This document shows, in pieces, positions 1 to 64,000 of a stretch of DNA of 64,000 nt. The notes under the pieces are model-generated. The model did no database searches, had not been told where the DNA came from, and saw nothing but the letters and a program-made list of their open reading frames with translations. A program made the position numbers and the translations under genes. Origin of the DNA: Kitasatospora azatica KCTC 9699 (GTDB lineage: Bacteria; Actinomycetota; Actinomycetes; Streptomycetales; Streptomycetaceae). Position 1 is the first letter of the stretch, and every line of letters begins with the position of its first letter. Location: the NCBI RefSeq assembly GCF_000744785.1, contig NZ_JQMO01000001.1, forward strand, positions 1 through 64,000, given 5' to 3'.

Positions 1-1
1 C

Positions 2-745
2 TACCTGGACGCGACCTACTGCAAGGCCAGGGTCGAGCACCAGATCGTCTCCCGGGCCGTGGTCGTGGCCACCGGCATCACCGAGGACGGCGGCCGCGAA
101 GTGCTCGGGGTCATGGTCGGCGACAGCGAGACCGAACTTTTCTGGACCGAGTTCCTTCGCTCGTTGCGCGAACGCGGCCTTGCCGGAGTCCGGCTCGTGA
201 TCGGCGACCACCACCTCGGGCTGGTCAAGGCCATCCGCAAAGTCATGCTCGGGGCCTCCTACCAACGCTGCAGGGTCCATTTCCTACGGAATGTGTTCAG
301 CGTGATCAACAAGGAAGCCGGCGAGATGGTCGCCGCGACGATCCGCACGGTCTTCGCCCAGTCCACCGCCGAGGGGGTCCGCACCCAACTCGACACCGTC
401 GCCGACATGCTCGGCGCCCAGTTCCCGAAGGTCAAAGCGATGCTGCTGGAAGCGAAGGACGACCTGACCGCCTTCGCCGTCTTCCCGGAACGACATTGGA
501 AGAAGATCCAGTCCACCAACCCGCTGGAGCGGATCAACCGCGAGATCAAACGCCGCACCGACGTCGTCCAGGTCTTTCCGAACGACGACGCGCTCCTGCG
601 ACTGGTCACCGCCGTGCTCTTCGAGCTCCACGACGAGTGGATCGCCTTCCCCCGCCGCTACCTGCCCGAAGGCAGCATGGACCAGCTCTACCCTGCCAAG
701 CTCCCCGAAAGCGCCCCCGCACTACCCAACACGCCCACCGACTGA
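2..745 (+). CDS. IS256-family (mutator) transposase, 5' end outside window
   Basis: C-terminal part of an IS256/mutator-type DDE transposase that would move its own insertion sequence. The frame is open from the first bases, so the N-terminus lies outside the window. The visible part starts with YLDATYCKAR (first catalytic Asp), continues with VIGDHHLGLVKA (second Asp) and RCRVHFLRN, and has the family signature NPLERINREIKRR with the last catalytic Glu. No stop or frameshift interrupts the 247 visible codons. Whether the element is complete cannot be judged. Confidence 0.9.
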   Translation, partial: YLDATYCKARVEHQIVSRAVVVATGITEDGGREVLGVMVGDSETELFWTEFLRSLRERGLAGVRLVIGDHHLGLVKAIRKVMLGASYQRCRVHFLRNVFSVINKEAGEMVAATIRTVFAQSTAEGVRTQLDTVADMLGAQFPKVKAMLLEAKDDLTAFAVFPERHWKKIQSTNPLERINREIKRRTDVVQVFPNDDALLRLVTAVLFELHDEWIAFPRRYLPEGSMDQLYPAKLPESAPALPNTPTD

Positions 746-775
746 TCGGCTACACCACCAAGCGGGACACGACCA
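746..775. repeat. Candidate right terminal inverted repeat of the IS256-type element
   Basis: The 30 bases just after the transposase stop end in AAGCGGGACACGACC, the kind of end seen in actinobacterial IS256 elements. The left end is outside the window, so the match cannot be tested here. Confidence 0.4.
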
Positions 776-1135
776 GCGAAACAGAAAAGCCGTGCGGGGT
801 GCAGCAGAGGGAAACCGAATTCAGGCACGCAAGAAAGGGGCCTACGCCTCTCGCGGCCGACACAACACCAGCCATTCCCGCCCTCCCAGAAATCCCGCTA
901 GATGCCCCCGAGGCAATCATCAGGACGACGACACCAAACCGAACACCACCCAGCAGACCGGACCGAACGGTGGCACCAGAGCCGGACGCCGAAGCAGCCG
1001 GGCACGGCCCGGACGGCGACCAGGGCGCAGCGGCGCGGACACGGCTGGCGGTTCTCAACGAAGGCCCGGGCGCAGCAACGGGCAGCGAGGCTGGCGGTGA
1101 CATCGGCCCCGGAGCGGATACCGGTCTTTGATGCA
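776..1135. other. Intergenic stretch without a convincing gene
   Basis: About 360 bases between the IS256 end and the next gene. Frames are open on both strands, but the translations are Arg/Pro/Thr-rich and lack a good ribosome site. It may hold the promoter of the 200-residue gene that follows. Confidence 0.4.
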
Positions 1136-1738
1136 ATGACCGCTGTGACGATCCCCTGGACACTCCACCGCTCCGAATTCCTGCGGCTGGCTCGCCTGCT
1201 CGAACCCGCCGTACCGGCGACCACCATGCTGTCGACCTGGGACGCCGACGAGGCAGAGCTGGCCATCGAGGACCTCGCCGACCAACTCTCCGACCGTCAC
1301 ACCCCGCTACGGCGCGCGGACCGGGCCGCCGTCCTCGAGTTGGCCGAAGCGCTCGGCGTATCGGCCAAAGCCACCTCCGCGGTGCGCTGGTGCCCCGACC
1401 TGGAAGCGGACGACCAGTGGTGGTGGGAGGTCGAGAACTCACCACGCGCCGCGGCAATCACCGTCGAACTCGCACGGGAGATCTCACCCGGCCATCCGCT
1501 CCACAACATCCCCCTCACCCCCTGGCTGGAGTGCGGGGCCTGCGACGACGTCCTCCTTCGCCTCGACGACGAGAACGCCCTCAACGGCAGAGCCCCGTAT
1601 CAGGCAGCCGTCGTCCACCCCACCTGGTCCCGGCGCGCCGAAACCCCACCATGGCCCACCACCACCGTCTACGACGACGGGCTCCACGCACTCAACAGAC
1701 TCGAAACCTGCTACCGAACCACCCCGGACGAGGACTAG
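1136..1738 (+). CDS. Hypothetical protein (200 aa)
   Basis: Soluble, acidic, Trp-containing protein beginning MTAVTIPWTLHRSEFLRL. No family is recognised. Residues 35-75 look helical (DADEAELAIEDLADQLSD). A Cys pair (ECGACDDVLLRLDDEN) in the middle could bind metal or be incidental. The upstream extension of this frame is low-complexity Arg/Pro sequence, so the ATG at 1136 was chosen. The gene faces the small membrane protein gene downstream tail to tail. Confidence 0.6.
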   Translation: MTAVTIPWTLHRSEFLRLARLLEPAVPATTMLSTWDADEAELAIEDLADQLSDRHTPLRRADRAAVLELAEALGVSAKATSAVRWCPDLEADDQWWWEVENSPRAAAITVELAREISPGHPLHNIPLTPWLECGACDDVLLRLDDENALNGRAPYQAAVVHPTWSRRAETPPWPTTTVYDDGLHALNRLETCYRTTPDED

Positions 1739-1981
1739 CCCCACCCAACCCGACAGCAACCCAGGACGAGGCCGGCAACCAGGGTGGCCTGACGGCCGCC
1801 CAGCCAACCGGCCAACGACGGCGCAGCGGGCACGGTCGGCGGCGCGGGCCCGGAGAGCAGCCGACAGGCCACAGCGGGACGGCCTGGCGGCCGACCAGGA
1901 CGGCGGGCCGGGCACCGGCAGGCCAGCGGGTACCGCGAGCGTGCCGCCACACCACGCCCGGCCTGACACCCAGCCAGACGC

Positions 1982-2296
1982 TCAGTCAGCCGCCCGCCAC
2001 TTCGGCGCGCGGCGCCGTAGCACCCAGCGAAGGACGGCAACCTCGGCAAGTGCGACAAGGACGACCAGGGCGTTGAAAGCCGGGTCGCTCAACGTACCGC
2101 CAACACCGGTCGCGACCAGCGGAAGCGCCGCCGGCGCAGACACCACCGCAAAGCCAACCGCAGGCAACTCACCGGAACCAGACAACGGATCGGCCCAAGG
2201 CTGCACCGTCGTCCAGACCCCGAGCACGACGAGCAGCACGGCATACCCGAGAAAGACGGTGCGGCCGGCAGTGAAACGTCTCGGGCAAGCGGTCAT
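1982..2296 (-). CDS. Small membrane protein (104 aa), SCO4225-like
   Basis: Starts MTACPRRFTAGRTVFLGYAV and has three hydrophobic stretches (about residues 13-28, 43-60 and 72-90). It ends in a basic tail, WVLRRRAPKWRAAD, as expected for an inner-membrane protein. Size and layout resemble the SCO4225-type membrane proteins common in Streptomyces; that assignment is from memory of the family. A longer frame upstream is Gly/Cys/Trp-rich translated low-complexity DNA, so the inner ATG was preferred. Confidence 0.55.
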   Translation of the reverse strand: MTACPRRFTAGRTVFLGYAVLLVVLGVWTTVQPWADPLSGSGELPAVGFAVVSAPAALPLVATGVGGTLSDPAFNALVVLVALAEVAVLRWVLRRRAPKWRAAD

Positions 2297-2641
2297 GGCC
2301 AGATGCTGCCACGTGCCGACACACAGACACGCAGCGGGACTGCTGCCGGGGCCGCCGCAACCACCAGCACCAAACCGAACACCGCCCCCACCAACCACCC
2401 CACACCCCGACCAATCCGACCCGAGTTCAGAACACCACAGGCAGCCAATCCACAAAAACAGCCGCACAGAATTCCAACCCGAATACAGACTCATAGCACC
2501 CCGACCGACCCCACCAACGGGCCGACAGGGCCCCGATCCCACCAGACACCACACACAGTCACCAATCTGGCCCCGACACCCCAGGCCGGACACCCCACTA
2601 ACCCCCACAACAAACCCAACTAAAGGTCCAGACAACATGGC
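2297..2641. other. CA-rich low-complexity intergenic stretch
   Basis: The plus strand is strikingly rich in CCA/ACC/CAA runs and poor in G, unlike the flanking genes. No believable gene is visible on either strand. It contains the upstream region of the membrane protein gene and the 3' side of the gene broken by the ISAs1-type element. Confidence 0.5.
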
Positions 2642-2793
2642 TTACAGGACCATCCACGCCCCAAGACAACAACAGGTCACACCTAGCGCCTTCGCCGGGT
2701 AGAGCTTCGCGTGGAGCACCCGCGTCTCCCACCACGGATCGTCAGGAGCGGAGACCAGCGCGGCCACCAGCTCCCGCTTGGACGGCACCGTCA

Positions 2794-2803
2794 GCACCAG
2801 CGG
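2794..2803. repeat. Target-site duplication, left copy
   Basis: GCACCAGCGG directly abuts the left end of the element and recurs exactly at its right end (4142-4151). Ten bases is within the range known for ISAs1-family elements. Confidence 0.9.
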
Positions 2804-2845
2804 CAGGGGCGTTTCAAAGTCCCGGTGATCATGTAGACCGGCTGG

Positions 2846-3997
2846 TCAGGCGATGCCCAGGAGGTCCAGCGGCCTGTTGAAGGGCTCGTAGGAGACGTGG
2901 CGGAGGCCGGCAGCGATGTTGCGGTGTCCGTGCTGTCGCAGCGTGTTGATCGCCAAGTTGCGGAGGGTCGCCATGTTCTCGGGTCCGTGGCCGGTGCGGA
3001 TCTTCGAGGCGTCCTCGCCGAAGGTGGTGTCGCGGACGAAGTGCAGCCGGTTCTCGATGGTCCACTGTGACCTGGCGAGCTGGCCCAGGCGCTGGGGTGA
3101 GGCTTCTTGTGAGGTCAAGTCGGTGATCGCATAGACGGTCTGACGGCTCACGGTGCCAACCTTGAGGTCGGTGCGGTGTCGCAGGATCCGCACGGCCTGG
3201 ACGGCGTGGGGAAAGTCCAGGCCGAGACCGGTGATGGTGAGTGCCCTGGTCACGCGGGTCTCCTTGCGGCCGTGGCCGATCTCGCGGTCGTAGCGCCTCG
3301 CGGTGACGTCCTTCCACGGCAGTGACCGCAGCCGGCGGTGCAGCTCAGGCTGGTTGGCCTTGACCACCAGCAGGTAGTGGGCCTTCTTCTCCTCCACGAG
3401 GAAGCGCGCGTGGGCGCGCTGGGTGTGCAGGGCGTCGGCGGTGACGGTGATCCCGGTCAGGTCGTAGGGCTCCAGCAGCGTGGCGAAGCACGTGATTTCG
3501 TTGGTCTTGTCGGGAACCCGTAGCTGGGTGACGGTCCGGCCGTCACCGGTCATCGCGGCCAGCAGGTGGGCGGCGGGAGTCTGGCCGTTCCGGGAGCCAC
3601 GGGCGGTCTTGCCGTCCACGGCCACCGAGTCCGCACCGCCGGGATCAGCACCGGTTAGATCGGCCAGGCCCCGGGGGCAGACCAGGTTGACGACCCGTCG
3701 GATCGTGGCGGCGCTCGGCCCGATGCGCACCCCCAACGCGCCCGCCACACGAGCACCCAGCCGGGCCAGGGCCTGCTGCGGAGCATTCGCGGACCACTGG
3801 CCGATCGCCGCATACGAGCGCGCGCCGGCGACCACCGCCGAGGCAGCAACCAGCAGCACCGCCACGAACGGGTGACGCACACCGCGCCGCCGACGCGGAT
3901 CCGGCAGCACCCGCAACCGCTCCACCAGCGAGAGTCCCGCCACCTCCTCCAGAGTGGGCGACTTGACGAGACAGACGGTGGCAGACTGACGGCACAT
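2846..3997 (-). CDS. ISAs1-family transposase (383 aa)
   Basis: DDE transposase of the element. An N-terminal ISAs1-type domain has LPDPRRRRGVRHPF. The first catalytic Asp is in VDGKTARGSRNG, a second acidic site in VTADALHTQ, then the conserved VVKANQPEL, and the Glu region WTIENRLHFVRDTTFGED near residue 320. Length is normal for the family and the frame is intact. The start ATG and the GGAG ribosome site lie in the 3' arm of a hairpin (3995-4008 pairing with 4045-4058), so translation is probably damped in read-through transcripts. Confidence 0.95.
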   Translation of the reverse strand: MCRQSATVCLVKSPTLEEVAGLSLVERLRVLPDPRRRRGVRHPFVAVLLVAASAVVAGARSYAAIGQWSANAPQQALARLGARVAGALGVRIGPSAATIRRVVNLVCPRGLADLTGADPGGADSVAVDGKTARGSRNGQTPAAHLLAAMTGDGRTVTQLRVPDKTNEITCFATLLEPYDLTGITVTADALHTQRAHARFLVEEKKAHYLLVVKANQPELHRRLRSLPWKDVTARRYDREIGHGRKETRVTRALTITGLGLDFPHAVQAVRILRHRTDLKVGTVSRQTVYAITDLTSQEASPQRLGQLARSQWTIENRLHFVRDTTFGEDASKIRTGHGPENMATLRNLAINTLRQHGHRNIAAGLRHVSYEPFNRPLDLLGIA

Positions 3998-4058
3998 CGA
4001 AGCTCCAGCGGTTCAAGGCGACTTGGCAAGGTCACCTCGTTCAACTGGAGCTTCGATG
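3995..4058 (-). promoter_or_regulatory. Hairpin masking the transposase start
   Basis: CATCGAAGCTCCAG at 3995-4008 is the exact reverse complement of CTGGAGCTTCGATG at 4045-4058. In the minus-strand transcript the stem contains the GGAG ribosome site and the AUG of the transposase. Other insertion sequences (IS10, IS50) use such stems to block translation of messages from outside promoters. The role here is inferred. Confidence 0.65.
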
Positions 4059-4141
4059 CGTACGTGACGGGCCTACCCGGACCCTCCAGACCGCTCTGGC
4101 CTGCGAACTCATGTGATCACCAGGACTTTGAAACGCCCCTG

Positions 4142-4151
4142 GCACCAGCGG
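4142..4151. repeat. Target-site duplication, right copy
   Basis: GCACCAGCGG, identical to the copy left of the element. Confidence 0.9.
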
Positions 4152-4313
4152 GCCCACGTCCTTTGCAGCGCGGGCCTGCACGCACTGCGGGCACTCCAGC
4201 CGGTCCGGACGACGCGGCGCCGGAAGATCGTGAGGACGGCTGAAGCCCTGACGGTTCCCATTGCTGCCCCAAATAGGAAGAGCAACTGCTCGCGTTGCCC
4301 GTACCCTCCCGGT

Positions 4314-5351
4314 ATGGCACCAGATCCTCAACCTCGCAGCGTCTACCTGGACTTGAACCACTGGTATGCCCTTGGTGACGCCTTGGCAGGCGAGCCGCAG
4401 CAGGCAAACCATGTAGCCGTCCTTGAAGACCTGGCGCAGCAGGCCGAGCAGGGGCGGCTAGTGTTCCCGCTGTCGGTGGTGCACTACATGGAGTTGGCTG
4501 AGAATCCCCGCGACCACCAGCGGCAACGAGCGGCTGATGCGATGATGAAGCTGTCACGAGAGCCCGTAACCATCGCCCCGCTTTCAAAGATCATCGACGA
4601 AGAGCTGTCGCAGGAGCTACACCGCCGGCTCCGACGTCCCATGTTCCCCATCAAGGTGAAGAAGTTCGGCGTCGGTGCCGGCTTCGCCGCTCTCGGCGAA
4701 CCCCGGCAGCTGAGGCTGATCGGCGGAACGGCCGAGGACCGCCTGCAGCTGGCGGCCCGTATGGGGACGACGGTCAAGGATCTCGAGAGGGAGGCCAACA
4801 CGCGTGCTGAGTACATGTTCTTGGCTGGTCCCTCAGCTGGAGAACGCGTCCAGATCCCCGGGTACGACCCGTACGCGGCGCGCGGCATCGCCGACAGGGA
4901 GCTCGACAGCTTCAACGTCATGGTGAACACCCTGCGCACCATGCCCGAGTACGGCTCCCGCCCATTGGACCTCATCTGCGCCCGCCAGCTGTCCTTCGAC
5001 ATCATCGACAACTACACGCGCGCGCTGATCAGCGCGGGCTACACGAAGAGCAGCCCGTGGCACAGCAAGGAAGATCTCACCGACTTCCTGATGTCGCTTC
5101 CCTCACGACGGGTGGCCTCGCTGATCCAGTTTCACTACCTCCAGGACATCCACCGCAACTGGTCCATCAACGACCTGCGCGACATCACCGCCCTGTCGAT
5201 GGCCATCCCCTACTGCGACATCGTGGTGACCGACAAAAAGGCATGGGACACCGCCACCAACCGCGCGCGCCTGGACCGGGAGTTCAGTACCGCGATCTTC
5301 TCTCGCCTCAACGATCTCTCCGACCACCTCCAGTACAGAGCGAAGTCCTGA
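4314..5351 (+). CDS. PIN-like domain protein (345 aa)
   Basis: The N-terminus reads RSVYLDLNHWYALGDAL, the hydrophobic-strand-plus-Asp start typical of PIN-like nuclease folds (Asp13). Near the C-terminus, SMAIPYCDIVVTDKKAWD supplies the second acidic pair expected on the last strands of the fold, with further acidic residues between. PIN domains usually cleave RNA, but this protein is two to three times the usual size of a VapC toxin and has no small antitoxin gene beside it. Start ATG at 4314; the frame upstream is shadow. Substrate unknown. Confidence 0.6.
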   Translation: MAPDPQPRSVYLDLNHWYALGDALAGEPQQANHVAVLEDLAQQAEQGRLVFPLSVVHYMELAENPRDHQRQRAADAMMKLSREPVTIAPLSKIIDEELSQELHRRLRRPMFPIKVKKFGVGAGFAALGEPRQLRLIGGTAEDRLQLAARMGTTVKDLEREANTRAEYMFLAGPSAGERVQIPGYDPYAARGIADRELDSFNVMVNTLRTMPEYGSRPLDLICARQLSFDIIDNYTRALISAGYTKSSPWHSKEDLTDFLMSLPSRRVASLIQFHYLQDIHRNWSINDLRDITALSMAIPYCDIVVTDKKAWDTATNRARLDREFSTAIFSRLNDLSDHLQYRAKS

Positions 5352-5454
5352 CACGCAGAGGTCCAGGAGCGCACTGATTGCCAATCGGACCGGTTTGGCG
5401 GGCTGTTTCGGCGTGCACTTCGTCGTTCAAGTTGATGATGGTCTCAAAAAGTGA

Positions 5455-5483
5455 AGCGGACCGCAAAGTTTCTGCGGTCCGCT
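5455..5483 (-). terminator. Rho-independent terminator
   Basis: AGCGGACCGCA (5455-5465) pairs perfectly with TGCGGTCCGCT (5473-5483) around a 7-base loop. On the minus strand the stem is followed by a short T run, so it ends transcription of the small membrane protein gene. It may also stop transcripts from the PIN-like gene. Confidence 0.8.
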
Positions 5484-5526
5484 CTTAGCTCACATCTTCC
5501 GATCTAATTTTGGTGGAGCCATCAAC

Positions 5527-5877
5527 TCAGTCACGTGAAATATGGCGCCATGCGACTGCGCATCCCTTCACCATAATTCCAACGGTTCCTCCGAGAAGTA
5601 GGTACTGCCACCCCATGATGCTGAGGAATACTGCAAATCCGATGATGCTGACGAACACTACGAGGTTCCTACGAAACGTTCGTGCTTCGCTGTCATCCTT
5701 GGCACTAGTTCCCACGTTGGATACTTCCCGTGTACGAGATGAGTCTCCCGAACTAGTACCGTCTCCTACATGGGAACTCTTGTCATCATCTCCGATTGCT
5801 TCGCTACGTTCAACCGAGGTACTGTAGACATGCTGAACAGTGATGGTCGATGTTTCCGTGTAATTGGTTGCACTCAT
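5527..5877 (-). CDS. Small membrane protein with Ser/Thr-rich N-terminus (116 aa)
   Basis: The first 68 residues are hydrophilic and rich in Ser, Thr, Asp and Glu. Residues about 70-105 form one or two membrane segments (NLVVFVSIIGFAVFL and YLLLGGTVGIMVKGC). The DNA is clearly less GC-rich than its neighbours, a sign of a different origin. A strong terminator lies 45 bases downstream. No family recognised. Confidence 0.6.
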   Translation of the reverse strand: MSATNYTETSTITVQHVYSTSVERSEAIGDDDKSSHVGDGTSSGDSSRTREVSNVGTSAKDDSEARTFRRNLVVFVSIIGFAVFLSIMGWQYLLLGGTVGIMVKGCAVAWRHISRD

Positions 5878-6096
5878 TGACTCGTCCTCATTTCAGTAGT
5901 GTTTAAGAAAACATCGGAAGACGCCCGGGCCAGTCTTGGCGGACGCCCGGGCGCTTTCGCGTGTGGAATTCCCAGGATAGCACCGACGGGCAGGCACGAA
6001 AGGGCCCGGCAATTCACGCGCCCCGGCCATCGCCAGGGAATTGACGTGAGCTGCAGAAATGCCCTGGAAAGGGCTGACTGACCCGGCCCATTGGCC

Positions 6097-6120
6097 GACC
6101 ACAGATGCCTGCCTGTGGTC
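6097..6120. terminator. Small perfect hairpin downstream of the helicase region
   Basis: GACCACAG and CTGTGGTC form an 8-bp stem with an 8-base loop. It lies downstream of the helicase remnant on the minus strand. There is no T run, so activity is uncertain. Confidence 0.4.
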
Positions 6121-6150
6121 CTTCAGCCGCGCCCACCACGGGCCATCCGC

Positions 6151-6384
6151 CTAAGCGGCGTGCTCACCGTGGCAGTCGGGACGGGCAGATGTGCGAACAG
6201 GTCGGCTGTCGGCGGTGACGGCCCTGCAGTGCGTCCAGTAGCTCGACCTGGTGGGGGCGAGCTTGCCGTCGGTACGGGCCTTGTCCTGCTTGCGCAGCCA
6301 GGCACCGGGGCGGAACGCGAGGTCCGCGTCGGCAGCGGTGAGCGTGCCGCTGGCCTTCAGGTAGGCCACCGTGCGGCGGTAGGA
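6151..6384 (-). pseudogene. Decayed copy of the helicase C-terminal repeat
   Basis: SYRRTVAYLKASG and AFRPGAWLRKQDKARTDGKL repeat, with differences, the last 70 residues of the complete helicase just upstream (SYRRLLAYLAAGG, AFRPGTWLRKQDKARTDGKL). After KL the matching frame shifts: the neighbouring frame reads PHQVELLDALQGRH, matching DHQTALLDALHRH of the intact gene. It is therefore a frameshifted partial duplication. Confidence 0.75.
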
Positions 6385-6491
6385 GCGGAGCCTGCGCGCC
6401 GAACTGCTGGACTGGCTGGGCAGCGTTGCGGATGCGGCCGCCTGGGGAGCAGGCAGCGAGGAGGACGTGGCGGCGGGGCGTACGGGGCGGG

Positions 6492-8819
6492 TCAGCCGGT
6501 GACGGTCTCGGCGTGCCGGTGGAGCGCGTCCAGGAGCGCGGTCTGGTGGTCGGTCAGCTTCCCATCGGTGCGGGCCTTGTCCTGCTTGCGCAGCCAGGTG
6601 CCGGGCCGGAACGCCGCGTCGTCGCCGAGGCCGGTGCGGTTCGCCGGGCCATCGAGGATGCCGCCGGCGGCGAGGTAGGCGAGCAGGCGGCGGTACGACC
6701 TGTTCCAGTCCGGCTCCAGGCGCCACAGCTCGTCCAACGCGTCCAGCTTCGCGACCTGGTCCTTGGTCAGGTTGTCGGCCTTGCGCTGGCGGCGCATCCA
6801 CGCCCCCACCGCGTAGTCGTCCAGCTTCGCGGTCGCCGGGATCGCCAGGTGGCCGTACTGTCGCTGGAACGCGGCGGCGTAGGCGGCGCCGCGCTCCCAG
6901 GCGTTGGCGTTCTTCGACCAGATCATGCCGAGCGCGTCCAGCTCGCTGACGCGGGCCGGGTCGAGCAGGCCCTGGCCGCCCAGGTGGCGCTGGCGGGCGA
7001 GCCAGGAGATCAGCTCGACGTGCTTCGCCTTGTCGGTCGGGTCGAGGTGGCCGTGCTCGATGTGGAAGACCGCCGCGACCGCGTGCATCCGCTGCCACTC
7101 GGCAGCCCGCGGGTTGAACGCCCGCAGCTTCACGGTCTGCAGGATCCGCGCCGCGTGCTGCCGGGCGTTGATCCGCAGCCACTCGATCGGCGACTCCACC
7201 GGGGCCGGCTGCTGCTCGGCCTCCCCCGCTTCGGGGGCCGCGCTCTCGGCAGGCTTGGCCGCGGTGGTGTGTGCGGTGCCCTGCGAGCGGCAGGCGCGCA
7301 GTTCGGTGATCCGGCCGACCACCCGGGCGTCGTGGGCCGCGAGGGCTCGCAGGACCCGCCAGATGGTGCGGAAGGAGCTGGCTTCGATCTCGGCGTCGGC
7401 CTCGGCCTTCACGGCTTCGCCGGCGTCGTGGACCTCGGACGGGTCCGCGGCGGCGGTGTCGTCGCCGACCACGGGCGTCGGGAGGTAGACCGGGATGATG
7501 ACCCAGGACACCTTGCCCTGCCGGTAGGACTGGCGCAGCGCACGGCCGACTGCCTGGACGATGTCGATGACGCTCGACTTCGGGTCCGCGAAGCACACCG
7601 AATCCACAGCTTGGACGTCGATGCCTTCAGACAGGAGCCGAGCGTTGCAGAGGATCCCGCACTCCTCGCCGTCCTCGCCGGTGTGGGCCTTGAACTCCGT
7701 GAACGCGGCCCGGCGGTCGCCCAGGCGGTCGGTGCCGGCCACCGCCTTCGCCCAGATCCGCTCCGGGCGTTCCGCGTCGGGCAGCAGTTCCGCGGCCTCC
7801 AGCAGGGTGCCGGCGAACTCCCGCGCCGAGGTCACCCGGGAGTGGAAGGTGATGACCCTGCGCAGGTCAAGGTCGGCGATCGCGCGCAGCACCGCGATCT
7901 GCAGGGCCAGGCGCAGCAGTTCCTCATTGGTGCGCTGGGATCGCAGGTCGGCGACGGCGGGGAGGTTGAGGAGGTCCCGCAGGTCTTCGTCGGTGACCAC
8001 CGGGACGAGGACGCGGTAGTCGGCGAGGTAGCCGTGCTCGATCCCCTGGCCGAGGGTCCAGGTGAACACGGTTTTGCCGTAGATGGTTTCGTCGTCCATC
8101 GAGCAGATGACAGTGCCCTCGGCGACATCCACCACCTCGCGCGGCACCCGGGCCTCATCCACGATCCGCGGAGTGGCGGTGAAGTACAGCCGGCGTACGG
8201 CGGGAACCTGGTCGTCGGTGTGCACGGCCGCCCACGCCTTGCCGTCCGAGCCGGCCGTGCGGTGCGCCTCATCGACCACCACCAGGTCCCAGGCCAGGAG
8301 GCCGCACAACTGATGCGCCTGGACGATGCGCTCCAGCGAGGCATAGGTGGCGTACACGGTCACCGGCTCACCCGGTTCCGCGGCCTGGACCAAGTCGGCG
8401 ATCCGGGCGGCCTGCGTGGACACCACGGCCTCGATGCGCCCGCCGGCCTCCGCGCTCTCCAAAGCCTCCTGGCGCGAGCACGCCGCCACCGCCAGGCCCC
8501 GTCGACCGCCCTTCGTGGACCAGGCTTCGGCGGTCTGCTCCAGCAACTCGATCGTCGGCACCAACACCAGCACCCGCCCCCGCGCGGCCAGGCGCCGGGA
8601 GCAGTTGGCGGCGATGAGGGTCTTCCCGGAACCAGTCGCGGCCACAATGGTCGCCCGGCCGCCGTCCTTCACCTCACGCACCGCGGCCGCGACCGCGTCC
8701 TTCTGGAACCCGTGCAGCGGCAGGACGCCATCGCGGGGCCGCGACGGGGCGGGTAGGCCGGGCTCCATCACGCGCGACGCCACCGCGACGGCGGTCGGCT
8801 CGGTGGTCGTGGTGTCCAC
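6492..8819 (-). CDS. DEAH-box helicase with helicase-associated repeats (775 aa)
   Basis: Superfamily 2 helicase. Residues 30-70 carry the Q-motif-like FQKDAVAAAV and Walker A (AATGSGKTLIAA); Walker B is DEAHRT near residue 190, motif III FTATPR, and the second RecA domain ends in QAVGRALRQSYR. From about residue 540 there are tryptophan-rich helicase-associated repeats (INARQHAARILQTV, WERGAAYAAAFQRQYGHL, WNRSYRRLLAYL), a layout known from actinobacterial plasmid and defence-island helicases. GTG start with AAGGAG ten bases upstream. A truncated relative lies at 13.4-14.7 kb. Substrate unknown. Confidence 0.9.
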   Translation of the reverse strand: MDTTTTEPTAVAVASRVMEPGLPAPSRPRDGVLPLHGFQKDAVAAAVREVKDGGRATIVAATGSGKTLIAANCSRRLAARGRVLVLVPTIELLEQTAEAWSTKGGRRGLAVAACSRQEALESAEAGGRIEAVVSTQAARIADLVQAAEPGEPVTVYATYASLERIVQAHQLCGLLAWDLVVVDEAHRTAGSDGKAWAAVHTDDQVPAVRRLYFTATPRIVDEARVPREVVDVAEGTVICSMDDETIYGKTVFTWTLGQGIEHGYLADYRVLVPVVTDEDLRDLLNLPAVADLRSQRTNEELLRLALQIAVLRAIADLDLRRVITFHSRVTSAREFAGTLLEAAELLPDAERPERIWAKAVAGTDRLGDRRAAFTEFKAHTGEDGEECGILCNARLLSEGIDVQAVDSVCFADPKSSVIDIVQAVGRALRQSYRQGKVSWVIIPVYLPTPVVGDDTAAADPSEVHDAGEAVKAEADAEIEASSFRTIWRVLRALAAHDARVVGRITELRACRSQGTAHTTAAKPAESAAPEAGEAEQQPAPVESPIEWLRINARQHAARILQTVKLRAFNPRAAEWQRMHAVAAVFHIEHGHLDPTDKAKHVELISWLARQRHLGGQGLLDPARVSELDALGMIWSKNANAWERGAAYAAAFQRQYGHLAIPATAKLDDYAVGAWMRRQRKADNLTKDQVAKLDALDELWRLEPDWNRSYRRLLAYLAAGGILDGPANRTGLGDDAAFRPGTWLRKQDKARTDGKLTDHQTALLDALHRHAETVTG

Positions 8820-8926
8820 GGGGTGGGTTTCTCCTTGCTGGGGGGGCGTGTTCGGCGGTGGGAGCCCGCGGCGGAGGAGTGCCGGGTCGGTCGTGTTCTG
8901 TCGGAACGCTCGCCTGAGCCGCCCTT

Positions 8927-9562
8927 TCAGACGTTATCGGACGGGGTGCGGCCGGGTTCTCGTCCGATGGCGGTGGCAGCGGGGTTCGGGCTGATGTTGA
9001 TGTTCTCGTTGCGGATCATGCGGCGCAGGCTGGTGCGGGCGGCGGCGAGGTCGTTTTCGAGGGTGGTGATCTGCTGCTGGAGGTCGTTGTTGTGGGTGGT
9101 GGCTTGCTGGAGCTGGTCGGCGAGTTGGTGGTTGTGGTGGGTGAGTTCGTCGATGCGGGTGGTGAGGTCGTGGGTGGTGAGGGCGTCGAGTTGGCGTCCG
9201 AGGTGGTGGCGCACGGCGGTTTGGGTCTGGTCACGTTCTCGGCGTAGTTGCTTGATCTCTTGGCGGGCGAGTTCGAGTTCGGTGCGCAGGGTGGCGGTGG
9301 CCGAGGAGGTGGTGCCCGGGCCGGCCGGGGTGGGGGCGGGGCGGGTGGTTTGGCGGTGCTGGGCGGCTTGGATGTGGGGGCGGATGGTGTCGGTGTAGGT
9401 GAGCCAGGTGGAGACTCCGGCGGTGCGGGCGACGGTGGTGTGGGTGACGGGGTGGCCGTCGCGTTCGAGGGTGGTGATGGCGTCGAGGGCTCGCCGGCGT
9501 TTGTCGGCGCTGATGCGGGCGCGGGCGAGGGCGAGAGGGGCGGGGTTTCCGGTGCGGTTCAC
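8927..9562 (-). CDS. TnpC-like coiled-coil transposition protein (DUF6262-like, 211 aa)
   Basis: Third gene of the recombinase set. The N-terminus (ARARISADKRRRALDAITTLERDG, with TVARTAGVSTWLTY) is a small helix-turn-helix. From about residue 85 a long coiled coil follows, rich in Gln, Leu and Thr (LARQEIKQLRRERDQ, LQQQITTLENDLAAART). This is the layout of the TnpC/DUF6262 accessory protein of Tn554-type elements, which helps orientation and efficiency of transposition. GTG start overlapping the stop of the upstream gene by four bases. Confidence 0.75.
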   Translation of the reverse strand: MNRTGNPAPLALARARISADKRRRALDAITTLERDGHPVTHTTVARTAGVSTWLTYTDTIRPHIQAAQHRQTTRPAPTPAGPGTTSSATATLRTELELARQEIKQLRRERDQTQTAVRHHLGRQLDALTTHDLTTRIDELTHHNHQLADQLQQATTHNNDLQQQITTLENDLAAARTSLRRMIRNENINISPNPAATAIGREPGRTPSDNV

Positions 9563-12113
9563 TGGCGGCCCGTGGGAGTGCGGTCGATGGCGATCAGGGG
9601 CAGGAGGGGGCGGGGTGCGCCTGCTCTGGCGCGGCGCAGGACGATGCTGGCTTCCTGGAGTTCGGAGCGTTCGTGGGCGGGCATGTCGGCCAGGTACCGG
9701 TTCATGCGGGTGACGACTTGCTCGAACACGGTGATCTGGGCGGTGAGGGCGGTGATGACGAAGTCGGCGGCGTCCATTGCGAGGGCGCTCTCGCGGTCGG
9801 CGCGCAGTTCGTTGATGTGCTGTTCGATGGCGGGCAGGTATGAGGGGTCGGGGCGGTAGAAGCCGCAGCCTGCGCACTGGAATCGGATCGGGCAGGAGGC
9901 GCCGCCGGCCTTCACGTTGGAGGGCTCGGTGCAGCCGCCGTATGGGACGGCGACCTGGCGCAGTTCGTAGGCGGTGGTGGAGGTCGGGGTATGGCTGCCG
10001 TGTCGGTCGACGACGTGGGCGCTGAGGGTGGTGACGGCGGCCCGTTTCCGTTTGAGGGAGACCTGGTAGTAGCGCTGGGTCATGGCGATGGACTTGTGGT
10101 CCATGAGCTCGCGCAGGACGTCGACGGGGGTACCAGCGTCCGCGTGGCGTTGGGCGTAGGAGTGGCGGAAGGCGTAGGGGTAGATGAGGGTGCGGTCGAA
10201 GGGCAGCGGGTTGCCGTGAACGTCGATACCCTCGCCGTACAGCTGGGGGATGGAGGCGACCCAGGTGCGCAGGGTCTCGCTGATGTAGCCGGGAGACAGG
10301 TAGTCGGCGTTGCTCTGCTCGGTGAGGGCAGGGAAGAGGTAGCGGTCACCTGAGGCGGCAGGTCCAGGTGGTTGCGGTGTTGCTGCCATTCGCGGATGGC
10401 CTGGGCCGTCGAGGCGGTGATCGGCAGACGGCGGCGGTAGCGGCGGCGTTTGTGGTTGTCCCAGATCAGGGAGGTCTGGCCGCGGTCGGTCTCCAGGCAG
10501 TCGCGGGACAGTGAGGCAACTTCCAGGGGGCGGCGTCCGGTGTCGCGCAGCACGGTGTAGACGGTGCGGTACAGCAGGTGGAGGTCGGCGGCGGGGATGT
10601 CGCGCCGGCCCGCGACAGTGCCGTGGCCGATCGTGTCGAGGTGGGCGTCGAGCTGGCGGATGACCGACTCGGGGATGGCCTTGCCGATCTCGTCCTCGTT
10701 GTCGTCGTCGCGGCCGACGGTGTGGTGGACCGCGTCGCGGCTGAACGTGCCGGCGAGGTCGTCGAGTACGTCGCTGCGGCGGCCGTAGTCGATGAGCTGG
10801 AAGAAGCTGCCGGTAAGGGCGTTGCGGTAGCCGGAGCTGTAGGGCGTGCCGTCGAGTTTGAGGGCGGTGCGGAAGCCGTCGATGACGGCGCTGACGTCGG
10901 CGAAGCGCAGCGCGGCCGGGTCATGGCCGGCTCCGGGTCGCTGCGCGAGAGCGCGGGAGGCGATGGTGGTGGCGCGCAGGGAGCGGTTGAACTCGTCGGT
11001 GCGGGGCTGCTCGGTGCTGGCCCACAAGCGCAGGACGCGGCGCAGCCAGGGCTGGTCGATGACCGGGGTGAGGTCGACCGTGGCGGGGAACTGGCGGCGG
11101 GTGCGGCCGTTGGTGGCACGCAGGCCGATCGCGCGCAGGTCCAGGACGTCCTCGCCGCGGGTGGGGCGGCCGGTGAACTCCTCGAAGCCCGCCCGTAGGG
11201 CGGTATGGATTTCGTTGAGGGTGCGCCGGTAGGCGGCGTCCTTGGGTGCCGAGAGCTGGATGGGTTCGTCGGACAGCAGGGTGGCGGCGCCGGTGTGGTC
11301 ACGGACGAGGGCGCGGATCCTCGCAGGTCCAAGGACCCTGGCCCACTGGTCGACCTGCTGCAGCGCGTAGAGGACTTCTCGGCGTACCAGGTCGGTCAGG
11401 GGTGCGAGGCTGAACTGGTGGGCGGCGACGTACGGAACCTGGTCCGGCGCCCACGTGGCGATCGGGGTAGGACGAGTGCGGTTGTCGCGGGTCCACGCCC
11501 GTGAATGGAAGCCGCACAGCCCGGAGGCGTTGAAGGACGGGTTGGGGCAGACCGGAACCAGGCAGGGCACCTCATCGGTGAACGGGACCGCGATGTGGCT
11601 CCACCACTGGTCCTCATTGCCTCGACGCCGGTGGTAGTGCCAGGTTCCGTAGTGTGCGGAGCACAGGTCGCGGCAGTGCTTGGGACGCACGCACCGCACC
11701 CCGTCGCGGGTCACGGCGCAGCGGACGACCACCAAGCCGCGCGGCGCCCGGCCGCGCTGGGGAACATGGGTCGCGGCAAACTCCTGCGCGCCCAGGCTTG
11801 ATGCCTTGAGGCGGTCCTCGCACATCGTGCAGAAGCTGTTGCGGGCATTGACCACCTGGTCGCAGGCCGCGGTGCGGCAGGCCGACGCGACGGTGCGGGG
11901 GTTATCGAGGCGGCCGGTGAACAGCCAGCGTCCCTGGTCCCACTCCCCCTCCCACCACGTCGGGTCGGTGTTCTCGGCGAGCCACGTGGCCCAGGCGGCC
12001 GGCTCCACTCCCTGAGGCAAAACGATCTCGCCCGGCTGCCGGCCAGGCCGCGGTGGCGTTGCGGGCCCCGGGGGCAGCAGGCGCAGGTTCCCGGCGAGGG
12101 GCGTCGGCGTCAT
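9559..12113 (-). pseudogene. TnpB-like tyrosine recombinase, frameshifted
   Basis: Large phage-integrase-type recombinase. The N-terminal part is Cys-rich (CDQVVNARNSFCTMCEDR, CRDLCSAHY); the catalytic Arg is in LRDTGRRPLEVASLSR. Near 10350 the frame breaks after HLDLPP. Reading resumes one base back as SGDRYLFPALTEQ and carries the remaining catalytic residues (YAFRHSYAQRH, MDHKSIAMTQRYYQV) and a Cys cluster (CPIRFQCAGCGFY). The active site is thus split between two frames. No slippery heptamer is visible, so inactivation or a base-call error is more likely than programmed frameshifting. ATG start overlapping the tnpA-like stop (ATGA). Confidence 0.8.
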
Positions 12114-13321
12114 CGGTTCTCCCGCAGGGTTTGGAGCCGCTCGACCGCGGCGCGGGTCTCGGTGTCGTCCACGTGCCGGTAACGCTCCATCGACAGCGGC
12201 GAGACACGTCCGAGGAGGTACTGCACGACGTCGCGGTCCACGCCCTCGCGCAGCCACGTCGTCGCGGCAGAGTGGCGCAGCATGTGCGGGCGGCAGGCGT
12301 GGCGGGCCGCGCGGGCGAGCCGGTCGAACATCTCCTTGGTGTTGGGGTACGACATCGCCCGCCCGAGCGGTGAGCGGAACAGGTTCACGAAGACCATGTC
12401 GCCCTCGGCGGCCGCGGCCACGGCGTCGCGTTCATAGCGGTAGGCGGTGTAGAGCGCCACGAGATCGGCGGTGACGGGGATGGTGCGGGGCTTGCGGGTC
12501 TTGGCCAGCGCGCGGTTCGGATTGTCGGTGCGCCGGTGGACGTGGATATGAGGGCCTTCGGTGGTGCAACCGAGCGCGCGGGAGGAGGCGAGCAGGTGCA
12601 TGTCCTGGCGACGCAGCCCGAGCGCTTCACCAATCCGCACCCCCGTACAGGCCAGCAGCGCGACCAGGAACCGATCCCGCGCCCTGGGTGCGAGGCCGAT
12701 CATGTGGGCGATCTGATCTGACGACAGGTCCTCGTAGCGGGGGTCGGTGAGCCGGAAGCGGAACGCGGCCGCGTCCACCGTGCGGAACTGGTTGTCCTCC
12801 CCCGCGTCGTAGCCAGCCGGTAGATGGACCAGGTACTTGGGCTGCGACAGCAGGCCGGCCACCCGGGGTGCGACCCAGCCGTTCGCCACGCAGAACCGCA
12901 GGAGCCCGGCAACAGCCGTCATCACCGCGTTCGCCGTGTTCTGCGACCGGAAGGCCGGCCTGCCCTGCCGCAGAATGCGGCCGCGAGGCGGCAGCGGCTC
13001 GGTCACCAGCCACCGCTGGAAGCCCGACAGCGACAGGAAGCTCGGCGCCCGCCAGTCCAAGCGCCGCCGGGCGCAGTGGTTCAGGTAGAGCACGACACGG
13101 CCCGCATAAGCGCGCTCGGTGTTCGACGACAGCCCCCGCGAGCGCAGCGACGCGATGAACGCCGTTGCTTCCAGGTGCAGTTCCAACGTGACGGTATCGG
13201 CTACCACCCAGCGTGCCTCGCCGGTGGCCGGGGCGACCGCTCGCTCCGCCATGAACCCTGGATCCATGGACCGCACCGTAGCCACAACCACCCGAGCAGT
13301 ACCCGTCGTTGACCCAGGCAT
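12110..13321 (-). CDS. TnpA-like tyrosine recombinase (403 aa)
   Basis: Phage-integrase family recombinase. An N-terminal SAM-like core-binding domain has NTERAYAGRVVLYLNHCARR. The catalytic domain shows Arg in TGVRIGEALGLRRQDM, HxxR in RPHMLRHSAATTWL and the nucleophile Tyr in LSMERYRHVDDTE. First gene of the Tn554-like set and apparently intact. The start is uncertain: codon 19 (MDPGF) or codon 24 (MAERAV) could also serve, since no strong ribosome site marks the first ATG. Confidence 0.85.
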   Translation of the reverse strand: MPGSTTGTARVVVATVRSMDPGFMAERAVAPATGEARWVVADTVTLELHLEATAFIASLRSRGLSSNTERAYAGRVVLYLNHCARRRLDWRAPSFLSLSGFQRWLVTEPLPPRGRILRQGRPAFRSQNTANAVMTAVAGLLRFCVANGWVAPRVAGLLSQPKYLVHLPAGYDAGEDNQFRTVDAAAFRFRLTDPRYEDLSSDQIAHMIGLAPRARDRFLVALLACTGVRIGEALGLRRQDMHLLASSRALGCTTEGPHIHVHRRTDNPNRALAKTRKPRTIPVTADLVALYTAYRYERDAVAAAAEGDMVFVNLFRSPLGRAMSYPNTKEMFDRLARAARHACRPHMLRHSAATTWLREGVDRDVVQYLLGRVSPLSMERYRHVDDTETRAAVERLQTLRENR

Positions 13322-13438
13322 TCATCCCCGCAGGTGACACCCACAGCAAACGTGCCTCACACACCACCAACACCCGCTACAGGACCACATCACCGCAGCT
13401 CAGCACCACACCAAACGTCACCCACACCGACACCAGCC

Positions 13439-14668
13439 CTAGATAACGTCGATGCCTTCCGTCAGGAGGCGACTGTTGCAGAGGATGCCGCACTCCTCGC
13501 CGTCGTCGCCGGTGTGGGCCTTGAAGTCGGCGAACGCGGCGCGGCGGTCCTTGAGGCGGTCGGTGCCGGCCACCGCCTTCGCCCAGATCCGCTCCGGGCG
13601 CTCCGCGTCCTCCAGCAGCTGGGAGGCGTCCAGCAGGGTGTTCGCGAACTCGCGGGCCGCCGTGACCCGGGAGTGGAAGGTGATGACCCGGCGCAGGCCG
13701 AGGTCGGCGACCGCGCGCAGCACCGCGATCTGCAGCGCCAGGCGCAGCAGCTCCTCGTTGCTGCGCTGGGAGCGCAGGTCCGCGATGGCCGGGAGGTTGA
13801 GCAGCTCGCGCAGGTCCTCGTCCGTGACCACCGGCACCAGGACGCGGTAGTCGGCGAGGTAGCCGTGCTCGATCCCCTGTCCGAGGGTCCAGGTGAAACA
13901 GACCTTGCCGTAGATCTCCTGCGAGTCCATGGAGCAGAGCGCGGGCAGCTTCTCGCCGTCGGCGAGGTCGGCCAGGCCGTCCTTCGCGCGCCGGTCGTCG
14001 GCGATCCGCGGGGTCGCGGTGAAGTAGACGCGGCGCTTCGCGGGCACGTCCGCGTCATTGTGGATCGCGGCCCAGGCCTTGCCCTCCGCGCCGGCGGTGC
14101 GGTGCGCCTCGTCGATGACCACCAGGTCCCACTCGGGCAGGCCGAAGTCGTGGTGGGCCTGGACGATGCGCTCCAGTGAGGCGTAGGTCGCGTACACGGT
14201 CACCGGCTCGCCGGCCTTCTCCTTGGCGACCAGGTCGGCGATCCGCGGGGCCTGCGTGGTCACCCGGGCATGGACCCGGCCTCCGGCCTCCGCGCTCTCC
14301 AAAGCCTCATCCCGCGAACAGGCCGCGACAGCCAGCCCCCGGCGACCGCCCCGCAACGACCACGCCTCCGCGGTCTGCTCCAGCAACTCGATCGTCGGCA
14401 CCAGCACCAACACCCGGCCCTTCGCCGCCACGCGCCGGGCGCAGCCAGCCGCAATCAGCGTCTTGCCGGAGCCGGTCGCGGCGACCACCGTGGCGCGGCC
14501 GCCGTCCTTCACCTCGCGCACCGCAGCCGCCACCGCGTCCTTCTGGAACCAGTGCAGCGGCAGCGGGTTCACCGCGGCGGTGCCGGACGGCTGCGCCGGG
14601 ACCGGCTGCCCGGCTGCGGCGCGGAACGCGGCCGGCACGTCGGCCTCGGTGGCGGTGGTGGTCTCCAC
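13439..14668 (-). pseudogene. Second DEAH helicase, truncated
   Basis: Closely related to the intact helicase (same FQKDAVAAAVREVKDGGRA, AATGSGKTLIAA, DEAHRTAGAEGKAWAA). GTG start with AAGGAG at the same spacing. The reading frame ends right after LLTEGIDV, in the middle of the second RecA domain, exactly where the Tn554-like element begins. Motif VI (QAVGRALRQ) and all helicase-associated repeats are missing, so the product cannot be an active helicase. The missing 3' part is not found on the other side of the element in simple order. Confidence 0.85.
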
Positions 14669-14779
14669 GGCGGTGCTTCTCCTTCGGATGCTGAGACGGC
14701 GGGACGAGGCGGTGCTGTGGAAAGGTCGGAGGCGGCCTCTCCCCGGGGCCAAGTCATGGATGGGGAGAGGCCGCCCGGA

Positions 14780-15487
14780 CTACTGCTGGTCCTCGGGGAT
14801 CCAACCCCTCACCTCCAGATACGCAATATCGGCGTCCTCGACGGCGCGGCCGGTCTCCACCAGCCACTCCCGCATCGCCTCGGTCACGTCGCCGTGGTGG
14901 TCCGCGACCCGCTGGGACCACTCGGCGGCGTCGAACCCGCCGGTCGAGCTGGAGCCGTAGGTGCGCTCCTCGGTACCGTCCGCGCGCGGAATGAACCCGC
15001 GGCGCAGGCCCGGCGAGTCGTCTGCCGAACCGGCCGAGTGGACGTACTGGTTGGCCTTCATCCGGACGGTGAAGGCGAGGCGGCCTCCGGCCTGGCCGGT
15101 CTCGTGCACCACGGGCGCGAGGTGGCTCGCGCCGGACTTGATGGCCTGCTTCCCGGCCCGGCCAGCCATCGACCCGCCCGCCTCGCCGACCGTGTCCTTG
15201 CCGCGCACCCGCGCCTTCTGCCCGGTCTTGGTCCGGCGGCGGCTGGTGTTCGCCTCCGCGATCCCGGACAACGCCTCCTCGTCGCGCTCGCCGCCGCGCA
15301 CCGCGCGGACCACCTGGCGCAGCGCGTTGACCATGGACGCGCCCTTGCCCTTGGTGAAGAACTGCGAGACCAGCGAGGTGTCGCGGCCGAGCATCTTGGC
15401 CACCTGCCGCTTGCTGTAGCCCTGGTCCAGCAACTCCTGGGTCAACCGGGCGGCTTCGTTCGGGTTGTTCGGGTCGGCCGGGCTCAC
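14780..15487 (-). CDS. Tpg-like telomere terminal protein candidate (235 aa)
   Basis: N-terminal helix-turn-helix (LLDQGYSKRQVAKMLGRD then SLVSQFF, residues 17-45), a basic middle (SRRRTKTGQKARVRGKD) and an acidic C-terminus (VTEAMREWLVETGRAVEDAD then IAYLEVRGW). Terminal proteins of Streptomyces linear replicons (about 185-260 aa) share the N-terminal HTH, the basic middle and a C-terminal DxxYLE-like end, and are encoded directly downstream of tap, as here with a 4-bp overlap. The protein would be attached to the 5' DNA ends. It is divergent, so the assignment rests mainly on position and layout; a plain DNA-binding regulator is the alternative. Confidence 0.55.
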   Translation of the reverse strand: MSPADPNNPNEAARLTQELLDQGYSKRQVAKMLGRDTSLVSQFFTKGKGASMVNALRQVVRAVRGGERDEEALSGIAEANTSRRRTKTGQKARVRGKDTVGEAGGSMAGRAGKQAIKSGASHLAPVVHETGQAGGRLAFTVRMKANQYVHSAGSADDSPGLRRGFIPRADGTEERTYGSSSTGGFDAAEWSQRVADHHGDVTEAMREWLVETGRAVEDADIAYLEVRGWIPEDQQ

Positions 15488-17748
15488 TGGTCAGCTCCCT
15501 TCTCGGCGAGTTCGGCGCGGCCCAGGCCGCGCAGCTTGAGGTACTGCTCCTGGCTGGTCGGGTGCTCGACCGGGCCGGTCAGGTGGCCCTTGAGCAGGTA
15601 GTCCCCCGGTTCGCCCCGGTAGGGCCAGGGCTGTCGCTCGGTCAGGGCGATGCCGTCCGTGCCGAAGTAGACGACCGTGCCGGGCTTGGCGTGCAGGGCA
15701 CCGGCGTAGCCGATGACCTCCTTGCCCTGCCGGTACTTCATGTCCAGCAGCGCCGCCCGCGCCCCCGACCACACGTAGGCGGCCCACTCGGGGTGCGCGT
15801 ACGGGTCGCGGGAGAAGCCGGCCTGCCGCTGCCAGGTCACCACCTGGTCGTCCTGGCCGAGGATCTCGACCCCGGCGGGGAGGGTCTCGCCGAGCGGGGT
15901 GGTGCCGGAGACCAGACGCGGGCGCTGGGCGAAACCGCCCAGGCCGAACAGCAGCACGCTGCGCACCGCCCGGGACGCGAGGTAGGCGGCGGTGCGCTGG
16001 CGCTCGTCGCCGTGCAGCTTGGAGAGGTTGGTCAGGTCCGCCCAGGCCGCCTTGAGGCGCTTGCCCCACTCGTCGAGCGGCTTGCCGTCCTCGAAGAGCA
16101 GGCCGCCGAGAACCTCGATCCGCCACGGCGCGATGTGGTTCGACAGGGCGAGGTGGACCTCCGCGCCGCCCGCCCACGTGGTGAACGTGGCACCGGGTGT
16201 GGCCGGGTAGACCCAGGCACGGTCACCGGTCACCGGCGCCGGCAACAGCCCGACATGCTCCCATCCCTGAGGGACCATCACCTTAATGTTCCAGTGCGAG
16301 CAGGACATCAACGCCTTCGTCTGCTCCTGCTCACTCATCGCCGCGAACGCGGCGGCGGTGATCCGGCGCGGCGTGCCGACCGGCGACTTCCACAGGTGCT
16401 TGGCGTAGGCGAAGGTGCGGTCGTACTCCACCAGCGCGGGCAGCTGCTCCGGCACGCGCGGGGGCAGGATCAGCTCGGTGCGGCCCTGCCCGCCGGTCGC
16501 GTGCAGCAGACCCCGCAGCTCCTCCGACAGGACCGGGTAGCCGCCGGCCCACTTGCCGGTGGTCGGGATGGTGCGCGACCACAGGTCCCGGCCGGTCTGG
16601 CTCGGGGAGCCCATGAGCACGGCGTCGTCCCAGTGACGGCGCAGCGCCTGCCACAGCAGCGTGAACGCCTGGCGGCAGGTGACGACGTCGGCGCCGTCCG
16701 GGTCGAACCACTCCCCCATGGAGCGGATCTCGGTGCTGCCGCTGTCCGGGGCGCTCGCGGGGGCGTAGCGGCCGACGGGCTGGCGCTGGTGGACGAAGTG
16801 CCCGGCGAGCTTGTCCCGACCGGAGCCCACGGCGGTGGTCCACCGCTCGCTGGGGGTGTTCAGCCACGCGCTCACCGCGTCCTTGAGCGTGGAGTAGCGC
16901 TCGGCGCCGTCGTGCCAGGGGGCACCGGCGGTGATGTAGATCCGCTCCGTGCCGGGCGCGGTCGCGTGGACGGCGTCCAGGATCTCGCCCGGGGTGCGGG
17001 CGCCGAGGTCGACCCGGACGACCTGGTCGCGGACCGCGAGCATCCCGGCGGCCGCGTCCAGGAACACCGTGGAGCGGGCCTGCTGGACGAAGTTCGGGCG
17101 CTTGGAGACCAGGCCCGTGGTGACGGCCTCGAACCGGGCACCAGCCGGGCCCTCCGGGAGGGTGGGCAGCTCACGCGGACCGGCCTCGACCACCGGGCGC
17201 GGCGCGGCAGCGACCGGAGCTACCGAGACCGCCGGGATGACCGGCGCAGCGGCGGGGGCGGGCTGCTCGGCGACGGCCTGGTCCTCGACCTCGGTCGGTG
17301 CCTCGGTCACGGCCGGGGCCGGCTGCTCGAGTACGGGGGCCGGGCGGGTCAGCGCCGGGGCGACCGCGACGGCGGGCTCGTCGACCGGCTCGGCCACGGG
17401 CGCCGGGGCGACCGCGACGGCGGGCTCGTCGACCGGCTCGGCCACGGGCGCCGGGGCGGGCGCGGCCGCGGCCTGGTCGTCGGTCTTGGCGGCGCGGACG
17501 GCGGCCGGGGTCGGGTCCAGCAGCGGCGCGATCCGCACGACGTCGCCGACCGACAACCCGGAGGCCTTCGCGATGGCCGGCGCCTGGGCGCGCTCGTACC
17601 CCGCGAGCCCGGCCACGCGGCGCGAGCGCTGGGCGGTGAGCTTGTCCAGCTCCTTCTGCGCGGTGGCGACGACCTTCTCGGCGGCCGTGATCTCGGTGCG
17701 CAGCTCGCGCAGACCGGCGAGCTCAGCGGTGTACGTCTTGCGGTCCAT
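15484..17748 (-). CDS. Telomere-associated protein Tap-like (754 aa)
   Basis: Large protein resembling the Tap proteins that bind the 3' overhang of Streptomyces telomeres and recruit the terminal protein. A short N-terminal coiled coil (ITAAEKVVATAQKELDKL) and a Pro/Ala-rich linker with two exact 16-residue repeats lead to the conserved core: VLMGSPSQTGRDLWSRTIP, YPVLSEELRGLLHATGGQGR, WEHVGLLPAPV and FTTWAGGAEVHLALSNH. The helix-turn-helix that starts typical Tap is missing here but is encoded by the preceding gene. Start ATG at 17748 was preferred to 17775 because GAAGGGAAG precedes it and it lies eight bases after the upstream stop. Confidence 0.75.
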   Translation of the reverse strand: MDRKTYTAELAGLRELRTEITAAEKVVATAQKELDKLTAQRSRRVAGLAGYERAQAPAIAKASGLSVGDVVRIAPLLDPTPAAVRAAKTDDQAAAAPAPAPVAEPVDEPAVAVAPAPVAEPVDEPAVAVAPALTRPAPVLEQPAPAVTEAPTEVEDQAVAEQPAPAAAPVIPAVSVAPVAAAPRPVVEAGPRELPTLPEGPAGARFEAVTTGLVSKRPNFVQQARSTVFLDAAAGMLAVRDQVVRVDLGARTPGEILDAVHATAPGTERIYITAGAPWHDGAERYSTLKDAVSAWLNTPSERWTTAVGSGRDKLAGHFVHQRQPVGRYAPASAPDSGSTEIRSMGEWFDPDGADVVTCRQAFTLLWQALRRHWDDAVLMGSPSQTGRDLWSRTIPTTGKWAGGYPVLSEELRGLLHATGGQGRTELILPPRVPEQLPALVEYDRTFAYAKHLWKSPVGTPRRITAAAFAAMSEQEQTKALMSCSHWNIKVMVPQGWEHVGLLPAPVTGDRAWVYPATPGATFTTWAGGAEVHLALSNHIAPWRIEVLGGLLFEDGKPLDEWGKRLKAAWADLTNLSKLHGDERQRTAAYLASRAVRSVLLFGLGGFAQRPRLVSGTTPLGETLPAGVEILGQDDQVVTWQRQAGFSRDPYAHPEWAAYVWSGARAALLDMKYRQGKEVIGYAGALHAKPGTVVYFGTDGIALTERQPWPYRGEPGDYLLKGHLTGPVEHPTSQEQYLKLRGLGRAELAEKGADQ
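17352..17458. repeat. 48-bp tandem repeat inside the Tap-like gene
   Basis: Two exact 48-bp copies (17352-17399 and 17400-17447) and the first 11 bases of a third. They encode a Pro/Ala-rich linker repeat (VAEPVDEPAVAVAPA) and keep the frame. Confidence 0.9.
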
Positions 17749-17755
17749 CAGGGTG

Positions 17756-18085
17756 TCACTTCCCTTCCGTGGCATCAGTGCCGGTGTCGACGGGGCGGGC
17801 CCGGCGGGCGAGGGTGAGCCAGCCGTCCGGACCCTGGGTGCCGTGGACGTCGGCCAAGCCCGCGAGCAGGAAGGCGTAGGCGCCGCGCTTGGGGGCCCGC
17901 GGCTGCGCGGTGCCGGCCTCCCACTTGGCGAACGTCTCCCGCCGGACCTCCAGGGCCGCAGCGACCTCTTCCTGGGTGAAGTCGGCGGCCTCCCGCAGGC
18001 GCTTGCGTTCGACGGGATCGGGCAGGTCCCCGCCCCCCTGGGCTCGGGCGATCAGAGCGTCGACCGCCGCGAAAATCTCAGACAT
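17756..18085 (-). CDS. XRE-type helix-turn-helix protein, Tap N-domain-like (109 aa)
   Basis: RKRLREAADFTQEEVAAALEV plus RRETFAKWEAGTAQPRAPKR (about residues 28-68) is a clear XRE/Cro helix-turn-helix. The same kind of domain forms the N-terminus of ordinary Tap proteins, so this gene and the next look like a Tap split in two. AGGAGGT lies ideally before the ATG at 18085. It is the first gene of the three-gene operon and probably binds the repeats in its own promoter. Confidence 0.8.
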   Translation of the reverse strand: MSEIFAAVDALIARAQGGGDLPDPVERKRLREAADFTQEEVAAALEVRRETFAKWEAGTAQPRAPKRGAYAFLLAGLADVHGTQGPDGWLTLARRARPVDTGTDATEGK

Positions 18086-18104
18086 CACATACCTCCTATC
18101 GAAA

Positions 18105-18182
18105 AAGGTAGCACACCGCCTCTCGTCTATGCACGCTTTCATGCTCGCACGCATGCTCACATTGAAACGCTCTCTGAAACGC
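18105..18182 (-). promoter_or_regulatory. Promoter with 12-bp phased repeats upstream of the XRE-Tap operon
   Basis: On the minus strand TGCTACCTT fits an extended -10 box just upstream of the ribosome site. Further upstream, GAGCATG occurs twice and GCGTTTCA twice, with starts near 18140, 18152, 18163 and 18175, i.e. spaced 11-12 bases. Such phasing suggests operator sites for the XRE protein. The binding is inferred. Confidence 0.5.
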
Positions 18183-18199
18183 CCAGGGGGAGATGGCAC

Positions 18200-18385
18200 C
18201 TGACGAGCACGTTCGTCCGCTTGGGGCGCGGGCCGCTGGCCGGGGTGGCGGACCCGAGCCGTGGCGTCGAGGTGTGGCTGCCCGATCAGGAGGGGCGCGT
18301 GCGCCCCGTCGAGGAGGCCGAGCGGTGCGAGCTACCGGCGCGGCATCCGGTCACCGGGGTGCCGCGGATTGCGGTCCGCCGGTGA
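18200..18385 (+). CDS. Small hypothetical protein (about 61 aa), divergent from the XRE gene
   Basis: Reads TSTFVRLGRGPLAGVADPSR, EVWLPDQEGRVRPVEEAERC and LPARHPVTGVPRIAVRR. The translation looks like a real soluble protein. There is no ATG or GTG at the right place: a CTG at 18200 sits seven bases after AGGGGGAG, and a TTG follows at 18221. It shares the intergenic region with the XRE-Tap operon. Confidence 0.4.
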   Translation: MTSTFVRLGRGPLAGVADPSRGVEVWLPDQEGRVRPVEEAERCELPARHPVTGVPRIAVRR

Positions 18386-18506
18386 CCGCCACCGGGGTGC
18401 CGGCGCTCGACCGCCCGGGCGAGGCGGCTGGAGTGCCGACCGCCTCGACGGCCCGGGGCGGCGAAGGATCGACCAGAGACGAACGAGGAACAGGAGACGG
18501 GGAACG

Positions 18507-18905
18507 GTGAACGTGAGCGAGGACTTCCCGCAGGACCTGCTGGACCTGGAAGCCGCCCGGGTCGCGGCGCGCCGCGAAATCGACGTGTACGTGCGCACGG
18601 TCGAGGTCGCACGCCGTGCGGCCTTTCCCGGCCCGGAGCAGGCCGTCGAGCGCGGCATGTGGCCCGACGAGCAGGTGCAGCGCTGGCATGAGCTGCGCGC
18701 GGCCTACGCGGTAGCCGCTGCGGCGGTCAAGGCGCATCCCGTGCTGGTCGCGGCCGAGGCCGAGCGGCGGTTGTGGCCGGTCGAGGAGAAACTGCGCGGC
18801 CTCGTGCCGCAGGTCGAGGTCTTCGTCCGACCTGACACCGCTGCCGGCGGTGAGGAGGTGGTTGTGGTCCTCGGCGGAATCGAGCAGCACGCCTCGCCCG
18901 TCTGA
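18507..18905 (+). CDS. Hypothetical helical protein, paralogue of the 28.4-kb gene (132 aa)
   Basis: Begins NVSEDFPQDLLDLEAARV and continues VRTVEVARRAAFPGPEQAVE, MWPDEQVQRWHELRAAYAVA, VKAHPVLVAAEAERRLWPVE. The gene at 28358-28789 encodes a clear relative with the same motifs (DFPEDLVALEEARV, YVRTVEVERRAAYPDPEKVV, MWPDDLLNRWYGLREAY, AAVKAHPLLVQARAEGRLWP). Function unknown; all-helical with a central MWPD motif. GTG start with AGGAGA upstream. Confidence 0.75.
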   Translation: MNVSEDFPQDLLDLEAARVAARREIDVYVRTVEVARRAAFPGPEQAVERGMWPDEQVQRWHELRAAYAVAAAAVKAHPVLVAAEAERRLWPVEEKLRGLVPQVEVFVRPDTAAGGEEVVVVLGGIEQHASPV

Positions 18906-19051
18906 CATTCCGTCAGTGCCGGGCCGTGGCCGCCCCGACAGCCCTCATTCTGCTCTTCACGCGCTACGAGACCACTGTCAACGGGTTCGGAAACCGTGTG
19001 CCCCGGCCTGGGCGAGGCACGGCACCTGCCGTCGACCGCGCCGAGCCGGGA

Positions 19052-19151
19052 CGCTCGCGACCGCAGTGCGGTCGCGAGCGCGGTGCGGTCGCGAGCGCGG
19101 TGCGGTCGCGAGCGCGGTGCGGTCGCGAGCGCGGTGCGGTCGCGAGCGCGG
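19052..19151. repeat. Five 17-bp tandem repeats preceded by an inverted copy
   Basis: TGCGGTCGCGAGCGCGG occurs five times in a row without change (19067-19151). Just before it, CGCTCGCGACCGCA (19052-19065) is the exact reverse complement of the start of the first repeat, with one base between, giving a 29-bp near-perfect palindrome. It could be an iteron-like protein-binding array or a strong terminator downstream of the biosynthetic operon. Confidence 0.9.
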
Positions 19152-19252
19152 TGGAGCGCGTCCCGGAACAACGGTGCCCTGTCCGTTCGGCCTGCGCGCA
19201 GCGGCCGACCGCAGCCCACAGGTCCACGCGCGGGGACCTCGCCGATCGAGGC

Positions 19253-19882
19253 TCACGATGATGTGCGGGTAGGTGACGCGCAGCGCGAACAGCAGGGGTC
19301 CGTCGACGAGGTCGGCGAATAGCTCCACGAACTGCCCCGCGCCGCTGGTCCCACCTCGGGCCATAGCACCGCGTTCTCCGTGCGGACGCGGACGACGAGC
19401 CAAGGCGTGTTGGCGATGGTGAAGAGCATGGCAGTAATCCATGCGGTGTGGACAAGGGGCAGGGCGATGCCTTCGAACAGGACGATGAGGTAGTTGGGGT
19501 GCCGCATCCAACGGTAGGGCCCGGTGGTGACCAGTGGTAGCCCGGGCACGACGATGACGCGGGTGTTCCACCGGGGGCCGAGCGCCCTCATGCACCAGGC
19601 GCGGCCTGCCTGCACGAGGATGAGGACGGCCAGCGCCGGCCAGCCGATCAAAGGGACGAAGGCGCGTCCGGTGAGGGCGACCTCTGCAACAGCGCCAACG
19701 AGCAGGCAGACATGAAGGATGACTATGACGGGGTGGTGGCGTTGCCCGTGCTCGACGCCGCCACGGTCGATGGCCCATCGCGCGTTGCGACGGGCGGTTG
19801 TCACTTCGACCAGGCGCACGACGGCCACCGCGGTCACGAGAACGAACAGACTTACGGGGATTGTCACCCAGCCCAGGGACAT
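19253..19882 (-). CDS. Isoprenylcysteine carboxyl methyltransferase (ICMT)-type membrane methyltransferase (209 aa)
   Basis: Membrane-bound SAM-dependent methyltransferase of the ICMT/SrsB type. Hydrophobic segments at about residues 5-25, 50-70, 78-95 and 140-160 surround the conserved VTTGPYRWMRHPNYLIVLFE. Relatives next to type III polyketide synthases O-methylate phenolic lipids. Last gene of the operon. The end is odd: after VRVRTENAVLW the sequence turns Ser/Pro/Arg-rich (SYSPTSSTDPCCSRC), suggesting that the natural C-terminus was replaced by a deletion or frameshift. Confidence 0.8.
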   Translation of the reverse strand: MSLGWVTIPVSLFVLVTAVAVVRLVEVTTARRNARWAIDRGGVEHGQRHHPVIVILHVCLLVGAVAEVALTGRAFVPLIGWPALAVLILVQAGRAWCMRALGPRWNTRVIVVPGLPLVTTGPYRWMRHPNYLIVLFEGIALPLVHTAWITAMLFTIANTPWLVVRVRTENAVLWPEVGPAARGSSWSYSPTSSTDPCCSRCASPTRTSS

Positions 19883-19924
19883 GTCGGATCGTCTTTCTCA
19901 CTCCCGGACGGCGGAATCTTCGTT

Positions 19925-20881
19925 TTAAGCGGTCGCGAGTCGGTTGAGGCGTTCGGCCAGGGCGCGGTATCTGCCGGCACGGTCCGCTGATTCCTCCATG
20001 TGCGCGGCGATCTCCTCCTGGGCGTGCTGTCCGACCGGTGTCAGTCCGGTGGTGTCGAGGACGCCGAGCATGCGGACGAAGGGAAGGGCGATGTCCTTGT
20101 AGTAGGTCTCCGGTGAGAGGATGCCCGACCTAGCCAGGGAGCTGATCAGCCGGCCGAAGCCGGGTGCGGCGTGGCCGGGGGGACGGAATGTCTTGAGGAC
20201 TTTGGCCACAGCCTGAAGCGTTCGGTCGGGGTGCATTCGCATACACGCCTGGAGGGTGGTCCGGTAGAAGAGCATGTGCTGGTTCTCGTCGTGGGCGATG
20301 CGCTGCATCAGAGCCCCGCACGCCGGTTCGTCGCACAGTCGGCGGATTCCCTGGTAGCTGACGCGGGTGCCGAGTTCCTGGATGGTGACGTAGACCAGAG
20401 AGGCGATGAGGTCGCCGCGGTAGTCGATCTCGTAGCCGTGCTGCACATGCGCGGCGCGGGCGTCCTCCAGAAGCACCGGATCGGCACTGCGGGTGACCAC
20501 GAGGTAGTCGCGGATGGCGGTGCCGTGCCTGGACTCCTCCACGGTCCATCGATTGACCCAGACACCCCAAGGGCCGTCGAGCGACAGCATCTCCCCAATC
20601 ACCCGGTGGTAACTGGGCAGGTTTTCTTCGGTGAGCAGATTGTAAAGGAGGCCGTCCCGAGCGGCCGCCTTCAGTTTCTGCTGGGAGGGGTCCCACGGCT
20701 CCCCTTCGAGGAGACCGTCGTAGTCACGGCCCTGGCTCCACGGGACGTACTGGTGCGGGTACCAGTCGACGGCAGTCCGGAAGTGCGTGTCGAGTGCATC
20801 GGCGACCACCGGTTCGAGGTCGATCAGGATGCGTACGTCTGCGGGGATGGCGGGCACGGTCCGTGACGCCTTTCTTGTCAT
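19925..20881 (-). CDS. Acyl-ACP desaturase (318 aa)
   Basis: Ferritin-like di-iron fatty acyl-ACP desaturase of the DesA/stearoyl-ACP type. The two iron-binding motifs are present: EESRH at residues 115-119 and DENQH at 198-202. Family length is about 320-330 aa. It would put a double bond into an ACP-bound acyl chain. Thirty-four bases separate it from the polyketide synthase gene upstream, so it likely modifies the chain fed to that enzyme. Confidence 0.88.
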   Translation of the reverse strand: MTRKASRTVPAIPADVRILIDLEPVVADALDTHFRTAVDWYPHQYVPWSQGRDYDGLLEGEPWDPSQQKLKAAARDGLLYNLLTEENLPSYHRVIGEMLSLDGPWGVWVNRWTVEESRHGTAIRDYLVVTRSADPVLLEDARAAHVQHGYEIDYRGDLIASLVYVTIQELGTRVSYQGIRRLCDEPACGALMQRIAHDENQHMLFYRTTLQACMRMHPDRTLQAVAKVLKTFRPPGHAAPGFGRLISSLARSGILSPETYYKDIALPFVRMLGVLDTTGLTPVGQHAQEEIAAHMEESADRAGRYRALAERLNRLATA

Positions 20882-20915
20882 GCGGTCGGCAGGTTTCGGT
20901 GGCGGCGGGAGGCCC

Positions 20916-22034
20916 CTACCAGCGGAGGAGGACCAGTTCGATGGCGAACCCCGGCCCCATGGCGGCGACCAGGCCGGGTGTGTTCGTGGGGGGTGGTGTT
21001 TCCATGGCCGCGTGCAGGATGTCCAGTACGGAGACGGACGAGAGGTTGCCCCGCTCGGCCACGGAGCGCCGGGTGAGTTCCAAGGCGCCCGGCTGCAGGT
21101 TCAGGGCCTGCTGTACAGCGGTGAAGACCTTCGGTCCGCCACCGTGGATGATCCAGCTCGTGATCTGGTGCGGCGACAGCGCGTGCCGCGCGAGGAGCCC
21201 TTGAACGGCCGTGGGCAAGTGCTTCTCCGTGAGCGTCGGGACCTCGGGCGACAGCAGGATCCGGAAGCCGTGGGCGCCGATGTCCCAGCCAAGGACGTCC
21301 TCGGTGCCGGGGACCAGCAGGCTGTGAGTGTCCACCAGCTCAGGCCCGGCGGGGCAGCCGTCCCGCTGGGCTCCGACGGCCACGACGGCGGCCGCGCCGT
21401 CCCCGAAGAGGCTGCCGGCGACGATGTTCGCCACGGAGCCGTCCTTGAGTTGGTACGCCAGTGTGCACAGTTCCACGGCGAGCAGGACGGCCACTTGGTC
21501 GGGATGGGCCAGTAGGTAGTCATGCAGCCGGGCCAGACCTGCGGCGCCTCCGGCACAGCCGCTGCCGAACAGAGGGATACGTTTGACGTCCGGTCGTAGC
21601 CCGACCCGGTGGGCGAGCCGAGCCTCCAGGGACGGCACGGCCAGCCCTGTGACGGTGGTGCTGATCACCGCGTCGACCTCCTCCGGCTGGACGCCTGCGG
21701 TGCGCAGCGCGCCGATCAGCGCCCGTTCCCCCAGATCCATGGCGGTGTCGAGCCAGACGCGGTTCTGCTCGGTGAAGTCCTCCCGGCGGGCGAGATCGAC
21801 GAGCTTGTCCAACGGCAGGGACAGCGAGCGGGTCTCCACACCCGAGTTGGCATGGATCTTGCGGAGGACCAGAGCGCCCGTCTCGGACTCCAGCAGCGTC
21901 GTGCAGGCCAGGGCGGCCAGGATCTCTTCCTGCCGGTATTGATACGGCGGGAAGACCGTCTGGATCGCCACCACCTGTGGGCCGACGGCCCCCGACTGCC
22001 GGGTGCGGTCATGTGTCGTCTGACGCATCGACAT
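20916..22034 (-). CDS. Type III polyketide synthase (372 aa)
   Basis: Chalcone/stilbene-synthase-fold enzyme. The catalytic triad is visible: Cys160 in GSGCAGGAAGLAR, His297 in IIHGGGPK and Asn330 in RGNLSS. Other family marks are the LFGDGAAAVV loop and a C-terminal GPGF. It condenses a starter acyl chain with malonyl-CoA. Together with the neighbouring ACP, ketosynthase, desaturase and methyltransferase, an alkylresorcinol- or alkylpyrone-forming role is likely (compare SrsA of S. griseus). The ATG overlaps the transporter stop by one base (TGATG), so translation is coupled. Confidence 0.92.
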   Translation of the reverse strand: MSMRQTTHDRTRQSGAVGPQVVAIQTVFPPYQYRQEEILAALACTTLLESETGALVLRKIHANSGVETRSLSLPLDKLVDLARREDFTEQNRVWLDTAMDLGERALIGALRTAGVQPEEVDAVISTTVTGLAVPSLEARLAHRVGLRPDVKRIPLFGSGCAGGAAGLARLHDYLLAHPDQVAVLLAVELCTLAYQLKDGSVANIVAGSLFGDGAAAVVAVGAQRDGCPAGPELVDTHSLLVPGTEDVLGWDIGAHGFRILLSPEVPTLTEKHLPTAVQGLLARHALSPHQITSWIIHGGGPKVFTAVQQALNLQPGALELTRRSVAERGNLSSVSVLDILHAAMETPPPTNTPGLVAAMGPGFAIELVLLRW

Positions 22035-24148
22035 CAGCTTCCGCCCTTCTTCACAGGTGCACTGATCAACACCGGAGACCTGACAGGGGCCGGAGCCCAC
22101 CAATTCGCCGGACCAAGGGCCGCCATGACGGCGGGCACCAGAACTCCCCGTACCAGGACGGCGTCCACGAGCGCGCCGAGCGCGACGCCGGTGCCGATGA
22201 ATTTGAGTAGGGCGACGTGGGAGGTGGACATGGCCGCGGTCGAAATCGCCACGGCCGCCGCAGCGGACGTCATCAGTCGGCCGGTGCGGGCGACGCCCTC
22301 GATGATCGAGGTGCGGTTGTCTCGGCAGCGGTCGTATTCCTCCCGGATACGGCCGAGCAGGAAGACCTCGTAGTCCACCGACAGGGCGAGCGCGATGAAC
22401 AGGACGAACAGCAGGGTCGAGGCGTCCAGCGTTCCCGTCGCCATGAAGTGGCCGAGTACTGCGCTGCCGTGGCCGTCCTGGAAGAGAACGACGAGCGCGC
22501 CGAGGCTCGCCCCGAGGCTGGCGGCGGCCACGAGCAAAGCTTTCAGGGGGGCAACCAGGGTGCGGGTGAAGGCGCTGAGGAGGGCCAGGAGCCCCGCGGC
22601 CAGCAGAAACAGGCACCACGGGAGGGCGCCGAGGACGGCGTTCGTCGTGTCGCCGACCTCCGCGGTTCGCCCGCCCACCGCCACGCTTCCCGGGGCGGGG
22701 GTTTGCCGTACCTCGCGTACCACGATGTCCGCCTCCGGCGTGCCGGGGGCGGCGGACATGGCCGCCAGCAGCACGACGGCCTCACCGGACGGAGCCACAC
22801 GCATCACGCGGACACCAGTGATGCCCGGGACACGGGCGAGTCGGTCGCCGTAAGCCGGTGCACCGTCCGTTGCCCGCGGTCCGGTGAGGACCACGGTGAG
22901 GAGCCGCTCCGGTGGCGCGGTGAACTCGGCGCGTACACGCTCGGCCGCGGCGGCAGCCGGAGCCGACGAAGGCAGCGTGCGTTCGTCCACAACGCCGAGC
23001 TGTGCGTGGGTGAAGGGCAGGGCCAGCAGAGCCAGCAGAAGAACCGCCAGGCCGCCCGCCAGGAGGGGCCGTGCGGTGACCGTGGACGCCATGCGATGCC
23101 AGAAGCGACTTACGTCCCCGGTATGGGCACGCCGCCATTGCGCCAGCGGGTCCCACGCCTGGGCCCGGGGGCCGAGCAGCCGCAGACAGGCGGGCAGCAC
23201 GGTCAGGGCGGCCAGCGCCGCCAGCACGGTGACGATCATGCCGGCCAGGGACAGTGCGCGCAGCATCGGCACCGGCACCAGCAAAGCGCTGGCGAGGCAT
23301 ACGGTGACGGCGGCGGCGGAGAATGCGACCGAACGACCGCTGGAGCGGCGGGCGGCCGCCAGCGCCGTGTGCAGGTCTGCGCCCCGCGAGGTCTCCTCCC
23401 GTACGCGGGCCAGCAGGAAGAGGCTGTAGTCGACAGCCAGGCCGAAACCGATCGCCGAGGCGGCGTTCACCGCGACCCGTGAAACGTCGGTCACCTGCGC
23501 CAGCAGGCCCAGAAGCGGGATGGTGCAGCCGATGGCCAGCGCAGCCACGACCACGGGCAGCAGCGCGGACACCACGGACCCGTAGACGAAGACCAGGACG
23601 ACGAAGAGTACCGGCGCGGCCAGCAGTTCGGCCCGGCTCAGATCGCGCTCGATGGTCTCGTCGATCTCCCGGTTGGCCCACACTTCGCCGCTGGGCTCCA
23701 CCTGCATCCCCGGGACGGCCGAGCGGGCCGCCGCCACCACATCGGGCGCCACCTGTTTACGTTCCTTGTCCGTCCCCTTCAGCCGTACGGCGACCAGCTG
23801 GGTCCGTCCGTCCTTGGAGCGCAGCCACGTGTCACCGGTGGTCTGTGCCGACCACACGGTCTTGACGTCGCGCTGCCCAGCCAGCTTCTCCACCACCGCT
23901 GTGGTGCCGTCCTGGACGCGGGCCTCGCGTTCATCGCCGTTGCGCTGTGAAACGGCCAGAAGCAGATCGGGCGAGGGCACGCCAAGCCGCTCTGCCTGCC
24001 GTCTGGCGCGCGTCGCCTCCGTGTCCGTCGCAACCGCGCCGCCCGTGCTCAGCGCCGAAAAGGCAACCGGGGCCAGCACCCCCGCGCACACCGCCGCCAG
24101 CAGGGCACTCACCACCACCCGCCAGGCCCGGCGCCGCACCGCATCCAT
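22034..24148 (-). CDS. MMPL-family RND transporter (704 aa)
   Basis: Inner-membrane lipid/hydrophobe exporter of the MMPL group. Layout: one N-terminal segment, an extracytoplasmic loop, five or six membrane segments (VLFVVLVFVYGSVVSALL, GFGLAVDYSLFLLARVREE), a second loop, and a second bundle (LFVLFIALALSVDYEVFLLG, IREEYDRC). The duplicated VDYxxFLLxRxREE motif is typical of the family. GGAGG lies seven bases before the ATG at 24148. It probably exports the operon's lipid product. Confidence 0.92.
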   Translation of the reverse strand: MDAVRRRAWRVVVSALLAAVCAGVLAPVAFSALSTGGAVATDTEATRARRQAERLGVPSPDLLLAVSQRNGDEREARVQDGTTAVVEKLAGQRDVKTVWSAQTTGDTWLRSKDGRTQLVAVRLKGTDKERKQVAPDVVAAARSAVPGMQVEPSGEVWANREIDETIERDLSRAELLAAPVLFVVLVFVYGSVVSALLPVVVAALAIGCTIPLLGLLAQVTDVSRVAVNAASAIGFGLAVDYSLFLLARVREETSRGADLHTALAAARRSSGRSVAFSAAAVTVCLASALLVPVPMLRALSLAGMIVTVLAALAALTVLPACLRLLGPRAQAWDPLAQWRRAHTGDVSRFWHRMASTVTARPLLAGGLAVLLLALLALPFTHAQLGVVDERTLPSSAPAAAAAERVRAEFTAPPERLLTVVLTGPRATDGAPAYGDRLARVPGITGVRVMRVAPSGEAVVLLAAMSAAPGTPEADIVVREVRQTPAPGSVAVGGRTAEVGDTTNAVLGALPWCLFLLAAGLLALLSAFTRTLVAPLKALLVAAASLGASLGALVVLFQDGHGSAVLGHFMATGTLDASTLLFVLFIALALSVDYEVFLLGRIREEYDRCRDNRTSIIEGVARTGRLMTSAAAAVAISTAAMSTSHVALLKFIGTGVALGALVDAVLVRGVLVPAVMAALGPANWWAPAPVRSPVLISAPVKKGGS

Positions 24149-24197
24149 CCGTGTGCCTCCGTCTTGCATCCGATCCGGACGCTTCGTCTGGCTCCCA

Positions 24198-25421
24198 CTA
24201 GGAAGCCGTGAACAGCAGAACGGCGTTCTGGCCACCGAAGCCGAAGGAGCAACTGATCCCCGCGTTGCCGCGCGTGGGGCGGGGACGTCCGGCGACGATG
24301 TCCAGCTTGTGGTCCCCGTCCTGGCCATCGAAGTTCGCCACCGGCGGGACGGCCGCATGGCGCAGCGCGAGAACCGTGTACGCCGCCTGGATCGCCCCGG
24401 CCGCCCCAAGCGCGTGCCCGATCACGCCCTTGGACGCGGTGACCGGCGGCCCATCGTCACCGAAGACGCGGACGAGGGCTCGTGCCTCGGCCGCGTCGTT
24501 CAGCGGGGTGGAGGTACCGTGCGCGTTGACGTGGCCGACGTTCCCCGGCTCGCACCCGGCGTCCGCGAGAGCGGTGTGGATAGCGCGGACCGCGCCGTCG
24601 CCCTGCGGGTGCGGGGCGATGGGATGGTGCGCATCGGCGCCGGCACCGTAACCCCGCAGCAGCGCCAGGACGGGAGCCCGGCGGGCCCGAGCCGCGCAGG
24701 CGCGTTCGAGGACGAGGATGCCGGCACCCTCGCCCAGGACGAAGCCGTCACGTTGCGCGTCGAACGGCCGGCTGGCCAGGTCCGGTTCAGCCCTGCGCCG
24801 GGACAGCGCCCGCATGCGCGTGAAGCACGTGGCCGTCATGCGCGAACGAGCCGACTCGCTCCCGCCCGCCAGCACGATGTCACAGGTACCCGACCGCAGC
24901 AGGTCCCGGGCCACTCCGATCGCCGTGGCGCCCGACGCGCAGGCGCTGGCGGTGGTGAAGTTGGGGCCGCGCGCGCCGAGGTCGATGGCGACCTCACCCG
25001 CGGCCATGCTCGGAACGCTGCGCGGGAGCGCGAGTGGCGAGACCCGCTCCGGCCGCCCGGCGCCGAGGTGACCGAACTCAGTGACGTACGCACTCAAACT
25101 GTTCGATCCCACGCCCAGCACGACACCGACCCGCTCCGCTTCCCAGGTACGACGATCGAGGCCTGCATCCGCGACAGCCCGCCGGGCGGCGACGAGGGCG
25201 AACTGGATAAAGCGGTCCACGCGCCGCCCCGACGCCCGGCCGAGCTCCGTCTCGGCGTCGAAGTCTGTCACCCGGCAGGAGAAGTCGACTGGCAGTCCCA
25301 CCAGGTCGGGATCCGTCGCGGCCAGCGAGCGCCCCCGGCACAAAGCCGCCCAGTTCGCCTCCACCGTATGCCCGGCCGGAGTCACCAGCCCCAGCCCAGT
25401 GACCGCGATCTCAGCGCGCAT
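24198..25421 (-). CDS. Beta-ketoacyl-ACP synthase, FabF/KAS II type (407 aa)
   Basis: Thiolase-fold condensing enzyme. Active-site Cys161 in TTASACASGATAIG, His301 in NAHGTSTPLND, and Lys331/His336 in KGVIGHALGAAGA. Full family length. It elongates an ACP-bound chain by decarboxylative condensation with malonyl-ACP. The gene overlaps the end of the acyl carrier protein gene by 11 bases, so the pair likely works as a dedicated chain-priming unit. Confidence 0.92.
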   Translation of the reverse strand: MRAEIAVTGLGLVTPAGHTVEANWAALCRGRSLAATDPDLVGLPVDFSCRVTDFDAETELGRASGRRVDRFIQFALVAARRAVADAGLDRRTWEAERVGVVLGVGSNSLSAYVTEFGHLGAGRPERVSPLALPRSVPSMAAGEVAIDLGARGPNFTTASACASGATAIGVARDLLRSGTCDIVLAGGSESARSRMTATCFTRMRALSRRRAEPDLASRPFDAQRDGFVLGEGAGILVLERACAARARRAPVLALLRGYGAGADAHHPIAPHPQGDGAVRAIHTALADAGCEPGNVGHVNAHGTSTPLNDAAEARALVRVFGDDGPPVTASKGVIGHALGAAGAIQAAYTVLALRHAAVPPVANFDGQDGDHKLDIVAGRPRPTRGNAGISCSFGFGGQNAVLLFTAS

Positions 25422-25680
25422 GCTCGAACGCCCGAGCCACCTCGCCCAGGGTCGAAGACGGGCGCAGGTCCAGGGCGTCCTCGGGCAGGACGATCCCGTA
25501 CTCCTCCTCCGCCGCCACCACCAGTTCCATCATCGACAGCGAGTCCAGGCCGAGACTCTCGAACGTCGTCCTGCCGGAGAGCTCACCGGCTTCCGCCTGC
25601 ACATTAAGGTGGCCGGTCAGCAGAGCTACCAACTCCTCGGGAAGGGCCGACTCCGCCGCGTCTTCCGCCGTCTGCCTCAT
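25411..25680 (-). CDS. Acyl carrier protein (89 aa)
   Basis: Small acidic four-helix carrier. The phosphopantetheine site is Ser47 in FESLGLDSLSMMELV. ATG at 25680 with AGGAG upstream; the longer upstream frame is not protein-like. First enzyme gene of the operon. Confidence 0.92.
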   Translation of the reverse strand: MRQTAEDAAESALPEELVALLTGHLNVQAEAGELSGRTTFESLGLDSLSMMELVVAAEEEYGIVLPEDALDLRPSSTLGEVARAFEHAR

Positions 25681-25937
25681 GCCTGGGTCTCCTGTTTCCT
25701 CGCTGCGAGAGGCCCTGCGGCGCTGCCCGCGTTCATCCGTCTGAAGGCCACGCGCGTGGGAAGCTTGCGTCTCAAGCCACTCCACGTGCTGACCGAGTCA
25801 GTCCTGCGCCTGTCGCCCGGCCGCCCCCAGCCCGTTCTCCGACATCACGCCAAGCTCACACAACAACGGCCCTTACGTACTCGCGATGGACATCACGTTT
25901 GAAGATGCCGACCGCCGCGACCCGCGCCGCCCGCGCC

Positions 25938-26060
25938 TCAACCCCGGGATCCCGGCCCCGGGTATCCGAGCCAGTCACGCGCAGCCGCAAGATGCCACTC
26001 CAGGAGCCGCTCGACCGACGACTTCTCCCGCAGTACGACTTCCGCCATATTGCCGACCAT
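25938..26060 (-). CDS. Possible small leader gene of the biosynthetic operon (40 aa)
   Basis: MVGNMAEVVLREKSSVERLL followed by EWHLAAARDWLGYPG is an amphipathic-helix-like peptide. A strong GGGGAGG lies seven bases before the ATG. It sits between the inverted repeat at 26.1 kb and the carrier protein gene in the same direction. No family recognised. Confidence 0.45.
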   Translation of the reverse strand: MVGNMAEVVLREKSSVERLLEWHLAAARDWLGYPGPGSRG

Positions 26061-26110
26061 GCCCGCGCCTCCCCCTGTCCTGCCCGCTGCCTGTTTATCT
26101 GTGCGTCACC

Positions 26111-26166
26111 GTGTAAACACCAGCAAGGGGTGTAGGGAACGGTCTGTCACTCGTTGGTGTTTATAC
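26111..26166. promoter_or_regulatory. Candidate operator: 12-bp inverted repeat
   Basis: GTGTAAACACCA (26111-26122) and TGGTGTTTATAC (26155-26166) are reverse complements except for one base. The surrounding DNA is less GC-rich than average and lies upstream of the leader gene and the biosynthetic operon. It could be a repressor site or the 5' region of a transcript. Confidence 0.5.
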
Positions 26167-26194
26167 GAAGCCGTCGTCTTTCCGATCTTGAGGG

Positions 26195-26578
26195 GTGTGC
26201 GTCGAACGGGAGCCCCGATTGGGTGATCGTGAGTCGCTTGGCCGCCAGGCCGCCTTCCTCAAGGCCTGCTCCAACCTGCGCGACTGGTACGTCCTGGTCC
26301 AAGAAGGTGCCCCCGAGGCCGTTGAGTTGGGGCAGGCGCTCCTGGACTCACCGTTCATCGACGTCGTGCACGCGATGACCCGCCTCAAACCGAGCCTCGC
26401 CCCGACCGTCGTCGGCCAGCGACCGTCCCGGCACTCGACAAATGGCGCTCCATGTACGGGTTCTGACAGCCTGCGCGGCCCGAGCGGTCATTTGGCCGTG
26501 CGCATCCGCGTCCGGGACGAAGACCGCAGAACTACTGGCCGGCTATTGGCTCAGCAGGTCCTGCCTTGCTGCGGGTGA
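26195..26578 (+). CDS. Uncertain hypothetical ORF
   Basis: The first 75 codons look protein-like (LGDRESLGRQAAFLKACSNL, RDWYVLVQEGAPEAVELGQA, LLDSPFIDVVHAMTRLKPSL). The rest is Arg/Gly-rich, so the original gene may end or break near 26430. GTG start. No family recognised. Confidence 0.3.
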   Translation: MCVEREPRLGDRESLGRQAAFLKACSNLRDWYVLVQEGAPEAVELGQALLDSPFIDVVHAMTRLKPSLAPTVVGQRPSRHSTNGAPCTGSDSLRGPSGHLAVRIRVRDEDRRTTGRLLAQQVLPCCG

Positions 26579-26767
26579 GGCGTGCTTCTGCCCATGCTGC
26601 CTGCCCAGTCCCGTTCCGCCCGTTGAATCCTGCCGACCGACGGGAAGGCCGGCGCGCCAGTCGGCGAACACCGGGTCGTCCATGTAGGAGTCGCGCATCT
26701 CCAGATGGCACGCCGAGCGTTCAGCACTCCTCAGCAGAGCGCCAAAGTCCGGCACGTTCTGCGTCAT
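26543..26767 (-). pseudogene. DUF6879-type protein, truncated
   Basis: The N-terminus FGALLRSAERSACHLEMRDS followed by DDPVFADWRAG matches the start of DUF6879 proteins, which are about 180-200 aa and common in Streptomyces. Similarity stops after about 45 residues; the rest is unrelated. Overlaps the end of the gene upstream, as this pair often does. Confidence 0.6.
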
Positions 26768-27041
26768 CACGAGCCTTCCTCAAAGCGGGGATCATCCGGA
26801 CCGGGACACGGACGACGCCCTCGTGGTCCGGAACGCCGACGGGGTGACCCGGCACCCAGTCGGTCTCGCCGACCGTGCGGGGCATCTCCTGGTCGGGCAG
26901 CCAGCCCTGGATGACGATCTCCGCCTTCTCGTCCTCCAGCCACACCGTCGGCGAGCCGCCGTTGGGTGTGTCCGGGTCGATGCCCTTGAACCGTAGTGCC
27001 ACAGTGCCCGCCCGCTCCAAGCCGGTTGCGCAGTTTTGCAC
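26721..27041 (-). CDS. Hypothetical protein of the DUF6879 neighbourhood (106 aa)
   Basis: MQNCATGLERAGTVALRFKG, then SPTVWLEDEKAEIVIQGWLP and VVRVPVRMIPALRKARDDAE. Small proteins of this pattern sit next to DUF6879 genes in many Streptomyces, often with an XRE regulator, which is absent here. GTG start with GGGGAGGAG upstream. The much longer frame upstream is the shadow of the DNA ligase gene. Confidence 0.65.
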   Translation of the reverse strand: MQNCATGLERAGTVALRFKGIDPDTPNGGSPTVWLEDEKAEIVIQGWLPDQEMPRTVGETDWVPGHPVGVPDHEGVVRVPVRMIPALRKARDDAERAGLWRSAEEC

Positions 27042-27190
27042 GACGCTCCTCCCCAGGTGACGGGTCGTCAAGGGCGCGTGGGAGCACATGATCAGTCCGG
27101 GAGTCGAGTGCACCGGAATCTTTGGGGCGTAAAGACGCGACCAGATGTCCGCCAGCATGCCCGGTCGGGTCGCGGCAATAGGTTGCAACG

Positions 27191-27366
27191 ATGACCGAAT
27201 CCCTGCCGCCCGGCAGCGTTGTGCTCGACGAGGGCAGGCGGAGGCGCGGATCGTGGTACGTCTACCCAAGCCCGCAGGGCCATCACCTGAAGCACAAGGA
27301 CGGCGACCTCCGGGCGTCGCCGAGTCGTGGCGGGAGCCGCTGGTCGGTCGCACGCTGGAGGTGTGA
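27191..27366 (+). pseudogene. Small gene upstream of the ligase, probably frameshifted
   Basis: One frame reads MTESLPPGSVVLDEGRRRRG then SWYVYPSPQGHHLKHKDGDL; a neighbouring frame supplies the likely end, VAESWREPLVGRTLEV, whose stop overlaps the ligase start (GTGTGA). Taken together they look like one protein of about 58 aa with a one-base shift near 27310. Confidence 0.4.
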
Positions 27367-28331
27367 CTCCCCCCTCCCCCGCAGCCCACCGGGTACGGCT
27401 TCCGCACATCGAGCCGATGCTCGCCACGACCGGTCCGATGGCGGGCGAGGGCTGGGTCGGCGAGGTCAAGTGGGACGGCGTCCGCAGCCTTGCCTACCTG
27501 GAGGGCGAGGGCGCGGTCCGACTCGTCGGACGCTCCGGCACCGACTACACCGCCCGGTTCCCCGAGGTCGCCGCGGCGCTCGCCCACGTGCCCGGGCCGC
27601 TGCTGCTCGACGGCGAGATCGTCATCCCGGGCCCGGACGGCGGCCCGTCCTTCGCACTGCTGCAGCGCCGCGTCCACCGCGCCCGCCCCGAAGCGATCCA
27701 GGCCGGCGCCACCGCCACCCCCGCCCTGTACGTGGCATTCGACGTGCTGGCGCGCGGCGACCGCACGCTCCTCGATGAGCCCTACTCGGTCCGGCGCGAG
27801 GACCTGGCCCAGCTCGGACTCGGCGCTCCGCACATCGCGGCGCCGGGGGCCTGGCCGAGCGTGGAGGAGGCCCTCGCCTGGACGAAGGCGCACTTCCTGG
27901 AAGGCGTCATCGCCAAGAAGAGCACGTCGGCCTACCAGCCGGGCGCGCGTTCGAACGACTGGCGAAAGCTCAAGCACCTGCAGATCTCCCGAGTCACCCT
28001 CGGCGGCTGGCTGCCCGGCGGCCAGGCCGGCGCCACCGTGCGCTCGCTGCTGATCGGCATCCCTGTCGACGCCGGGCTGCTGTACGTCGGTTCGGTCGGC
28101 TCGGGGCTGTCCACGGCCGAGCGGCGCGCGCTGGCCACCGCCCTGCGTCGGATCGAGGTGCCGCGCTCGCCGTTCACCACCGACGCGCTCGGCCTACCGC
28201 GCGGCACCGAGGTGCGGTTCGCCCGACCCGTCCTGCAGGCCGACGTCGCCTACCTCGAGGTCACGGCGGCAGGCCACCTCCGACAACCCACCTGGCGCGG
28301 CCTGGTGGACCCGGGCCGCACCGACGGCTGA
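27363..28331 (+). CDS. ATP-dependent DNA ligase (322 aa)
   Basis: Nucleotidyltransferase-fold DNA ligase like LigC or the ligase domain of LigD. Motif I is EVKWDGVR with the AMP-binding Lys36; motif Ia/III appear as LLLDGEIVIPG and LYVAFDVLARG; motif IV/V as EGVIAKK and WRKLKHLQ. An OB-fold C-domain follows (GGWLPGGQAGATVRSLLIG, LYVGSVGSGLS). It seals nicks and could serve in non-homologous end joining, but no Ku gene is nearby. Start uncertain: GTG at 27327 or 27363. Confidence 0.9.
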   Translation: MTPPSPAAHRVRLPHIEPMLATTGPMAGEGWVGEVKWDGVRSLAYLEGEGAVRLVGRSGTDYTARFPEVAAALAHVPGPLLLDGEIVIPGPDGGPSFALLQRRVHRARPEAIQAGATATPALYVAFDVLARGDRTLLDEPYSVRREDLAQLGLGAPHIAAPGAWPSVEEALAWTKAHFLEGVIAKKSTSAYQPGARSNDWRKLKHLQISRVTLGGWLPGGQAGATVRSLLIGIPVDAGLLYVGSVGSGLSTAERRALATALRRIEVPRSPFTTDALGLPRGTEVRFARPVLQADVAYLEVTAAGHLRQPTWRGLVDPGRTDG

Positions 28332-28357
28332 CCGGGAAGCCGACCCGGCCCGCTTGC

Positions 28358-28789
28358 TCAGGCCGCCGCCCGCTCCACGCCACCCTGCCCGGGCACGACC
28401 CCGCCGGCCGGCGTGTCCTGGGCAACGCCGTCAACCAGGACCACCACCCGCTCCGCGCCACCGGGAGCCCGGTGGACCTCGACGCGCGGCACCTGCCCGC
28501 GCAGTTGCGCCTCCACGGGCCACAGCCGGCCCTCGGCCCGCGCCTGGACGAGCAGTGGGTGGGCCTTCACCGCCGCGGCTGCCCTCGCGTAGGCCTCGCG
28601 CAGGCCGTACCAGCGGTTCAGCAGGTCATCCGGCCACATGCACCGCTCGACGACCTTCTCGGGGTCCGGGTAGGCGGCGCGGCGTTCGACCTCGACGGTG
28701 CGCACGTACCAGTCCAGGTCGCGCCGGGCCAGCACGCGGGCTTCCTCCAGCGCCACCAGGTCCTCTGGGAAGTCGCTCTTCTCGCCCAC
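28358..28789 (-). CDS. Hypothetical helical protein, paralogue of the 18.5-kb gene (143 aa)
   Basis: Shares DFPEDLVALEEARV, YVRTVEVERRAAYPDPEKVV and MWPDDLLNRWYGLREAY with the gene at 18507-18905, so the two are paralogues. GTG start with GGAGGG seven bases upstream. It runs tail to tail with the ligase gene. Function unknown. Confidence 0.75.
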   Translation of the reverse strand: MGEKSDFPEDLVALEEARVLARRDLDWYVRTVEVERRAAYPDPEKVVERCMWPDDLLNRWYGLREAYARAAAAVKAHPLLVQARAEGRLWPVEAQLRGQVPRVEVHRAPGGAERVVVLVDGVAQDTPAGGVVPGQGGVERAAA

Positions 28790-28903
28790 GTCAGCCCTCC
28801 GCTTCCTTCATGTCCTTCCTGATCGTCACCCGGGCACGCGGGCGCTGTGCCGGCGGCTCCCCGTGCCGTCCTCCGCCCGGCCGCCGCCCGCCCACCGAAC
28901 AGC

Positions 28904-29167
28904 TCACCAGTCATCGACCTCGCCGAACCCACCGCCCGGGTCCCGGCCCGCGGTGCCCGCCTCCAGGGCCAGGGTCTCCTCCCGGACCAGCTCGGTGACC
29001 CAGTCGGCCACGTTCACCGGGAACTGGACGGTGCGCTGCTCGACGTCGTGCGGGGTACCGATGGTGACCCAGACCGCGCCCGCCGCGCCGGGTCCGCCGG
29101 CCCGGTCGGCGAACTCCCGCAGGGCGTCCGCGAGGTCGTCGGCGGCACCAGCGCTGTCGGTACTCAC
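28904..29167 (-). CDS. Hypothetical protein (87 aa)
   Basis: Acidic small protein (DDLADALREFADRAG, VWVTIGTPHDVEQRTVQFPV, VADWVTELVREETLALEAG). GTG start. Its position behind the preceding helical gene, same strand, suggests co-transcription. No family recognised. Confidence 0.5.
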   Translation of the reverse strand: MSTDSAGAADDLADALREFADRAGGPGAAGAVWVTIGTPHDVEQRTVQFPVNVADWVTELVREETLALEAGTAGRDPGGGFGEVDDW

Positions 29168-29398
29168 CAGCCGGCCGGGCCGGATCCATCGGCCGGCGAA
29201 AGGGTTCGTGCTGAATCGCTCTCACGGCGCCCCGACGGCTGCGGGGTCGACGACGGGCCGCCCCGTCGGTTGTCTCGGCCTCACCGTCGCGACCCGTTGC
29301 CGGTTTCCCGTGCCGAACTCTCGGGAAACCGGCCCCGCGCTGACGCGGACCTGCCGTAGCCTCACGTCCACCAGTACTGGCCACTCCCTGGGGGGAAC

Positions 29399-30514
29399 GT
29401 GAACTCGCTCACGGCAAAGGCTCGTTTGTTACTCTCGCTGGCGCTCGCCGGGGCGCTGCTGGCCACCAGCGCCGCAACCGCGAACGCCGCCCCGGGCACC
29501 GCTTGCGCCGTCGATCCCGTTCCGGGCGGCGAGGCCACCATCACGCTGCCGGCCAGCCCCTGGGGCCACCCGCTCGTCAGCGCGGACGGCACCACCGCCT
29601 ACCTCGGGGTCGGACAGGGCGACTCCGGCAACAGCCTGGAAGTGATCGACACCCAGGCCGGACAGATCACCGCCGGGGTGCAGGTCGGCAGCGACATGTG
29701 GAGCGGCCCGAAGGCGTTCAGCGCCGACGGCAAGCTGATCTACCTGGTCACCGCAGGCACCCTGAACGTCTTCGACACCACCACGAACACCGTCCGTGCC
29801 CGCATCCCGTACCCGGACCAGCCCCGCCCCGCCGGCTACCGGCCGGGCGGGACCGTGGGCCTGGCCATCAGCCCGGACGGCTCGACGCTCTACCTGGACC
29901 AGGACCAGCCCTTCGCCGACTTCCAGCCGCCCGTCGGCCAGGGCCGCATCCTCACCTTCTCCGTCGCGCAGAACGCCTTCACCGACATCACGCCCCTGCC
30001 GGCCGGGGTGGTGCAGTCGATCCTGCTCCGGCCGAACGGCAAGGACGCGTACATCACGACCCCGCAGGGCGTGCTCCACCTCGACGTCTCGGGCGCCCAC
30101 CCCGCGGTGGTGCGCACCGTCACGTCGGCGGGCTTCAACGGCACCGTGAGCCTGAGCCCGGACGGCACCCGGCTGTACGCGCTGGCCGCCGGCAACCACG
30201 AGCTCGTGCTCGACCTCACCACCGACACCCAGCTCGCGGACATCGACCTGAAGACCCCGTTCGCCGTCGAAGACACGGCCATGGACCCGGACGGCACCCG
30301 CCTGTACGTCTCGGTGGACACCCAGAACCCCGGACCGACGATCTACGCCTACGACACGGCGACCAACACGCCCGTCCCCGACGAGACCGTCTCCCCCTCC
30401 GACCTGGAGCACGCGCTGGGGGTGACAGTGGGCCCGGACGGCCAAACGCTCTACGTCGCCGGCTACAACTCCTCCGACAACGCGGGCTCCTACCTGCAGA
30501 TCATCAACATCTGA
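29399..30514 (+). CDS. Secreted YVTN-type beta-propeller protein (371 aa)
   Basis: Signal peptide of about 31 residues (KARLLLSLALAGALLATSAA, cut at ANA-APG). Then repeated blades of about 45 residues with the pattern SPDGxxLYV: SADGTTAYLGVGQG, SADGKLIYLVTAG, SPDGSTLYLDQDQ, SPDGTRLYALAAG, DPDGTRLYVSVDTQ, GPDGQTLYVAGYN. Seven-bladed propellers of this kind act as secreted binding or lactonase-like proteins; no catalytic residues are evident. GTG start after GGGGGGA. Confidence 0.88.
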   Translation: MNSLTAKARLLLSLALAGALLATSAATANAAPGTACAVDPVPGGEATITLPASPWGHPLVSADGTTAYLGVGQGDSGNSLEVIDTQAGQITAGVQVGSDMWSGPKAFSADGKLIYLVTAGTLNVFDTTTNTVRARIPYPDQPRPAGYRPGGTVGLAISPDGSTLYLDQDQPFADFQPPVGQGRILTFSVAQNAFTDITPLPAGVVQSILLRPNGKDAYITTPQGVLHLDVSGAHPAVVRTVTSAGFNGTVSLSPDGTRLYALAAGNHELVLDLTTDTQLADIDLKTPFAVEDTAMDPDGTRLYVSVDTQNPGPTIYAYDTATNTPVPDETVSPSDLEHALGVTVGPDGQTLYVAGYNSSDNAGSYLQIINI

Positions 30515-30528
30515 CCGCCCGACGCAAC

Positions 30529-30561
30529 GTGTGGCGGGCCCGGGCTGCGGGCCCGCCACAC
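30529..30561 (+). terminator. Strong hairpin terminator after the propeller gene
   Basis: GTGTGGCGGGCCCG and CGGGCCCGCCACAC form a perfect 14-bp stem with a 5-base loop, 15 bases after the stop codon. Confidence 0.85.
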
Positions 30562-30921
30562 ACGTTCCGCCGCCTGCCGCAGCCCGCCTGGAGCAATCAA
30601 AGGCTGCATGTCCCCTTCGACCGGGGATCCGCAGAGGACCGGCTCTGGCCCGTAGTCGATGCCAGTGGTGAGTGGCGGTGACTATGGGAGAGGGATGCGG
30701 TGGCAGAGGAAGCCGACGCCCGCCGCGCGCCGGCTCCGCCACCACACCCGGGACTCTCACCGCCCACTCGCCACCCTCGACATCACGTGATCAAAACCGG
30801 ACAGATCGCTCGAACGACGCCGCCCCTGGGTGATGGCCGTCATCGCCATGACCGTCCTGCTCTGGCGCCGGACCACCGCCAACGCACCCGCGGACAAAGG
30901 CCGCCCGGACCGACCTTCGCG
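30562..30921. other. Intergenic stretch, no clear gene
   Basis: Frames run through this stretch on the plus strand into the barstar-like pseudogene, but the translation is Pro/His/Arg-rich and looks non-coding. It may contain the lost 5' part of that gene. Confidence 0.4.
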
Positions 30922-31484
30922 CCGCCGTCCCCCAGCAGCCGCACCGGGTACCGCCTCGACCTGGACACCGTCGAGGCACGCCCATCCGTCCTCGGCGGAG
31001 CCCTGATCGACGTCACCATCACCGACCCCGGTGACGACCGCCCCACCATGGCCGCTCGCGCAGTCTGGGAGATCTGGTCCGACGGTGTTCCCACGCGGCC
31101 CAACCAGTGGGCACAGTTCGACGCCGAGGGCCGGTCCGAGTGGCTGGACCTCACCCGCGTCGGCCCGTACGGGCTGCAGGGCCTCTCCGGCGGGACGTAC
31201 CACCTGGACGGACAGCACGTCACCGACAGGAGCGGCTTGCTCCTGGCGCTCGGCGAAGCCTGCTCGGCCATGGCGCCAACTACGGCAGAGACCTGGACTC
31301 GGTGCAGGACTACCTAGGCGGCGGGCCCTCCGTCGTCCCCCCGTTCACCCTCGTCTGGCACCACGCTGCCATCGCCCGCCACGCCCTCGCCGGACACGTC
31401 CTGGCCCACCTCGGTGGCCTGTCCTACTTCGAGGAGACCGTGAACCTCCTGCGCGAGTACGGCGTCACCGTCGTGCTCCAGTGA
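30922..31484 (+). pseudogene. Barstar-family inhibitor gene, frameshifted
   Basis: The first part reads WEIWSDGVPTRPNQWAQFDA, then TYHLDGQHVTDRSGLLLALG. Near 31260 the frame breaks; the next frame continues GANYGRDLDSVQDYLGGG, PPFTLVWHHAAIARHAL and YFEETVNLLREYGVTVVLQ. The second half is the barstar fold, a small inhibitor of barnase-type RNases with the acidic helix around NYGRDLDSVQDYL. No RNase toxin gene is visible nearby. The start is not identifiable. Confidence 0.65.
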
Positions 31485-31886
31485 GGGAGGCGACGGACAA
31501 GCGGAACCATGTCGTCGATGTCGACCTGGCTGGACGCGGTGAGGGTCTTGCCGTCGTTCGTAGCCGCCGATTCGCCCCGGACCAGCGCACGTCACCCGGG
31601 CGAGAGCGAGCCCCAACTGTAGGTGGACGCCCCGGAGGCGCCCCGTACTGCCCGCCTCGGGCCTATCGCACGGGCGGTTCGTACCGCCGCTGCTCGTCAA
31701 CACCAGTTGACACGGGGACTGCTGTCTCAGGCGGGTCCGCGCGACCCTCTGCTCGTGCACGCTTTACTGGCGTGAGCGTGCCGGACGCCACGCCGTCACG
31801 GCACTCGGTTCACGGGGTGGCCAAGGTTTCTGACATCCTGTGGCCGTCCGAAGTACCAGAACCTTTGGGAAGCAAACGGAGCTTTC
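31485..31886. other. Region upstream of parA, no clear gene
   Basis: Frames on both strands give Arg/Pro-rich translations without ribosome sites. It should hold the parAB promoter; no consensus pair could be assigned with confidence. Confidence 0.4.
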
Positions 31887-32603
31887 ATGGCACACGTGCA
31901 TGTTCTGCTGAACCAGAAAGGCGGCGTCGGCAAGTCGACGCTGACCGTCAACCTCGCTGCGGTGACCGCCGAGGTGATAGGGCGTAAGGCAGGGGAGAAA
32001 CCACCGGTCCTCGCGGTGTCCGTCGACCCGCAGGGATCGACGGCGTGGTGGTCGAACCGGGTCGGCGACGAGCTCCCGTTCCTGTTCACCCAGGCTCACA
32101 ACGACCTCGGCTCGCTGCGCAAGCTGCGAGGCATCCAGTCGGTCAAGCACATCTTCGTCGACACTCCCGGCTGGCTGGACCTGTCCGACGACGACACCAC
32201 CGCCGACCCGCTGGGTGACGGCAAGGCCGCTGACATCCTGCGGGCTGTGCTCGACAACGCCGACAGCGTGATCCTGCCGATCGAGCCGGAGGCGCTCAGC
32301 TTCAAGCCGACCGTACGGACGGTGAAGCAGATCATCGAGCCGCGAGGCCTGCCGTACACCGTCGTCATCAACAACTGGGACCCGCGCGACGGCGAGGTCG
32401 ATCTGAAGCAGACCCAGGAGTTCGTGGAGAAGAACGGGTTCCCGCTCGCCAAGACGGTGGTGCGGCACTACAAGATCCATGCCCGTGCCGCCGCGGAGGG
32501 ACTGGTTGTCACGCAGTACAAGCCGAACCGGGCCGCGTTCGAGGCCCGCGAGGACTTCTTCCGCCTGGCGCTCGAGCTGAACCTGAGCGGGGGCAACCGA
32601 TGA
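31887..32603 (+). CDS. parA: ParA-type partition ATPase (238 aa)
   Basis: Deviant Walker A KGGVGKST at residues 11-18, Walker A' region SVDPQGSTAWW and Walker B IFVDTPGW. Small ParA without an N-terminal regulatory HTH (type Ib-like size). It forms ATP-dependent patches on the nucleoid that move the ParB-bound replicon. CGGAG lies upstream of the ATG. The stop overlaps the parB start (ATGA), so the two are co-translated. Confidence 0.92.
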   Translation: MAHVHVLLNQKGGVGKSTLTVNLAAVTAEVIGRKAGEKPPVLAVSVDPQGSTAWWSNRVGDELPFLFTQAHNDLGSLRKLRGIQSVKHIFVDTPGWLDLSDDDTTADPLGDGKAADILRAVLDNADSVILPIEPEALSFKPTVRTVKQIIEPRGLPYTVVINNWDPRDGEVDLKQTQEFVEKNGFPLAKTVVRHYKIHARAAAEGLVVTQYKPNRAAFEAREDFFRLALELNLSGGNR

Positions 32604-33640
32604 GCCGCCGAGTGAACCTCGCCGACATGCTCGACGGCGAGCCGCTGGACGAACCCACCCAGGCCACGCCGCGCCCTCCAGTCATCAGTGTGTCCCTGAT
32701 CGCGCCCAACCCGGACAACCCGCGTGGCGCCGTCGATCTGGACGACGACGATTTCCACGAGCTCGTCCTCAGCGTGCAGGAGGTGGGCATCATCAGCCCC
32801 CTCACCGTGTGCACGACCGAAGCCTTCCTTCGGCACAACCCCGCCCACGCCGCCGCCCTCCGCGCCAGCACCTACGTCGTCGTCGCCGGGCACCGCCGCC
32901 TGGCGGCCGCACAGGAGGCGTGGCTGAAGGAAGTGCCGGCCTATGTGAACGATTCCGCCGCGGAAGACCCGCTGGTGTGGGCTGTGGCGGAGAACCTCCT
33001 GCGAGTGGGGCTGAATCCCATTCAGGAGGCCCAGGCGCTGCGGGTGCTCACCGATCCGCCCCCCGCCGGACGGGGTATGGCTCAGACCAAGGCCGCTCGT
33101 GGAATCGGCAAGACCCAGGGCTTCGTCTCGCAGCGCATCGCCCTTCTGAACCTCGACCCGGCTCTTCAGGCGAAGATCGCCTCCGGCGAGCTCGGGCTCA
33201 AGGCCGCACGGTCCTACGTCTCACTCCCCCGTGAGCAGCAGATGGCCGCCTATGAGGCGCAGGCCTCCGGCTATTACCCGGTAATGGATTCAGCGCGGGC
33301 ACAGCCCTCCGAGAAGGTCGTGGCAGCCGAACCTGTGGCCGCCGCTTCGGTGCAGCCTGACCCCGAGACCTATTACCCGGTAATGGAGAGCGAGCCTTCG
33401 CCGGTACCAGATGCCCCCGCGCCGGCGCCCACGCAGGCCGCGGCTCAGCGCGCAGCGGGCGCGACCAAGGTCGCTGACGCCGCGGGTGTACCGGAGCCCC
33501 GGACAGCTCAGGGCACCAATGCGGTACGGGATGTCGACTGGCACGACGTCCCGGCGTTCGCCGACGCCATCCGCCGCGTCCTGACCCAGGATCAGATAGG
33601 AGAACTCGCCGAAGCGCTCATCAACAACCTCGGCGGCTGA
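32600..33640 (+). CDS. parB: ParB-type partition protein (346 aa)
   Basis: ParB/Srx N-domain with VSLIAPNPDNPRGAVD, then VQEVGIISPLTV and VVVAGHRRLAAAQEAW (the CTP-binding GxRR box), AVAENLLRVGLNPIQEAQAL, and an HTH domain (AARGIGKTQGFVSQRIALL). Residues 210-300 are a Pro/Ala-rich linker with two YYPVM motifs whose DNA is a 13-bp palindrome; the C-terminus (VPAFADAIRRVLTQDQIGEL) is a dimer-type helix. It should bind centromere sites, most likely these palindromes. Confidence 0.92.
   Translation: MSRRVNLADMLDGEPLDEPTQATPRPPVISVSLIAPNPDNPRGAVDLDDDDFHELVLSVQEVGIISPLTVCTTEAFLRHNPAHAAALRASTYVVVAGHRRLAAAQEAWLKEVPAYVNDSAAEDPLVWAVAENLLRVGLNPIQEAQALRVLTDPPPAGRGMAQTKAARGIGKTQGFVSQRIALLNLDPALQAKIASGELGLKAARSYVSLPREQQMAAYEAQASGYYPVMDSARAQPSEKVVAAEPVAAASVQPDPETYYPVMESEPSPVPDAPAPAPTQAAAQRAAGATKVADAAGVPEPRTAQGTNAVRDVDWHDVPAFADAIRRVLTQDQIGELAEALINNLGG
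33273..33285. promoter_or_regulatory. parS-like palindrome 1 (inside parB)
   Basis: ATTACCCGGTAAT, encoding part of a YYPVM motif. Same site as at 33372, and reverse complement of the core at 33644. Candidate ParB-binding centromere site. Confidence 0.6.
33372..33384. promoter_or_regulatory. parS-like palindrome 2 (inside parB)
   Basis: ATTACCCGGTAAT again, 99 bases from the first copy, in the second YYPVM motif. The 99-base distance is a multiple of three, which keeps the reading frame. Confidence 0.6.
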
Positions 33641-33642
33641 CC

Positions 33643-33657
33643 TATTACCGGGTAATA
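33643..33657. promoter_or_regulatory. parS-like palindrome 3 (after parB)
   Basis: TATTACCGGGTAATA begins two bases after the parB stop. It is palindromic except for the middle base and has the same core as the two sites inside parB. Confidence 0.65.
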
Positions 33658-33700
33658 CCGGTCCCTGAGGCTCCAGGCTGAGCAGCAGCCCAGACACCTC

Positions 33701-33766
33701 CCGAGCACCCTACGAAGAGAGCCCCGTACACCTAGGTGTACGGGGCTCTCTTCGTAGGGTGCTCGG
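33701..33766. repeat. Perfect 66-bp palindrome
   Basis: Two 33-base arms meet without a spacer at CCT|AGG (left arm starts CCGAGCACCCTACGAAGAGA). Every base pairs. It lies 60 bases after parB. As RNA it would be a very strong terminator in both directions; as DNA it could extrude a cruciform. Confidence 0.95.
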
Positions 33767-33987
33767 CTCAGCGGCGGCGCAGCAGACGCCGACCGGCGTG
33801 ACGGGCTTCGGTGAGGAAGCAGCCGCCGCCAAGACGCGGGGCGGGCGGTGGCCGATCACGGCCTCGGTGCTGCCCGTGTACCAGCAGACGCTGGGTACAT
33901 GGGCCTTCGTCGTAGGAAGCCTGGCGGTGCGGCAGGTGCAGCACGCCCAACGCTGAGCGGGCGTACAAGCCGCTTGCCCCGGCCGCC

Positions 33988-34125
33988 GTGAAAGCTGCCG
34001 CCGACATCGACTCGGCCGCTCTCAGCGGGTATCTGGACAGCCTCGAAGCGGAGATCGGCCGCGTGCAGACCCGCATCACTGAGGCACGCAAGCTGATCCC
34101 GGTCGACGCCGAGGTGGTCGAGTAG
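33988..34125 (+). CDS. Small hypothetical ORF (45 aa or longer)
   Basis: KAAADIDSAALSGYLDSLEA then EIGRVQTRITEARKLIPVDA is a plausible coiled-coil peptide. The frame is open further upstream (WRCGRCSTPNAERAYKPL), where a CGRC knuckle appears but no start codon was found. A strong terminator follows 48 bases later. Confidence 0.4.
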   Translation: MKAAADIDSAALSGYLDSLEAEIGRVQTRITEARKLIPVDAEVVE

Positions 34126-34172
34126 CCAGCCTCGGGTCGAGGTAAGAAATTCTGACCTCGCCCGAAAACACA

Positions 34173-34220
34173 GAAGGGCCCGGCCCTTCTGGCTTCGAAA
34201 CCAGAGGGGCCGGGCCCTTC
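34173..34220. terminator. Bidirectional terminator between convergent genes
   Basis: GAAGGGCCCGGCCCTTCTGG pairs with CCAGAGGGGCCGGGCCCTTC: 20 bases per arm, one G-T type mismatch, 8-base loop CTTCGAAA. It sits between the small plus-strand ORF and the minus-strand HAD gene. Confidence 0.85.
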
Positions 34221-34230
34221 GCTGTGCGGG

Positions 34231-34674
34231 TCAGGCCGGAACGCGGCCGTCAGCACGGTCCAGACCGATGGCTCGGGTGACGATGGGGAGAGTGCCGGTC
34301 CAGTCGCCGTCGAAGTGCACGGCCTTGTCGCAGATGTAGCAGGCCGCGCCGAGCTTGAGGTTGGTGACCAGGATTTCGCCCCGCTCGGTCCAGTAGGCCC
34401 GGTCGGGGTCGTCGTTGACCCGGGTCGCCAGGCCACTGTGCCGGGTGACCCATCGGGCGACGGCTTCGTGGAATCGGCGGTGTCGGGCGGTGTAGACGAA
34501 GACGGCGCGGTGGGCGGCGAGCAGGCGCAGGGCCTCGATGGCGCCGGGGATCGGCTCGCCGTACACCTGGCCGTCCATCCACCCCCGGTCGACCAGCATG
34601 AGGGTCTCGTCGAAGTCCACGCCGACGGCTTGGCTGCTCGGGCTGTCGGGGCTGGGGGCGATGACGCGGCGCAC
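34231..34674 (-). CDS. HAD-like hydrolase / 5'-nucleotidase-type protein (147 aa)
   Basis: The HAD motif I DxD is in AVGVDFDETLMLVD (Asp20 and Asp22), motif II in VFVYTARH, and a late acidic region is CDKAVHFDGDW. It is short for a HAD enzyme and has no cap domain, so it resembles small phage or plasmid phosphatases. GTG start. Substrate unknown. Confidence 0.65.
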   Translation of the reverse strand: MRRVIAPSPDSPSSQAVGVDFDETLMLVDRGWMDGQVYGEPIPGAIEALRLLAAHRAVFVYTARHRRFHEAVARWVTRHSGLATRVNDDPDRAYWTERGEILVTNLKLGAACYICDKAVHFDGDWTGTLPIVTRAIGLDRADGRVPA

Positions 34675-34752
34675 GTGGTCCTCCGTCAGGTCAGCGGGCT
34701 ACAGGCAGGTGAGCTGGTTCGGGTCCGGCTGCTCGGGGGTGTCGTCTTGGGT

Positions 34753-35062
34753 GCGCGCCTCCGCGCACGAGGGTGCCATCCGGCATCGCCACCTGGCCGC
34801 GCAGACCGAACAGGCCTGGTGCCTGACCCTGCTGACCAACGCCGTGGTGACCTGGACGACCGAGTACTACGGGCTGGCCATCGCGCAGATGCGGGCCGAG
34901 GGCCGGGCCGTCGACGACGAACTGCTCGCCCACATCTCCCCGGCCCACAGCGAGAACGTGAACTTCTTCGGCACGATCAACGTCGAGGTCGACACCGAGC
35001 TCGCCAAGCTCGACCCGGCCGGCTACCGGCCGCTGCGGCCCCGACGCCGCGAGCGGCCCTAA
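34753..35062 (+). pseudogene. Tn3-family transposase, C-terminal remnant
   Basis: HLAAQTEQAWCLTLLTNAVV, TWTTEYYGLAIAQMRAEG and AHISPAHSENVNFFGT followed by DPAGYRPLRP is the last 100 residues of a Tn3-type DDE transposase (normally about 1000 aa). The rest is missing. The resolvase at 36.9 kb may come from the same element. Confidence 0.8.
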
Positions 35063-35170
35063 CGCCACGGGCTCGCCTGTGTCCGGTCTCTGTATGCAAG
35101 GGCGGTGCAGAGCAGGGGTGTTGCTGCGATCGTGGTGGTGGACACGGACAGTCGGCGGGGTGGGGGCGGT

Positions 35171-35647
35171 ATGGGACGGAACCTCAGGTGGGCGGTGGCG
35201 GGGATCGTAACGCTCCTGGCTTTCGCCGTGCCGGTGTGGCTGTGCGGGGCGGTGGTGCTGCCGTCACTGCTGAAGGACCCCGCGATCCGCTGGCCACTGG
35301 CCTCCACACTGGGCGCGGCGCTGGCCGCGCTGGCGGCCGTGTGGGGTCAGGGCTTCGCCACCAGCGGCCAGGGGACGACCGGGCAGACGCCGTCCGCCCC
35401 CTCGGTGCAGGCCACGCCAGCGCGCGCCGTGGCCATCGGCGGGAACAACCAGGGCGCCATCTCCACCGGCGACGCTCTTGTGCCCGCCCAGCCCACCCCC
35501 GCCGGGCCCGCCACCGCACAACCCCCCGCCCCGCCGGCCTCACCGCCGCAGACGGCGTCCGCGTCCGGGGAGCGTTCGATCACCATCGGCGGGGACAACT
35601 CCGGCTCGCTCTCCACCGGTGACCAGCCCGGCAGCGCGCACCCGTGA
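35171..35647 (+). CDS. Membrane protein with IGGxNxGxxxTGD motifs (158 aa)
   Basis: Two membrane segments (WAVAGIVTLLAFAVPVWLCG and LASTLGAALAALAAVWGQG) precede a Pro/Ala/Thr-rich tail. The tail holds two copies of a motif, VAIGGNNQGAISTGD and ITIGGDNSGSLSTGD. The next gene starts with the same motif (VIGGDNYAPVLTGDN) and overlaps this one by four bases, so the two products probably work together. Function unknown. Confidence 0.65.
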   Translation: MGRNLRWAVAGIVTLLAFAVPVWLCGAVVLPSLLKDPAIRWPLASTLGAALAALAAVWGQGFATSGQGTTGQTPSAPSVQATPARAVAIGGNNQGAISTGDALVPAQPTPAGPATAQPPAPPASPPQTASASGERSITIGGDNSGSLSTGDQPGSAHP

Positions 35648-36792
35648 GGTGGCCGTTTCGCCGCGGCAGCGAACAGCCGCCTTTACCCACCGCCGGACCT
35701 GGTACGCGGGTGGAGGCGGGGGGCGAGCGGGCCGCTGTGATCGGCGGGGACAACTACGCCCCCGTGCTGACCGGGGACAACTCCCGGGCGGTGTCCCTGC
35801 CGCCCGAGGCGCTGCGGCCGCCCGCCGAGGTGGCGGCCCCGGCCGGGCTGGACACCCTGGCGGTGCGCCCGGGCCTGTTCGTCGGCCGCACCCGCGAGCT
35901 GGAGCGCCTGGACATCCTGGACGAGACCGAAGCCCTGGACCTGCTCACCCGCATCGCCACCACCACCGGCCCCCGAGACCTGGACGGCGCCGCCGAACTG
36001 TGCGCCCGGCTCGGCCACCTGCCCCTGGCCGTCGAACAGGCCGGCGCCTACCTGGCGCAGAGCCCCCTCACCACGCCTCGCGCCTACCTCGACCTGCTCG
36101 ACCAGTACCCGGCGGCGATGTACCGCGCCGGCGCCGTCGCCACCATGCCCGAGCGCACCATCGCCCAGATCTGGCGCATCACCCTGGACCGCATCCCCGA
36201 CCGCGAGCCCCTGGCGGCGGACGTGCTGCGACTCCTGGCCTGGTACGCGCCCGACCAGATCCCCGCCACCCTCCTGGACGGCCTGGCCGACCCGCCCGCG
36301 CTGCAGGCCGCGCTCGGCCTCCTGACGGCCTACAGCGTGACCGCCGCTGACCCCGCCACCGCAACCCTGGCCGTCCACCGGCTCGTCCAGGCCCTCGCCC
36401 GCACCCCCGACCCCCACGACCCCTATCGCGCCCCCCAACTCATCGACCAGGCCCGCGACCAGGCCACCACCCACCTGCACACCGCTGTACCAGACAACCT
36501 GGGACGACCCCGAAACCTGGCCCGCCTGGCGCGCACTGCTGCCCCACATCGACGCTCTCACCGACCACGCACCCCCCGACACCGATAGCGCCACCACCGC
36601 GGACCTGCTCAACCACACCGGGCTCTTTCTCAACGACCAGGGCCAACTCGCCCGCGCGACCAGCCGCTGTACGAGCAGACCCTGACCGATACCGAGCGGG
36701 TGCTGGGCGCCGACCACCCGCTGACTGGCAAAGTCCGCAACAACCTTGCCTCCGCCCTCGCCGACCCGGAGGGCGAGTCCGGACGGTTCTGA
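35644..36792 (+). pseudogene. NB-ARC/TPR (STAND-type) protein, degenerate
   Basis: The N-terminus carries the IGGDN motif, then FVGRTRELERLD, the usual start of a STAND NTPase domain. The frame jumps directly to ETEALDLLTRIA, near the end of that domain; the P-loop and Walker B are gone, an apparent in-frame deletion. Later parts (LCARLGHLPLAVEQAGAYLA, ERTIAQIWRITLDRI) are intact. After LIDQARDQATTHLHT the frame shifts twice: TWDDPETWPAWRALLPHIDA in one frame, then the TPR piece ERVLGADHPLTGKVRNNLAS in another. Such proteins often act in signalling or phage defence; this copy cannot bind ATP. Confidence 0.75.
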
Positions 36793-36799
36793 TCACCAG

Positions 36800-36941
36800 T
36801 CTCACAAGCATGGATCTGACACCGAGGCGTGACCGTCATCCGGCGATCACGTCGCCGCAGGTCTGCCTGTGTCAAAACCTGGTGTCACAACGGTGTGTCA
36901 GAAGCCCCGCCACAGCTCTAGATTCTGGGACAGTGGTGTGC
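36800..36941. promoter_or_regulatory. Candidate res site upstream of the resolvase
   Basis: The stretch has several TGTCA/TGACA units (GTGTCAAAACCTGGTGTCA, GGTGTGTCAG, GATCTGACACC) within 120 bases before the resolvase start, where Tn3-type res sites normally lie. Subsites cannot be defined from one sequence. Confidence 0.35.
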
Positions 36942-37547
36942 ATGGATCTTGCGTACTGCCGTGTCAGCACCACCGCCCAGGACCTCACCCGGCAGATCGA
37001 CGCCATGCGCGCCGCTGGCATCGACGAGGACCACATCTACGTCGACAAGCGCACCGGCGCGAACATGGATCGCGACGGTCTGACCGCCCTGCTCGGCTTT
37101 GCCCGGCCCGGTGACCGGATCAACGTGCTCACCCTGGACCGTCTGGGCCGCAACATGCGCGAGACCCTCAACCTCGTCCATGACCTCACCGAGCACGACA
37201 TTTTCCTGCGCACCCTCGGCGACAAGCTCGCCGTGGACACCAGCGACCCCGGCCCTGGCACCGATATGGCCATCGCCCTACTGGCGATGTTCGCGCAGAT
37301 GGAACGGATCTACATGCTGGAGCGCGCCGCCGGTGCCCGCGCCGCCAAGGAAGCCCGCGGCCTGCCCACCGGACGCCCCGCCAAGCTGAACGCCACCACG
37401 CGCGCCGGAGCCGCCCAGCGGATCAAGGGCGGCGCGATCCCCGAACAGGTCGCCGCCGACCTCGGGGTGAGCCGCTCCACGCTGTACCGAGAGCTGCGCA
37501 AGCACCGCGAGGGCGCCACCGCTGATCACGTCGGGCGGGAAGGCTGA
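36942..37547 (+). CDS. Serine recombinase, Tn3-type resolvase/invertase (201 aa)
   Basis: Catalytic Ser9 in YCRVSTTAQD, then the conserved DRLGRNMRETLNLV and a long helix (LAMFAQMERIYMLERAAGAR). The C-terminal HTH (IPEQVAADLGVSRSTLYREL) binds res DNA. Normal family length and intact frame. It would resolve Tn3 cointegrates or multimers of the replicon. The cognate transposase survives only as a fragment 1.9 kb upstream. Confidence 0.9.
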   Translation: MDLAYCRVSTTAQDLTRQIDAMRAAGIDEDHIYVDKRTGANMDRDGLTALLGFARPGDRINVLTLDRLGRNMRETLNLVHDLTEHDIFLRTLGDKLAVDTSDPGPGTDMAIALLAMFAQMERIYMLERAAGARAAKEARGLPTGRPAKLNATTRAGAAQRIKGGAIPEQVAADLGVSRSTLYRELRKHREGATADHVGREG

Positions 37548-37580
37548 CCAGCGGGCCAAGCCGCATTCCTGCTGGTCAGC
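37543..37580 (+). terminator. Hairpin terminator after the resolvase
   Basis: GCTGACCAGC and GCTGGTCAGC form a perfect 10-bp stem around an 18-base loop. The stem begins in the last codons of the gene. Confidence 0.6.
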
Positions 37581-37588
37581 GATATCCG

Positions 37589-38248
37589 TTGTTTTCGCGG
37601 CCATCGCTACCGGGACCCCATCTGCAGCGCCGGCTCGCGGCGCTGCAGTGCGGTTCCCCCTCCAGGCTCAAGCTCCTGGCGACATTCGCTGGCGGTCGAG
37701 AGCTGGAGGCGGCGCTCCATCGACTGCTTGCGCCCCGCCGTCTGGAGGGGGAATGGTTCGACCTCTCTGACGATGACCCCGTTGAGCTGGTATCCGGTCT
37801 CGTAAGACAGATCAACACCGGGACGCTGCCGCAGCAGGCGGTCGCGCTCGTTTCCCGCCCGTTCAAACTCGCGATCTGCGGGTGTGGGCATCGGGCTCAG
37901 AACCACGGCTACCGCAGCATCACAGTCGGCGGCAGCTTGATGACCTGCGGCACCGATGTCGCCTACTCCGCCGACAACGCGGATTGGCCCTGCCGGTGTG
38001 TCGGCTACGACGGCCCCGGAGGCGAAACAGCGGTACCCCAGCGGACGACGACCGATCTACCGCCCTCTCGCTACTCCGTCGCAGAGCGCCTCGCCGACGG
38101 CAGCTGGGGACCAGACCGCCCCTCTACCAAGACCCTGCGGGGCCCTGATGAGTTCGGTAGCGGCGGTTCTGCCGCTCAGTCAGCCTGTCCCGGTGTCAGT
38201 TCGACACGGAGGGTGGGGACGTGCGTGCGCGGTGCTGTGGGGGAGTAG
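37589..38248 (+). pseudogene. GIY-YIG-like (Mug113/T5orf172) protein, N-terminally truncated
   Basis: LQRRLAALQCGSPSRLKLLA and GGRELEAALHRLLAPRRLEG with EWFDLS is the second half of a Mug113-type GIY-YIG domain. The GIY-YIG motif itself and the first strand are absent. A Cys/His-containing part follows (LAICGCGHRAQNHGYRSI, DWPCRCVGYDG). Lacking the catalytic half, it is probably inactive. Confidence 0.5.
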
Positions 38249-38276
38249 TCTGGTGGCGCACTTGATCGGCACAAAA

Positions 38277-38319
38277 AAATTCGCCGCCCGGACCGGCAAG
38301 TCCGAGCGGCGTCGAATTT
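38277..38319 (-). terminator. Hairpin with T run on the minus strand
   Basis: AAATTCG-CCGC-CGGAC pairs with GTCCG-GCGG-CGAATTT around CGGCAA. On the minus strand the stem is followed by seven T residues, a textbook terminator. It could protect the rep region from incoming transcription, or be the first element of the structured stretch that follows. Confidence 0.7.
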
Positions 38320-38520
38320 GGGAGCCGCGCCCCCGGCAAGGGGCCAGCTCCCGCGGTCCAGAAAAGGTGGACATGATGCAGCGTACCCGTACGCGCTCCG
38401 AAGCACACAAGCGGCACCCCGCCGTGGACGCGATCCGTTGTCGGTCGCTCCGGCGGGGTGCCGTCGTCGTGTGCGCGGCCGTACCTCTCCCCGCGAGGGG
38501 GTTGCTGAGGTGACGTAGCC
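38320..38520. other. Highly structured region (three more hairpins)
   Basis: GGGAGC/GCTCCC with an inner CCCC/GGGG stem (38320-38352), CGGCACCCCGCCG/CGGCGGGGTGCCG with a 26-base loop (38412-38463), and CCCC/GGGG near 38490. A short frame from the ATGs near 38373 runs between them. It could be an attenuator-like leader, a non-coding RNA or part of the replication origin. Confidence 0.5.
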
Positions 38521-39136
38521 GACCGCGGGCGGCTCCTGACCGGTTCCACCCGGCCTACACCGCCCTGGCCGCTCCCTGGTCTTGGTGTTCCACCACCAGA
38601 CCTCCGCGGCCTCACTTCACTGCTCTTCGAGTTCCACCTCGTCGAGCGAAGGCCCGATCTCCGGCGCCAACCGGTTGATCAGGCAATTTCCAGGTTCTCC
38701 CCAGAACCAAAAAGCACCGAGGGCGCCTTTTGCGTGCCCACCTGTCTCCAGGAGGCTTTGTCATTTTGCAGCAGCCCTGCCGGGGCTGCCAGACCTGCCG
38801 TGCTCGTGGTGTCGCCTCCGACTCCGCACTGCCGGCCGTTCTTGGCACTCCTGCCGCCTGTTCCGTACGTCCGGATTCCGTGTGCTGCCTGGCCAGTCAC
38901 GCCCTCGCCAACCGCGGTTGCCGCCCTGTCGCGTCGACGCGCCGTCAGCATGGCGTGACGCAAATCACTCGTTCGGGTGCGGCTGCAGTTGCATGCCAGC
39001 GCACGTTCTCGGACGCGGTGATGCGTATGCGGTCCGCTCCGAGGGCGCACCGCGCGCTGGTCCGGCGGTCCGTCTTCGTCTTCTCGGCTGGCTCCTCGCT
39101 CCGCAGTGCTTCTGACCGCCGGTACCGGAGCGGGCG
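38521..39136. other. Non-coding stretch before the rep operon (origin candidate)
   Basis: Six hundred bases with no convincing gene. Pyrimidine-rich on the plus strand in the middle. No iterons or DnaA boxes could be recognised by eye. Its place next to rep and dciA makes it the best origin candidate in the window. Confidence 0.35.
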
Positions 39137-40513
39137 ATGAACGCGGCCGAGGCGCTGCTGGAGCGGCACGGGGGACACCCGGCTTCGGCTGTCCTGGTCG
39201 TTCCCGGCCAGCGGGTGGGGATGGCCGGCGGCGACGTCGTGGTGAAGAGGGCTGGGTGGGTGCCGCTGGAGCACCAGATGGTGTCGGGGACGGCCGGGCG
39301 GATCGCGCTGGACGGGTACTCGTGGATGCAGGCGGTCCACTGGGTACACGGTGCCGGCCTCTACGCGCCGACGCACGGCCCGAAGTTCGGCGAGACGACG
39401 CTCAAGCTCGCCGAGGTCCTCTCCCAGCTGACACCGTGTCGCCCGAGCATCGCGCACCTGATGCGTGTGCTGAAGGCAAGCAAGCGGACCGTGCAGTACC
39501 ACCGGGACATCCTCCAGGCGACCGGCCTGCTGGCCTGGCGCTCGGTCGGTACCCGGCTGCCGATGACGCCCGGTCAGCAGCGGGTCACCTGCCTAGCGTC
39601 CGAGTACGAGCGCCTCATCCCGGCCAGCTACGACCAGGCGCTGGGCATCCGCACTGCGGGCGAGGGCATCGGGCGGCGGATGACCGGCATCTCGGAGGAG
39701 GGCCGGGGCCTGATCGCGGAGCTCGGGAAGCTCGCGGTGAAGAAGCTGCGGCGCACCCGTCGTCACACGGGCACCGGACGGACCGTCAGCACCTCGCGTT
39801 GCACCCCAATGGAGGGTGGTACCACTGACTGCGTGAGCTCCTCCCTCGTGGGTGGTGGAAAAACTACGGGCGGGGCCCGTGTCGAGAAGTCAGCCACCAG
39901 GAAGAAGCGGGCCTCGCGGCCGACTAGGCAGCGGCGGCGCACGGTGCTCGGGCAGGTCGTCACGGCGGCGATGATGGTGGCCGGCGACCAGCTGGCCCGG
40001 GTCGCGTACCGGCGGGTTCCGTGGGTGCGGCAGGCTTCGCACGACCAGCTGCGGTGGGTCCTCAACGACCTCGCCGAGCGAGGCTGGAGCCAGGACCAGG
40101 TCATGGCCTGGCTGGGCGAGATCGCAGGTCAGTACGGGTGCGCCGGGGTGCTGTGGCGCCCGGAGCGGCCGCACTCGCTGATCGCGCACGCCCTGCGCGG
40201 GGACGTCGAGCAGGAGCAGCACGACCAGGCGGTGGCCGAGCGGGCCGCCGTCCGGGTCGAGGACACCTCCGTGGTCGCCGTCCAGGAACTGGCCGGCGAG
40301 CTGGAGTTCATGGCCGACCTGTTCGGCACGGGCGTCACCACCGCGCCCGCGACCAGGCAGGACCTGCTCGAAGCTGCTTACCTGCCCGCGGCCGCGCACG
40401 CCCAGATGGAAGCCGCCGGCGACCAAGCCTTCGAGCGCTTCGGCGCCGACCTGGTCGCCCGGTACGCCCACCTTGCCGCCAGCCCCAACGTCCAGCTCGG
40501 AGTGACCCGATGA
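39137..40513 (+). CDS. Plasmid replication-initiator-like winged-helix protein (458 aa)
   Basis: Residues 85-140 (TLKLAEVLSQLTPCRPSIAH, LMRVLKASKRTVQYHRDILQ) form a winged HTH like those in replication or partition proteins. A basic linker follows (RKKRASRPTRQRRRTVLGQV). The C-terminal half (VRQASHDQLRWVLNDLAERG, EIAGQYGCAGVLWRPERPHS) is common in Streptomyces plasmid proteins of this class. No catalytic motif is visible. Its stop overlaps the start of the DciA-like gene (ATGA), so the two are coupled. Replication initiation is inferred from this pairing; a transcription regulator is the alternative. Confidence 0.6.
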   Translation: MNAAEALLERHGGHPASAVLVVPGQRVGMAGGDVVVKRAGWVPLEHQMVSGTAGRIALDGYSWMQAVHWVHGAGLYAPTHGPKFGETTLKLAEVLSQLTPCRPSIAHLMRVLKASKRTVQYHRDILQATGLLAWRSVGTRLPMTPGQQRVTCLASEYERLIPASYDQALGIRTAGEGIGRRMTGISEEGRGLIAELGKLAVKKLRRTRRHTGTGRTVSTSRCTPMEGGTTDCVSSSLVGGGKTTGGARVEKSATRKKRASRPTRQRRRTVLGQVVTAAMMVAGDQLARVAYRRVPWVRQASHDQLRWVLNDLAERGWSQDQVMAWLGEIAGQYGCAGVLWRPERPHSLIAHALRGDVEQEQHDQAVAERAAVRVEDTSVVAVQELAGELEFMADLFGTGVTTAPATRQDLLEAAYLPAAAHAQMEAAGDQAFERFGADLVARYAHLAASPNVQLGVTR

Positions 40514-41352
40514 CCGACGGCTCCCGATTCGCCCAGGAGCCCGGCGGCGCCGACCTGGCCCGCACCGCGCTGCGCACCGCCCGCCGCACCGCTCGCCTCA
40601 ACGGCAACGTGCCGTTGAGGAAGACCGCGCCGACCCGCCAGCAGATTGCCCGCGCCGGCCGGGACGCCCGCGAGCCTTCCACCCTGGCCGCCGTCGTGCC
40701 CGCCATGGCCGCAGCCCAGGGCTGGGCCCTCGGCACCGCCCAGGGCAGCATGCGCAACAACTGGGCCCAACTCGTCGGCGCCGAGGAAGCGCTCCACTGG
40801 TTCCCGGCCGGCTTCACCGCCGACACCCGAACCCTGCGCATCACCTGCGACTCCCCGGCCTGGGCCACCAAGCTGCGCCTGGAGCAGCGCCAGCTCCTCG
40901 CCAAGCTCAACGGCGCCCGACCCGACACCGTCCGCGCCATCGAGATCCGCGTCGGCGCCGCCACCGCCAGCCCGACGCCCGACACCGAACCGGATACTCG
41001 ACCCGGCCGCCCGCGCGAGGACCAGGCCCCCGCCCCGGCGACGCGCCCGCTCGCCGACAGCGCCGCCTACCAGCAGCTGCGCCGGCAGATGCACGAGCAG
41101 GCCCGGATCAGGGAGGCCATGCTTGAGGAGGCCGCCGAGAAGGAGGAGATCATCCGCCGCAACTCCACCCTGCGCGAGCCCGAGGGAGCCCACCGGTCGG
41201 CGGTGGAGGACGAGCTGGCCGCCGCCGAGGTGGCCCACGCCCGCCGCAACCGCGACAGCCACCGCGCCGCCCTGGCCGTTGCCCGCGGCTACGCCGTCCC
41301 GCTGCGCGCCGCCCGCTCTCAGCAGTCGGCCGTTCTGACCGGTGCCGCATGA
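40510..41352 (+). CDS. DciA-like (DUF721) helicase-loader homologue (280 aa)
   Basis: Residues 10-150 follow the DUF721/DciA pattern: DLARTALRTARRTARLNG, then MRNNWAQLVGAEEALHWF, then RTLRITCDSPAWATKLRLEQ and RQLLAKLNGARPDTVRAIEI. DciA loads or activates the replicative helicase DnaB in most bacteria without DnaC; chromosomal copies are about 170-190 aa. Here a 110-residue acidic, coiled-coil C-terminus is added (LRRQMHEQARIREAMLEEAA). A plasmid copy behind a rep-like gene would recruit the host helicase to the plasmid origin. Confidence 0.75.
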   Translation: MTDGSRFAQEPGGADLARTALRTARRTARLNGNVPLRKTAPTRQQIARAGRDAREPSTLAAVVPAMAAAQGWALGTAQGSMRNNWAQLVGAEEALHWFPAGFTADTRTLRITCDSPAWATKLRLEQRQLLAKLNGARPDTVRAIEIRVGAATASPTPDTEPDTRPGRPREDQAPAPATRPLADSAAYQQLRRQMHEQARIREAMLEEAAEKEEIIRRNSTLREPEGAHRSAVEDELAAAEVAHARRNRDSHRAALAVARGYAVPLRAARSQQSAVLTGAA

Positions 41353-41465
41353 CCCAGACCGTCCCACCACCCGCCCGCCGACCGCTACCGTCGAATCTGC
41401 GGCCCGCTACCGAGGCGGCCGCCACCACCGAGGAGGACCAGGTGACCACCCAGCCCGACCACTAG
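41349..41465 (+). CDS. Small third gene of the rep operon (38 aa)
   Basis: MTQTVPPPARRPLPSNLRPA then TEAAATTEEDQVTTQPDH. It starts with an ATGA overlap with the dciA-like stop, the same coupling as between the first two genes. Proline-rich and acidic, probably unfolded. No homologue known. Confidence 0.5.
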   Translation: MTQTVPPPARRPLPSNLRPATEAAATTEEDQVTTQPDH

Positions 41466-41657
41466 GACGCGGCCGTTCCCCGGCCGGCCACCCTGCACGA
41501 GCCGGCCTCCCGACATGACCGCGACCACAGAGCGGTCTCCGCAAGACCGTGATCGTCGGACTCACCCTGACGTGCCGGGCGGACGGCGTACCGCATTCAC
41601 TCGGGCGTGGGCATGTCGCTCTCAAAGCCCCACTGGTGTCCCGCCTGACCGGTCCGC

Positions 41658-42512
41658 TCAGCGGGCGGTCAGCGAGTAGGCCGGCAGCGGCGTGTTGCCG
41701 CGGTCCTTCGCCAGGGACCGAAGCACATCCGCCTGGCTTAGTACCAGGTCCCGTACCGCCTGCGGCAGCTCAGCCATCCGGTCGACGTTGTCGAGCAGTG
41801 ACGTGCAGGCGTCCACCTCCCAGTCGCCGTCCTGTAGGTCGGTTGTGTCCACGGCCTGCCCCGGGACGGGGGCCCAGCCTGTCGCTGGGAGAACCCGGAG
41901 CAGGCTTTCGTGGGAGAACGGCGTGCGCACATTGCCTTCGCCTCGCGACCCGCTCGCCTCGATCTGCCCCTGGATCAGGATGGCCAGCAGGTGGGGCAGT
42001 TGGTCGGCCGAGCGGGGTGCGAGGTCCCACTCGGCAAAACACAGGTTCCGTGACCAGCGGCGGACCCGGGCGAGGGTCTCCCACAGCTGATCCAGGGAGG
42101 CGAAGTACCAGGAGCAGTGTGCCAGGACTGTGTAGTCGAACCCGCTGTCGGGGAAGGTGACCGCCTCGTCGAGGATGTCCAGGCCGAAGCGGAAGTCGAT
42201 GCGGGAGCCCAGCGGCGTCGCCCTGAGGTGCTCCGCCGACTGCCCCAGCGTGACCGGAGCGCCGTACGACGGATCCGCGATGTCGACGGCGACCACCCGG
42301 CCCTGCGGGCCGACGGCCTCGGCGAGGACCGCCGTCATGTCGCCCTGTCCGCAGCCGACCTCCAGGACCGACGCTCCGGCCGGGATGCCCCAGCTGGAGA
42401 CAAGTGCGGCCCGGTAGCGGGTCTGGGCCAGCTGAATGTCGGCGCTCACGTCGGCGGCGGCCATGGCGGCCGCGATCGAGGGCGCCTTCGCCATCAGATC
42501 GGTCTTGTTCAC
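41658..42512 (-). CDS. SAM-dependent methyltransferase (284 aa)
   Basis: Class I methyltransferase: motif I VLEVGCGQGDMTAVLAE, motif II VVAVDIADPS, motif IV FDYTVLAHCSWYFASLD. The C-terminal half is specific (NLCFAEWDLAPRSADQLPHL). GTG start at 42512 behind AAGGATT; a longer frame upstream is Arg-rich and unlikely. Small-molecule methylation is probable; the substrate is unknown. Confidence 0.85.
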   Translation of the reverse strand: MNKTDLMAKAPSIAAAMAAADVSADIQLAQTRYRAALVSSWGIPAGASVLEVGCGQGDMTAVLAEAVGPQGRVVAVDIADPSYGAPVTLGQSAEHLRATPLGSRIDFRFGLDILDEAVTFPDSGFDYTVLAHCSWYFASLDQLWETLARVRRWSRNLCFAEWDLAPRSADQLPHLLAILIQGQIEASGSRGEGNVRTPFSHESLLRVLPATGWAPVPGQAVDTTDLQDGDWEVDACTSLLDNVDRMAELPQAVRDLVLSQADVLRSLAKDRGNTPLPAYSLTAR

Positions 42513-42685
42513 AGAATCCTTCGTCGTGCGCTTCGGGAGCCGCACGTGCCGAGACCACTGTTGCGCAGGTCGAGGTCGGCGCGGCTCGTTGATCCCCAAG
42601 GACTACCAGACATGGCTGAGCATCCAGCCGTGGCTACCGTTCGAAATGGTGGAGCCGGACCAGAGCAACTGAGATTTCTGCCAAT

Positions 42686-43105
42686 TTGGCGTCTCAGCCG
42701 ATCTGGTCGCACCAGGTCACAGCTCCGCCCAAAGACCAGATCATCCGACACGGGACAACTGGAGCCAGATCAACTTGCTCCTCAGCGGAGCCAGTTCAAG
42801 CTGCTGCGGTGGCCCCGGTCTGGGACGACGACACGGTGGAACCGGTCCTGGGTGTGTCCGTGCCGGTCGACGACGAGACACTGGTGCGCCGCCGGTTCGT
42901 GCACCGGGTGGGGTTCGACAGCGTCGGCACCACCCGGCACGTGCGGATCGGCACCCAGGCCTTCGCGCAGGAGACCGAGTGGTTCGACCTCGGCGAGTGC
43001 TCGATGACACCGGACGGGCTGCGCACGCCGGCTGTCGAGCGCATCGTCCGCACCCACCGCACCGGTGCCCCCCAGAGCACCTGGAAGCCGCCGGCACCGG
43101 AATAA
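42686..43105 (+). CDS. Hypothetical protein (up to 139 aa)
   Basis: The convincing part begins near 42801: WDDDTVEPVLGVSVPVDDET, RRRFVHRVGFDSVGTTRHVR, QAFAQETEWFDLGECSMTPD. Upstream codons may not be translated. Acidic and soluble. No family recognised. Confidence 0.45.
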   Translation: MASQPIWSHQVTAPPKDQIIRHGTTGARSTCSSAEPVQAAAVAPVWDDDTVEPVLGVSVPVDDETLVRRRFVHRVGFDSVGTTRHVRIGTQAFAQETEWFDLGECSMTPDGLRTPAVERIVRTHRTGAPQSTWKPPAPE

Positions 43106-43117
43106 GGCCGGCGAACG

Positions 43118-43459
43118 GTGCCGCATCCCGCTCGCCGCCGCCTGGAAGCCGCCATGGAGTCCGGCGCCCGGATCGCCGTCGAGGCCGCGTACCGCGACCT
43201 TGAAGCCACAGGCCCCGACTGGGGTCCCGCACCGAGGAGCGGATCGCCCCGGCCGGCATCGTGCTGGCGATCATCTTCTTCCTGTTCTGTGATCGGCCTG
43301 CTCTTCCTGCTGATGAAGGAGAAGAAGACCACCGGCCACGTCCAGGTCACGGTCTCCGGCGGCGGGCGGTACCACACCACCTCGATCCCGGTCAGCTCGC
43401 CGGAGCAGGTAATCGACCTGATGAACCGGGTGAACTACGCCCGCAGTCTCTGCATCTGA
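43118..43459 (+). pseudogene. Small membrane protein gene with two compensating frameshifts
   Basis: The outer parts are in one frame (GARIAVEAAYRDLEATGPDW ... VIGLLFLLMKEKKTTGHVQV, VTVSGGGRYHTTSIPVS). Between about 43230 and 43290 a neighbouring frame gives the expected membrane sequence ERIAPAGIVLAIIFFLFC. Streptomyces has many small proteins with this membrane segment followed by a short beta domain. Either the gene has decayed or the sequence has two base errors. Confidence 0.55.
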
Positions 43460-43531
43460 CTTTTCGTCGGACCGCCTCCGGGTAGCCCGCCCCTTCCCCG
43501 TCCCGGACCAGGAGCGGGCCGCCGGAACCGC

Positions 43532-44524
43532 TCAGAGCCAGCCCTTCTGCGCGGCCCTGATGCCGGCCTCGAAGCGGCTGGCGGAGCCGAGGCGCTCCAT
43601 GATCGAGGACATGTACCGGCTGACGGTCCGTGAGGAGATGCCGAGCCGCTGGCCCGCCGCGTCGTCGGTCAGACCGGTGCCGAGCAGCCGCAGCAGCTCG
43701 CGCTCGGTGCCGGTCAGACCGGTCTCCGGGTCCTCGGGACGGGTGGCGCCGAGCGGCACAGCGGCGCTCCACGCCTGCTCGAACAGGTCGAGTAGCGCGG
43801 TGACGATGCCGCGTTCGGTGACGTGGAGGGCGCCTTGGCGGGTGTCGGCGGGGTCGATCGGGACCAGCGCCTGGGTACGGTCGACGATGACCAGCCGCTG
43901 CGGGGTGACCGGGGCGGTGCGGACTTCGCTGCCGAGGCTGATCAGCCAGTGCGCGTAGACGGTGGTGTGCGGGTCGTTGCGGGTCACGTCCTGGTACAGG
44001 GACTTGATGACGACGCCCCGGGCGATCGCCGCCGCGTTGGCGGGGCGTCCTGCGGCCAGGTCCTCGGGGCGCTGGGCCGCGCCGGGGTGGACACCGAGGA
44101 CCTCGCTGCGGGCGGCGTGGCCCATCTGTTCGAGCCGCCCCTGGATGGCGTCCATGCCGAGCAGGCGCTCGCCGTGGGTCGAGCGCTGCTGGGCGCGGTC
44201 GGCGACCATCCGGCTGACGGCCGCGCGGGACGCGGCGAGCTGAGCCTGCCGGGCGGCGAGCTCGGCCTCCTGGCGGGTGAGCATGTCCGCGAGGCCGATG
44301 TCCGGGCTGACCGCGCGCAGTTGTCCGCGGTGCTCACTGGACGCCCGGACGAGCATCAGCTCGGCCAGCTCGTCCAGGCAGTCGTGCACCTGGACCGGGG
44401 TCAGGCCGCAGGCGGCGGCGAGTTGGTCGACGCCGAGGCTGGGGTGGTCGAGCATGGACTGGTAGACGGCTGCCGCGGTGGCGGTCAGCCCGAGTGTTTC
44501 CAGCACGAAATCCGTCCCCCGCAT
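43532..44524 (-). CDS. LuxR-type regulator with TrmB-like N-domain (330 aa)
   Basis: The N-terminal winged helix (LGLTATAAAVYQSMLDHPSL, LAAACGLTPVQVHDCLDEL) is TrmB-like. A central effector-like domain follows, and a C-terminal LuxR/GerE HTH: GLTGTERELLRLLGTGLTDD then RLGISSRTVSRYMSSIMERL. This layout is common among Streptomyces regulators of secondary metabolism. It is divergent from the AraC-type gene 235 bases away. Confidence 0.85.
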   Translation of the reverse strand: MRGTDFVLETLGLTATAAAVYQSMLDHPSLGVDQLAAACGLTPVQVHDCLDELAELMLVRASSEHRGQLRAVSPDIGLADMLTRQEAELAARQAQLAASRAAVSRMVADRAQQRSTHGERLLGMDAIQGRLEQMGHAARSEVLGVHPGAAQRPEDLAAGRPANAAAIARGVVIKSLYQDVTRNDPHTTVYAHWLISLGSEVRTAPVTPQRLVIVDRTQALVPIDPADTRQGALHVTERGIVTALLDLFEQAWSAAVPLGATRPEDPETGLTGTERELLRLLGTGLTDDAAGQRLGISSRTVSRYMSSIMERLGSASRFEAGIRAAQKGWL

Positions 44525-44758
44525 CGACGACGGCGGGCACCCCCCAGGCCACCCGCGCCAACTCCACGCCGGAGCCTACGGTCACGCCGACCGCGGCCGT
44601 GTGCACGCCGTGCGGCGTTCCTTGACGGTGCGTGCGAAGGCCCCCGCCCGGGCCGGAGCACACTGCTAGCACGATCTCGAGCCGTCCGGCAGACTGCACG
44701 TCATCCCGGACGCTGCACCGTCCGGGGCGGCGGGGCGGGAACGACGGGGGGTCCGACG

Positions 44759-45826
44759 ATGTGGCACAGCGCGAGTGCGGCCGAACTGCCTGCGTCGGAC
44801 AGGTTCGACTGGTTCGTGGAGACGGTGTCCAACACCCTGATGCCCTCGGCGTTCAACCCGCAGGACGCGGGCGGCTTCTACGCGGAGGGTGCCCTGCTGG
44901 ACCTCGGGCCGGCCCAGATGTCGAGGTTCTCCTACTCCCCGCTGCGTTCCCGGCGGACCCCGGCGCTGATCCGCCGCGGGGATCCGGAGCAGTACCAGCT
45001 GGGGCTGGTGACCAGGGGCTCCGCCTGGTACGCGCAGGCCGGCCGCGAGGCGCGGCTGGGCGCCGGGGACATGGTGCTGTGGGACACCTCGCGCCCGTAC
45101 GAGTCCGGGTCGGGGCTCGACGGCAGCGAGGTCGAGGCCCTCGTGCTGCAGATACCCAAGGCGCGGCTGCCGCTGCCCTCCCAGCAGGTCGACCGGCTGC
45201 TCGCCCGCCGCCTGGACAGCAGGACGGGCCTGGGGGCGGTCCTGGCCCAGTTCCTGGTCTCGGTCTCCGGCAACGGTCCGGACTGCCGGCCCCAGGACCT
45301 GCCGGGGCTCGGGAACATGGCGGTGGAGCTGACCGCGTCCTGCGTGCTGCAGCAACTCGGCGCCGGCACGAGGACGCCCGCGCAGGCCCGGTCCCAGGCG
45401 CTGCTGGGCCGGATCGACGCCTTCGTCGAGCAGAACCTGGCGGACCCCGACCTGACTCCCCGTCTGATCGCCGACCGCCACCACATCTCGCTCCGGCACC
45501 TGTACGCGCTGTTCGAGGAGCGGCCCGAGGGCGTCGCCGCCACGATCCGCCGGCGCCGGCTCGAACGCTGCCGCACGGACCTGGCCCGCCCGGACCTGCG
45601 CGGCCAGGCCATTCACGCCATCGCGGCACGCTGGGGCTTCCCCAGCGCGTCGGTCTTCAGCCGGATCTTCCGCGCCGCCTACGACACCACGCCGAAGGAC
45701 TACCGCCAGGACGCCCTGACCCGGGCGCAGCTGTATGGACACGACGCCCACCGCCGCCCTGTCCAGGGGGACCGGGCGGCGGTGGGCGTCGCAGCGCCTA
45801 CTGCACGGTCGGGAGCTTGGCGGTGA
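44759..45826 (+). CDS. AraC-type transcription regulator (355 aa)
   Basis: N-terminal cupin-like ligand domain (AraC-binding-like, YQLGLVTRGSAWYAQAGREA) and a C-terminal double HTH: LIADRHHISLRHLYALFEER and IHAIAARWGFPSASVFSRIF with the AraC signature FRAAYDTTPKDYR. The conserved part ends near residue 325; the rest (DAHRRPVQGDRAAVGVAAPT) is translated terminator hairpin and runs 29 bases into the end of the opposite gene, so the original stop was probably lost. Confidence 0.88.
   Translation: MWHSASAAELPASDRFDWFVETVSNTLMPSAFNPQDAGGFYAEGALLDLGPAQMSRFSYSPLRSRRTPALIRRGDPEQYQLGLVTRGSAWYAQAGREARLGAGDMVLWDTSRPYESGSGLDGSEVEALVLQIPKARLPLPSQQVDRLLARRLDSRTGLGAVLAQFLVSVSGNGPDCRPQDLPGLGNMAVELTASCVLQQLGAGTRTPAQARSQALLGRIDAFVEQNLADPDLTPRLIADRHHISLRHLYALFEERPEGVAATIRRRRLERCRTDLARPDLRGQAIHAIAARWGFPSASVFSRIFRAAYDTTPKDYRQDALTRAQLYGHDAHRRPVQGDRAAVGVAAPTARSGAWR
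45742..45791. terminator. Bidirectional terminator inside the AraC gene end
   Basis: CGACGCCCACCGCCGCCC and GGGCGGCGGTGGGCGTCG form a perfect 18-bp stem with a 14-base loop between the convergent AraC and NlpC/P60 genes. Confidence 0.85.
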
Positions 45827-47558
45827 GGGCGGTCGGGACGGCCACGACGTCGGCCGGGTTGTAGCTGCCGGCGGCCGCGGCCTTCTTGCTGCCGCCGTTG
45901 ACGACCTGCCAGACGGTGCTGGAGTCGGACGACCGGAGCAGCGTGCCGTCGCTGGGGGCGGCCTTGGCGGCGGCGCCGGCCTCCCAGGTGCCGGGGACGG
46001 CCTGGAGGGGCTGCTTGTCGTAGCCCAGCGCGGTGAAGTCGGCGCCGCTGAGCGGGACCGCCAGGCCGCCGGCCATCACGTAGACGCTCGGGTCGTTGCC
46101 GGAGACGTTCTTGACCACGGTGCCGTTGCGCAGCGGGCGGGCGACCTGGGCGGCCTCCCAGGTCTCGGGGACGCCCACGACCGGCTTGTTGGCGTAGGAG
46201 CTGGTGAACTCGGCGTTGGTCAGGGGCAGCGCGGAGTTGTTGACCATGACGTAGACGGCGGGGTCGGTGCCGGCCTGGCCCTTGACGAGGGCTCCGTTCG
46301 CGACGGCGGCGTTCGCGGCCCCCGCCAGCCACTGGCCCGGGACGCCCATCAGGGCCTGGGTGTTGTAGCCGTCGGCCGTCCACTCCGCGCCGGAGATGTG
46401 CGCGGCGGCACCGCCGATCATGACGTAGCGGCTGCTGTCGGTCCCGGACTGGTCCATCACCACGGTCCCGGTCGGCGGGGTCTTGGTGGCGGCGCCGGCC
46501 AGCCACTGGCCCGGGACGCCCATCAGGGGCTGGTTGTTGTAGCCGTCGGCCGTCCACTCCGCGCCGGAGATGTGCAGGGCGGCGCCGCCGATCATGACGT
46601 AGCGGTTGCTGTCGGTGCCCGACTGGTCCATCACCGCGGTGCCGGCCGGGAGTTGGGCGTTGAGGGCGGTGGCCAGCCAGGAGGAGGGCACGCCCATGTC
46701 GGAGCGGGTGTTGTAGCCGTCCGCGGTCCACTCCGCGCCGCTGATGGGCAGCGCCTGGCCGCCGACGACCACGTACCGGGCCGAGCCGCCGGCCTGGTCG
46801 TGGACCACGGTGCCGGAGGGCAGCGAGCTGGGCAGCGCCCAGAACTTGGCGTCGTCGACGGTGACGACGGCTCCCAGGTTGTAGCCGTCGGGCGCCACGT
46901 CCGATCCGGCGACGGCCAGGCCGGCCCCGTTGATGACCAGCTTGACCAGCGAGTTGTTGGGCGACTTCACGAGGGTGCCGGTGGGCAGGCCGGCCGGGTC
47001 GGGAAGGGAACTGGTGGACTCGACGATGTTGTTGTAGCGGAAGCCGACGAAGCCGGCCGAGTTCAGGTAGCTGCGGCTGTAGGTCTTGTACGCGGCGTTG
47101 GTTCCCCAGGTCGACTCGGTGTAGACGTTGGCGGCGGTGTGGGCGCTGTCCACCCAGCCGGCGAAGAGGACGACGTGGATGTCGTACGCACCGCCGTCGG
47201 AGCGGTCGAGCATGTCGCCGGGCTTGAGGTCGTCGTAGCTCCCGAGCTGGCTGGCCACCTGCGGCAGGGTCCAGGTGACCCGGCTGGAGTCGAGGTGCCA
47301 GGCCATCGACACGTAGCCGGAGCAGTCCTGGCGGTAGCTGCCGTTGCTGTCGCTGTAGTACGAGGACTGGCTGTACGGGACACCCTCGTCCACCCAGGAC
47401 TGGGCCCGGGCCAGCACCTCGGACCGGCTGATCTGGCCGCCGACACTGGAACTGCCGACCGCATGGGCGGACCCGCTGACGAGGATGCCGGCCAGCCCCG
47501 AGGCGGCGACAGCGGTGGCGAGGGCGAGACGGGTGGCACGGGAGGTCTTGGCGAACAT
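45798..47558 (-). CDS. Secreted NlpC/P60-like peptidase with C-terminal repeats (586 aa)
   Basis: Signal peptide cut near residue 33 (SGSAHA-VG). The N-terminal domain has the papain-like pair Cys79 (YRQDCSGYVSMAWHL) and His128 (AYDIHVVLFAGW), as in cell-wall endopeptidases. Residues about 185-580 are seven or so repeats of roughly 60-75 aa with the pattern ISGAEWTADGYN and GVPGQWLAGAA, the middle three nearly identical. These may bind wall polymers. The repeats make this an assembly-sensitive region. Confidence 0.85.
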   Translation of the reverse strand: MFAKTSRATRLALATAVAASGLAGILVSGSAHAVGSSSVGGQISRSEVLARAQSWVDEGVPYSQSSYYSDSNGSYRQDCSGYVSMAWHLDSSRVTWTLPQVASQLGSYDDLKPGDMLDRSDGGAYDIHVVLFAGWVDSAHTAANVYTESTWGTNAAYKTYSRSYLNSAGFVGFRYNNIVESTSSLPDPAGLPTGTLVKSPNNSLVKLVINGAGLAVAGSDVAPDGYNLGAVVTVDDAKFWALPSSLPSGTVVHDQAGGSARYVVVGGQALPISGAEWTADGYNTRSDMGVPSSWLATALNAQLPAGTAVMDQSGTDSNRYVMIGGAALHISGAEWTADGYNNQPLMGVPGQWLAGAATKTPPTGTVVMDQSGTDSSRYVMIGGAAAHISGAEWTADGYNTQALMGVPGQWLAGAANAAVANGALVKGQAGTDPAVYVMVNNSALPLTNAEFTSSYANKPVVGVPETWEAAQVARPLRNGTVVKNVSGNDPSVYVMAGGLAVPLSGADFTALGYDKQPLQAVPGTWEAGAAAKAAPSDGTLLRSSDSSTVWQVVNGGSKKAAAAGSYNPADVVAVPTALTAKLPTVQ

Positions 47559-47684
47559 GAGAAACTCCTATTCATCATTACCTGACGGATCGTCAGATCT
47601 CTTCAGACAAAACGGTTTTGTAGAAGGGTCAGCGCAGATTTCAGGACGGCTGTCCTGCAGGAACAGCCGATCGGAAGATCAGGC

Positions 47685-47990
47685 TCAGTGGCCGGGCGCG
47701 GAATCAGGGGCCACGAAGTGGCGGTGCAGCAGGGGCGAGGCCCGGTGACAGCGGGCGAGCAACACGTCGACCCGCTGGGTCGCGCTGCACTCCGCAGGAG
47801 CCTCAGGCCCCTGGGCGAGGAGGAAGATCAGCAGGTCGATCCGGTCGAACTCCGAGCGGGCACAGGCGTGCTCAAGCCCGTCCCCCGGCGTGGCGTGGGC
47901 CCACAACGCCCCCACCACCTCGGCGGCCTCCCCCACCCGAAGCGCCCCGGCCGGACTGCGGCGCATCAGACTGGCGTACACGAGGTCCAT
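47685..47990 (-). CDS. Hypothetical protein (101 aa)
   Basis: Begins MDLVYASLMRRSPAGALRVG, with VVGALWAHATPGDGLEHACA and FDRIDLLIFLLAQGPEAPA. Acidic and helical. The gene lies eight bases downstream of the small secreted peptide gene on the same strand, suggesting an operon. No family recognised. Confidence 0.5.
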   Translation of the reverse strand: MDLVYASLMRRSPAGALRVGEAAEVVGALWAHATPGDGLEHACARSEFDRIDLLIFLLAQGPEAPAECSATQRVDVLLARCHRASPLLHRHFVAPDSAPGH

Positions 47991-47997
47991 GCATGCC

Positions 47998-48174
47998 TCA
48001 GCCCCAGGTGAGGTTGTCCGCCCCGACAGGCTGCCCCGCAGGAGCATCCTGAGCGGCAACCATCGCGCCGGCACTGACAGGAGCGACCGCAGCAGCCGCC
48101 GAGGGCAGCAGAACGACGGTCCCGAAGGCGATGGCGGCGACCGCGGCGGCCTTGGCGATACGGGTGCTGATCAT
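47998..48174 (-). CDS. Small secreted protein (58 aa)
   Basis: Signal peptide (STRIAKAAAVAAIAFGTVVL, cut after SAAAA) followed by a short mature part ending in VGADNLTWG. Very short exported peptides with such Trp-Gly ends are frequent in Streptomyces. Start at the second ATG, nearest the signal peptide. Confidence 0.6.
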   Translation of the reverse strand: MISTRIAKAAAVAAIAFGTVVLLPSAAAAVAPVSAGAMVAAQDAPAGQPVGADNLTWG

Positions 48175-48284
48175 GGCAATGGTCCTCTTTCGATTCGACG
48201 GGTCCAACTACTTCACCTGCACCGATTTCACGCCCCGCGGTTGACGCTCCATCCGGCTGCCACCGGGGCTGTCCCCTGCTGGCG

Positions 48285-48767
48285 ATGAACAGCTTCACCC
48301 ACCCGCCAACCCCTCCGGAACCCTTTCCCCCTGTCCCCAACCCGCCCGGCGACATCGCGACATGCCGCCATGCGCATGACAACAGCGCCGGGGACCGCAG
48401 GCCCCCAGCCGCCCCATGCCGATACCCGTGCCGGAGGTCCTCGCGCCTCACCGCATCGACCCTGCGGCATGAGACCCCACGCCGATTTGTGGCGAACGGG
48501 ATCGACGGCCGCTGCCTGGCCGGCTGGACACAGGGGCCGAACGGATGGTCGTTGTGGAAGGCGGCGTGCGACGGCTCCGTCACCGATGTCGATCAGCTGT
48601 GGTACGTCTACCCGGCCGACCACTCCGGCTCCGGGCCGATCTCCAGCCTCAACGGTCGCGTCCTCGAACCCGACCGCGGCGCGGGCGGTGCCAACGGGGC
48701 CCGGATCGCCATCTGGGACAACCAAGGGCTGCCCACTCAGCAGTGGAGCCTCACCTACGTGCGGTGA
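48285..48767 (+). CDS. Ricin-type beta-trefoil lectin fragment
   Basis: The second half matches the end of a ricin B-like domain: IDGRCLAGWTQGPNGWSLWK, CDGSVTDVDQLWYVYPADHS, RVLEPDRGAGGANGARIAIW, QQWSLTYVR. Only about one and a half lobes are visible, and the first 70 codons are Pro/Arg-rich without a signal peptide. It is therefore probably the remnant of a secreted carbohydrate-binding protein. Confidence 0.5.
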   Translation: MNSFTHPPTPPEPFPPVPNPPGDIATCRHAHDNSAGDRRPPAAPCRYPCRRSSRLTASTLRHETPRRFVANGIDGRCLAGWTQGPNGWSLWKAACDGSVTDVDQLWYVYPADHSGSGPISSLNGRVLEPDRGAGGANGARIAIWDNQGLPTQQWSLTYVR

Positions 48768-48808
48768 GAAGCGGGCGTCCGGGCGTAGCCGGGCGGTACC
48801 GTGGGGTC

Positions 48809-49050
48809 ATGACGACGCTGATGGAGCTCCCGACGCACCGTGAGCAGCGCGTGACCGAGGCCGCCGCCCGGACCGAAGCGTGCAGGAGTACGTGGCCGGG
48901 GTGTTGACGGCCGATCAGGCTGCTGCCCACGGGAGCGGTGAGGAGCGGATCGAGCGAGCCCGCACGCTCGCGGCCGCCGCCCACCGGCAGTGGGTCGCCG
49001 ACGACCGCAGCGAAGTCGGCTCGATACCCTTGGGCGAGGTCTTCGAGTGA
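48809..49050 (+). pseudogene. Antitoxin-like gene, frameshifted
   Basis: MTTLMELPTHREQRVTEAAA in one frame is followed, one frame over, by VQEYVAGVLTADQAAAHGSG, ERARTLAAAAHRQWVADDRS and PLGEVFE. The joined product resembles a helical antitoxin. The break is near 48880. Its stop overlaps the next start (GTGA). Confidence 0.45.
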
Positions 49051-49304
49051 CGGGTCGTCACCCGGCGCGGATTGCCGCCGAGGTCGGCCGCGTCATCAAG
49101 GTGATGCCGACCGAGGTCCGCGAGGAACTGCGCCTGGCGCTGGAGCGGGCCGAGATCGACCCCTGGTCGTATCCGCAGGCCGACCGGTACGACACCGATG
49201 ACACGGTGCGGGTCATCGTGCTGAACGAGGTGATCTTGCATTTCGCCATCGTCCCCGTCGGTGAGCCGCCGCACCTGTGGGTCTTCGCGGCCGCCCTGCT
49301 CTGA
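49047..49304 (+). CDS. Toxin-like small protein (85 aa)
   Basis: HPARIAAEVGRVIKVMPTEV then RVIVLNEVILHFAIVPVGEP and HLWVFAAALL. Strand-rich C-terminal half, RelE/ParE size, and the typical antitoxin-toxin overlap with the gene before it. The similarity is general, so the toxin role is only suggested. Confidence 0.4.
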   Translation: MTGRHPARIAAEVGRVIKVMPTEVREELRLALERAEIDPWSYPQADRYDTDDTVRVIVLNEVILHFAIVPVGEPPHLWVFAAALL

Positions 49305-49522
49305 CCTGGAACACCGAGCTGCCTCGCCCGTCGGAGGACGGACAGCAGGTCGCGTCGTGGGATGCGCTTCAGGACTTCCGCCAGCGCGGTGAGTTCCTTC
49401 TCCAGGCGTCCGGCCACGGCATCGTGGTCAGGCAGGAGCAGCAGGTCGCCGAGCGGGCCGGCGAACAGGTCGCAGAGATACCAACCTGGGCAGACCGCTA
49501 AGAACTCCTCACGAAATGCGCC
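49305..49522. other. Stretch without an assignable gene
   Basis: Both strands are open. The minus strand gives a Leu-rich reading (LCDLFAGPLGDLLLLPDHDA), but no start, ribosome site or known family supports it. Confidence 0.35.
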
Positions 49523-49750
49523 ATGCCCGGCTTCGCTCGGCGAGGAGCCCCGCATTCCGCCACGCTGGTCGAGTTCACGCTGACCGAGGACGACTCGTCG
49601 GAAGGCACCAGGCTCACCCTGATCGAGAGCGGCTTTGCGCGGCTCGGCCTGCCGGTCGACGAAGCAGCGGAACGGCACCACGCGAACAGCCGAAACTGGC
49701 CCGGCAAGCTCGACCAACTGCGCGCGGACTGCCAACAGACCAGGGCATGA
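49523..49750 (+). pseudogene. SRPBCC (AHSA1-type) protein, C-terminal fragment
   Basis: TLVEFTLTEDDSSEGTRLTL then IESGFARLGLPVDEAAERHH and WPGKLDQLRADCQQ is the last third of an activator-of-Hsp90-like/START-fold protein, normally about 150 aa and paired with an ArsR regulator as here. The N-terminal two thirds are missing. Confidence 0.6.
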
Positions 49751-50091
49751 GCAACGCCGCCGAGGCCGGCCGAGCCCCCGAGGATGTCCTGGTGGCGCTG
49801 GCCGACCAGACCCGACGCGAGGTGCTCGCCATCATCGTTCGCGAAGGTGGCGCCACCTCGACATCTCTGGCTGCACGCCTTCCCGTCACCCGCCAGGCCG
49901 TGGCCAAGCACCTGGCCGTCCTGGAGCGCGCCAAGCTGGTCCGCCCCCGCAGAGTCGGACGCGAAGTCCAGTACGAAGTCGATCTGCAACCGCTGAAGTA
50001 CACGAGGCAGTGGATGGATACTCTCGCCGCTGCGTGGGAACACCGCCTCAGCGCGATCAAGGACCTGGCGGAAGGAAACAGCACGCCCTGA
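49747..50091 (+). CDS. ArsR-family regulator (114 aa)
   Basis: Winged helix: VLVALADQTRREVLAIIVRE, TSLAARLPVTRQAVAKHLAV, LVRPRRVGREVQYEVD. No metal-binding Cys pair, so it belongs to the non-metal group that usually controls an adjacent SRPBCC gene. ATGA overlap with that fragment. Intact. Confidence 0.88.
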   Translation: MSNAAEAGRAPEDVLVALADQTRREVLAIIVREGGATSTSLAARLPVTRQAVAKHLAVLERAKLVRPRRVGREVQYEVDLQPLKYTRQWMDTLAAAWEHRLSAIKDLAEGNSTP

Positions 50092-50105
50092 ACCGGCGAT
50101 GGTGC

Positions 50106-50561
50106 CTCACGAGGACCGCACAGAGCACAGTCTCCTCCAGCAGATGAGCGCGCATCCGAGGGAGAGGAATGCCTCGTGGATGTCGTCGCGGATCTCCCAG
50201 CGGATCCGCAGGCGACGAAAGTGGTGCAGCAGCGCGAACGCCCTCTCGACTACCGTTGCGGGTTCCGCCGGTCAGAACGAAGGCCGGCGGACGGCCGTCG
50301 CAGGCCAGGTGGATTTTGCTGGTCAGCCCGCCGCGGGATCGCCTGAAAGCCCGCTGCTCGTGCCCCCCTTTGGCCGCGGCATGCTGATGGGCCCGCACGA
50401 TTGTGGAGTCCAGTGAGACCAGCCAGTCCGCGTCGGAGCGCGCCTGTACGGCCGCGAGCACCCTCGCCCAAGTCCCGTCCGCCGACCACCTGGCCGGACG
50501 ACCGTGGGCGGTCTGCCACGGGCCGAAGTGTTCCGGCAGATCACGCCACGGGAAGACAGTC
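50106..50561 (-). pseudogene. IS5-family transposase remnant
   Basis: FPWRDLPEHFGPWQTAHGR and DWLVSLDSTIVRAHQHAAAK (first catalytic Asp) with SKIHLACDGRPPAFVLTGG are the middle of an IS5 transposase. A neighbouring frame adds the C-terminal piece VVERAFALLHHFRRLRIRWE. Between them about 80 residues are lost, and the 5' end stops where the IS1182 element begins. Confidence 0.8.
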
Positions 50562-52248
50562 CCTAGAAGGCTGATGAAGATGTTGGGTTCTGGCCCCACC
50601 GAGCAAGCGGTGGGGCCAGACTCGTCTTGTGGCGATGGGGGAATGGGCCGGGGAGACGGTCGGGCCGGATGTGTGGGAGACCTGCCGGGAGTTGATCCCG
50701 GTGGGCAGTGTGTTCGCGTTCCTGGCCGAGCATCGTGGCCGGGTGTTTCCAGTGGAGATGTTCGCGGACATGTATCCGTCGGCGAACGGCCGCCCGAGCA
50801 TGCCTCCGCAGATCCTGGCCGCGGCGATCACGCTGCAGGCCCTGCACGGCTTGTCCGACTTCGAGACGGTGCAGGAACTACGGTGTGACCTTCGTTGGAA
50901 GGCCGCCTGCGGGCTGGGCCTGTACGACACGGCGTTCGACCCGTCGCTGCTGTCCTACTTCCGCCGCCGGTTGGCCCGTTCTGCCCAGCCCAACCGGGTG
51001 TTCGAGGCCGTGCGGGAGGTCGTGAAGGCGACCGGGGTGTTGAAGGGCCGCCAGAAGCGAGCGCTTGACTCGACCGTGCTGGACGACGCGGTCGCCACTC
51101 AGGACACCGTCACCCAGCTGATTGCCGCCGTCCGGGCGGTGATCCGCGAGGTCCCCGGCGCCGAGGCGGTCGCAGCCGTGCAATGCACCGCGCACGACTA
51201 CCGCGATCCGGGCAAGCCCCGCATCGCCTGGAACGACCAGCAGGCCCGGGCCGATCTGGTGGACGCCCTGGTCGGCGACGCGCTGCGGCTGCTCGGGCAC
51301 CTGCCCGAGCAGCAACTGGGCGAGAAGGCAGCGAACGCGGTCGGGATCCTGGCCCTGGTCGCCGGGCAGGACGTCGAGCCGGCCGACGGCTCCGACGGGC
51401 GTGACGGGCGCTGGCGCATTACCCAAGGGACGGCACCTGACCGCGTCATCTCCACCGTCGATCCCCAGGCCCGGCACGTCCACAAGACCCGCACCCGACA
51501 CCAGGACGGCTACAAGGCCCACCTCGCCGTCGAACCCGAGACCGTGATCTACACCGACGTCGAGCTCACCCCCGGTAGCGGCAGTGAACACCACGAGGCG
51601 GCCGTCGCTGCCGAGTTACTCGCTGCCGAGACCGAGCCGGTGGAGGCGTTCGGCGACACCGCGTACTCCACCGGAGGGACCCGCCAGGCCCTGGCCGGCC
51701 ACCGCCTCTACTTCAAGCCGGTGCCGCAACGACCCGCTGTTGCGGGCGGGTTCGTCCTGGACGATTTCCGCATTGATACCGCCGGGGGCACGGTCGCCTG
51801 CCCAGCCGGCACGACCGTTGCGCTCTCGCGCGATCGAGGCCCTGACCTTCCCCGCTCGGCAAACTTCGGGGACCGGTGCACCGGCTGCTGGCTCCGTGAG
51901 CGGTGCACGACCTCCAAGACCGGCAAGGCCCTGCGGATCCAGCCCGGCTACGACCTCCAGCGCGCCGCACGGCAACAAGCCGCCGATCCCGCCTGGCAGG
52001 CCGCCTACCGCCGATGGCGGCCCCCGGTCGAACGAGCCGTGGCCTGGCTCGTCGGACACGGAAACCGCCGACTGCGCTATCGAGGAACGATCAAGAACAA
52101 CGCCTGGCTCCACACCCGCGCTGCCGCCCTCAACCTCCGAACACTCATCAACCTCGGACTCGACCACAACGGCACCACCTGGCACATCCGGGCCACCGCC
52201 TGAGGGCAGCCGCCCGGATCACACCAAGATCTTCATCAGTCTTCTAGG
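50562..52248 (+). mobile_element. IS1182-family insertion sequence, complete
   Basis: Ends CCTAGAAGGCTGATGAAGAT on the left and the reverse complement of CCTAGAAGACTGATGAAGAT on the right, about 1.69 kb apart, with one intact transposase gene between. CTAG at each end may be a 4-bp target duplication or the outermost bases of the repeats. Confidence 0.85.
50629..52203 (+). CDS. IS1182-family transposase (524 aa)
   Basis: N-terminal domain YPSANGRPSMPPQILAAAIT and WKAACGLGLYDTAFDPSLLS, typical of the DUF772/IS1182 start. Catalytic Asp in RALDSTVLDDAVA, the conserved TRHQDGYKAHLAVEPET and AFGDTAYSTGGTR, a Cys cluster (CTGCWLRERC), and the C-terminal RPPVERAVAWLVGHGNRRLR with the last acidic residue. 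Full length, intact, GTG start. Confidence 0.93.
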   Translation: MAMGEWAGETVGPDVWETCRELIPVGSVFAFLAEHRGRVFPVEMFADMYPSANGRPSMPPQILAAAITLQALHGLSDFETVQELRCDLRWKAACGLGLYDTAFDPSLLSYFRRRLARSAQPNRVFEAVREVVKATGVLKGRQKRALDSTVLDDAVATQDTVTQLIAAVRAVIREVPGAEAVAAVQCTAHDYRDPGKPRIAWNDQQARADLVDALVGDALRLLGHLPEQQLGEKAANAVGILALVAGQDVEPADGSDGRDGRWRITQGTAPDRVISTVDPQARHVHKTRTRHQDGYKAHLAVEPETVIYTDVELTPGSGSEHHEAAVAAELLAAETEPVEAFGDTAYSTGGTRQALAGHRLYFKPVPQRPAVAGGFVLDDFRIDTAGGTVACPAGTTVALSRDRGPDLPRSANFGDRCTGCWLRERCTTSKTGKALRIQPGYDLQRAARQQAADPAWQAAYRRWRPPVERAVAWLVGHGNRRLRYRGTIKNNAWLHTRAAALNLRTLINLGLDHNGTTWHIRATA

Positions 52249-52631
52249 AGGATATGCGGCTGCCGATGACGCCCGGTCAGGTTCGTGCTACTGGTGTTCT
52301 TCGGGGGGCTCGGCTCGGGAACGCGCAGGGGCCTCTCGCCGCCGGCGCGCTGCGAGGCCCCTGCCGTCTGCTCAGATCCAGGTGTAGTTCTCGTCGGTGA
52401 CCGGCGGAGCGTCGAGGTGTACCCGCAGCGCGACTTCACCATCGAGCAGCTCGTGGAGAACCACGCGGCGCGTGAGGCCGACGCCGACTTGCCGCACAAG
52501 GTGATCGGCCGGGCCTGTCCACATGGCCGTGGGGGAGGGGTCGGTCCGTGGGCGAGGAGCCCGACACGCAACGGGCGCTACTTCGCACAGGAACACATGG
52601 CCAATATGGGGTATTTGATACGTTCTGAGCC
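52249..52631. other. Stretch after the IS1182 element with a terminator hairpin
   Basis: GCAGGGGCCT (52325-52334) pairs with AGGCCCCTGC (52355-52364). Next to it, the minus strand can be read as LHELLDGEVALRVHLDAPPV then TDENYTWI, which looks like the end of a lost gene; no beginning is visible. Confidence 0.45.
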
Positions 52632-54152
52632 ATGCTGACGATGGCGGACGTGACCGCGAGACTCGCCGTTGGATTCTCAGGCATCGCCAGGGCGGGCGCC
52701 GGCCGAGGTGTGGGGGGCAGCCATGGGCTGGCCGATGCGCCGGCATGCCGTTCTGACGCGCCCGGGGTGCTGGGTCCTGGCCCTCTGGCCGCGAGCGGAC
52801 ACATCCGCACCCGCAGACGGTGCCGCCTGCCACACGCGGTCTGTGCCATGGTCCTTGTCTTCGCGTCCGCGCTGACCTGGGTCGTGACCGGTCCGTCCGG
52901 CACCGCTCGGGCCGCGACCGCGTGCACGGCGGCCCTGTGCGTCCTCAACCCGAGCGCTGCGGACGCCCTGTACGTCCACCCCGGCAGCCTGCAGGTCACC
53001 GGCAACATCCTGGTCAACTCGACGAACAGTCAGGCCGCGCTCGTCAACGGCACCACGACGGTCACCGCGAGCGGGGGCACCATCGGCGGCCCGGCGGCAC
53101 CGGCCGGCTTCGCCACGTCGAGCGGCGGCGCGTACAGCCCGGCCCCGACCAACCAGCCCGCCGGCACCGACCCGTATGCCTCCCTGGCCCAGTGCCCGGC
53201 CTCGTCGGCCTGTCCCACGACACCGAGCCCGCCGTTCCCCAGTGTCAACCACATCTCCGGGAACCAGACGATCAACCCGGGGGTGTACACCAGCATCTCG
53301 AGCGTGACCGGCACGCTCACGCTCAATCCCGGCACGTACGTCGTCACCACCGGCGTGACGATCTCCGGCGGGAAGCTGGTCGGCACCGGGGTGACGATCT
53401 ACCTCGCCTGCCTGACCTACCCGACGGCGTGCCCGACATCTACCAGCGGCGCGTTCTTCACCGACCAGGGCGGAGGCAAATCCACCCTCAGCGCACCGAC
53501 CACGGGAGACTTCGCCGGTCTGACGCTCATCGCCGACCGCAACAACACCACGGCGGTCACTGTCTCGGGAAACGGCTCGTCGCTCACCGGCGGCGGCGCG
53601 ATCTACACCGCCTCGGGGAAGCTTACGGCCGCTTCCGGAGGCAAGGCCAGCTTCACCCGCGCGGTCGTGGACACGGTCGAGACCAATGGCAGCAACAGCT
53701 CCCAGCTCAGCGTCATCCCGACCACGGGCACGTTGTCGATCAGCGTGCCGGCCACCGCGGGCCTGGGCAGCGCGGCGCCCAGTGGCACCGTCAGCGCGGC
53801 CCTCGGCTCGGTGACCGTCTCGGATGGGCGAGGACTGGCCACCAGCACGTGGACGGCGACGGTGTCCGCCACGAACTTCCACACCGGCGGCGCCACATCC
53901 GCCGAGACGGTCACCACCTCGAACGTCTACTACTGGTCCGGGCCCGCGACGGCCACGAACGGCACCGTGACGGCCACGCCGGGCCAGAGCGACGCCTCGG
54001 CCAAACAGGCTCTCAGCAGTTCGAGAACCTCCTTCACCTCCACCGGCAACGGGAACAACTCCACGAGCTGGAGCCCCACGGTGGTCGTCACGATCCCCGC
54101 CGCGGCGGTGCAGGGCACCTACACGGGCACCGTGACCCACTCCGTCGCCTGA
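52632..54152 (+). CDS. Secreted surface protein with C-terminal WxL-like domain (506 aa)
   Basis: A signal peptide lies around residues 68-95 (AVCAMVLVFASALTWVVTG, cut near ARA-ATA), so the real start may be further in. Residues 100-340 form a beta-rich domain (TLTLNPGTYVVTTGVTISGG). The last 145 residues (TGTLSISVPATAGLGSAAPS, GSVTVSDGRGLATSTWTATV, NFHTGGATSAETVTT) closely match the separate protein at 55.3-55.9 kb and resemble WxL cell-wall-binding domains. Confidence 0.7.
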   Translation: MLTMADVTARLAVGFSGIARAGAGRGVGGSHGLADAPACRSDAPGVLGPGPLAASGHIRTRRRCRLPHAVCAMVLVFASALTWVVTGPSGTARAATACTAALCVLNPSAADALYVHPGSLQVTGNILVNSTNSQAALVNGTTTVTASGGTIGGPAAPAGFATSSGGAYSPAPTNQPAGTDPYASLAQCPASSACPTTPSPPFPSVNHISGNQTINPGVYTSISSVTGTLTLNPGTYVVTTGVTISGGKLVGTGVTIYLACLTYPTACPTSTSGAFFTDQGGGKSTLSAPTTGDFAGLTLIADRNNTTAVTVSGNGSSLTGGGAIYTASGKLTAASGGKASFTRAVVDTVETNGSNSSQLSVIPTTGTLSISVPATAGLGSAAPSGTVSAALGSVTVSDGRGLATSTWTATVSATNFHTGGATSAETVTTSNVYYWSGPATATNGTVTATPGQSDASAKQALSSSRTSFTSTGNGNNSTSWSPTVVVTIPAAAVQGTYTGTVTHSVA

Positions 54153-54198
54153 CGGCGCAAATCCCCTGTTGGTGAACGCATTCGGGTGCGGGTCGGGT

Positions 54199-55314
54199 TC
54201 AGCCCACCCTTCTGCGGCGAACCATCCGGTAGCCGCAGAAGGCCAGGAGGGCCACGGCTGAAACGCCCATGGCCACGCCCCGCGTCATCGAAGGGGAGTC
54301 CGCCGGGTCCGGTGTGACCGATGCGCCGACTTGGGAGCCGCTGGGGAAGGTCATGGTGGCCGTGACGGTGTGATGGATCAGACCGCTGGCCAGCGTGAGA
54401 CGGACCTTCCACGGGCCGTTGGGAAGCTGCCTGTCCAGGGGGACGGTAACGGGCTCGGTCTCGTCGATGCCGAGTGTGGTGCCGAGGTTCACCGTGAAGG
54501 GACCGGCGCTGAGGGATCCGGGCCCGTCGGTCATCGACATCGATCCGGTCAGGTCCAGGGCACGCTTGCCGGTGTTGTGGACCTTGGCCAGCACCCTCGG
54601 CGTGCCGTCGGGCGCACGCGCGGGAGTCAGCTCCTCGATCTTGAAGTCGGACGGCGGCTCGCCCCCGGGACCGACGTCGAGGTAGATCCGCACTCCCACG
54701 CGGTTGACCAGGCGGACGTTCGCACGCGGGCCGGCAGAGCCCGCGACCTGCGCCCACAGGACGGCGTACCGTTCGCCGGCGGACGCCTTCGGCGGCACCC
54801 GGACGTTGACCCGGACCACGGCCGTGCCGTGCGCCGGGACGTCGCGCACGGCGGAGGACGGCGGCATGGAGGGCCCGGTACTCGGTGTGCCGCAGCCCGC
54901 CGCCCCACCGGACACGTCCGAGTCCGAGACGCAATCGTCCACCGACACCCAGGTCGTGAGCTCGTTTTGGGTACGGTCGGCTTCGACGGTGAAGGTGCCG
55001 CCGTCGACCTCGGCGGAGCCCGCGTACAGGTCGACGCGCTGGTCGACGTCGGAGGTGTTCGTCACCTGCAGCCGGCGGTGGATGACGGTGCCGGGCGCGA
55101 GGTGGTCCACGATGTACATGTGTGCGCGCGGGTCGGCTTCACGGTCCCGGGGTGCGTCGAGCAGTTGCAGGCCGATGCTGCCCTCGGCGGTGGAGGGCGG
55201 CCTCTGACCCTGACCGTCGGCCGCGGCGGTGGAGGGCGGCGTCTGACCCTGACCGTCGGCCGCGGCGGTGCTCGCGCCACAAGCCAACGCGAGCACCGCC
55301 GCGGCCGTGCACAA
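54199..55314 (-). CDS. DUF916-like WxL-partner membrane-anchored protein (371 aa)
   Basis: Signal peptide (TAAAVLALACGASTAAADG), a repeat-rich linker, then two immunoglobulin-like beta domains (VIHRRLQVTNTSDVDQRVDL, VNVRVPPKASAGERYAVLWA, RVLAKVHNTGKRALDLTGSM). A C-terminal membrane anchor follows (MGVSAVALLAFCGYRMV, tail RRRRVG). Signal, beta domains and anchor match DUF916/WxL peptidoglycan-domain proteins, which bind WxL proteins at the wall. It starts 13 bases after the WxL-like gene, same operon. Confidence 0.7.
   Translation of the reverse strand: MCTAAAVLALACGASTAAADGQGQTPPSTAAADGQGQRPPSTAEGSIGLQLLDAPRDREADPRAHMYIVDHLAPGTVIHRRLQVTNTSDVDQRVDLYAGSAEVDGGTFTVEADRTQNELTTWVSVDDCVSDSDVSGGAAGCGTPSTGPSMPPSSAVRDVPAHGTAVVRVNVRVPPKASAGERYAVLWAQVAGSAGPRANVRLVNRVGVRIYLDVGPGGEPPSDFKIEELTPARAPDGTPRVLAKVHNTGKRALDLTGSMSMTDGPGSLSAGPFTVNLGTTLGIDETEPVTVPLDRQLPNGPWKVRLTLASGLIHHTVTATMTFPSGSQVGASVTPDPADSPSMTRGVAMGVSAVALLAFCGYRMVRRRRVG
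55187..55264. repeat. 39-bp tandem repeat in the DUF916-like gene
   Basis: Two copies of 39 bases (55187-55225 and 55226-55264) differing at one position. They encode DGQGQxPPSTAAA after the signal peptide and keep the frame. Confidence 0.88.
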
Positions 55315-55327
55315 CAGCCGGGCCCGG

Positions 55328-55864
55328 CTATGCGACCGAATGTGTCACCGTCCCGGCGTAGGCGCCGTTCACCGCACTGGCGGGGATCGCGACGACGAGC
55401 GTGGGATTCCACGTCGCGGAGTTGTTGCCGGTACCCGCGGCGAGGCCGTAGGAGGTGCGGCTGGTGTCGAGCGTCTGGGCCAGGATCGCCGTGGCCTGGC
55501 CGGGCGTGAAGACGCCCAAGCCGCTCGTGGCGGTCGCGGCTCCCGACCAGTAGGAGACCGCGCTGGCCGCGACCGTCTCCGCGGCTGTGCCGCCTCCGGT
55601 CTTGAAGCTGGTGGAGGTCACGGACGCGGTCCAGGCGGCCGTGAGCAGGGCCCGCGCGTCAGTGACCGTGACACTGCCCAGTTGTCCGCTGACGGAGTTT
55701 CCGGGCAGCCCGCTCCCCAGGCTCGCCGAACTGGGGACGGAGATCGCCAACGAACCGCTCGAGACAGAGAACGTGACCGCCGTGTCGCCGGGTGCGGCGC
55801 TGGCCACTCCGGCGGCAGCGACAACCACCGCGACTGCGGCGGCTACGGAATATCGGATACGCAT
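55328..55864 (-). CDS. Secreted WxL-like domain protein (178 aa)
   Basis: Signal peptide (YSVAAAVAVVVAAAGVASA-APG). The mature part is all beta: VTFSVSSGSLAISVPSSASL, GSVTVTDARALLTAAWTASV, SFKTGGGTAAETVAASAV, VVAIPASAVNGAYAGTVTH. It is the single-domain version of the C-terminus of the 506-aa protein across the locus. GAAGGAGAG lies before the ATG at 55864. Confidence 0.75.
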   Translation of the reverse strand: MRIRYSVAAAVAVVVAAAGVASAAPGDTAVTFSVSSGSLAISVPSSASLGSGLPGNSVSGQLGSVTVTDARALLTAAWTASVTSTSFKTGGGTAAETVAASAVSYWSGAATATSGLGVFTPGQATAILAQTLDTSRTSYGLAAGTGNNSATWNPTLVVAIPASAVNGAYAGTVTHSVA

Positions 55865-56299
55865 GAACTCTCCTTCGTCATCCAAGCCCTGGAACGGCAT
55901 CTATCCAGGTAGCACCTCAGTGACGATCAATGACTATCCGCATACGCACAGCAACCAAACGGAATTCACCCGCCCGGCCGAACGCGACCACGCAGGCCCC
56001 GACCACCCAACTCGGACCCGGGGATCATCGACGGCCAGAGGGACTTGCGATTGCAGTCACCTGGGAGGAATTCTGCCGAAGTTTCGAAGGAAGAAGTCCG
56101 AGATTTCTCTTCAGTCACCGTTCTTGACGCCGACTCAGCGGGGATTGTACCTGTGCAGCGCGATCGCGAAAGCGATATCGGCCTGATCCGCGTGTCGCGG
56201 TATCGACCGGCCCCCCAACCACCACCACACCCCCCGACGCCGATGACGCGTGTCATCCCGGCGTTCCGGCTCCCGCGGTGTCCTTCGGAAAGGTGTCCC

Positions 56300-57418
56300 G
56301 TGTTCCAGCGTCCTGGCCGCATCAAGCGGCTCTATCGCGCGCTCGCCGTCCTTGCCCTGACGGTCGCTGTCAGCGCGCCCGGCACTGTCGCCTTCGGTGA
56401 CTCCGTACATCATCCCGGGCCGCCTCTGCGCCCGTGGGTGAAGTCCTGCCTCCGGCATCGGGGGCCTGCCGGGCTCGTGAACTGCCTCAGCTTCTTCGCG
56501 AAGCACGACCGCCCGAAGGCGTTGCAGCCTCGCCTGGCCATCGACGAATTGGCGACACCGACCGCCGATTCGGCCCCGGTCGGTATCACCGCGGGGCCCG
56601 ACGGCGCCCTGTGGTTCACCGAGAACGCCGCAGACGCGGTGGGACGCGTCACCACGACCGGCACGTTCACCGAGTTCTCGGTGCCCACCAGCGGCGCCGG
56701 GCCGGCCGAGATCACCGTGGGGCCGGACGGCGCCCTGTGGTTCACCGAGTCGAGCACCGACAAGATCGGCCGGATCACCACGGGCGGTTCGGTCACCGAG
56801 TACGCGCTCCCCACCTCGGGCGCCTACCCCTGGGGCATCACCGTCGGACCTGACGGAGCCCTGTGGTTCGCGGAACCGGGCGCCGGCAACGTCGGACGGA
56901 TCACCACGGGCGGTTCGGTCACCGAATACGCGGTTCCGACCTCGGGCGCCTACCCGGTGAGCATCACCGCCGGGCCGGACGGGGCCCTGTGGTTCACCGA
57001 ACTGCTGTCCGGAAGCATCGGACGGATCACCACCGGCGGTTCGGTCACCGAGTACGCGGTTCCCTCGTTGGACTCGCTGCCCGTCGGCATCACCACAGGG
57101 CCGGACGGGGCCCTGTGGTTCACGGACGCCGGGGCAGCGCAGATCGGAAAGGTCACCACGGCCGGCAACTTCACCGGCTACGACCTCACGGATTCCGTCT
57201 TCCCGTTCCCGTGGGGCATCACCACCGGGCCGGACGGGGCCCTGTGGTTCACCGAGAACGCCGGCAACGACATCGGCCGCATCACGACGTCGGGCACGAT
57301 CTCGGAACTGTCGATCCCGACCTCCGGCTCGAACCCGCTGGAGATCACCACCGGATCCGACGACAACCTCTGGTTCACCGAGAACTCCGCGAGCCAGATC
57401 GGACGGGTCACCCCCTGA
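56300..57418 (+). CDS. Secreted Vgb-like beta-propeller (372 aa), probably not a lyase
   Basis: Signal-peptide-like start (RALAVLALTVAVSAPGTVAF) and seven blades of about 41 residues with the pattern GITxGPDGALWFTE and IGRITTGGSVTEYAVPTSG, as in virginiamycin B lyase. In the real lyase, catalytic His residues sit in PHxIT turns and an acidic residue in EWG; here every turn is PVGIT, PAEIT, PWGIT, PVSIT or PLEIT, so the histidines are absent. A streptogramin-resistance role is therefore unlikely. GTG start at 56300. Confidence 0.8.
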   Translation: MFQRPGRIKRLYRALAVLALTVAVSAPGTVAFGDSVHHPGPPLRPWVKSCLRHRGPAGLVNCLSFFAKHDRPKALQPRLAIDELATPTADSAPVGITAGPDGALWFTENAADAVGRVTTTGTFTEFSVPTSGAGPAEITVGPDGALWFTESSTDKIGRITTGGSVTEYALPTSGAYPWGITVGPDGALWFAEPGAGNVGRITTGGSVTEYAVPTSGAYPVSITAGPDGALWFTELLSGSIGRITTGGSVTEYAVPSLDSLPVGITTGPDGALWFTDAGAAQIGKVTTAGNFTGYDLTDSVFPFPWGITTGPDGALWFTENAGNDIGRITTSGTISELSIPTSGSNPLEITTGSDDNLWFTENSASQIGRVTP

Positions 57419-57546
57419 CAGGGCCGACCCCGCCAAGTGGCCGTGGCAGTACCGCCGCGGCCACGAGCAGCCCTGACGCGTTGGCCAACGCGTCAGGGAA
57501 GGGCAACTGACCTGCCGGCCCAGGCCAGTTGCCCTTCCGGCCGGGG

Positions 57547-58000
57547 ATGACCCGCATTCCCGGCCGGTCCGGCATCGTCGCCGAGCTGGAGGACGGTCTT
57601 CAGGAGTACTTCGATGTCCGGCACGCGGTCACCACCAGCTCCGGCACCCCGGCCCTGCACGCCGCCTACTGGGCCGTCCGGATCAAGGCCGGCGACGAGG
57701 TCATCGTCCCCGCGTGGACGTTCCAGGCCAACGCCTCCCCGCTCTTCCACCTCCGCGCCGTGCCGGTGCGGTGCGAGACCCCGAGCCGCTGTCCGGCGGC
57801 GAGGGCGGGTTCGTCCTCACGGACGACGACACCTACCACCGCGTCATCACGCTCGCGCACTTCGACAAGCGGGCCAAGACCGAGATCCCGGAAGGCCATC
57901 CGCTCGCGCGGTACGCGGTCACCGGGGCTGGCCTCAAACTCCGCATCCACCCCCTCGCCATCGCCCACGACCAGCTCGCCCGCCTCGACGGCTACCCCAC
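57547..58000 (+). pseudogene. DegT/DnrJ/EryC1-type aminotransferase, internal deletion and frameshift
   Basis: The N-terminal part (ELEDGLQEYFDVRHAVTTSS, GTPALHAAYWAVRIKAGDEV) and, in another frame, a later part (LSGGEGGFVLTDDDTYHRVI, HPLARYAVTGAGLKLRIHPL) belong to a PLP sugar aminotransferase of about 400 aa. The middle third, including most of the cofactor site, is missing. Confidence 0.75.
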
Positions 58001-58207
58001 GGGGCCGGCTGCCCCGGTTGCTGCCCCGGTTGCTGAGCGGGCGCCAGACGGGGCCGATGGTCCGCGCTGGACCAGGTCCTCGATCCTGGCGGCCTCGGCC
58101 AGGACGGCGGCGAGCAGCTCGGCGGTGGCCGGGTTCTCCTCGGCGGCCAGGCGCAGGTCTGCCACCGCCGAGCACACCCCGGCGGCCGCCGTGCCGACCA
58201 GGACCAC
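57992..58207 (-). CDS. Hypothetical protein (71 aa)
   Basis: LVGTAAAGVCSAVADLRLAA then ATAELLAAVLAEAARIEDLV is a plausible helical protein; the Ala/Gly/Pro-rich end overlaps the DegT remnant. The start may be further upstream. No family recognised. Confidence 0.35.
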   Translation of the reverse strand: MVLVGTAAAGVCSAVADLRLAAEENPATAELLAAVLAEAARIEDLVQRGPSAPSGARSATGAATGAAGPVG

Positions 58208-58271
58208 CAGCAGCCGAGGAAACCCTCCAGCGCCGTAGGCGGCCGGCCACCGGCGTTCTGGGCCGCGCGGC

Positions 58272-58607
58272 TCAGGCGCCGCTGCTCCGATCGGCCTCCC
58301 GCTCCTGGGCCTCGATCTCCGAGGCGAGCGCCACGTACCCGCCGGCCAGGGCGAGGAATCTCTGGGTGCGCTGGAGGATCGGCTGCCCGGGAAGCTCGTT
58401 CCCCATGGCCGAGCTGACCAGGTGCCGGGCCGAAATCGTCGCGTAGAGCGCGGCTTCGATGCGTGCCCCGCCAGGGAAGCCCCCTTGCACGAAGGAAGGC
58501 AGGCCGAGCGCCTGTCGATCGTGTGGCGGGACCTGGTCGAGACCTTCGGTCAGGGCGCGCTGGGCTTCAAGGAGAAGGTCGAACGCACGCTGGTAGGGGT
58601 CGGTCAC
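58272..58607 (-). CDS. Hypothetical protein (111 aa)
   Basis: YQRAFDLLLEAQRALTEGLD, VQGGFPGGARIEAALYATIS and FLALAGGYVALASEIEAQER: helical, soluble, Streptomyces-like. Possibly in one unit with the next minus-strand gene upstream. No family recognised. Confidence 0.55.
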   Translation of the reverse strand: MTDPYQRAFDLLLEAQRALTEGLDQVPPHDRQALGLPSFVQGGFPGGARIEAALYATISARHLVSSAMGNELPGQPILQRTQRFLALAGGYVALASEIEAQEREADRSSGA

Positions 58608-58701
58608 GTGATGCCTTCCTCACTTCGGCGCACTCGGCCGGCGCCAATCATGCTGGGGTGCCAGGACGCTGGCGGGCCGTCGGTCGTCTTGCTCACCTGG
58701 G

Positions 58702-59133
58702 TCATCCTGGCGCACCGTCTGCCTGCGCAGGAACCTCGTGCCGCGGGTCGGGGATGCTGGTGAGGCCAACCGTTTTGTGGTGGCCCAGCTGCCGGTAGGT
58801 GCGCAGGAAGCGGTTGTGGCTTCGGGTGCTGCCGCCGGCCAGGGCGTCGAGGCGGAACGCTGCCTCGATCACGGTCATCTGTTCCTCGGTGGTCTGCAGC
58901 GTCCAGCGATGGGTGCCCGCGATGGGCAGGGCTCGTGAGAGTGCGGCGGTGAGTGCCTCGGCACGGAACTCGCCGAGCTCGCTTGCGAGCGCGAGGACGC
59001 GGCGCAGGATGTCCACCTCCGCCTTCGACAGCTCCACCTCGTGCCGGGGAGGGTCGCTGTCCGGGGGCGGGGCCGCAGACGGCGGTGCTGTGCGCAGACG
59101 GCGGTAGAGGCGGAGCGTTTTACTTCCGCACAT
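58702..59133 (-). CDS. Hypothetical protein (143 aa)
   Basis: After a Pro-rich start, VELSKAEVDILRRVLALASE and LGEFRAEALTAALSRALPIA with MTVIEAAFRLDALAGGSTRS form a helical core. No family recognised; the true start may be later than the first ATG. Confidence 0.5.
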   Translation of the reverse strand: MCGSKTLRLYRRLRTAPPSAAPPPDSDPPRHEVELSKAEVDILRRVLALASELGEFRAEALTAALSRALPIAGTHRWTLQTTEEQMTVIEAAFRLDALAGGSTRSHNRFLRTYRQLGHHKTVGLTSIPDPRHEVPAQADGAPG

Positions 59134-59312
59134 CTTGGGAGCAGGGCTCGAGAGGCTTATGACGAGGTGTCAGCGTCTTTGGTCCCTTCGCATCGTCACC
59201 GGAGTTCCCCTGCTGTGAACCGGGCGTGCCGGCGGGGCTTTCGAGCGCGAAATGAAGCGTCGTGTGAACGCTGTCCGATTGTCCGCGGCATCGACGGCCG
59301 CGGACGATACGA

Positions 59313-59399
59313 CAGTGATCGCCCGTCGCTGTCGGACGACGGCGACGGGCGATCACTGAGGCGGCGGGTGGTCAGGAGATCCGCGAGCTCCCTGACCAC
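59313..59399. terminator. Two consecutive hairpins downstream of the DUF11 gene
   Basis: CAGTGATCGCCCGTCGC (59313-59329) pairs perfectly with 59342-59358; GTGGTCAGG (59368-59376) pairs with CCTGACCAC (59391-59399). They stop minus-strand transcription from the large surface-protein gene. Confidence 0.75.
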
Positions 59400-59444
59400 C
59401 CGCTGGTGGACGACTGCTGAGTCAGCTCTGGGTGCTGGCCGGGC

Positions 59445-61826
59445 TCATCTGCGTCGTCGCGCCGCGCGGCCCCCGCGGGTGCCCCAACCCCGCAGCAGGA
59501 ACGTGCCTACGCCCAGCAGGCCGGCTGCGGTGAGTCCCATCTCCGTGGTCGCGCTCCCGGTCTGGGCCAGAGAACCGCCGTGCGGGTAGGCCTCGGTGTG
59601 CGGGTAGGCCTCGGTGTGCTGGTAGGACGCGGGGTCCGAAAGCCCCGGGCGTTGGCCGCCCGTGATGTGCTTCGGGTGCTCGTTCTCCGGACCGGGACGG
59701 GGCACACCACCGTCCCCGTGGTGATGGTGGTGGTGGTCGTCCCCGGGGTCGCCGTCCGGGCAGCCGCCGTGGTCGCGGTCATCACACGGGTCGCAGGCGA
59801 CGATCGTGACCGTGTTGCTCACGGCGTTCACCACGGTGCTGTCAGGGGTGGACGCGGTGACGGTCGCGGTGTCGGTGATCCTCCCGTCCTCGATGTCCTC
59901 GTGGGTGGTGACGTACGTGGCGGTGCAGGTGGTGGAGGCACCCGGCGCCAACGAGGTCACGGGGCACGACACCGCCGTGTAGGCCGGCGAGGCGTCCGTG
60001 ACCGCGAGTGAACTCAGCGGGACGTTACCGACGTTGGTGACCGTGAAGGTGTAGTGCAGCTGCTGCCCGTCGTCCGAGAAGGCGGTCTCCTGGACAGCCT
60101 TGACGATCTTCAGTCCGGCGAACGGCACGGTGACGCTCTTGCTGTCGGCGGTGACGACCTGGCCGGACTTCCCCGTGCCCGACACCGCCGCGGCGTCGAC
60201 GACCTTGCCGGCAGCCACATCCGCGTCGGTGGTGGTGTAGGTGGCGGTGCAGTCCATCGAGGCACCGGGCGCCAGCACGTCCGTCGGACAGGTGACCGTC
60301 GGCGCCCCGGGGCCGCTGTCGGTCACCGTGATGCCGTTCAGCGCCTCCGCGCCGGTGTTGGTGACGGTGTACGTGTAGTGGATCGTCTGCCCGGCCGCGG
60401 TGAACTCGGCCTCGGTTGCCTTCTTGACCACTGCCACGGCGGTCAGGGGAGTGGTGACGGACTCGCTGGTGGCCGTCACCGTCTGGCCGCCGGGGTCGCT
60501 GGCGGTGGCTGTGCCCTGGTCCAGGATCGTCTTGGCGGCGACGTCGGCCGCCGTCGTGACGTAGGTGGCCTGACAGGTCGTCGACTCGCCGGGGTCCAGC
60601 TGGTCGGTTCCGCAGCCGGAGATGGCGACCCCGGGCGTCAGGTCCGTCACGGTCAGGCCGCTCAGAGCGGCCTGACCGGTGTTGGTGACGGTGTACGTGT
60701 AGTGGATCGTCTCACCGGGAGCCTTGAAGTCGGCTTCGATCGCCGACTTCGTGACCGTCAGCGCCCTGAGCGGCACCGTCACCTTGTTGCTGGTGGCGGT
60801 CACGGTCTGGGGGGCGCGCTTGGCACGGGGGGTGGCCGTGCCCAGCTGAGCGGTGAGGGTGGCGGTGTTGGTGATCTTCCCCGCCACCGCGTCCGCGTCG
60901 GTCGCGGTGTACGTGGCGGTGCAGTCCTCCGAGCCGCCCGGGACCAAGGGGTCCGTGGGGCAGCTGACCGTGGGCGTGCCCGGTCCGCTGTCCGTCACGG
61001 TGATGCCGGTCATCGGCTCGGTGCCGTTGTTGCGCACGTGGTAGGTGTAGTGGATCGTCTCCCCGGGGACGAAGGAGGCCTCCGCCGCGCTCTTGACGAT
61101 CGAGGGGGCCGGCTGTGCGCCACCGCAGGTGACATGCCCCAGGATGATGTTGGTTTGGACGACACCCGGCAGTACCACGTGGACGGCGTTGACCGTCAGC
61201 ACGCCGTCGGCGTCCGTCGACTGCTCATTGAGCGTGACCTGCCCGACAGCCGGGATGGTGACGACGGTGTTGGGCGCAGCGTTCGCCGGGAGGGGCAGCG
61301 AAATGCGCGGGGCCGCAGGGGCACGGGTCGCGCTGGGGGACGCCAGGGCGGGCGTCGTCGGAGTGGAGACGAAGCCCCCGGAGATCACCCCGGACCCGGT
61401 CGCGCCGCCGGGGCCCGCCTCGCAACTGGCGTGCACGCCGGTGAGGCTCAGGAAGCCCAGGCCGAGCGACGAGTCGATCGTCTGCACCGTGGCCGAGGCG
61501 CTGGAGGTCCCGGCGACCGGATCCCCGGCGGTGATGGCGGTCAGCGTCGAGTTGGTGAAGAACGGGCCCGCGGCGAGGCCGGCTTGGGTCGACGTACCGC
61601 CGGGCGGATAGGTCGAGGAAGGCGTCGGGGGCACCGCGCTGAACGTCCCGAAGGCATCGGACGAGGCGACGTAGGCGGTGGCGATGGGAGAGGCCAGTGC
61701 CGCGTGAGCCGGGGTGGCGGAGCAGATCGCGCCCGCGAGGGTGCTGATTGCAGCGATGGCGATGCTGCGTCTGGTGCGTGAGTCCAACGGAAGTCCCTTG
61801 TGGAGCAAGGTAGGAGGGGCGGTCAT
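59445..61826 (-). CDS. Sortase-anchored surface protein with DUF11-type repeats (793 aa)
   Basis: Signal peptide (RRSIAIAAISTLAGAICSAT, cut after AHA). Residues about 240-660 are four beta-sandwich repeats of about 105 aa of the DUF11 type, each with TIHYTYxVxNxGxxxLxGxTVTD and CTATYTTTDADV. A His/Pro-rich linker with PHTEAYPH repeats leads to LAQTG, a membrane segment and GGRAARRRR: a LAxTG signal for a class E sortase. It would be linked to the cell wall. No sortase gene is in the window. Confidence 0.88.
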   Translation of the reverse strand: MTAPPTLLHKGLPLDSRTRRSIAIAAISTLAGAICSATPAHAALASPIATAYVASSDAFGTFSAVPPTPSSTYPPGGTSTQAGLAAGPFFTNSTLTAITAGDPVAGTSSASATVQTIDSSLGLGFLSLTGVHASCEAGPGGATGSGVISGGFVSTPTTPALASPSATRAPAAPRISLPLPANAAPNTVVTIPAVGQVTLNEQSTDADGVLTVNAVHVVLPGVVQTNIILGHVTCGGAQPAPSIVKSAAEASFVPGETIHYTYHVRNNGTEPMTGITVTDSGPGTPTVSCPTDPLVPGGSEDCTATYTATDADAVAGKITNTATLTAQLGTATPRAKRAPQTVTATSNKVTVPLRALTVTKSAIEADFKAPGETIHYTYTVTNTGQAALSGLTVTDLTPGVAISGCGTDQLDPGESTTCQATYVTTAADVAAKTILDQGTATASDPGGQTVTATSESVTTPLTAVAVVKKATEAEFTAAGQTIHYTYTVTNTGAEALNGITVTDSGPGAPTVTCPTDVLAPGASMDCTATYTTTDADVAAGKVVDAAAVSGTGKSGQVVTADSKSVTVPFAGLKIVKAVQETAFSDDGQQLHYTFTVTNVGNVPLSSLAVTDASPAYTAVSCPVTSLAPGASTTCTATYVTTHEDIEDGRITDTATVTASTPDSTVVNAVSNTVTIVACDPCDDRDHGGCPDGDPGDDHHHHHHGDGGVPRPGPENEHPKHITGGQRPGLSDPASYQHTEAYPHTEAYPHGGSLAQTGSATTEMGLTAAGLLGVGTFLLRGWGTRGGRAARRRR

Positions 61827-62367
61827 CTCGTGACGACCGTTGAACCGCACAGAGGCGGACTCGGCGTTGGCGCAACTGACAGGCGGACGGCGAGAGCGGC
61901 ACGGTTCATCGGCGCCTTGCAGAAGTGGAAGGGCAACGGGCGCGACGATGACGTCTGCTGCGTGCCGACGGGTGACGTCCGCTCAATGCCGGGCGGAGAG
62001 GACCAGGTGCCGCCTGCTCGGAGGACGGGGCCATCAGAGGTCTTCGATCAATCGCCGGCGCGCTGACCTCTCGTCAGTCGCCATGCCCGAGCGCCGGCGC
62101 GGCTTCGGGGCCCGCCAATGCGCCCTGACAGGCAGGCACCATTGACCGCCCGTCACCACTCGGGCTCCTGGAGGGCCCCGTGCGGGGGCGGGTGCGGCGG
62201 GTGCGGCCCCAATCCTAAGAAGAGTGCGGCTGGTGCGCCCAAGGTGCCTTCCCGGGCCGCCTGAAGGCATCCGGACGCGCGGCGGCGACAGCTGATGACT
62301 GATGCCGCGCTCGGCGGCAGCCCACCGGGGCGGGCCGCGTTGATCGCCCCGGTGGTTCACACGGCCG
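61827..62367. other. Intergenic stretch between two minus-strand genes
   Basis: Includes the upstream region of the surface-protein gene. Open frames here translate to Arg/Gly-rich sequence. No promoter or hairpin could be assigned firmly. Confidence 0.4.
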
Positions 62368-63504
62368 TCATTGCGGCTGGCGGTACCTCTGGGGCCGGCA
62401 CTCCGGACAGGGACTCAGGGTCAGCAGGCCGTCGGCGTTGCGATGCTCACGGGTACGGGTGACCGGATCGCACTCGAGCGCACCGCAGTGCCCGTCGATC
62501 CGGTCCGCGGGTTGCGCCGGGCTCTGCTGGCGGCCGATGCGCGAAGGGCGCGATCCGTGCACCACCTCGTAGAGCGGCAGATTGGCGATCCGGTCCTTCT
62601 CGAGCACCCGGGCATAGTTGTTGATCTTGTATGGATTTCTCGTCAGTTGCTGCACGAGCTGACGGTCCAACAACCAGCCCTGCTCCGTGGCGGCTTCCAG
62701 CAGTGGCTGGCGCAGCCTCTTGGCCAGTTGGCGACCCGCGGACCACGGCGGTGGCAGCAACTGCAGGAAGCGCTCGGCCTGTACGAGGTCCTCTTCGCTG
62801 AAGCGCTGGTCGTCCTGCGGGGGTGGAGCGTGACGGGTGGTGAGGGGGTTGGGGGAGGAGGTAGTTACCTCCTCCGGGGGGTGTGGGGGGTGGACGGCAC
62901 CGTGCACGGTGTGAGCGTCCACGGTCCGACCTGCGGAAACACGCCCTCCACTGTGGCCGGTGTGACCGTGCGCGGTGTCACCGTGCACGGTGTGAGCGTC
63001 CACGGTCCGACCTGCGGAAACACGGTTACTGGCCGGTACCGCAGCCGGTGTCACCGTGAACGGTGTGACCTGAGATGATTCCGGAGAGTCACCAATCGGG
63101 CGCAAGGGGTCCGACGGCGTCCAGTCCGGGTTGAACACGGGACGCCGGTAGAGCTCGTAGGCGGCGGCGCCGAACTGCCCCCGTGCCCCGTGGGCCTGCT
63201 GGACCCTGCGCAGGAAGCCGGCCGCCACGAGCCGGCGAAACGAGGCCTGGACCGCGTCGCGCCCGATGAGGCCCCCGCCCTTCCCGTTGCTGTTGCGAAT
63301 GCCCTGAGCTCGCAGCGCGGCCAGCAAGGTGGTGATGGTCGGGGACTGGCCTCCCGCCACCATGAACATCAAGTGCAGCAGCACGACGATGTCCAACGGG
63401 TCCGGCAGCCCCGACCCGTAGACCATGTGCGCATGCACGGTCACCTCCGTCACCGGCTCACTGCCGGGCACCACCCGCGCCATGTCGGCGTCCGACGGGC
63501 TCAT
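62368..63504 (-). CDS. Winged-helix DNA-binding protein with internal repeats (378 aa)
   Basis: The N-terminal half (PLDIVVLLHLMFMVAGGQSP, LIGRDAVQASFRRLVAAGFL, RRVQQAHGARGQFGAAAYEL) is a winged helix like those of Streptomyces plasmid and phage replication or regulatory proteins. A linker holds two copies of RVSAGRTVDAHTVHG. The C-terminal part (LVQAERFLQLLPPPWSAGRQ, LEAATEQGWLLDRQLVQQLT) ends in a Cys-containing tail (CGALECDP, CPECRPQ). GGGAG precedes the ATG at 63504. Function unknown. Confidence 0.65.
   Translation of the reverse strand: MSPSDADMARVVPGSEPVTEVTVHAHMVYGSGLPDPLDIVVLLHLMFMVAGGQSPTITTLLAALRAQGIRNSNGKGGGLIGRDAVQASFRRLVAAGFLRRVQQAHGARGQFGAAAYELYRRPVFNPDWTPSDPLRPIGDSPESSQVTPFTVTPAAVPASNRVSAGRTVDAHTVHGDTAHGHTGHSGGRVSAGRTVDAHTVHGAVHPPHPPEEVTTSSPNPLTTRHAPPPQDDQRFSEEDLVQAERFLQLLPPPWSAGRQLAKRLRQPLLEAATEQGWLLDRQLVQQLTRNPYKINNYARVLEKDRIANLPLYEVVHGSRPSRIGRQQSPAQPADRIDGHCGALECDPVTRTREHRNADGLLTLSPCPECRPQRYRQPQ
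62898..63024. repeat. 46-bp direct repeat inside the winged-helix gene
   Basis: Two exact copies (62898-62943 and 62979-63024), start to start 81 bases, a multiple of three. Each contains CCGTGCACGG, an internal palindrome. GTGCACGGT-like units occur several more times between and after them, so the DNA may also act as a binding array. Confidence 0.85.
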
Positions 63505-64000
63505 CAGGTGGCTCCCGCAACCGCGCCCCCCGGACGGCTCTTCAGGGGACCTGGTGGCGCCTGCTCGCGCCCGGCGGGGGAGGAGGCGGGGCGGGAGCCC
63601 GCCGACGGGCTGGCTGGCCGGCCCGGCTCGTCGCGGCCGGTCGCGAAAGCTTCTGCTTCGCCGACGCGCCTGGCGCTCGGGGTGGTGGTGTCGAAACTCG
63701 TGGCGGCGGTGCGCAAGTTGCTCAAGCCCTTCCGCTGCGCTTCGGCCCCGGTCGGGATGAGATTGGGCCACACAGTGGCCGAACGGCGGCGCCACGTCAC
63801 AAACCGTGGTAACGCCTGATACCGTCGGAGCCGAAGTCAGCTTTATGCGAAAGCGCGGCGGCCCAAGTTTGGCGACTGGGGGCCGCTTCGCTGTCTTCAA
63901 TACCGTTTGTGTACTGCCTACCTTGGTTGGGACTCAGGCTATTCGTCGCTTGGAACCCTCAGGCAATTCCTTCTCCGTTGTCCGCTGGACGGCCCGAGCT
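63505..64000. other. Upstream region of the winged-helix gene, no clear gene
   Basis: Both strands are open up to about 63820, but the readings are Arg/Pro/Ser-rich. After 63830 the GC content drops. A GC-rich stem with arms GCGGCCC and GGGCCGC lies near 63862-63893. Nothing else could be assigned before the window ends. Confidence 0.4.

Follow-up and report, generated by a model that had tools for sequence, protein, structure and literature searches.

A Rep-like gene coupled to a plasmid-borne dciA homologue in Kitasatospora azatica: a candidate replication module of Streptomycetaceae plasmids

Gene organization of the locus

The window (the whole stretch of DNA that was analysed) covers the first 64 kb of the 107,804-bp contig C1 of Kitasatospora azatica KCTC 9699, the 8.27 Mb genome of which is assembled in three contigs. 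C1 begins within transposase-like sequence and no terminal inverted repeats were found on it; its linearity is thus without support. A DEAD helicase with HA domains is encoded near the left end of C1 and might resemble a linear-end type, an idea drawn from part of PMC4487206. The genes at and near the locus are as follows:

31887-32603, + strand: parA (Pfam CbiA), with parB approximately 5.5 kb upstream of the pair described below
32600-33640, + strand: parB (Pfam ParB_N and HTH_ParB)
39137..40513, + strand: Rep-like gene, a 458-aa ORF encoding a candidate replication initiator with a winged helix
40510..41352, + strand: plasmid dciA (DUF721) gene, a 280-aa ORF (PF05258, E=3e-15)
41349..41465, + strand: 38-aa ORF, probably no gene (no family match; similar peptide not seen in four relatives)

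The original prediction described three genes coupled by ATGA overlaps. All of the overlaps exist, one joining the Rep-like ORF (39137-40513) to the dciA ORF (40510-41352) and the other joining the end of dciA to the 38-aa ORF, and the first two genes are supported. The Rep-like protein is 82% identical to its Kitasatospora aureofaciens copy (dN 0.11 < dS 0.23). DciA is 72% identical to the copy in the same species, with dN below dS in both the core (0.08 < 0.17) and the tail (0.34 < 0.45), the latter changing faster than the core. The third gene, on the other hand, is unsupported: a Pfam search of the 38-aa ORF gave no family match, and no similar peptide in the same frame was seen by eye in four related loci, where open frames are present. 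For these two reasons the ORF is not counted as a gene, and from its sequence it is probably not one. DNA similarity to K. aureofaciens stops approximately 10 bp or less from the dciA stop codon.

Two DciA matches were found in the genome, one on contig C3 (93 bits) and the plasmid copy on C1 (60 bits). Actinobacterial dciA is usually located between recF and gyrB, as stated in part of PMC5109545. The C3 copy sits in a stretch read as this usual place, and the plasmid copy lies behind the Rep-like gene on C1, not between recF and gyrB. The Rep-like protein has a single match in the whole genome.

The plasmid DciA and its lineage

Three parts of the plasmid DciA can be distinguished:

40546..40599, + strand: N-terminal helix, residues 13-30 (helix in the model; GxDLAR motif)
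40684..40947, + strand: DUF721/DciA domain (PF05258 match)
40954..41349, + strand: C-terminal extension (two long predicted helices, 185-217 and 225-258)

That this protein is of the DciA type, as originally predicted, is borne out by the PF05258 profile search, in which residues 59-146 score 56.7 bits (E=3e-15; cut-off 24 bits). A PDB sequence search with the plasmid DciA returned nothing at E 0.1. The two best structural matches of its AlphaFold model (mean pLDDT 76, pTM 0.39; domain 59-148) are the DnaB-bound DciA of V. cholerae (8a3v; residues 54-158, Z 9.9, rmsd 4.9, 99 aligned) and Deinococcus DciA (7ykm; residues 65-152, Z 9.6, rmsd 3.1, 79 aligned), pointing to a DciA-type KH-like fold. 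The long C-terminal extension noted at the outset is helical in the same model (helices 185-217 and 225-258). In Vibrio cholerae, the DciA C-terminal tail is described in part of PMC9912922 as a helix hairpin folded on DnaB; because of this precedent we propose, by analogy, that the plasmid DciA tail may serve DnaB binding.

Chromosomal actinobacterial DciA (Rv0004 in Mycobacterium tuberculosis) has the same DUF721 domain, a similar GxDLAR helix and the same fold type. The plasmid copy differs from it in belonging to a separate lineage, in having a tail of 83-137 residues in place of the short end, and in having a winged-helix protein as its neighbour. The GxDLAR motif is conserved in 62 plasmid rows of the DciA alignment and is also present in the chromosomal DciA of the same genome.

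A DciA tree was built from 137 rows (123 unique, the rows not being independent) and 155 columns. The 89 plasmid-type rows comprise 62 Rep-linked loci (including the window), 16 named records and 11 genomes of the genus; the 48 rows taken as chromosomal comprise 19 from the genus and 29 from the class, with the recF-gyrB place inspected for the source genome only. The tree splits the 89 from the 48 with an SH-like support of 0.97. The 11 plasmid-type and 18 of the 19 chromosomal rows from the genus were sorted by whether the match ran through the tail, while the class rows were not picked by tail. The number of residues following the domain is 83-137 in 62 plasmid rows, 24 in the 19 genus rows and 23-25 in the 29 class rows. 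Recent capture of a host dciA was considered as an origin for the plasmid gene and is not favoured, because the plasmid-type rows separate from the chromosomal-type rows at this support.

DciA was matched in 57 of 60 genomes drawn from the class, and in that sample multiple matches are confined to the source genome and one genome of the same family, in the latter with stop codons. Within the genus, the plasmid DciA profile has multiple matches in 22 of 61 genomes, some of the matches being fragments. In part of PMC5109545, Brezellec et al. (2016) characterize dciA as almost exclusively genomic and mention a single mobile case, in Streptomyces; in that part, this case is reported with no partner gene or replicon described.

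The Rep-like protein and its linkage to dciA

Two segments of the Rep-like protein are of interest:

39266..39763, + strand: winged-helix domain, residues 44-209 (AlphaFold model)
40349..40489, + strand: recurring C-terminal module, approximately residues 405-451 (family-profile matches)

At E<=1, neither Pfam nor NCBIfam gave a match to the window protein. Its AlphaFold model (pLDDT 76, pTM 0.47) consists of a winged helix (44-209), a low-confidence linker (211-262) and a helical part (270-456), so that the winged helix of the original prediction is present in the modelled structure. Fold searches of PDB and BFVD gave nothing at E<=0.001, and a PDB sequence search gave weak matches to ArsR-type and similar regulators only. 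With VIA-align, the top matches of the winged helix are Fur/PerR-type regulators (4mtd, Z 8.3, rmsd 2.5, 86 aligned); the DnaD N-domain 2v79 (Z 6.8, rmsd 3.5, 96 aligned), 4pql ('DNA binding protein', Z 6.8) and 4pt7 ('initiator', Z 6.3) are also matched, the DnaD/initiator N-domain scores of Z 6.3-6.8 being short of the score that the tool treats as telling. An N-terminal winged helix is a feature of initiators of the RepA_N, DnaD and lambda O kind, but since Fur-type regulators score equal or higher, it cannot separate an initiator from a regulator.

Profile matches to replication proteins are weak. The PHROG 'replication initiation O-like' is matched by three of the four Rep-family proteins scanned (window, E=0.004; pZL12, E=0.0015; locus L050, E=1.7e-4; locus L045, none), and RP-C is matched weakly by 7 of 73 Rep relatives (best E=1.3e-4). 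General helix-turn-helix families match more of these relatives than RP-C does, HTH_20 being found in 49 of the 73.

On NZ_CP108049, the gene that immediately precedes dciA encodes a 718-aa protein that is otherwise unlike Rep but ends in the same C-terminal segment (hhalign E=2.3e-8; hmmsearch E=2.3e-14). The segment is also found in a small protein encoded approximately 600 bp downstream of dciA on NZ_CP003988. These are the sole matches to the segment outside Rep-family ORFs among the loci scanned. Our guess is that the segment is a docking site for DciA or DnaB. A broader scheme, which we put forward tentatively, is that of an old, mobile and self-contained family of DciA loaders with a plasmid-specific tail, common to Streptomycetaceae plasmids and phage-plasmids and served by exchangeable winged-helix initiators through a transferable C-terminal docking segment.

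To measure linkage, loci were gathered by alignment to Rep, not to DciA, 39 of them on viral contigs and 55 on genome contigs, and dciA was sought with a profile based on the DciA of the window, 16 further plasmid copies and the chromosomal protein. Some of the plasmids that contributed to this profile, such as pSAM1, recur among the linkage loci. Six of the 94 loci were dropped as truncated, leaving 88 with at least 1 kb of downstream sequence. In 74 of these 88, dciA lies on the same strand no more than 1.2 kb downstream of Rep (72 of 86 distinct loci once two duplicate pairs are dropped). The other 14 have no dciA in this position beside the Rep homologue, among them L073, the one locus in which DciA is upstream or on the opposite strand. 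Rep and DciA distances are correlated across 56 loci (Mantel r=0.47, reached by 0 of 2000 permutations), which could be explained by shared plasmid ancestry alone.

In PLSDB, Rep relatives were found on 138 plasmids with the window protein as query and on 148 with that of pSAM1, and DciA relatives on 23 and 201, respectively. The carriers are nearly all Streptomyces or Kitasatospora, with single records from Arthrobacter, Nocardia, Tsukamurella and Embleya. When the best 60 of the 201 DciA matches were compared with the best 60 of the 148 Rep matches, dciA was seen by eye to lie downstream of Rep, on the same strand and within approximately 1.1 kb, in all 29 accessions common to both.

Gene order was also inspected in 18 named records chosen from the Rep and DciA matches, and in all 18 a DciA-type gene stands behind a Rep-like or other upstream gene. 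The upstream gene has no BLAST match to the window Rep in three cases (L004, L018 and L021), and for that of L004 no relation to the Rep family was found; L004 and L018, with this other type of upstream gene, have a full dnaB directly after dciA. A small gene separates the Rep-like gene from dciA in L003, L006, L016, L022 and L236. The pair is present on linear plasmids (NZ_CP020568, NZ_CP108193, pFRL2 and pFRL3), on circular plasmids (pSAM1, pCQ3 and NZ_CP046906) and in the phage-plasmid pZL12, in which the order is the same: Rep-like gp020, small gp019 and DciA-type gp018 (PF05258, E=3.9e-8), followed by ParA and ParB. The pZL12 and window proteins are distant homologues (29% identity between the Rep proteins). 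A survey of other plasmids, as suggested at the outset, thus finds the pair recurring on linear and circular Streptomycetaceae plasmids; judging from sequence comparison, the Rep-dciA module is widespread and not peculiar to the C1 plasmid.

Could the pair be a regulatory or transfer operon, composed of a winged-helix transcription regulator and a partner that retains the DUF721 fold? Fur, PerR, MarR and ArsR proteins are the top winged-helix matches, and the database names read 'helix-turn-helix' and 'transcriptional regulator' or, for the pZL12 DciA homologue, 'Tra3-like'. We nevertheless consider this improbable, given the conservation of the DciA core (dN < dS), the dnaB directly behind dciA in the two records above, the weak phage-initiator matches of Rep-family proteins, and the parAB neighbours: of the 79 loci with at least 5 kb of downstream sequence available, 27 have both parA and parB behind the pair on the same strand.

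A viral-contig collection supplied 39 of the linkage loci, many of them on contigs of approximately 85-95 kb, and pZL12 is itself a phage record. Together with an N-terminal helix common to the host DciA and a tail that differs from it, this would suit a plasmid DciA that diverts or blocks host DnaB loading, favouring the plasmid or the lytic phase of phage-plasmids. Such a role appears highly improbable, as plasmid DciA is also carried by the linear plasmids NZ_CP020568 and NZ_CP108193, and its fixed place behind the Rep-like gene speaks for service at the plasmid origin.

Origin signals, helicase supply and the proposed replication module

Two candidate elements lie upstream of the Rep-like gene:

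38412..38463, no strand assigned: inverted repeat with 13-bp perfect arms, in a stretch common to K. aureofaciens
38543..38638, no strand assigned: three GTTCCACC copies with 44 bp spacing, a weak iteron candidate

The inverted repeat is a possible regulatory or origin element. The GTTCCACC array was not seen in either of the two closest relatives, of which K. aureofaciens has TTCCAC twice, and for this reason is unconvincing as an iteron candidate; no convincing or conserved iteron array was found upstream of rep in the window or in related loci. GC skew in 10 replicons does not point consistently to the Rep-dciA locus. The pFRL2 origin clone was published as a '2.2-kb HindIII fragment', in the wording of one part of PMC3212956. 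The pFRL2 sequence contains no HindIII fragment of 1.9-2.5 kb, and its Rep-DciA genes are on a 46-kb fragment; because the clone cannot be placed on this sequence, it counts neither for nor against the locus. pFRL2 also has 'replication initiation protein' genes near its right end and a 'replication-relaxation family' gene.

C1 carries a second set of replication genes: a complete DnaB gene (83007-84722) with both Pfam domains, 42% identical to chromosomal DnaB, and a Rep1-like gene (62368-63900, minus strand), for which no relation to the Rep family was found. The Rep1-like gene has a match on 75 PLSDB plasmids and shares 54-57% identity with the gene that immediately precedes dnaB on the Kitasatospora indigofera plasmid NZ_CP108209, where the Rep1-like and dnaB homologues are adjacent. 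This set could be the working replicon of C1, in which case C1 would be a fused plasmid with Rep-DciA as its second or silent replicon. We regard this as unlikely, although a serious competitor. On C1 the Rep1-DnaB unit is broken up, as the two genes are approximately 19 kb apart and on opposite strands. Furthermore, at this search sensitivity no Rep1-like match was obtained in any of the 15 named dciA-bearing records, nor a DciA match in any of the three Rep1-DnaB records, so each set probably serves without the other; among the matches listed, NZ_CP109510 and NZ_CP058980 are exceptions that have a Rep1-like match and a plasmid DciA together.

The C1 DnaB gene is approximately 42 kb from the Rep-like gene, the immediate neighbour of which is dciA and not a helicase gene. 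No DnaB-family match was found in 12 of the 15 named dciA-bearing records. Of the 12 named records that have a Rep-family gene, pSAM1 alone gives a DnaB-family match, and a weak one, so most Rep-dciA plasmids would depend on the DnaB of the host. C1, with its own DnaB gene, is an exception to this dependence. For the linear plasmid NZ_CP108193 (70.8 kb), the PLSDB tables, which are incomplete and leave many genes unnamed, list no further gene under a replication-initiation or replicative-helicase name.

We consider it rather probable that the Rep-like protein and DciA form a plasmid replication module, with the winged-helix protein as the origin binder and the plasmid DciA as the factor that delivers DnaB. 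The pair would be the core of the plasmid replicon, probably of the theta type, and would be needed for replication. The winged helix would bind the plasmid origin, perhaps in the non-coding stretch upstream of rep, and open or mark it, and the C-terminal region of the Rep-like protein would engage the plasmid DciA. DciA, in turn, would bind the DnaB ring through its DUF721 domain, N-terminal helix and tail, the DnaB being that of the host or, where present, that of the plasmid, and would help to load it as chromosomal DciA does at oriC. The predicted replicon with its own helicase-loading adaptor is thus upheld in part: the DUF721 match, the fold, the linkage and the separate lineage fit it, while the second, Rep1-like/DnaB set on C1 tells against it.

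In phage lambda (O-P) and in other systems with a P- or DnaC-type loader, one operon encodes both the initiator and its own loader. The plan proposed here is the same, except that the loader belongs to the DciA family. The rep1-rep2 replicons of Streptomyces (pSLA2 and SCP1) likewise place a replication gene beside a helicase-related gene, but rep2 is a helicase gene, as given in part of PMC13152386, whereas here the second gene is a loader homologue and no helicase. The plan of an initiator with its own helicase loader is therefore known, and what would be new is the use of a DciA-type loader. No description of a Rep-dciA module was found in the literature searched; as the pZL12 (2010) and linear-plasmid (2009) replication papers lay outside the search, priority cannot be judged fully.

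The mechanism of DnaB loading by DciA is still under study, and dciA genetics is hard because the chromosomal gene is essential where tested, according to parts of PMC5109545 and PMC5720831. If the proposal is true, the plasmid pair would make the system movable, so that loader, initiator and origin could each be swapped for testing. It would also hint at the way in which replication begins on large Streptomyces plasmids that encode no helicase themselves, and the published picture of dciA as almost exclusively genomic would have to be revised. On the broader, tentative scheme of exchangeable initiators, the replicon would be modular, its helicase being brought to the plasmid origin by a loader that lacks an ATPase domain and is neither DnaC- nor P-type.

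Genes and repeats around dciA in related loci

The record NZ_CP115451 contains three matches to PF05258, the DciA (DUF721) profile. It has two genes for DciA homologues (dciA), with a different gene upstream of each and dnaB following the second. In the Kitasatospora aureofaciens locus (NZ_CP020568), the interval between the Rep-like gene and dciA holds an additional gene:

9338-9979, intervening gene

Its product has a partial DciA-like domain, fused to a SLOG-type (YAcAr) family match that scores under the family cut-off. In NZ_CP003988, a small ORF (6533-7000) located approximately 600 bp 3' of dciA contains the Rep-like family's C-terminal segment. At a further related locus, L071, a 9-mer occurs 18 times inside 1.3 kb 3' of dciA; these copies possibly form a repeat array.

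Helicase and Rep1-like genes of the contig

Three further genes lie on NZ_JQMO01000001.1, the last beyond the window:

6492-8819, minus strand, DEAD-type helicase with HA domains
62368-63900, minus strand, Rep1-like gene
83007-84722, plus strand, full DnaB-type helicase gene

A partial second copy of the DEAD-type helicase gene is present at 13446-14563 (81% DNA identity). Rep1-like and DnaB genes are adjacent on the K. indigofera plasmid NZ_CP108209, whereas approximately 19 kb separates them here; the two genes possibly represent a second replicon.
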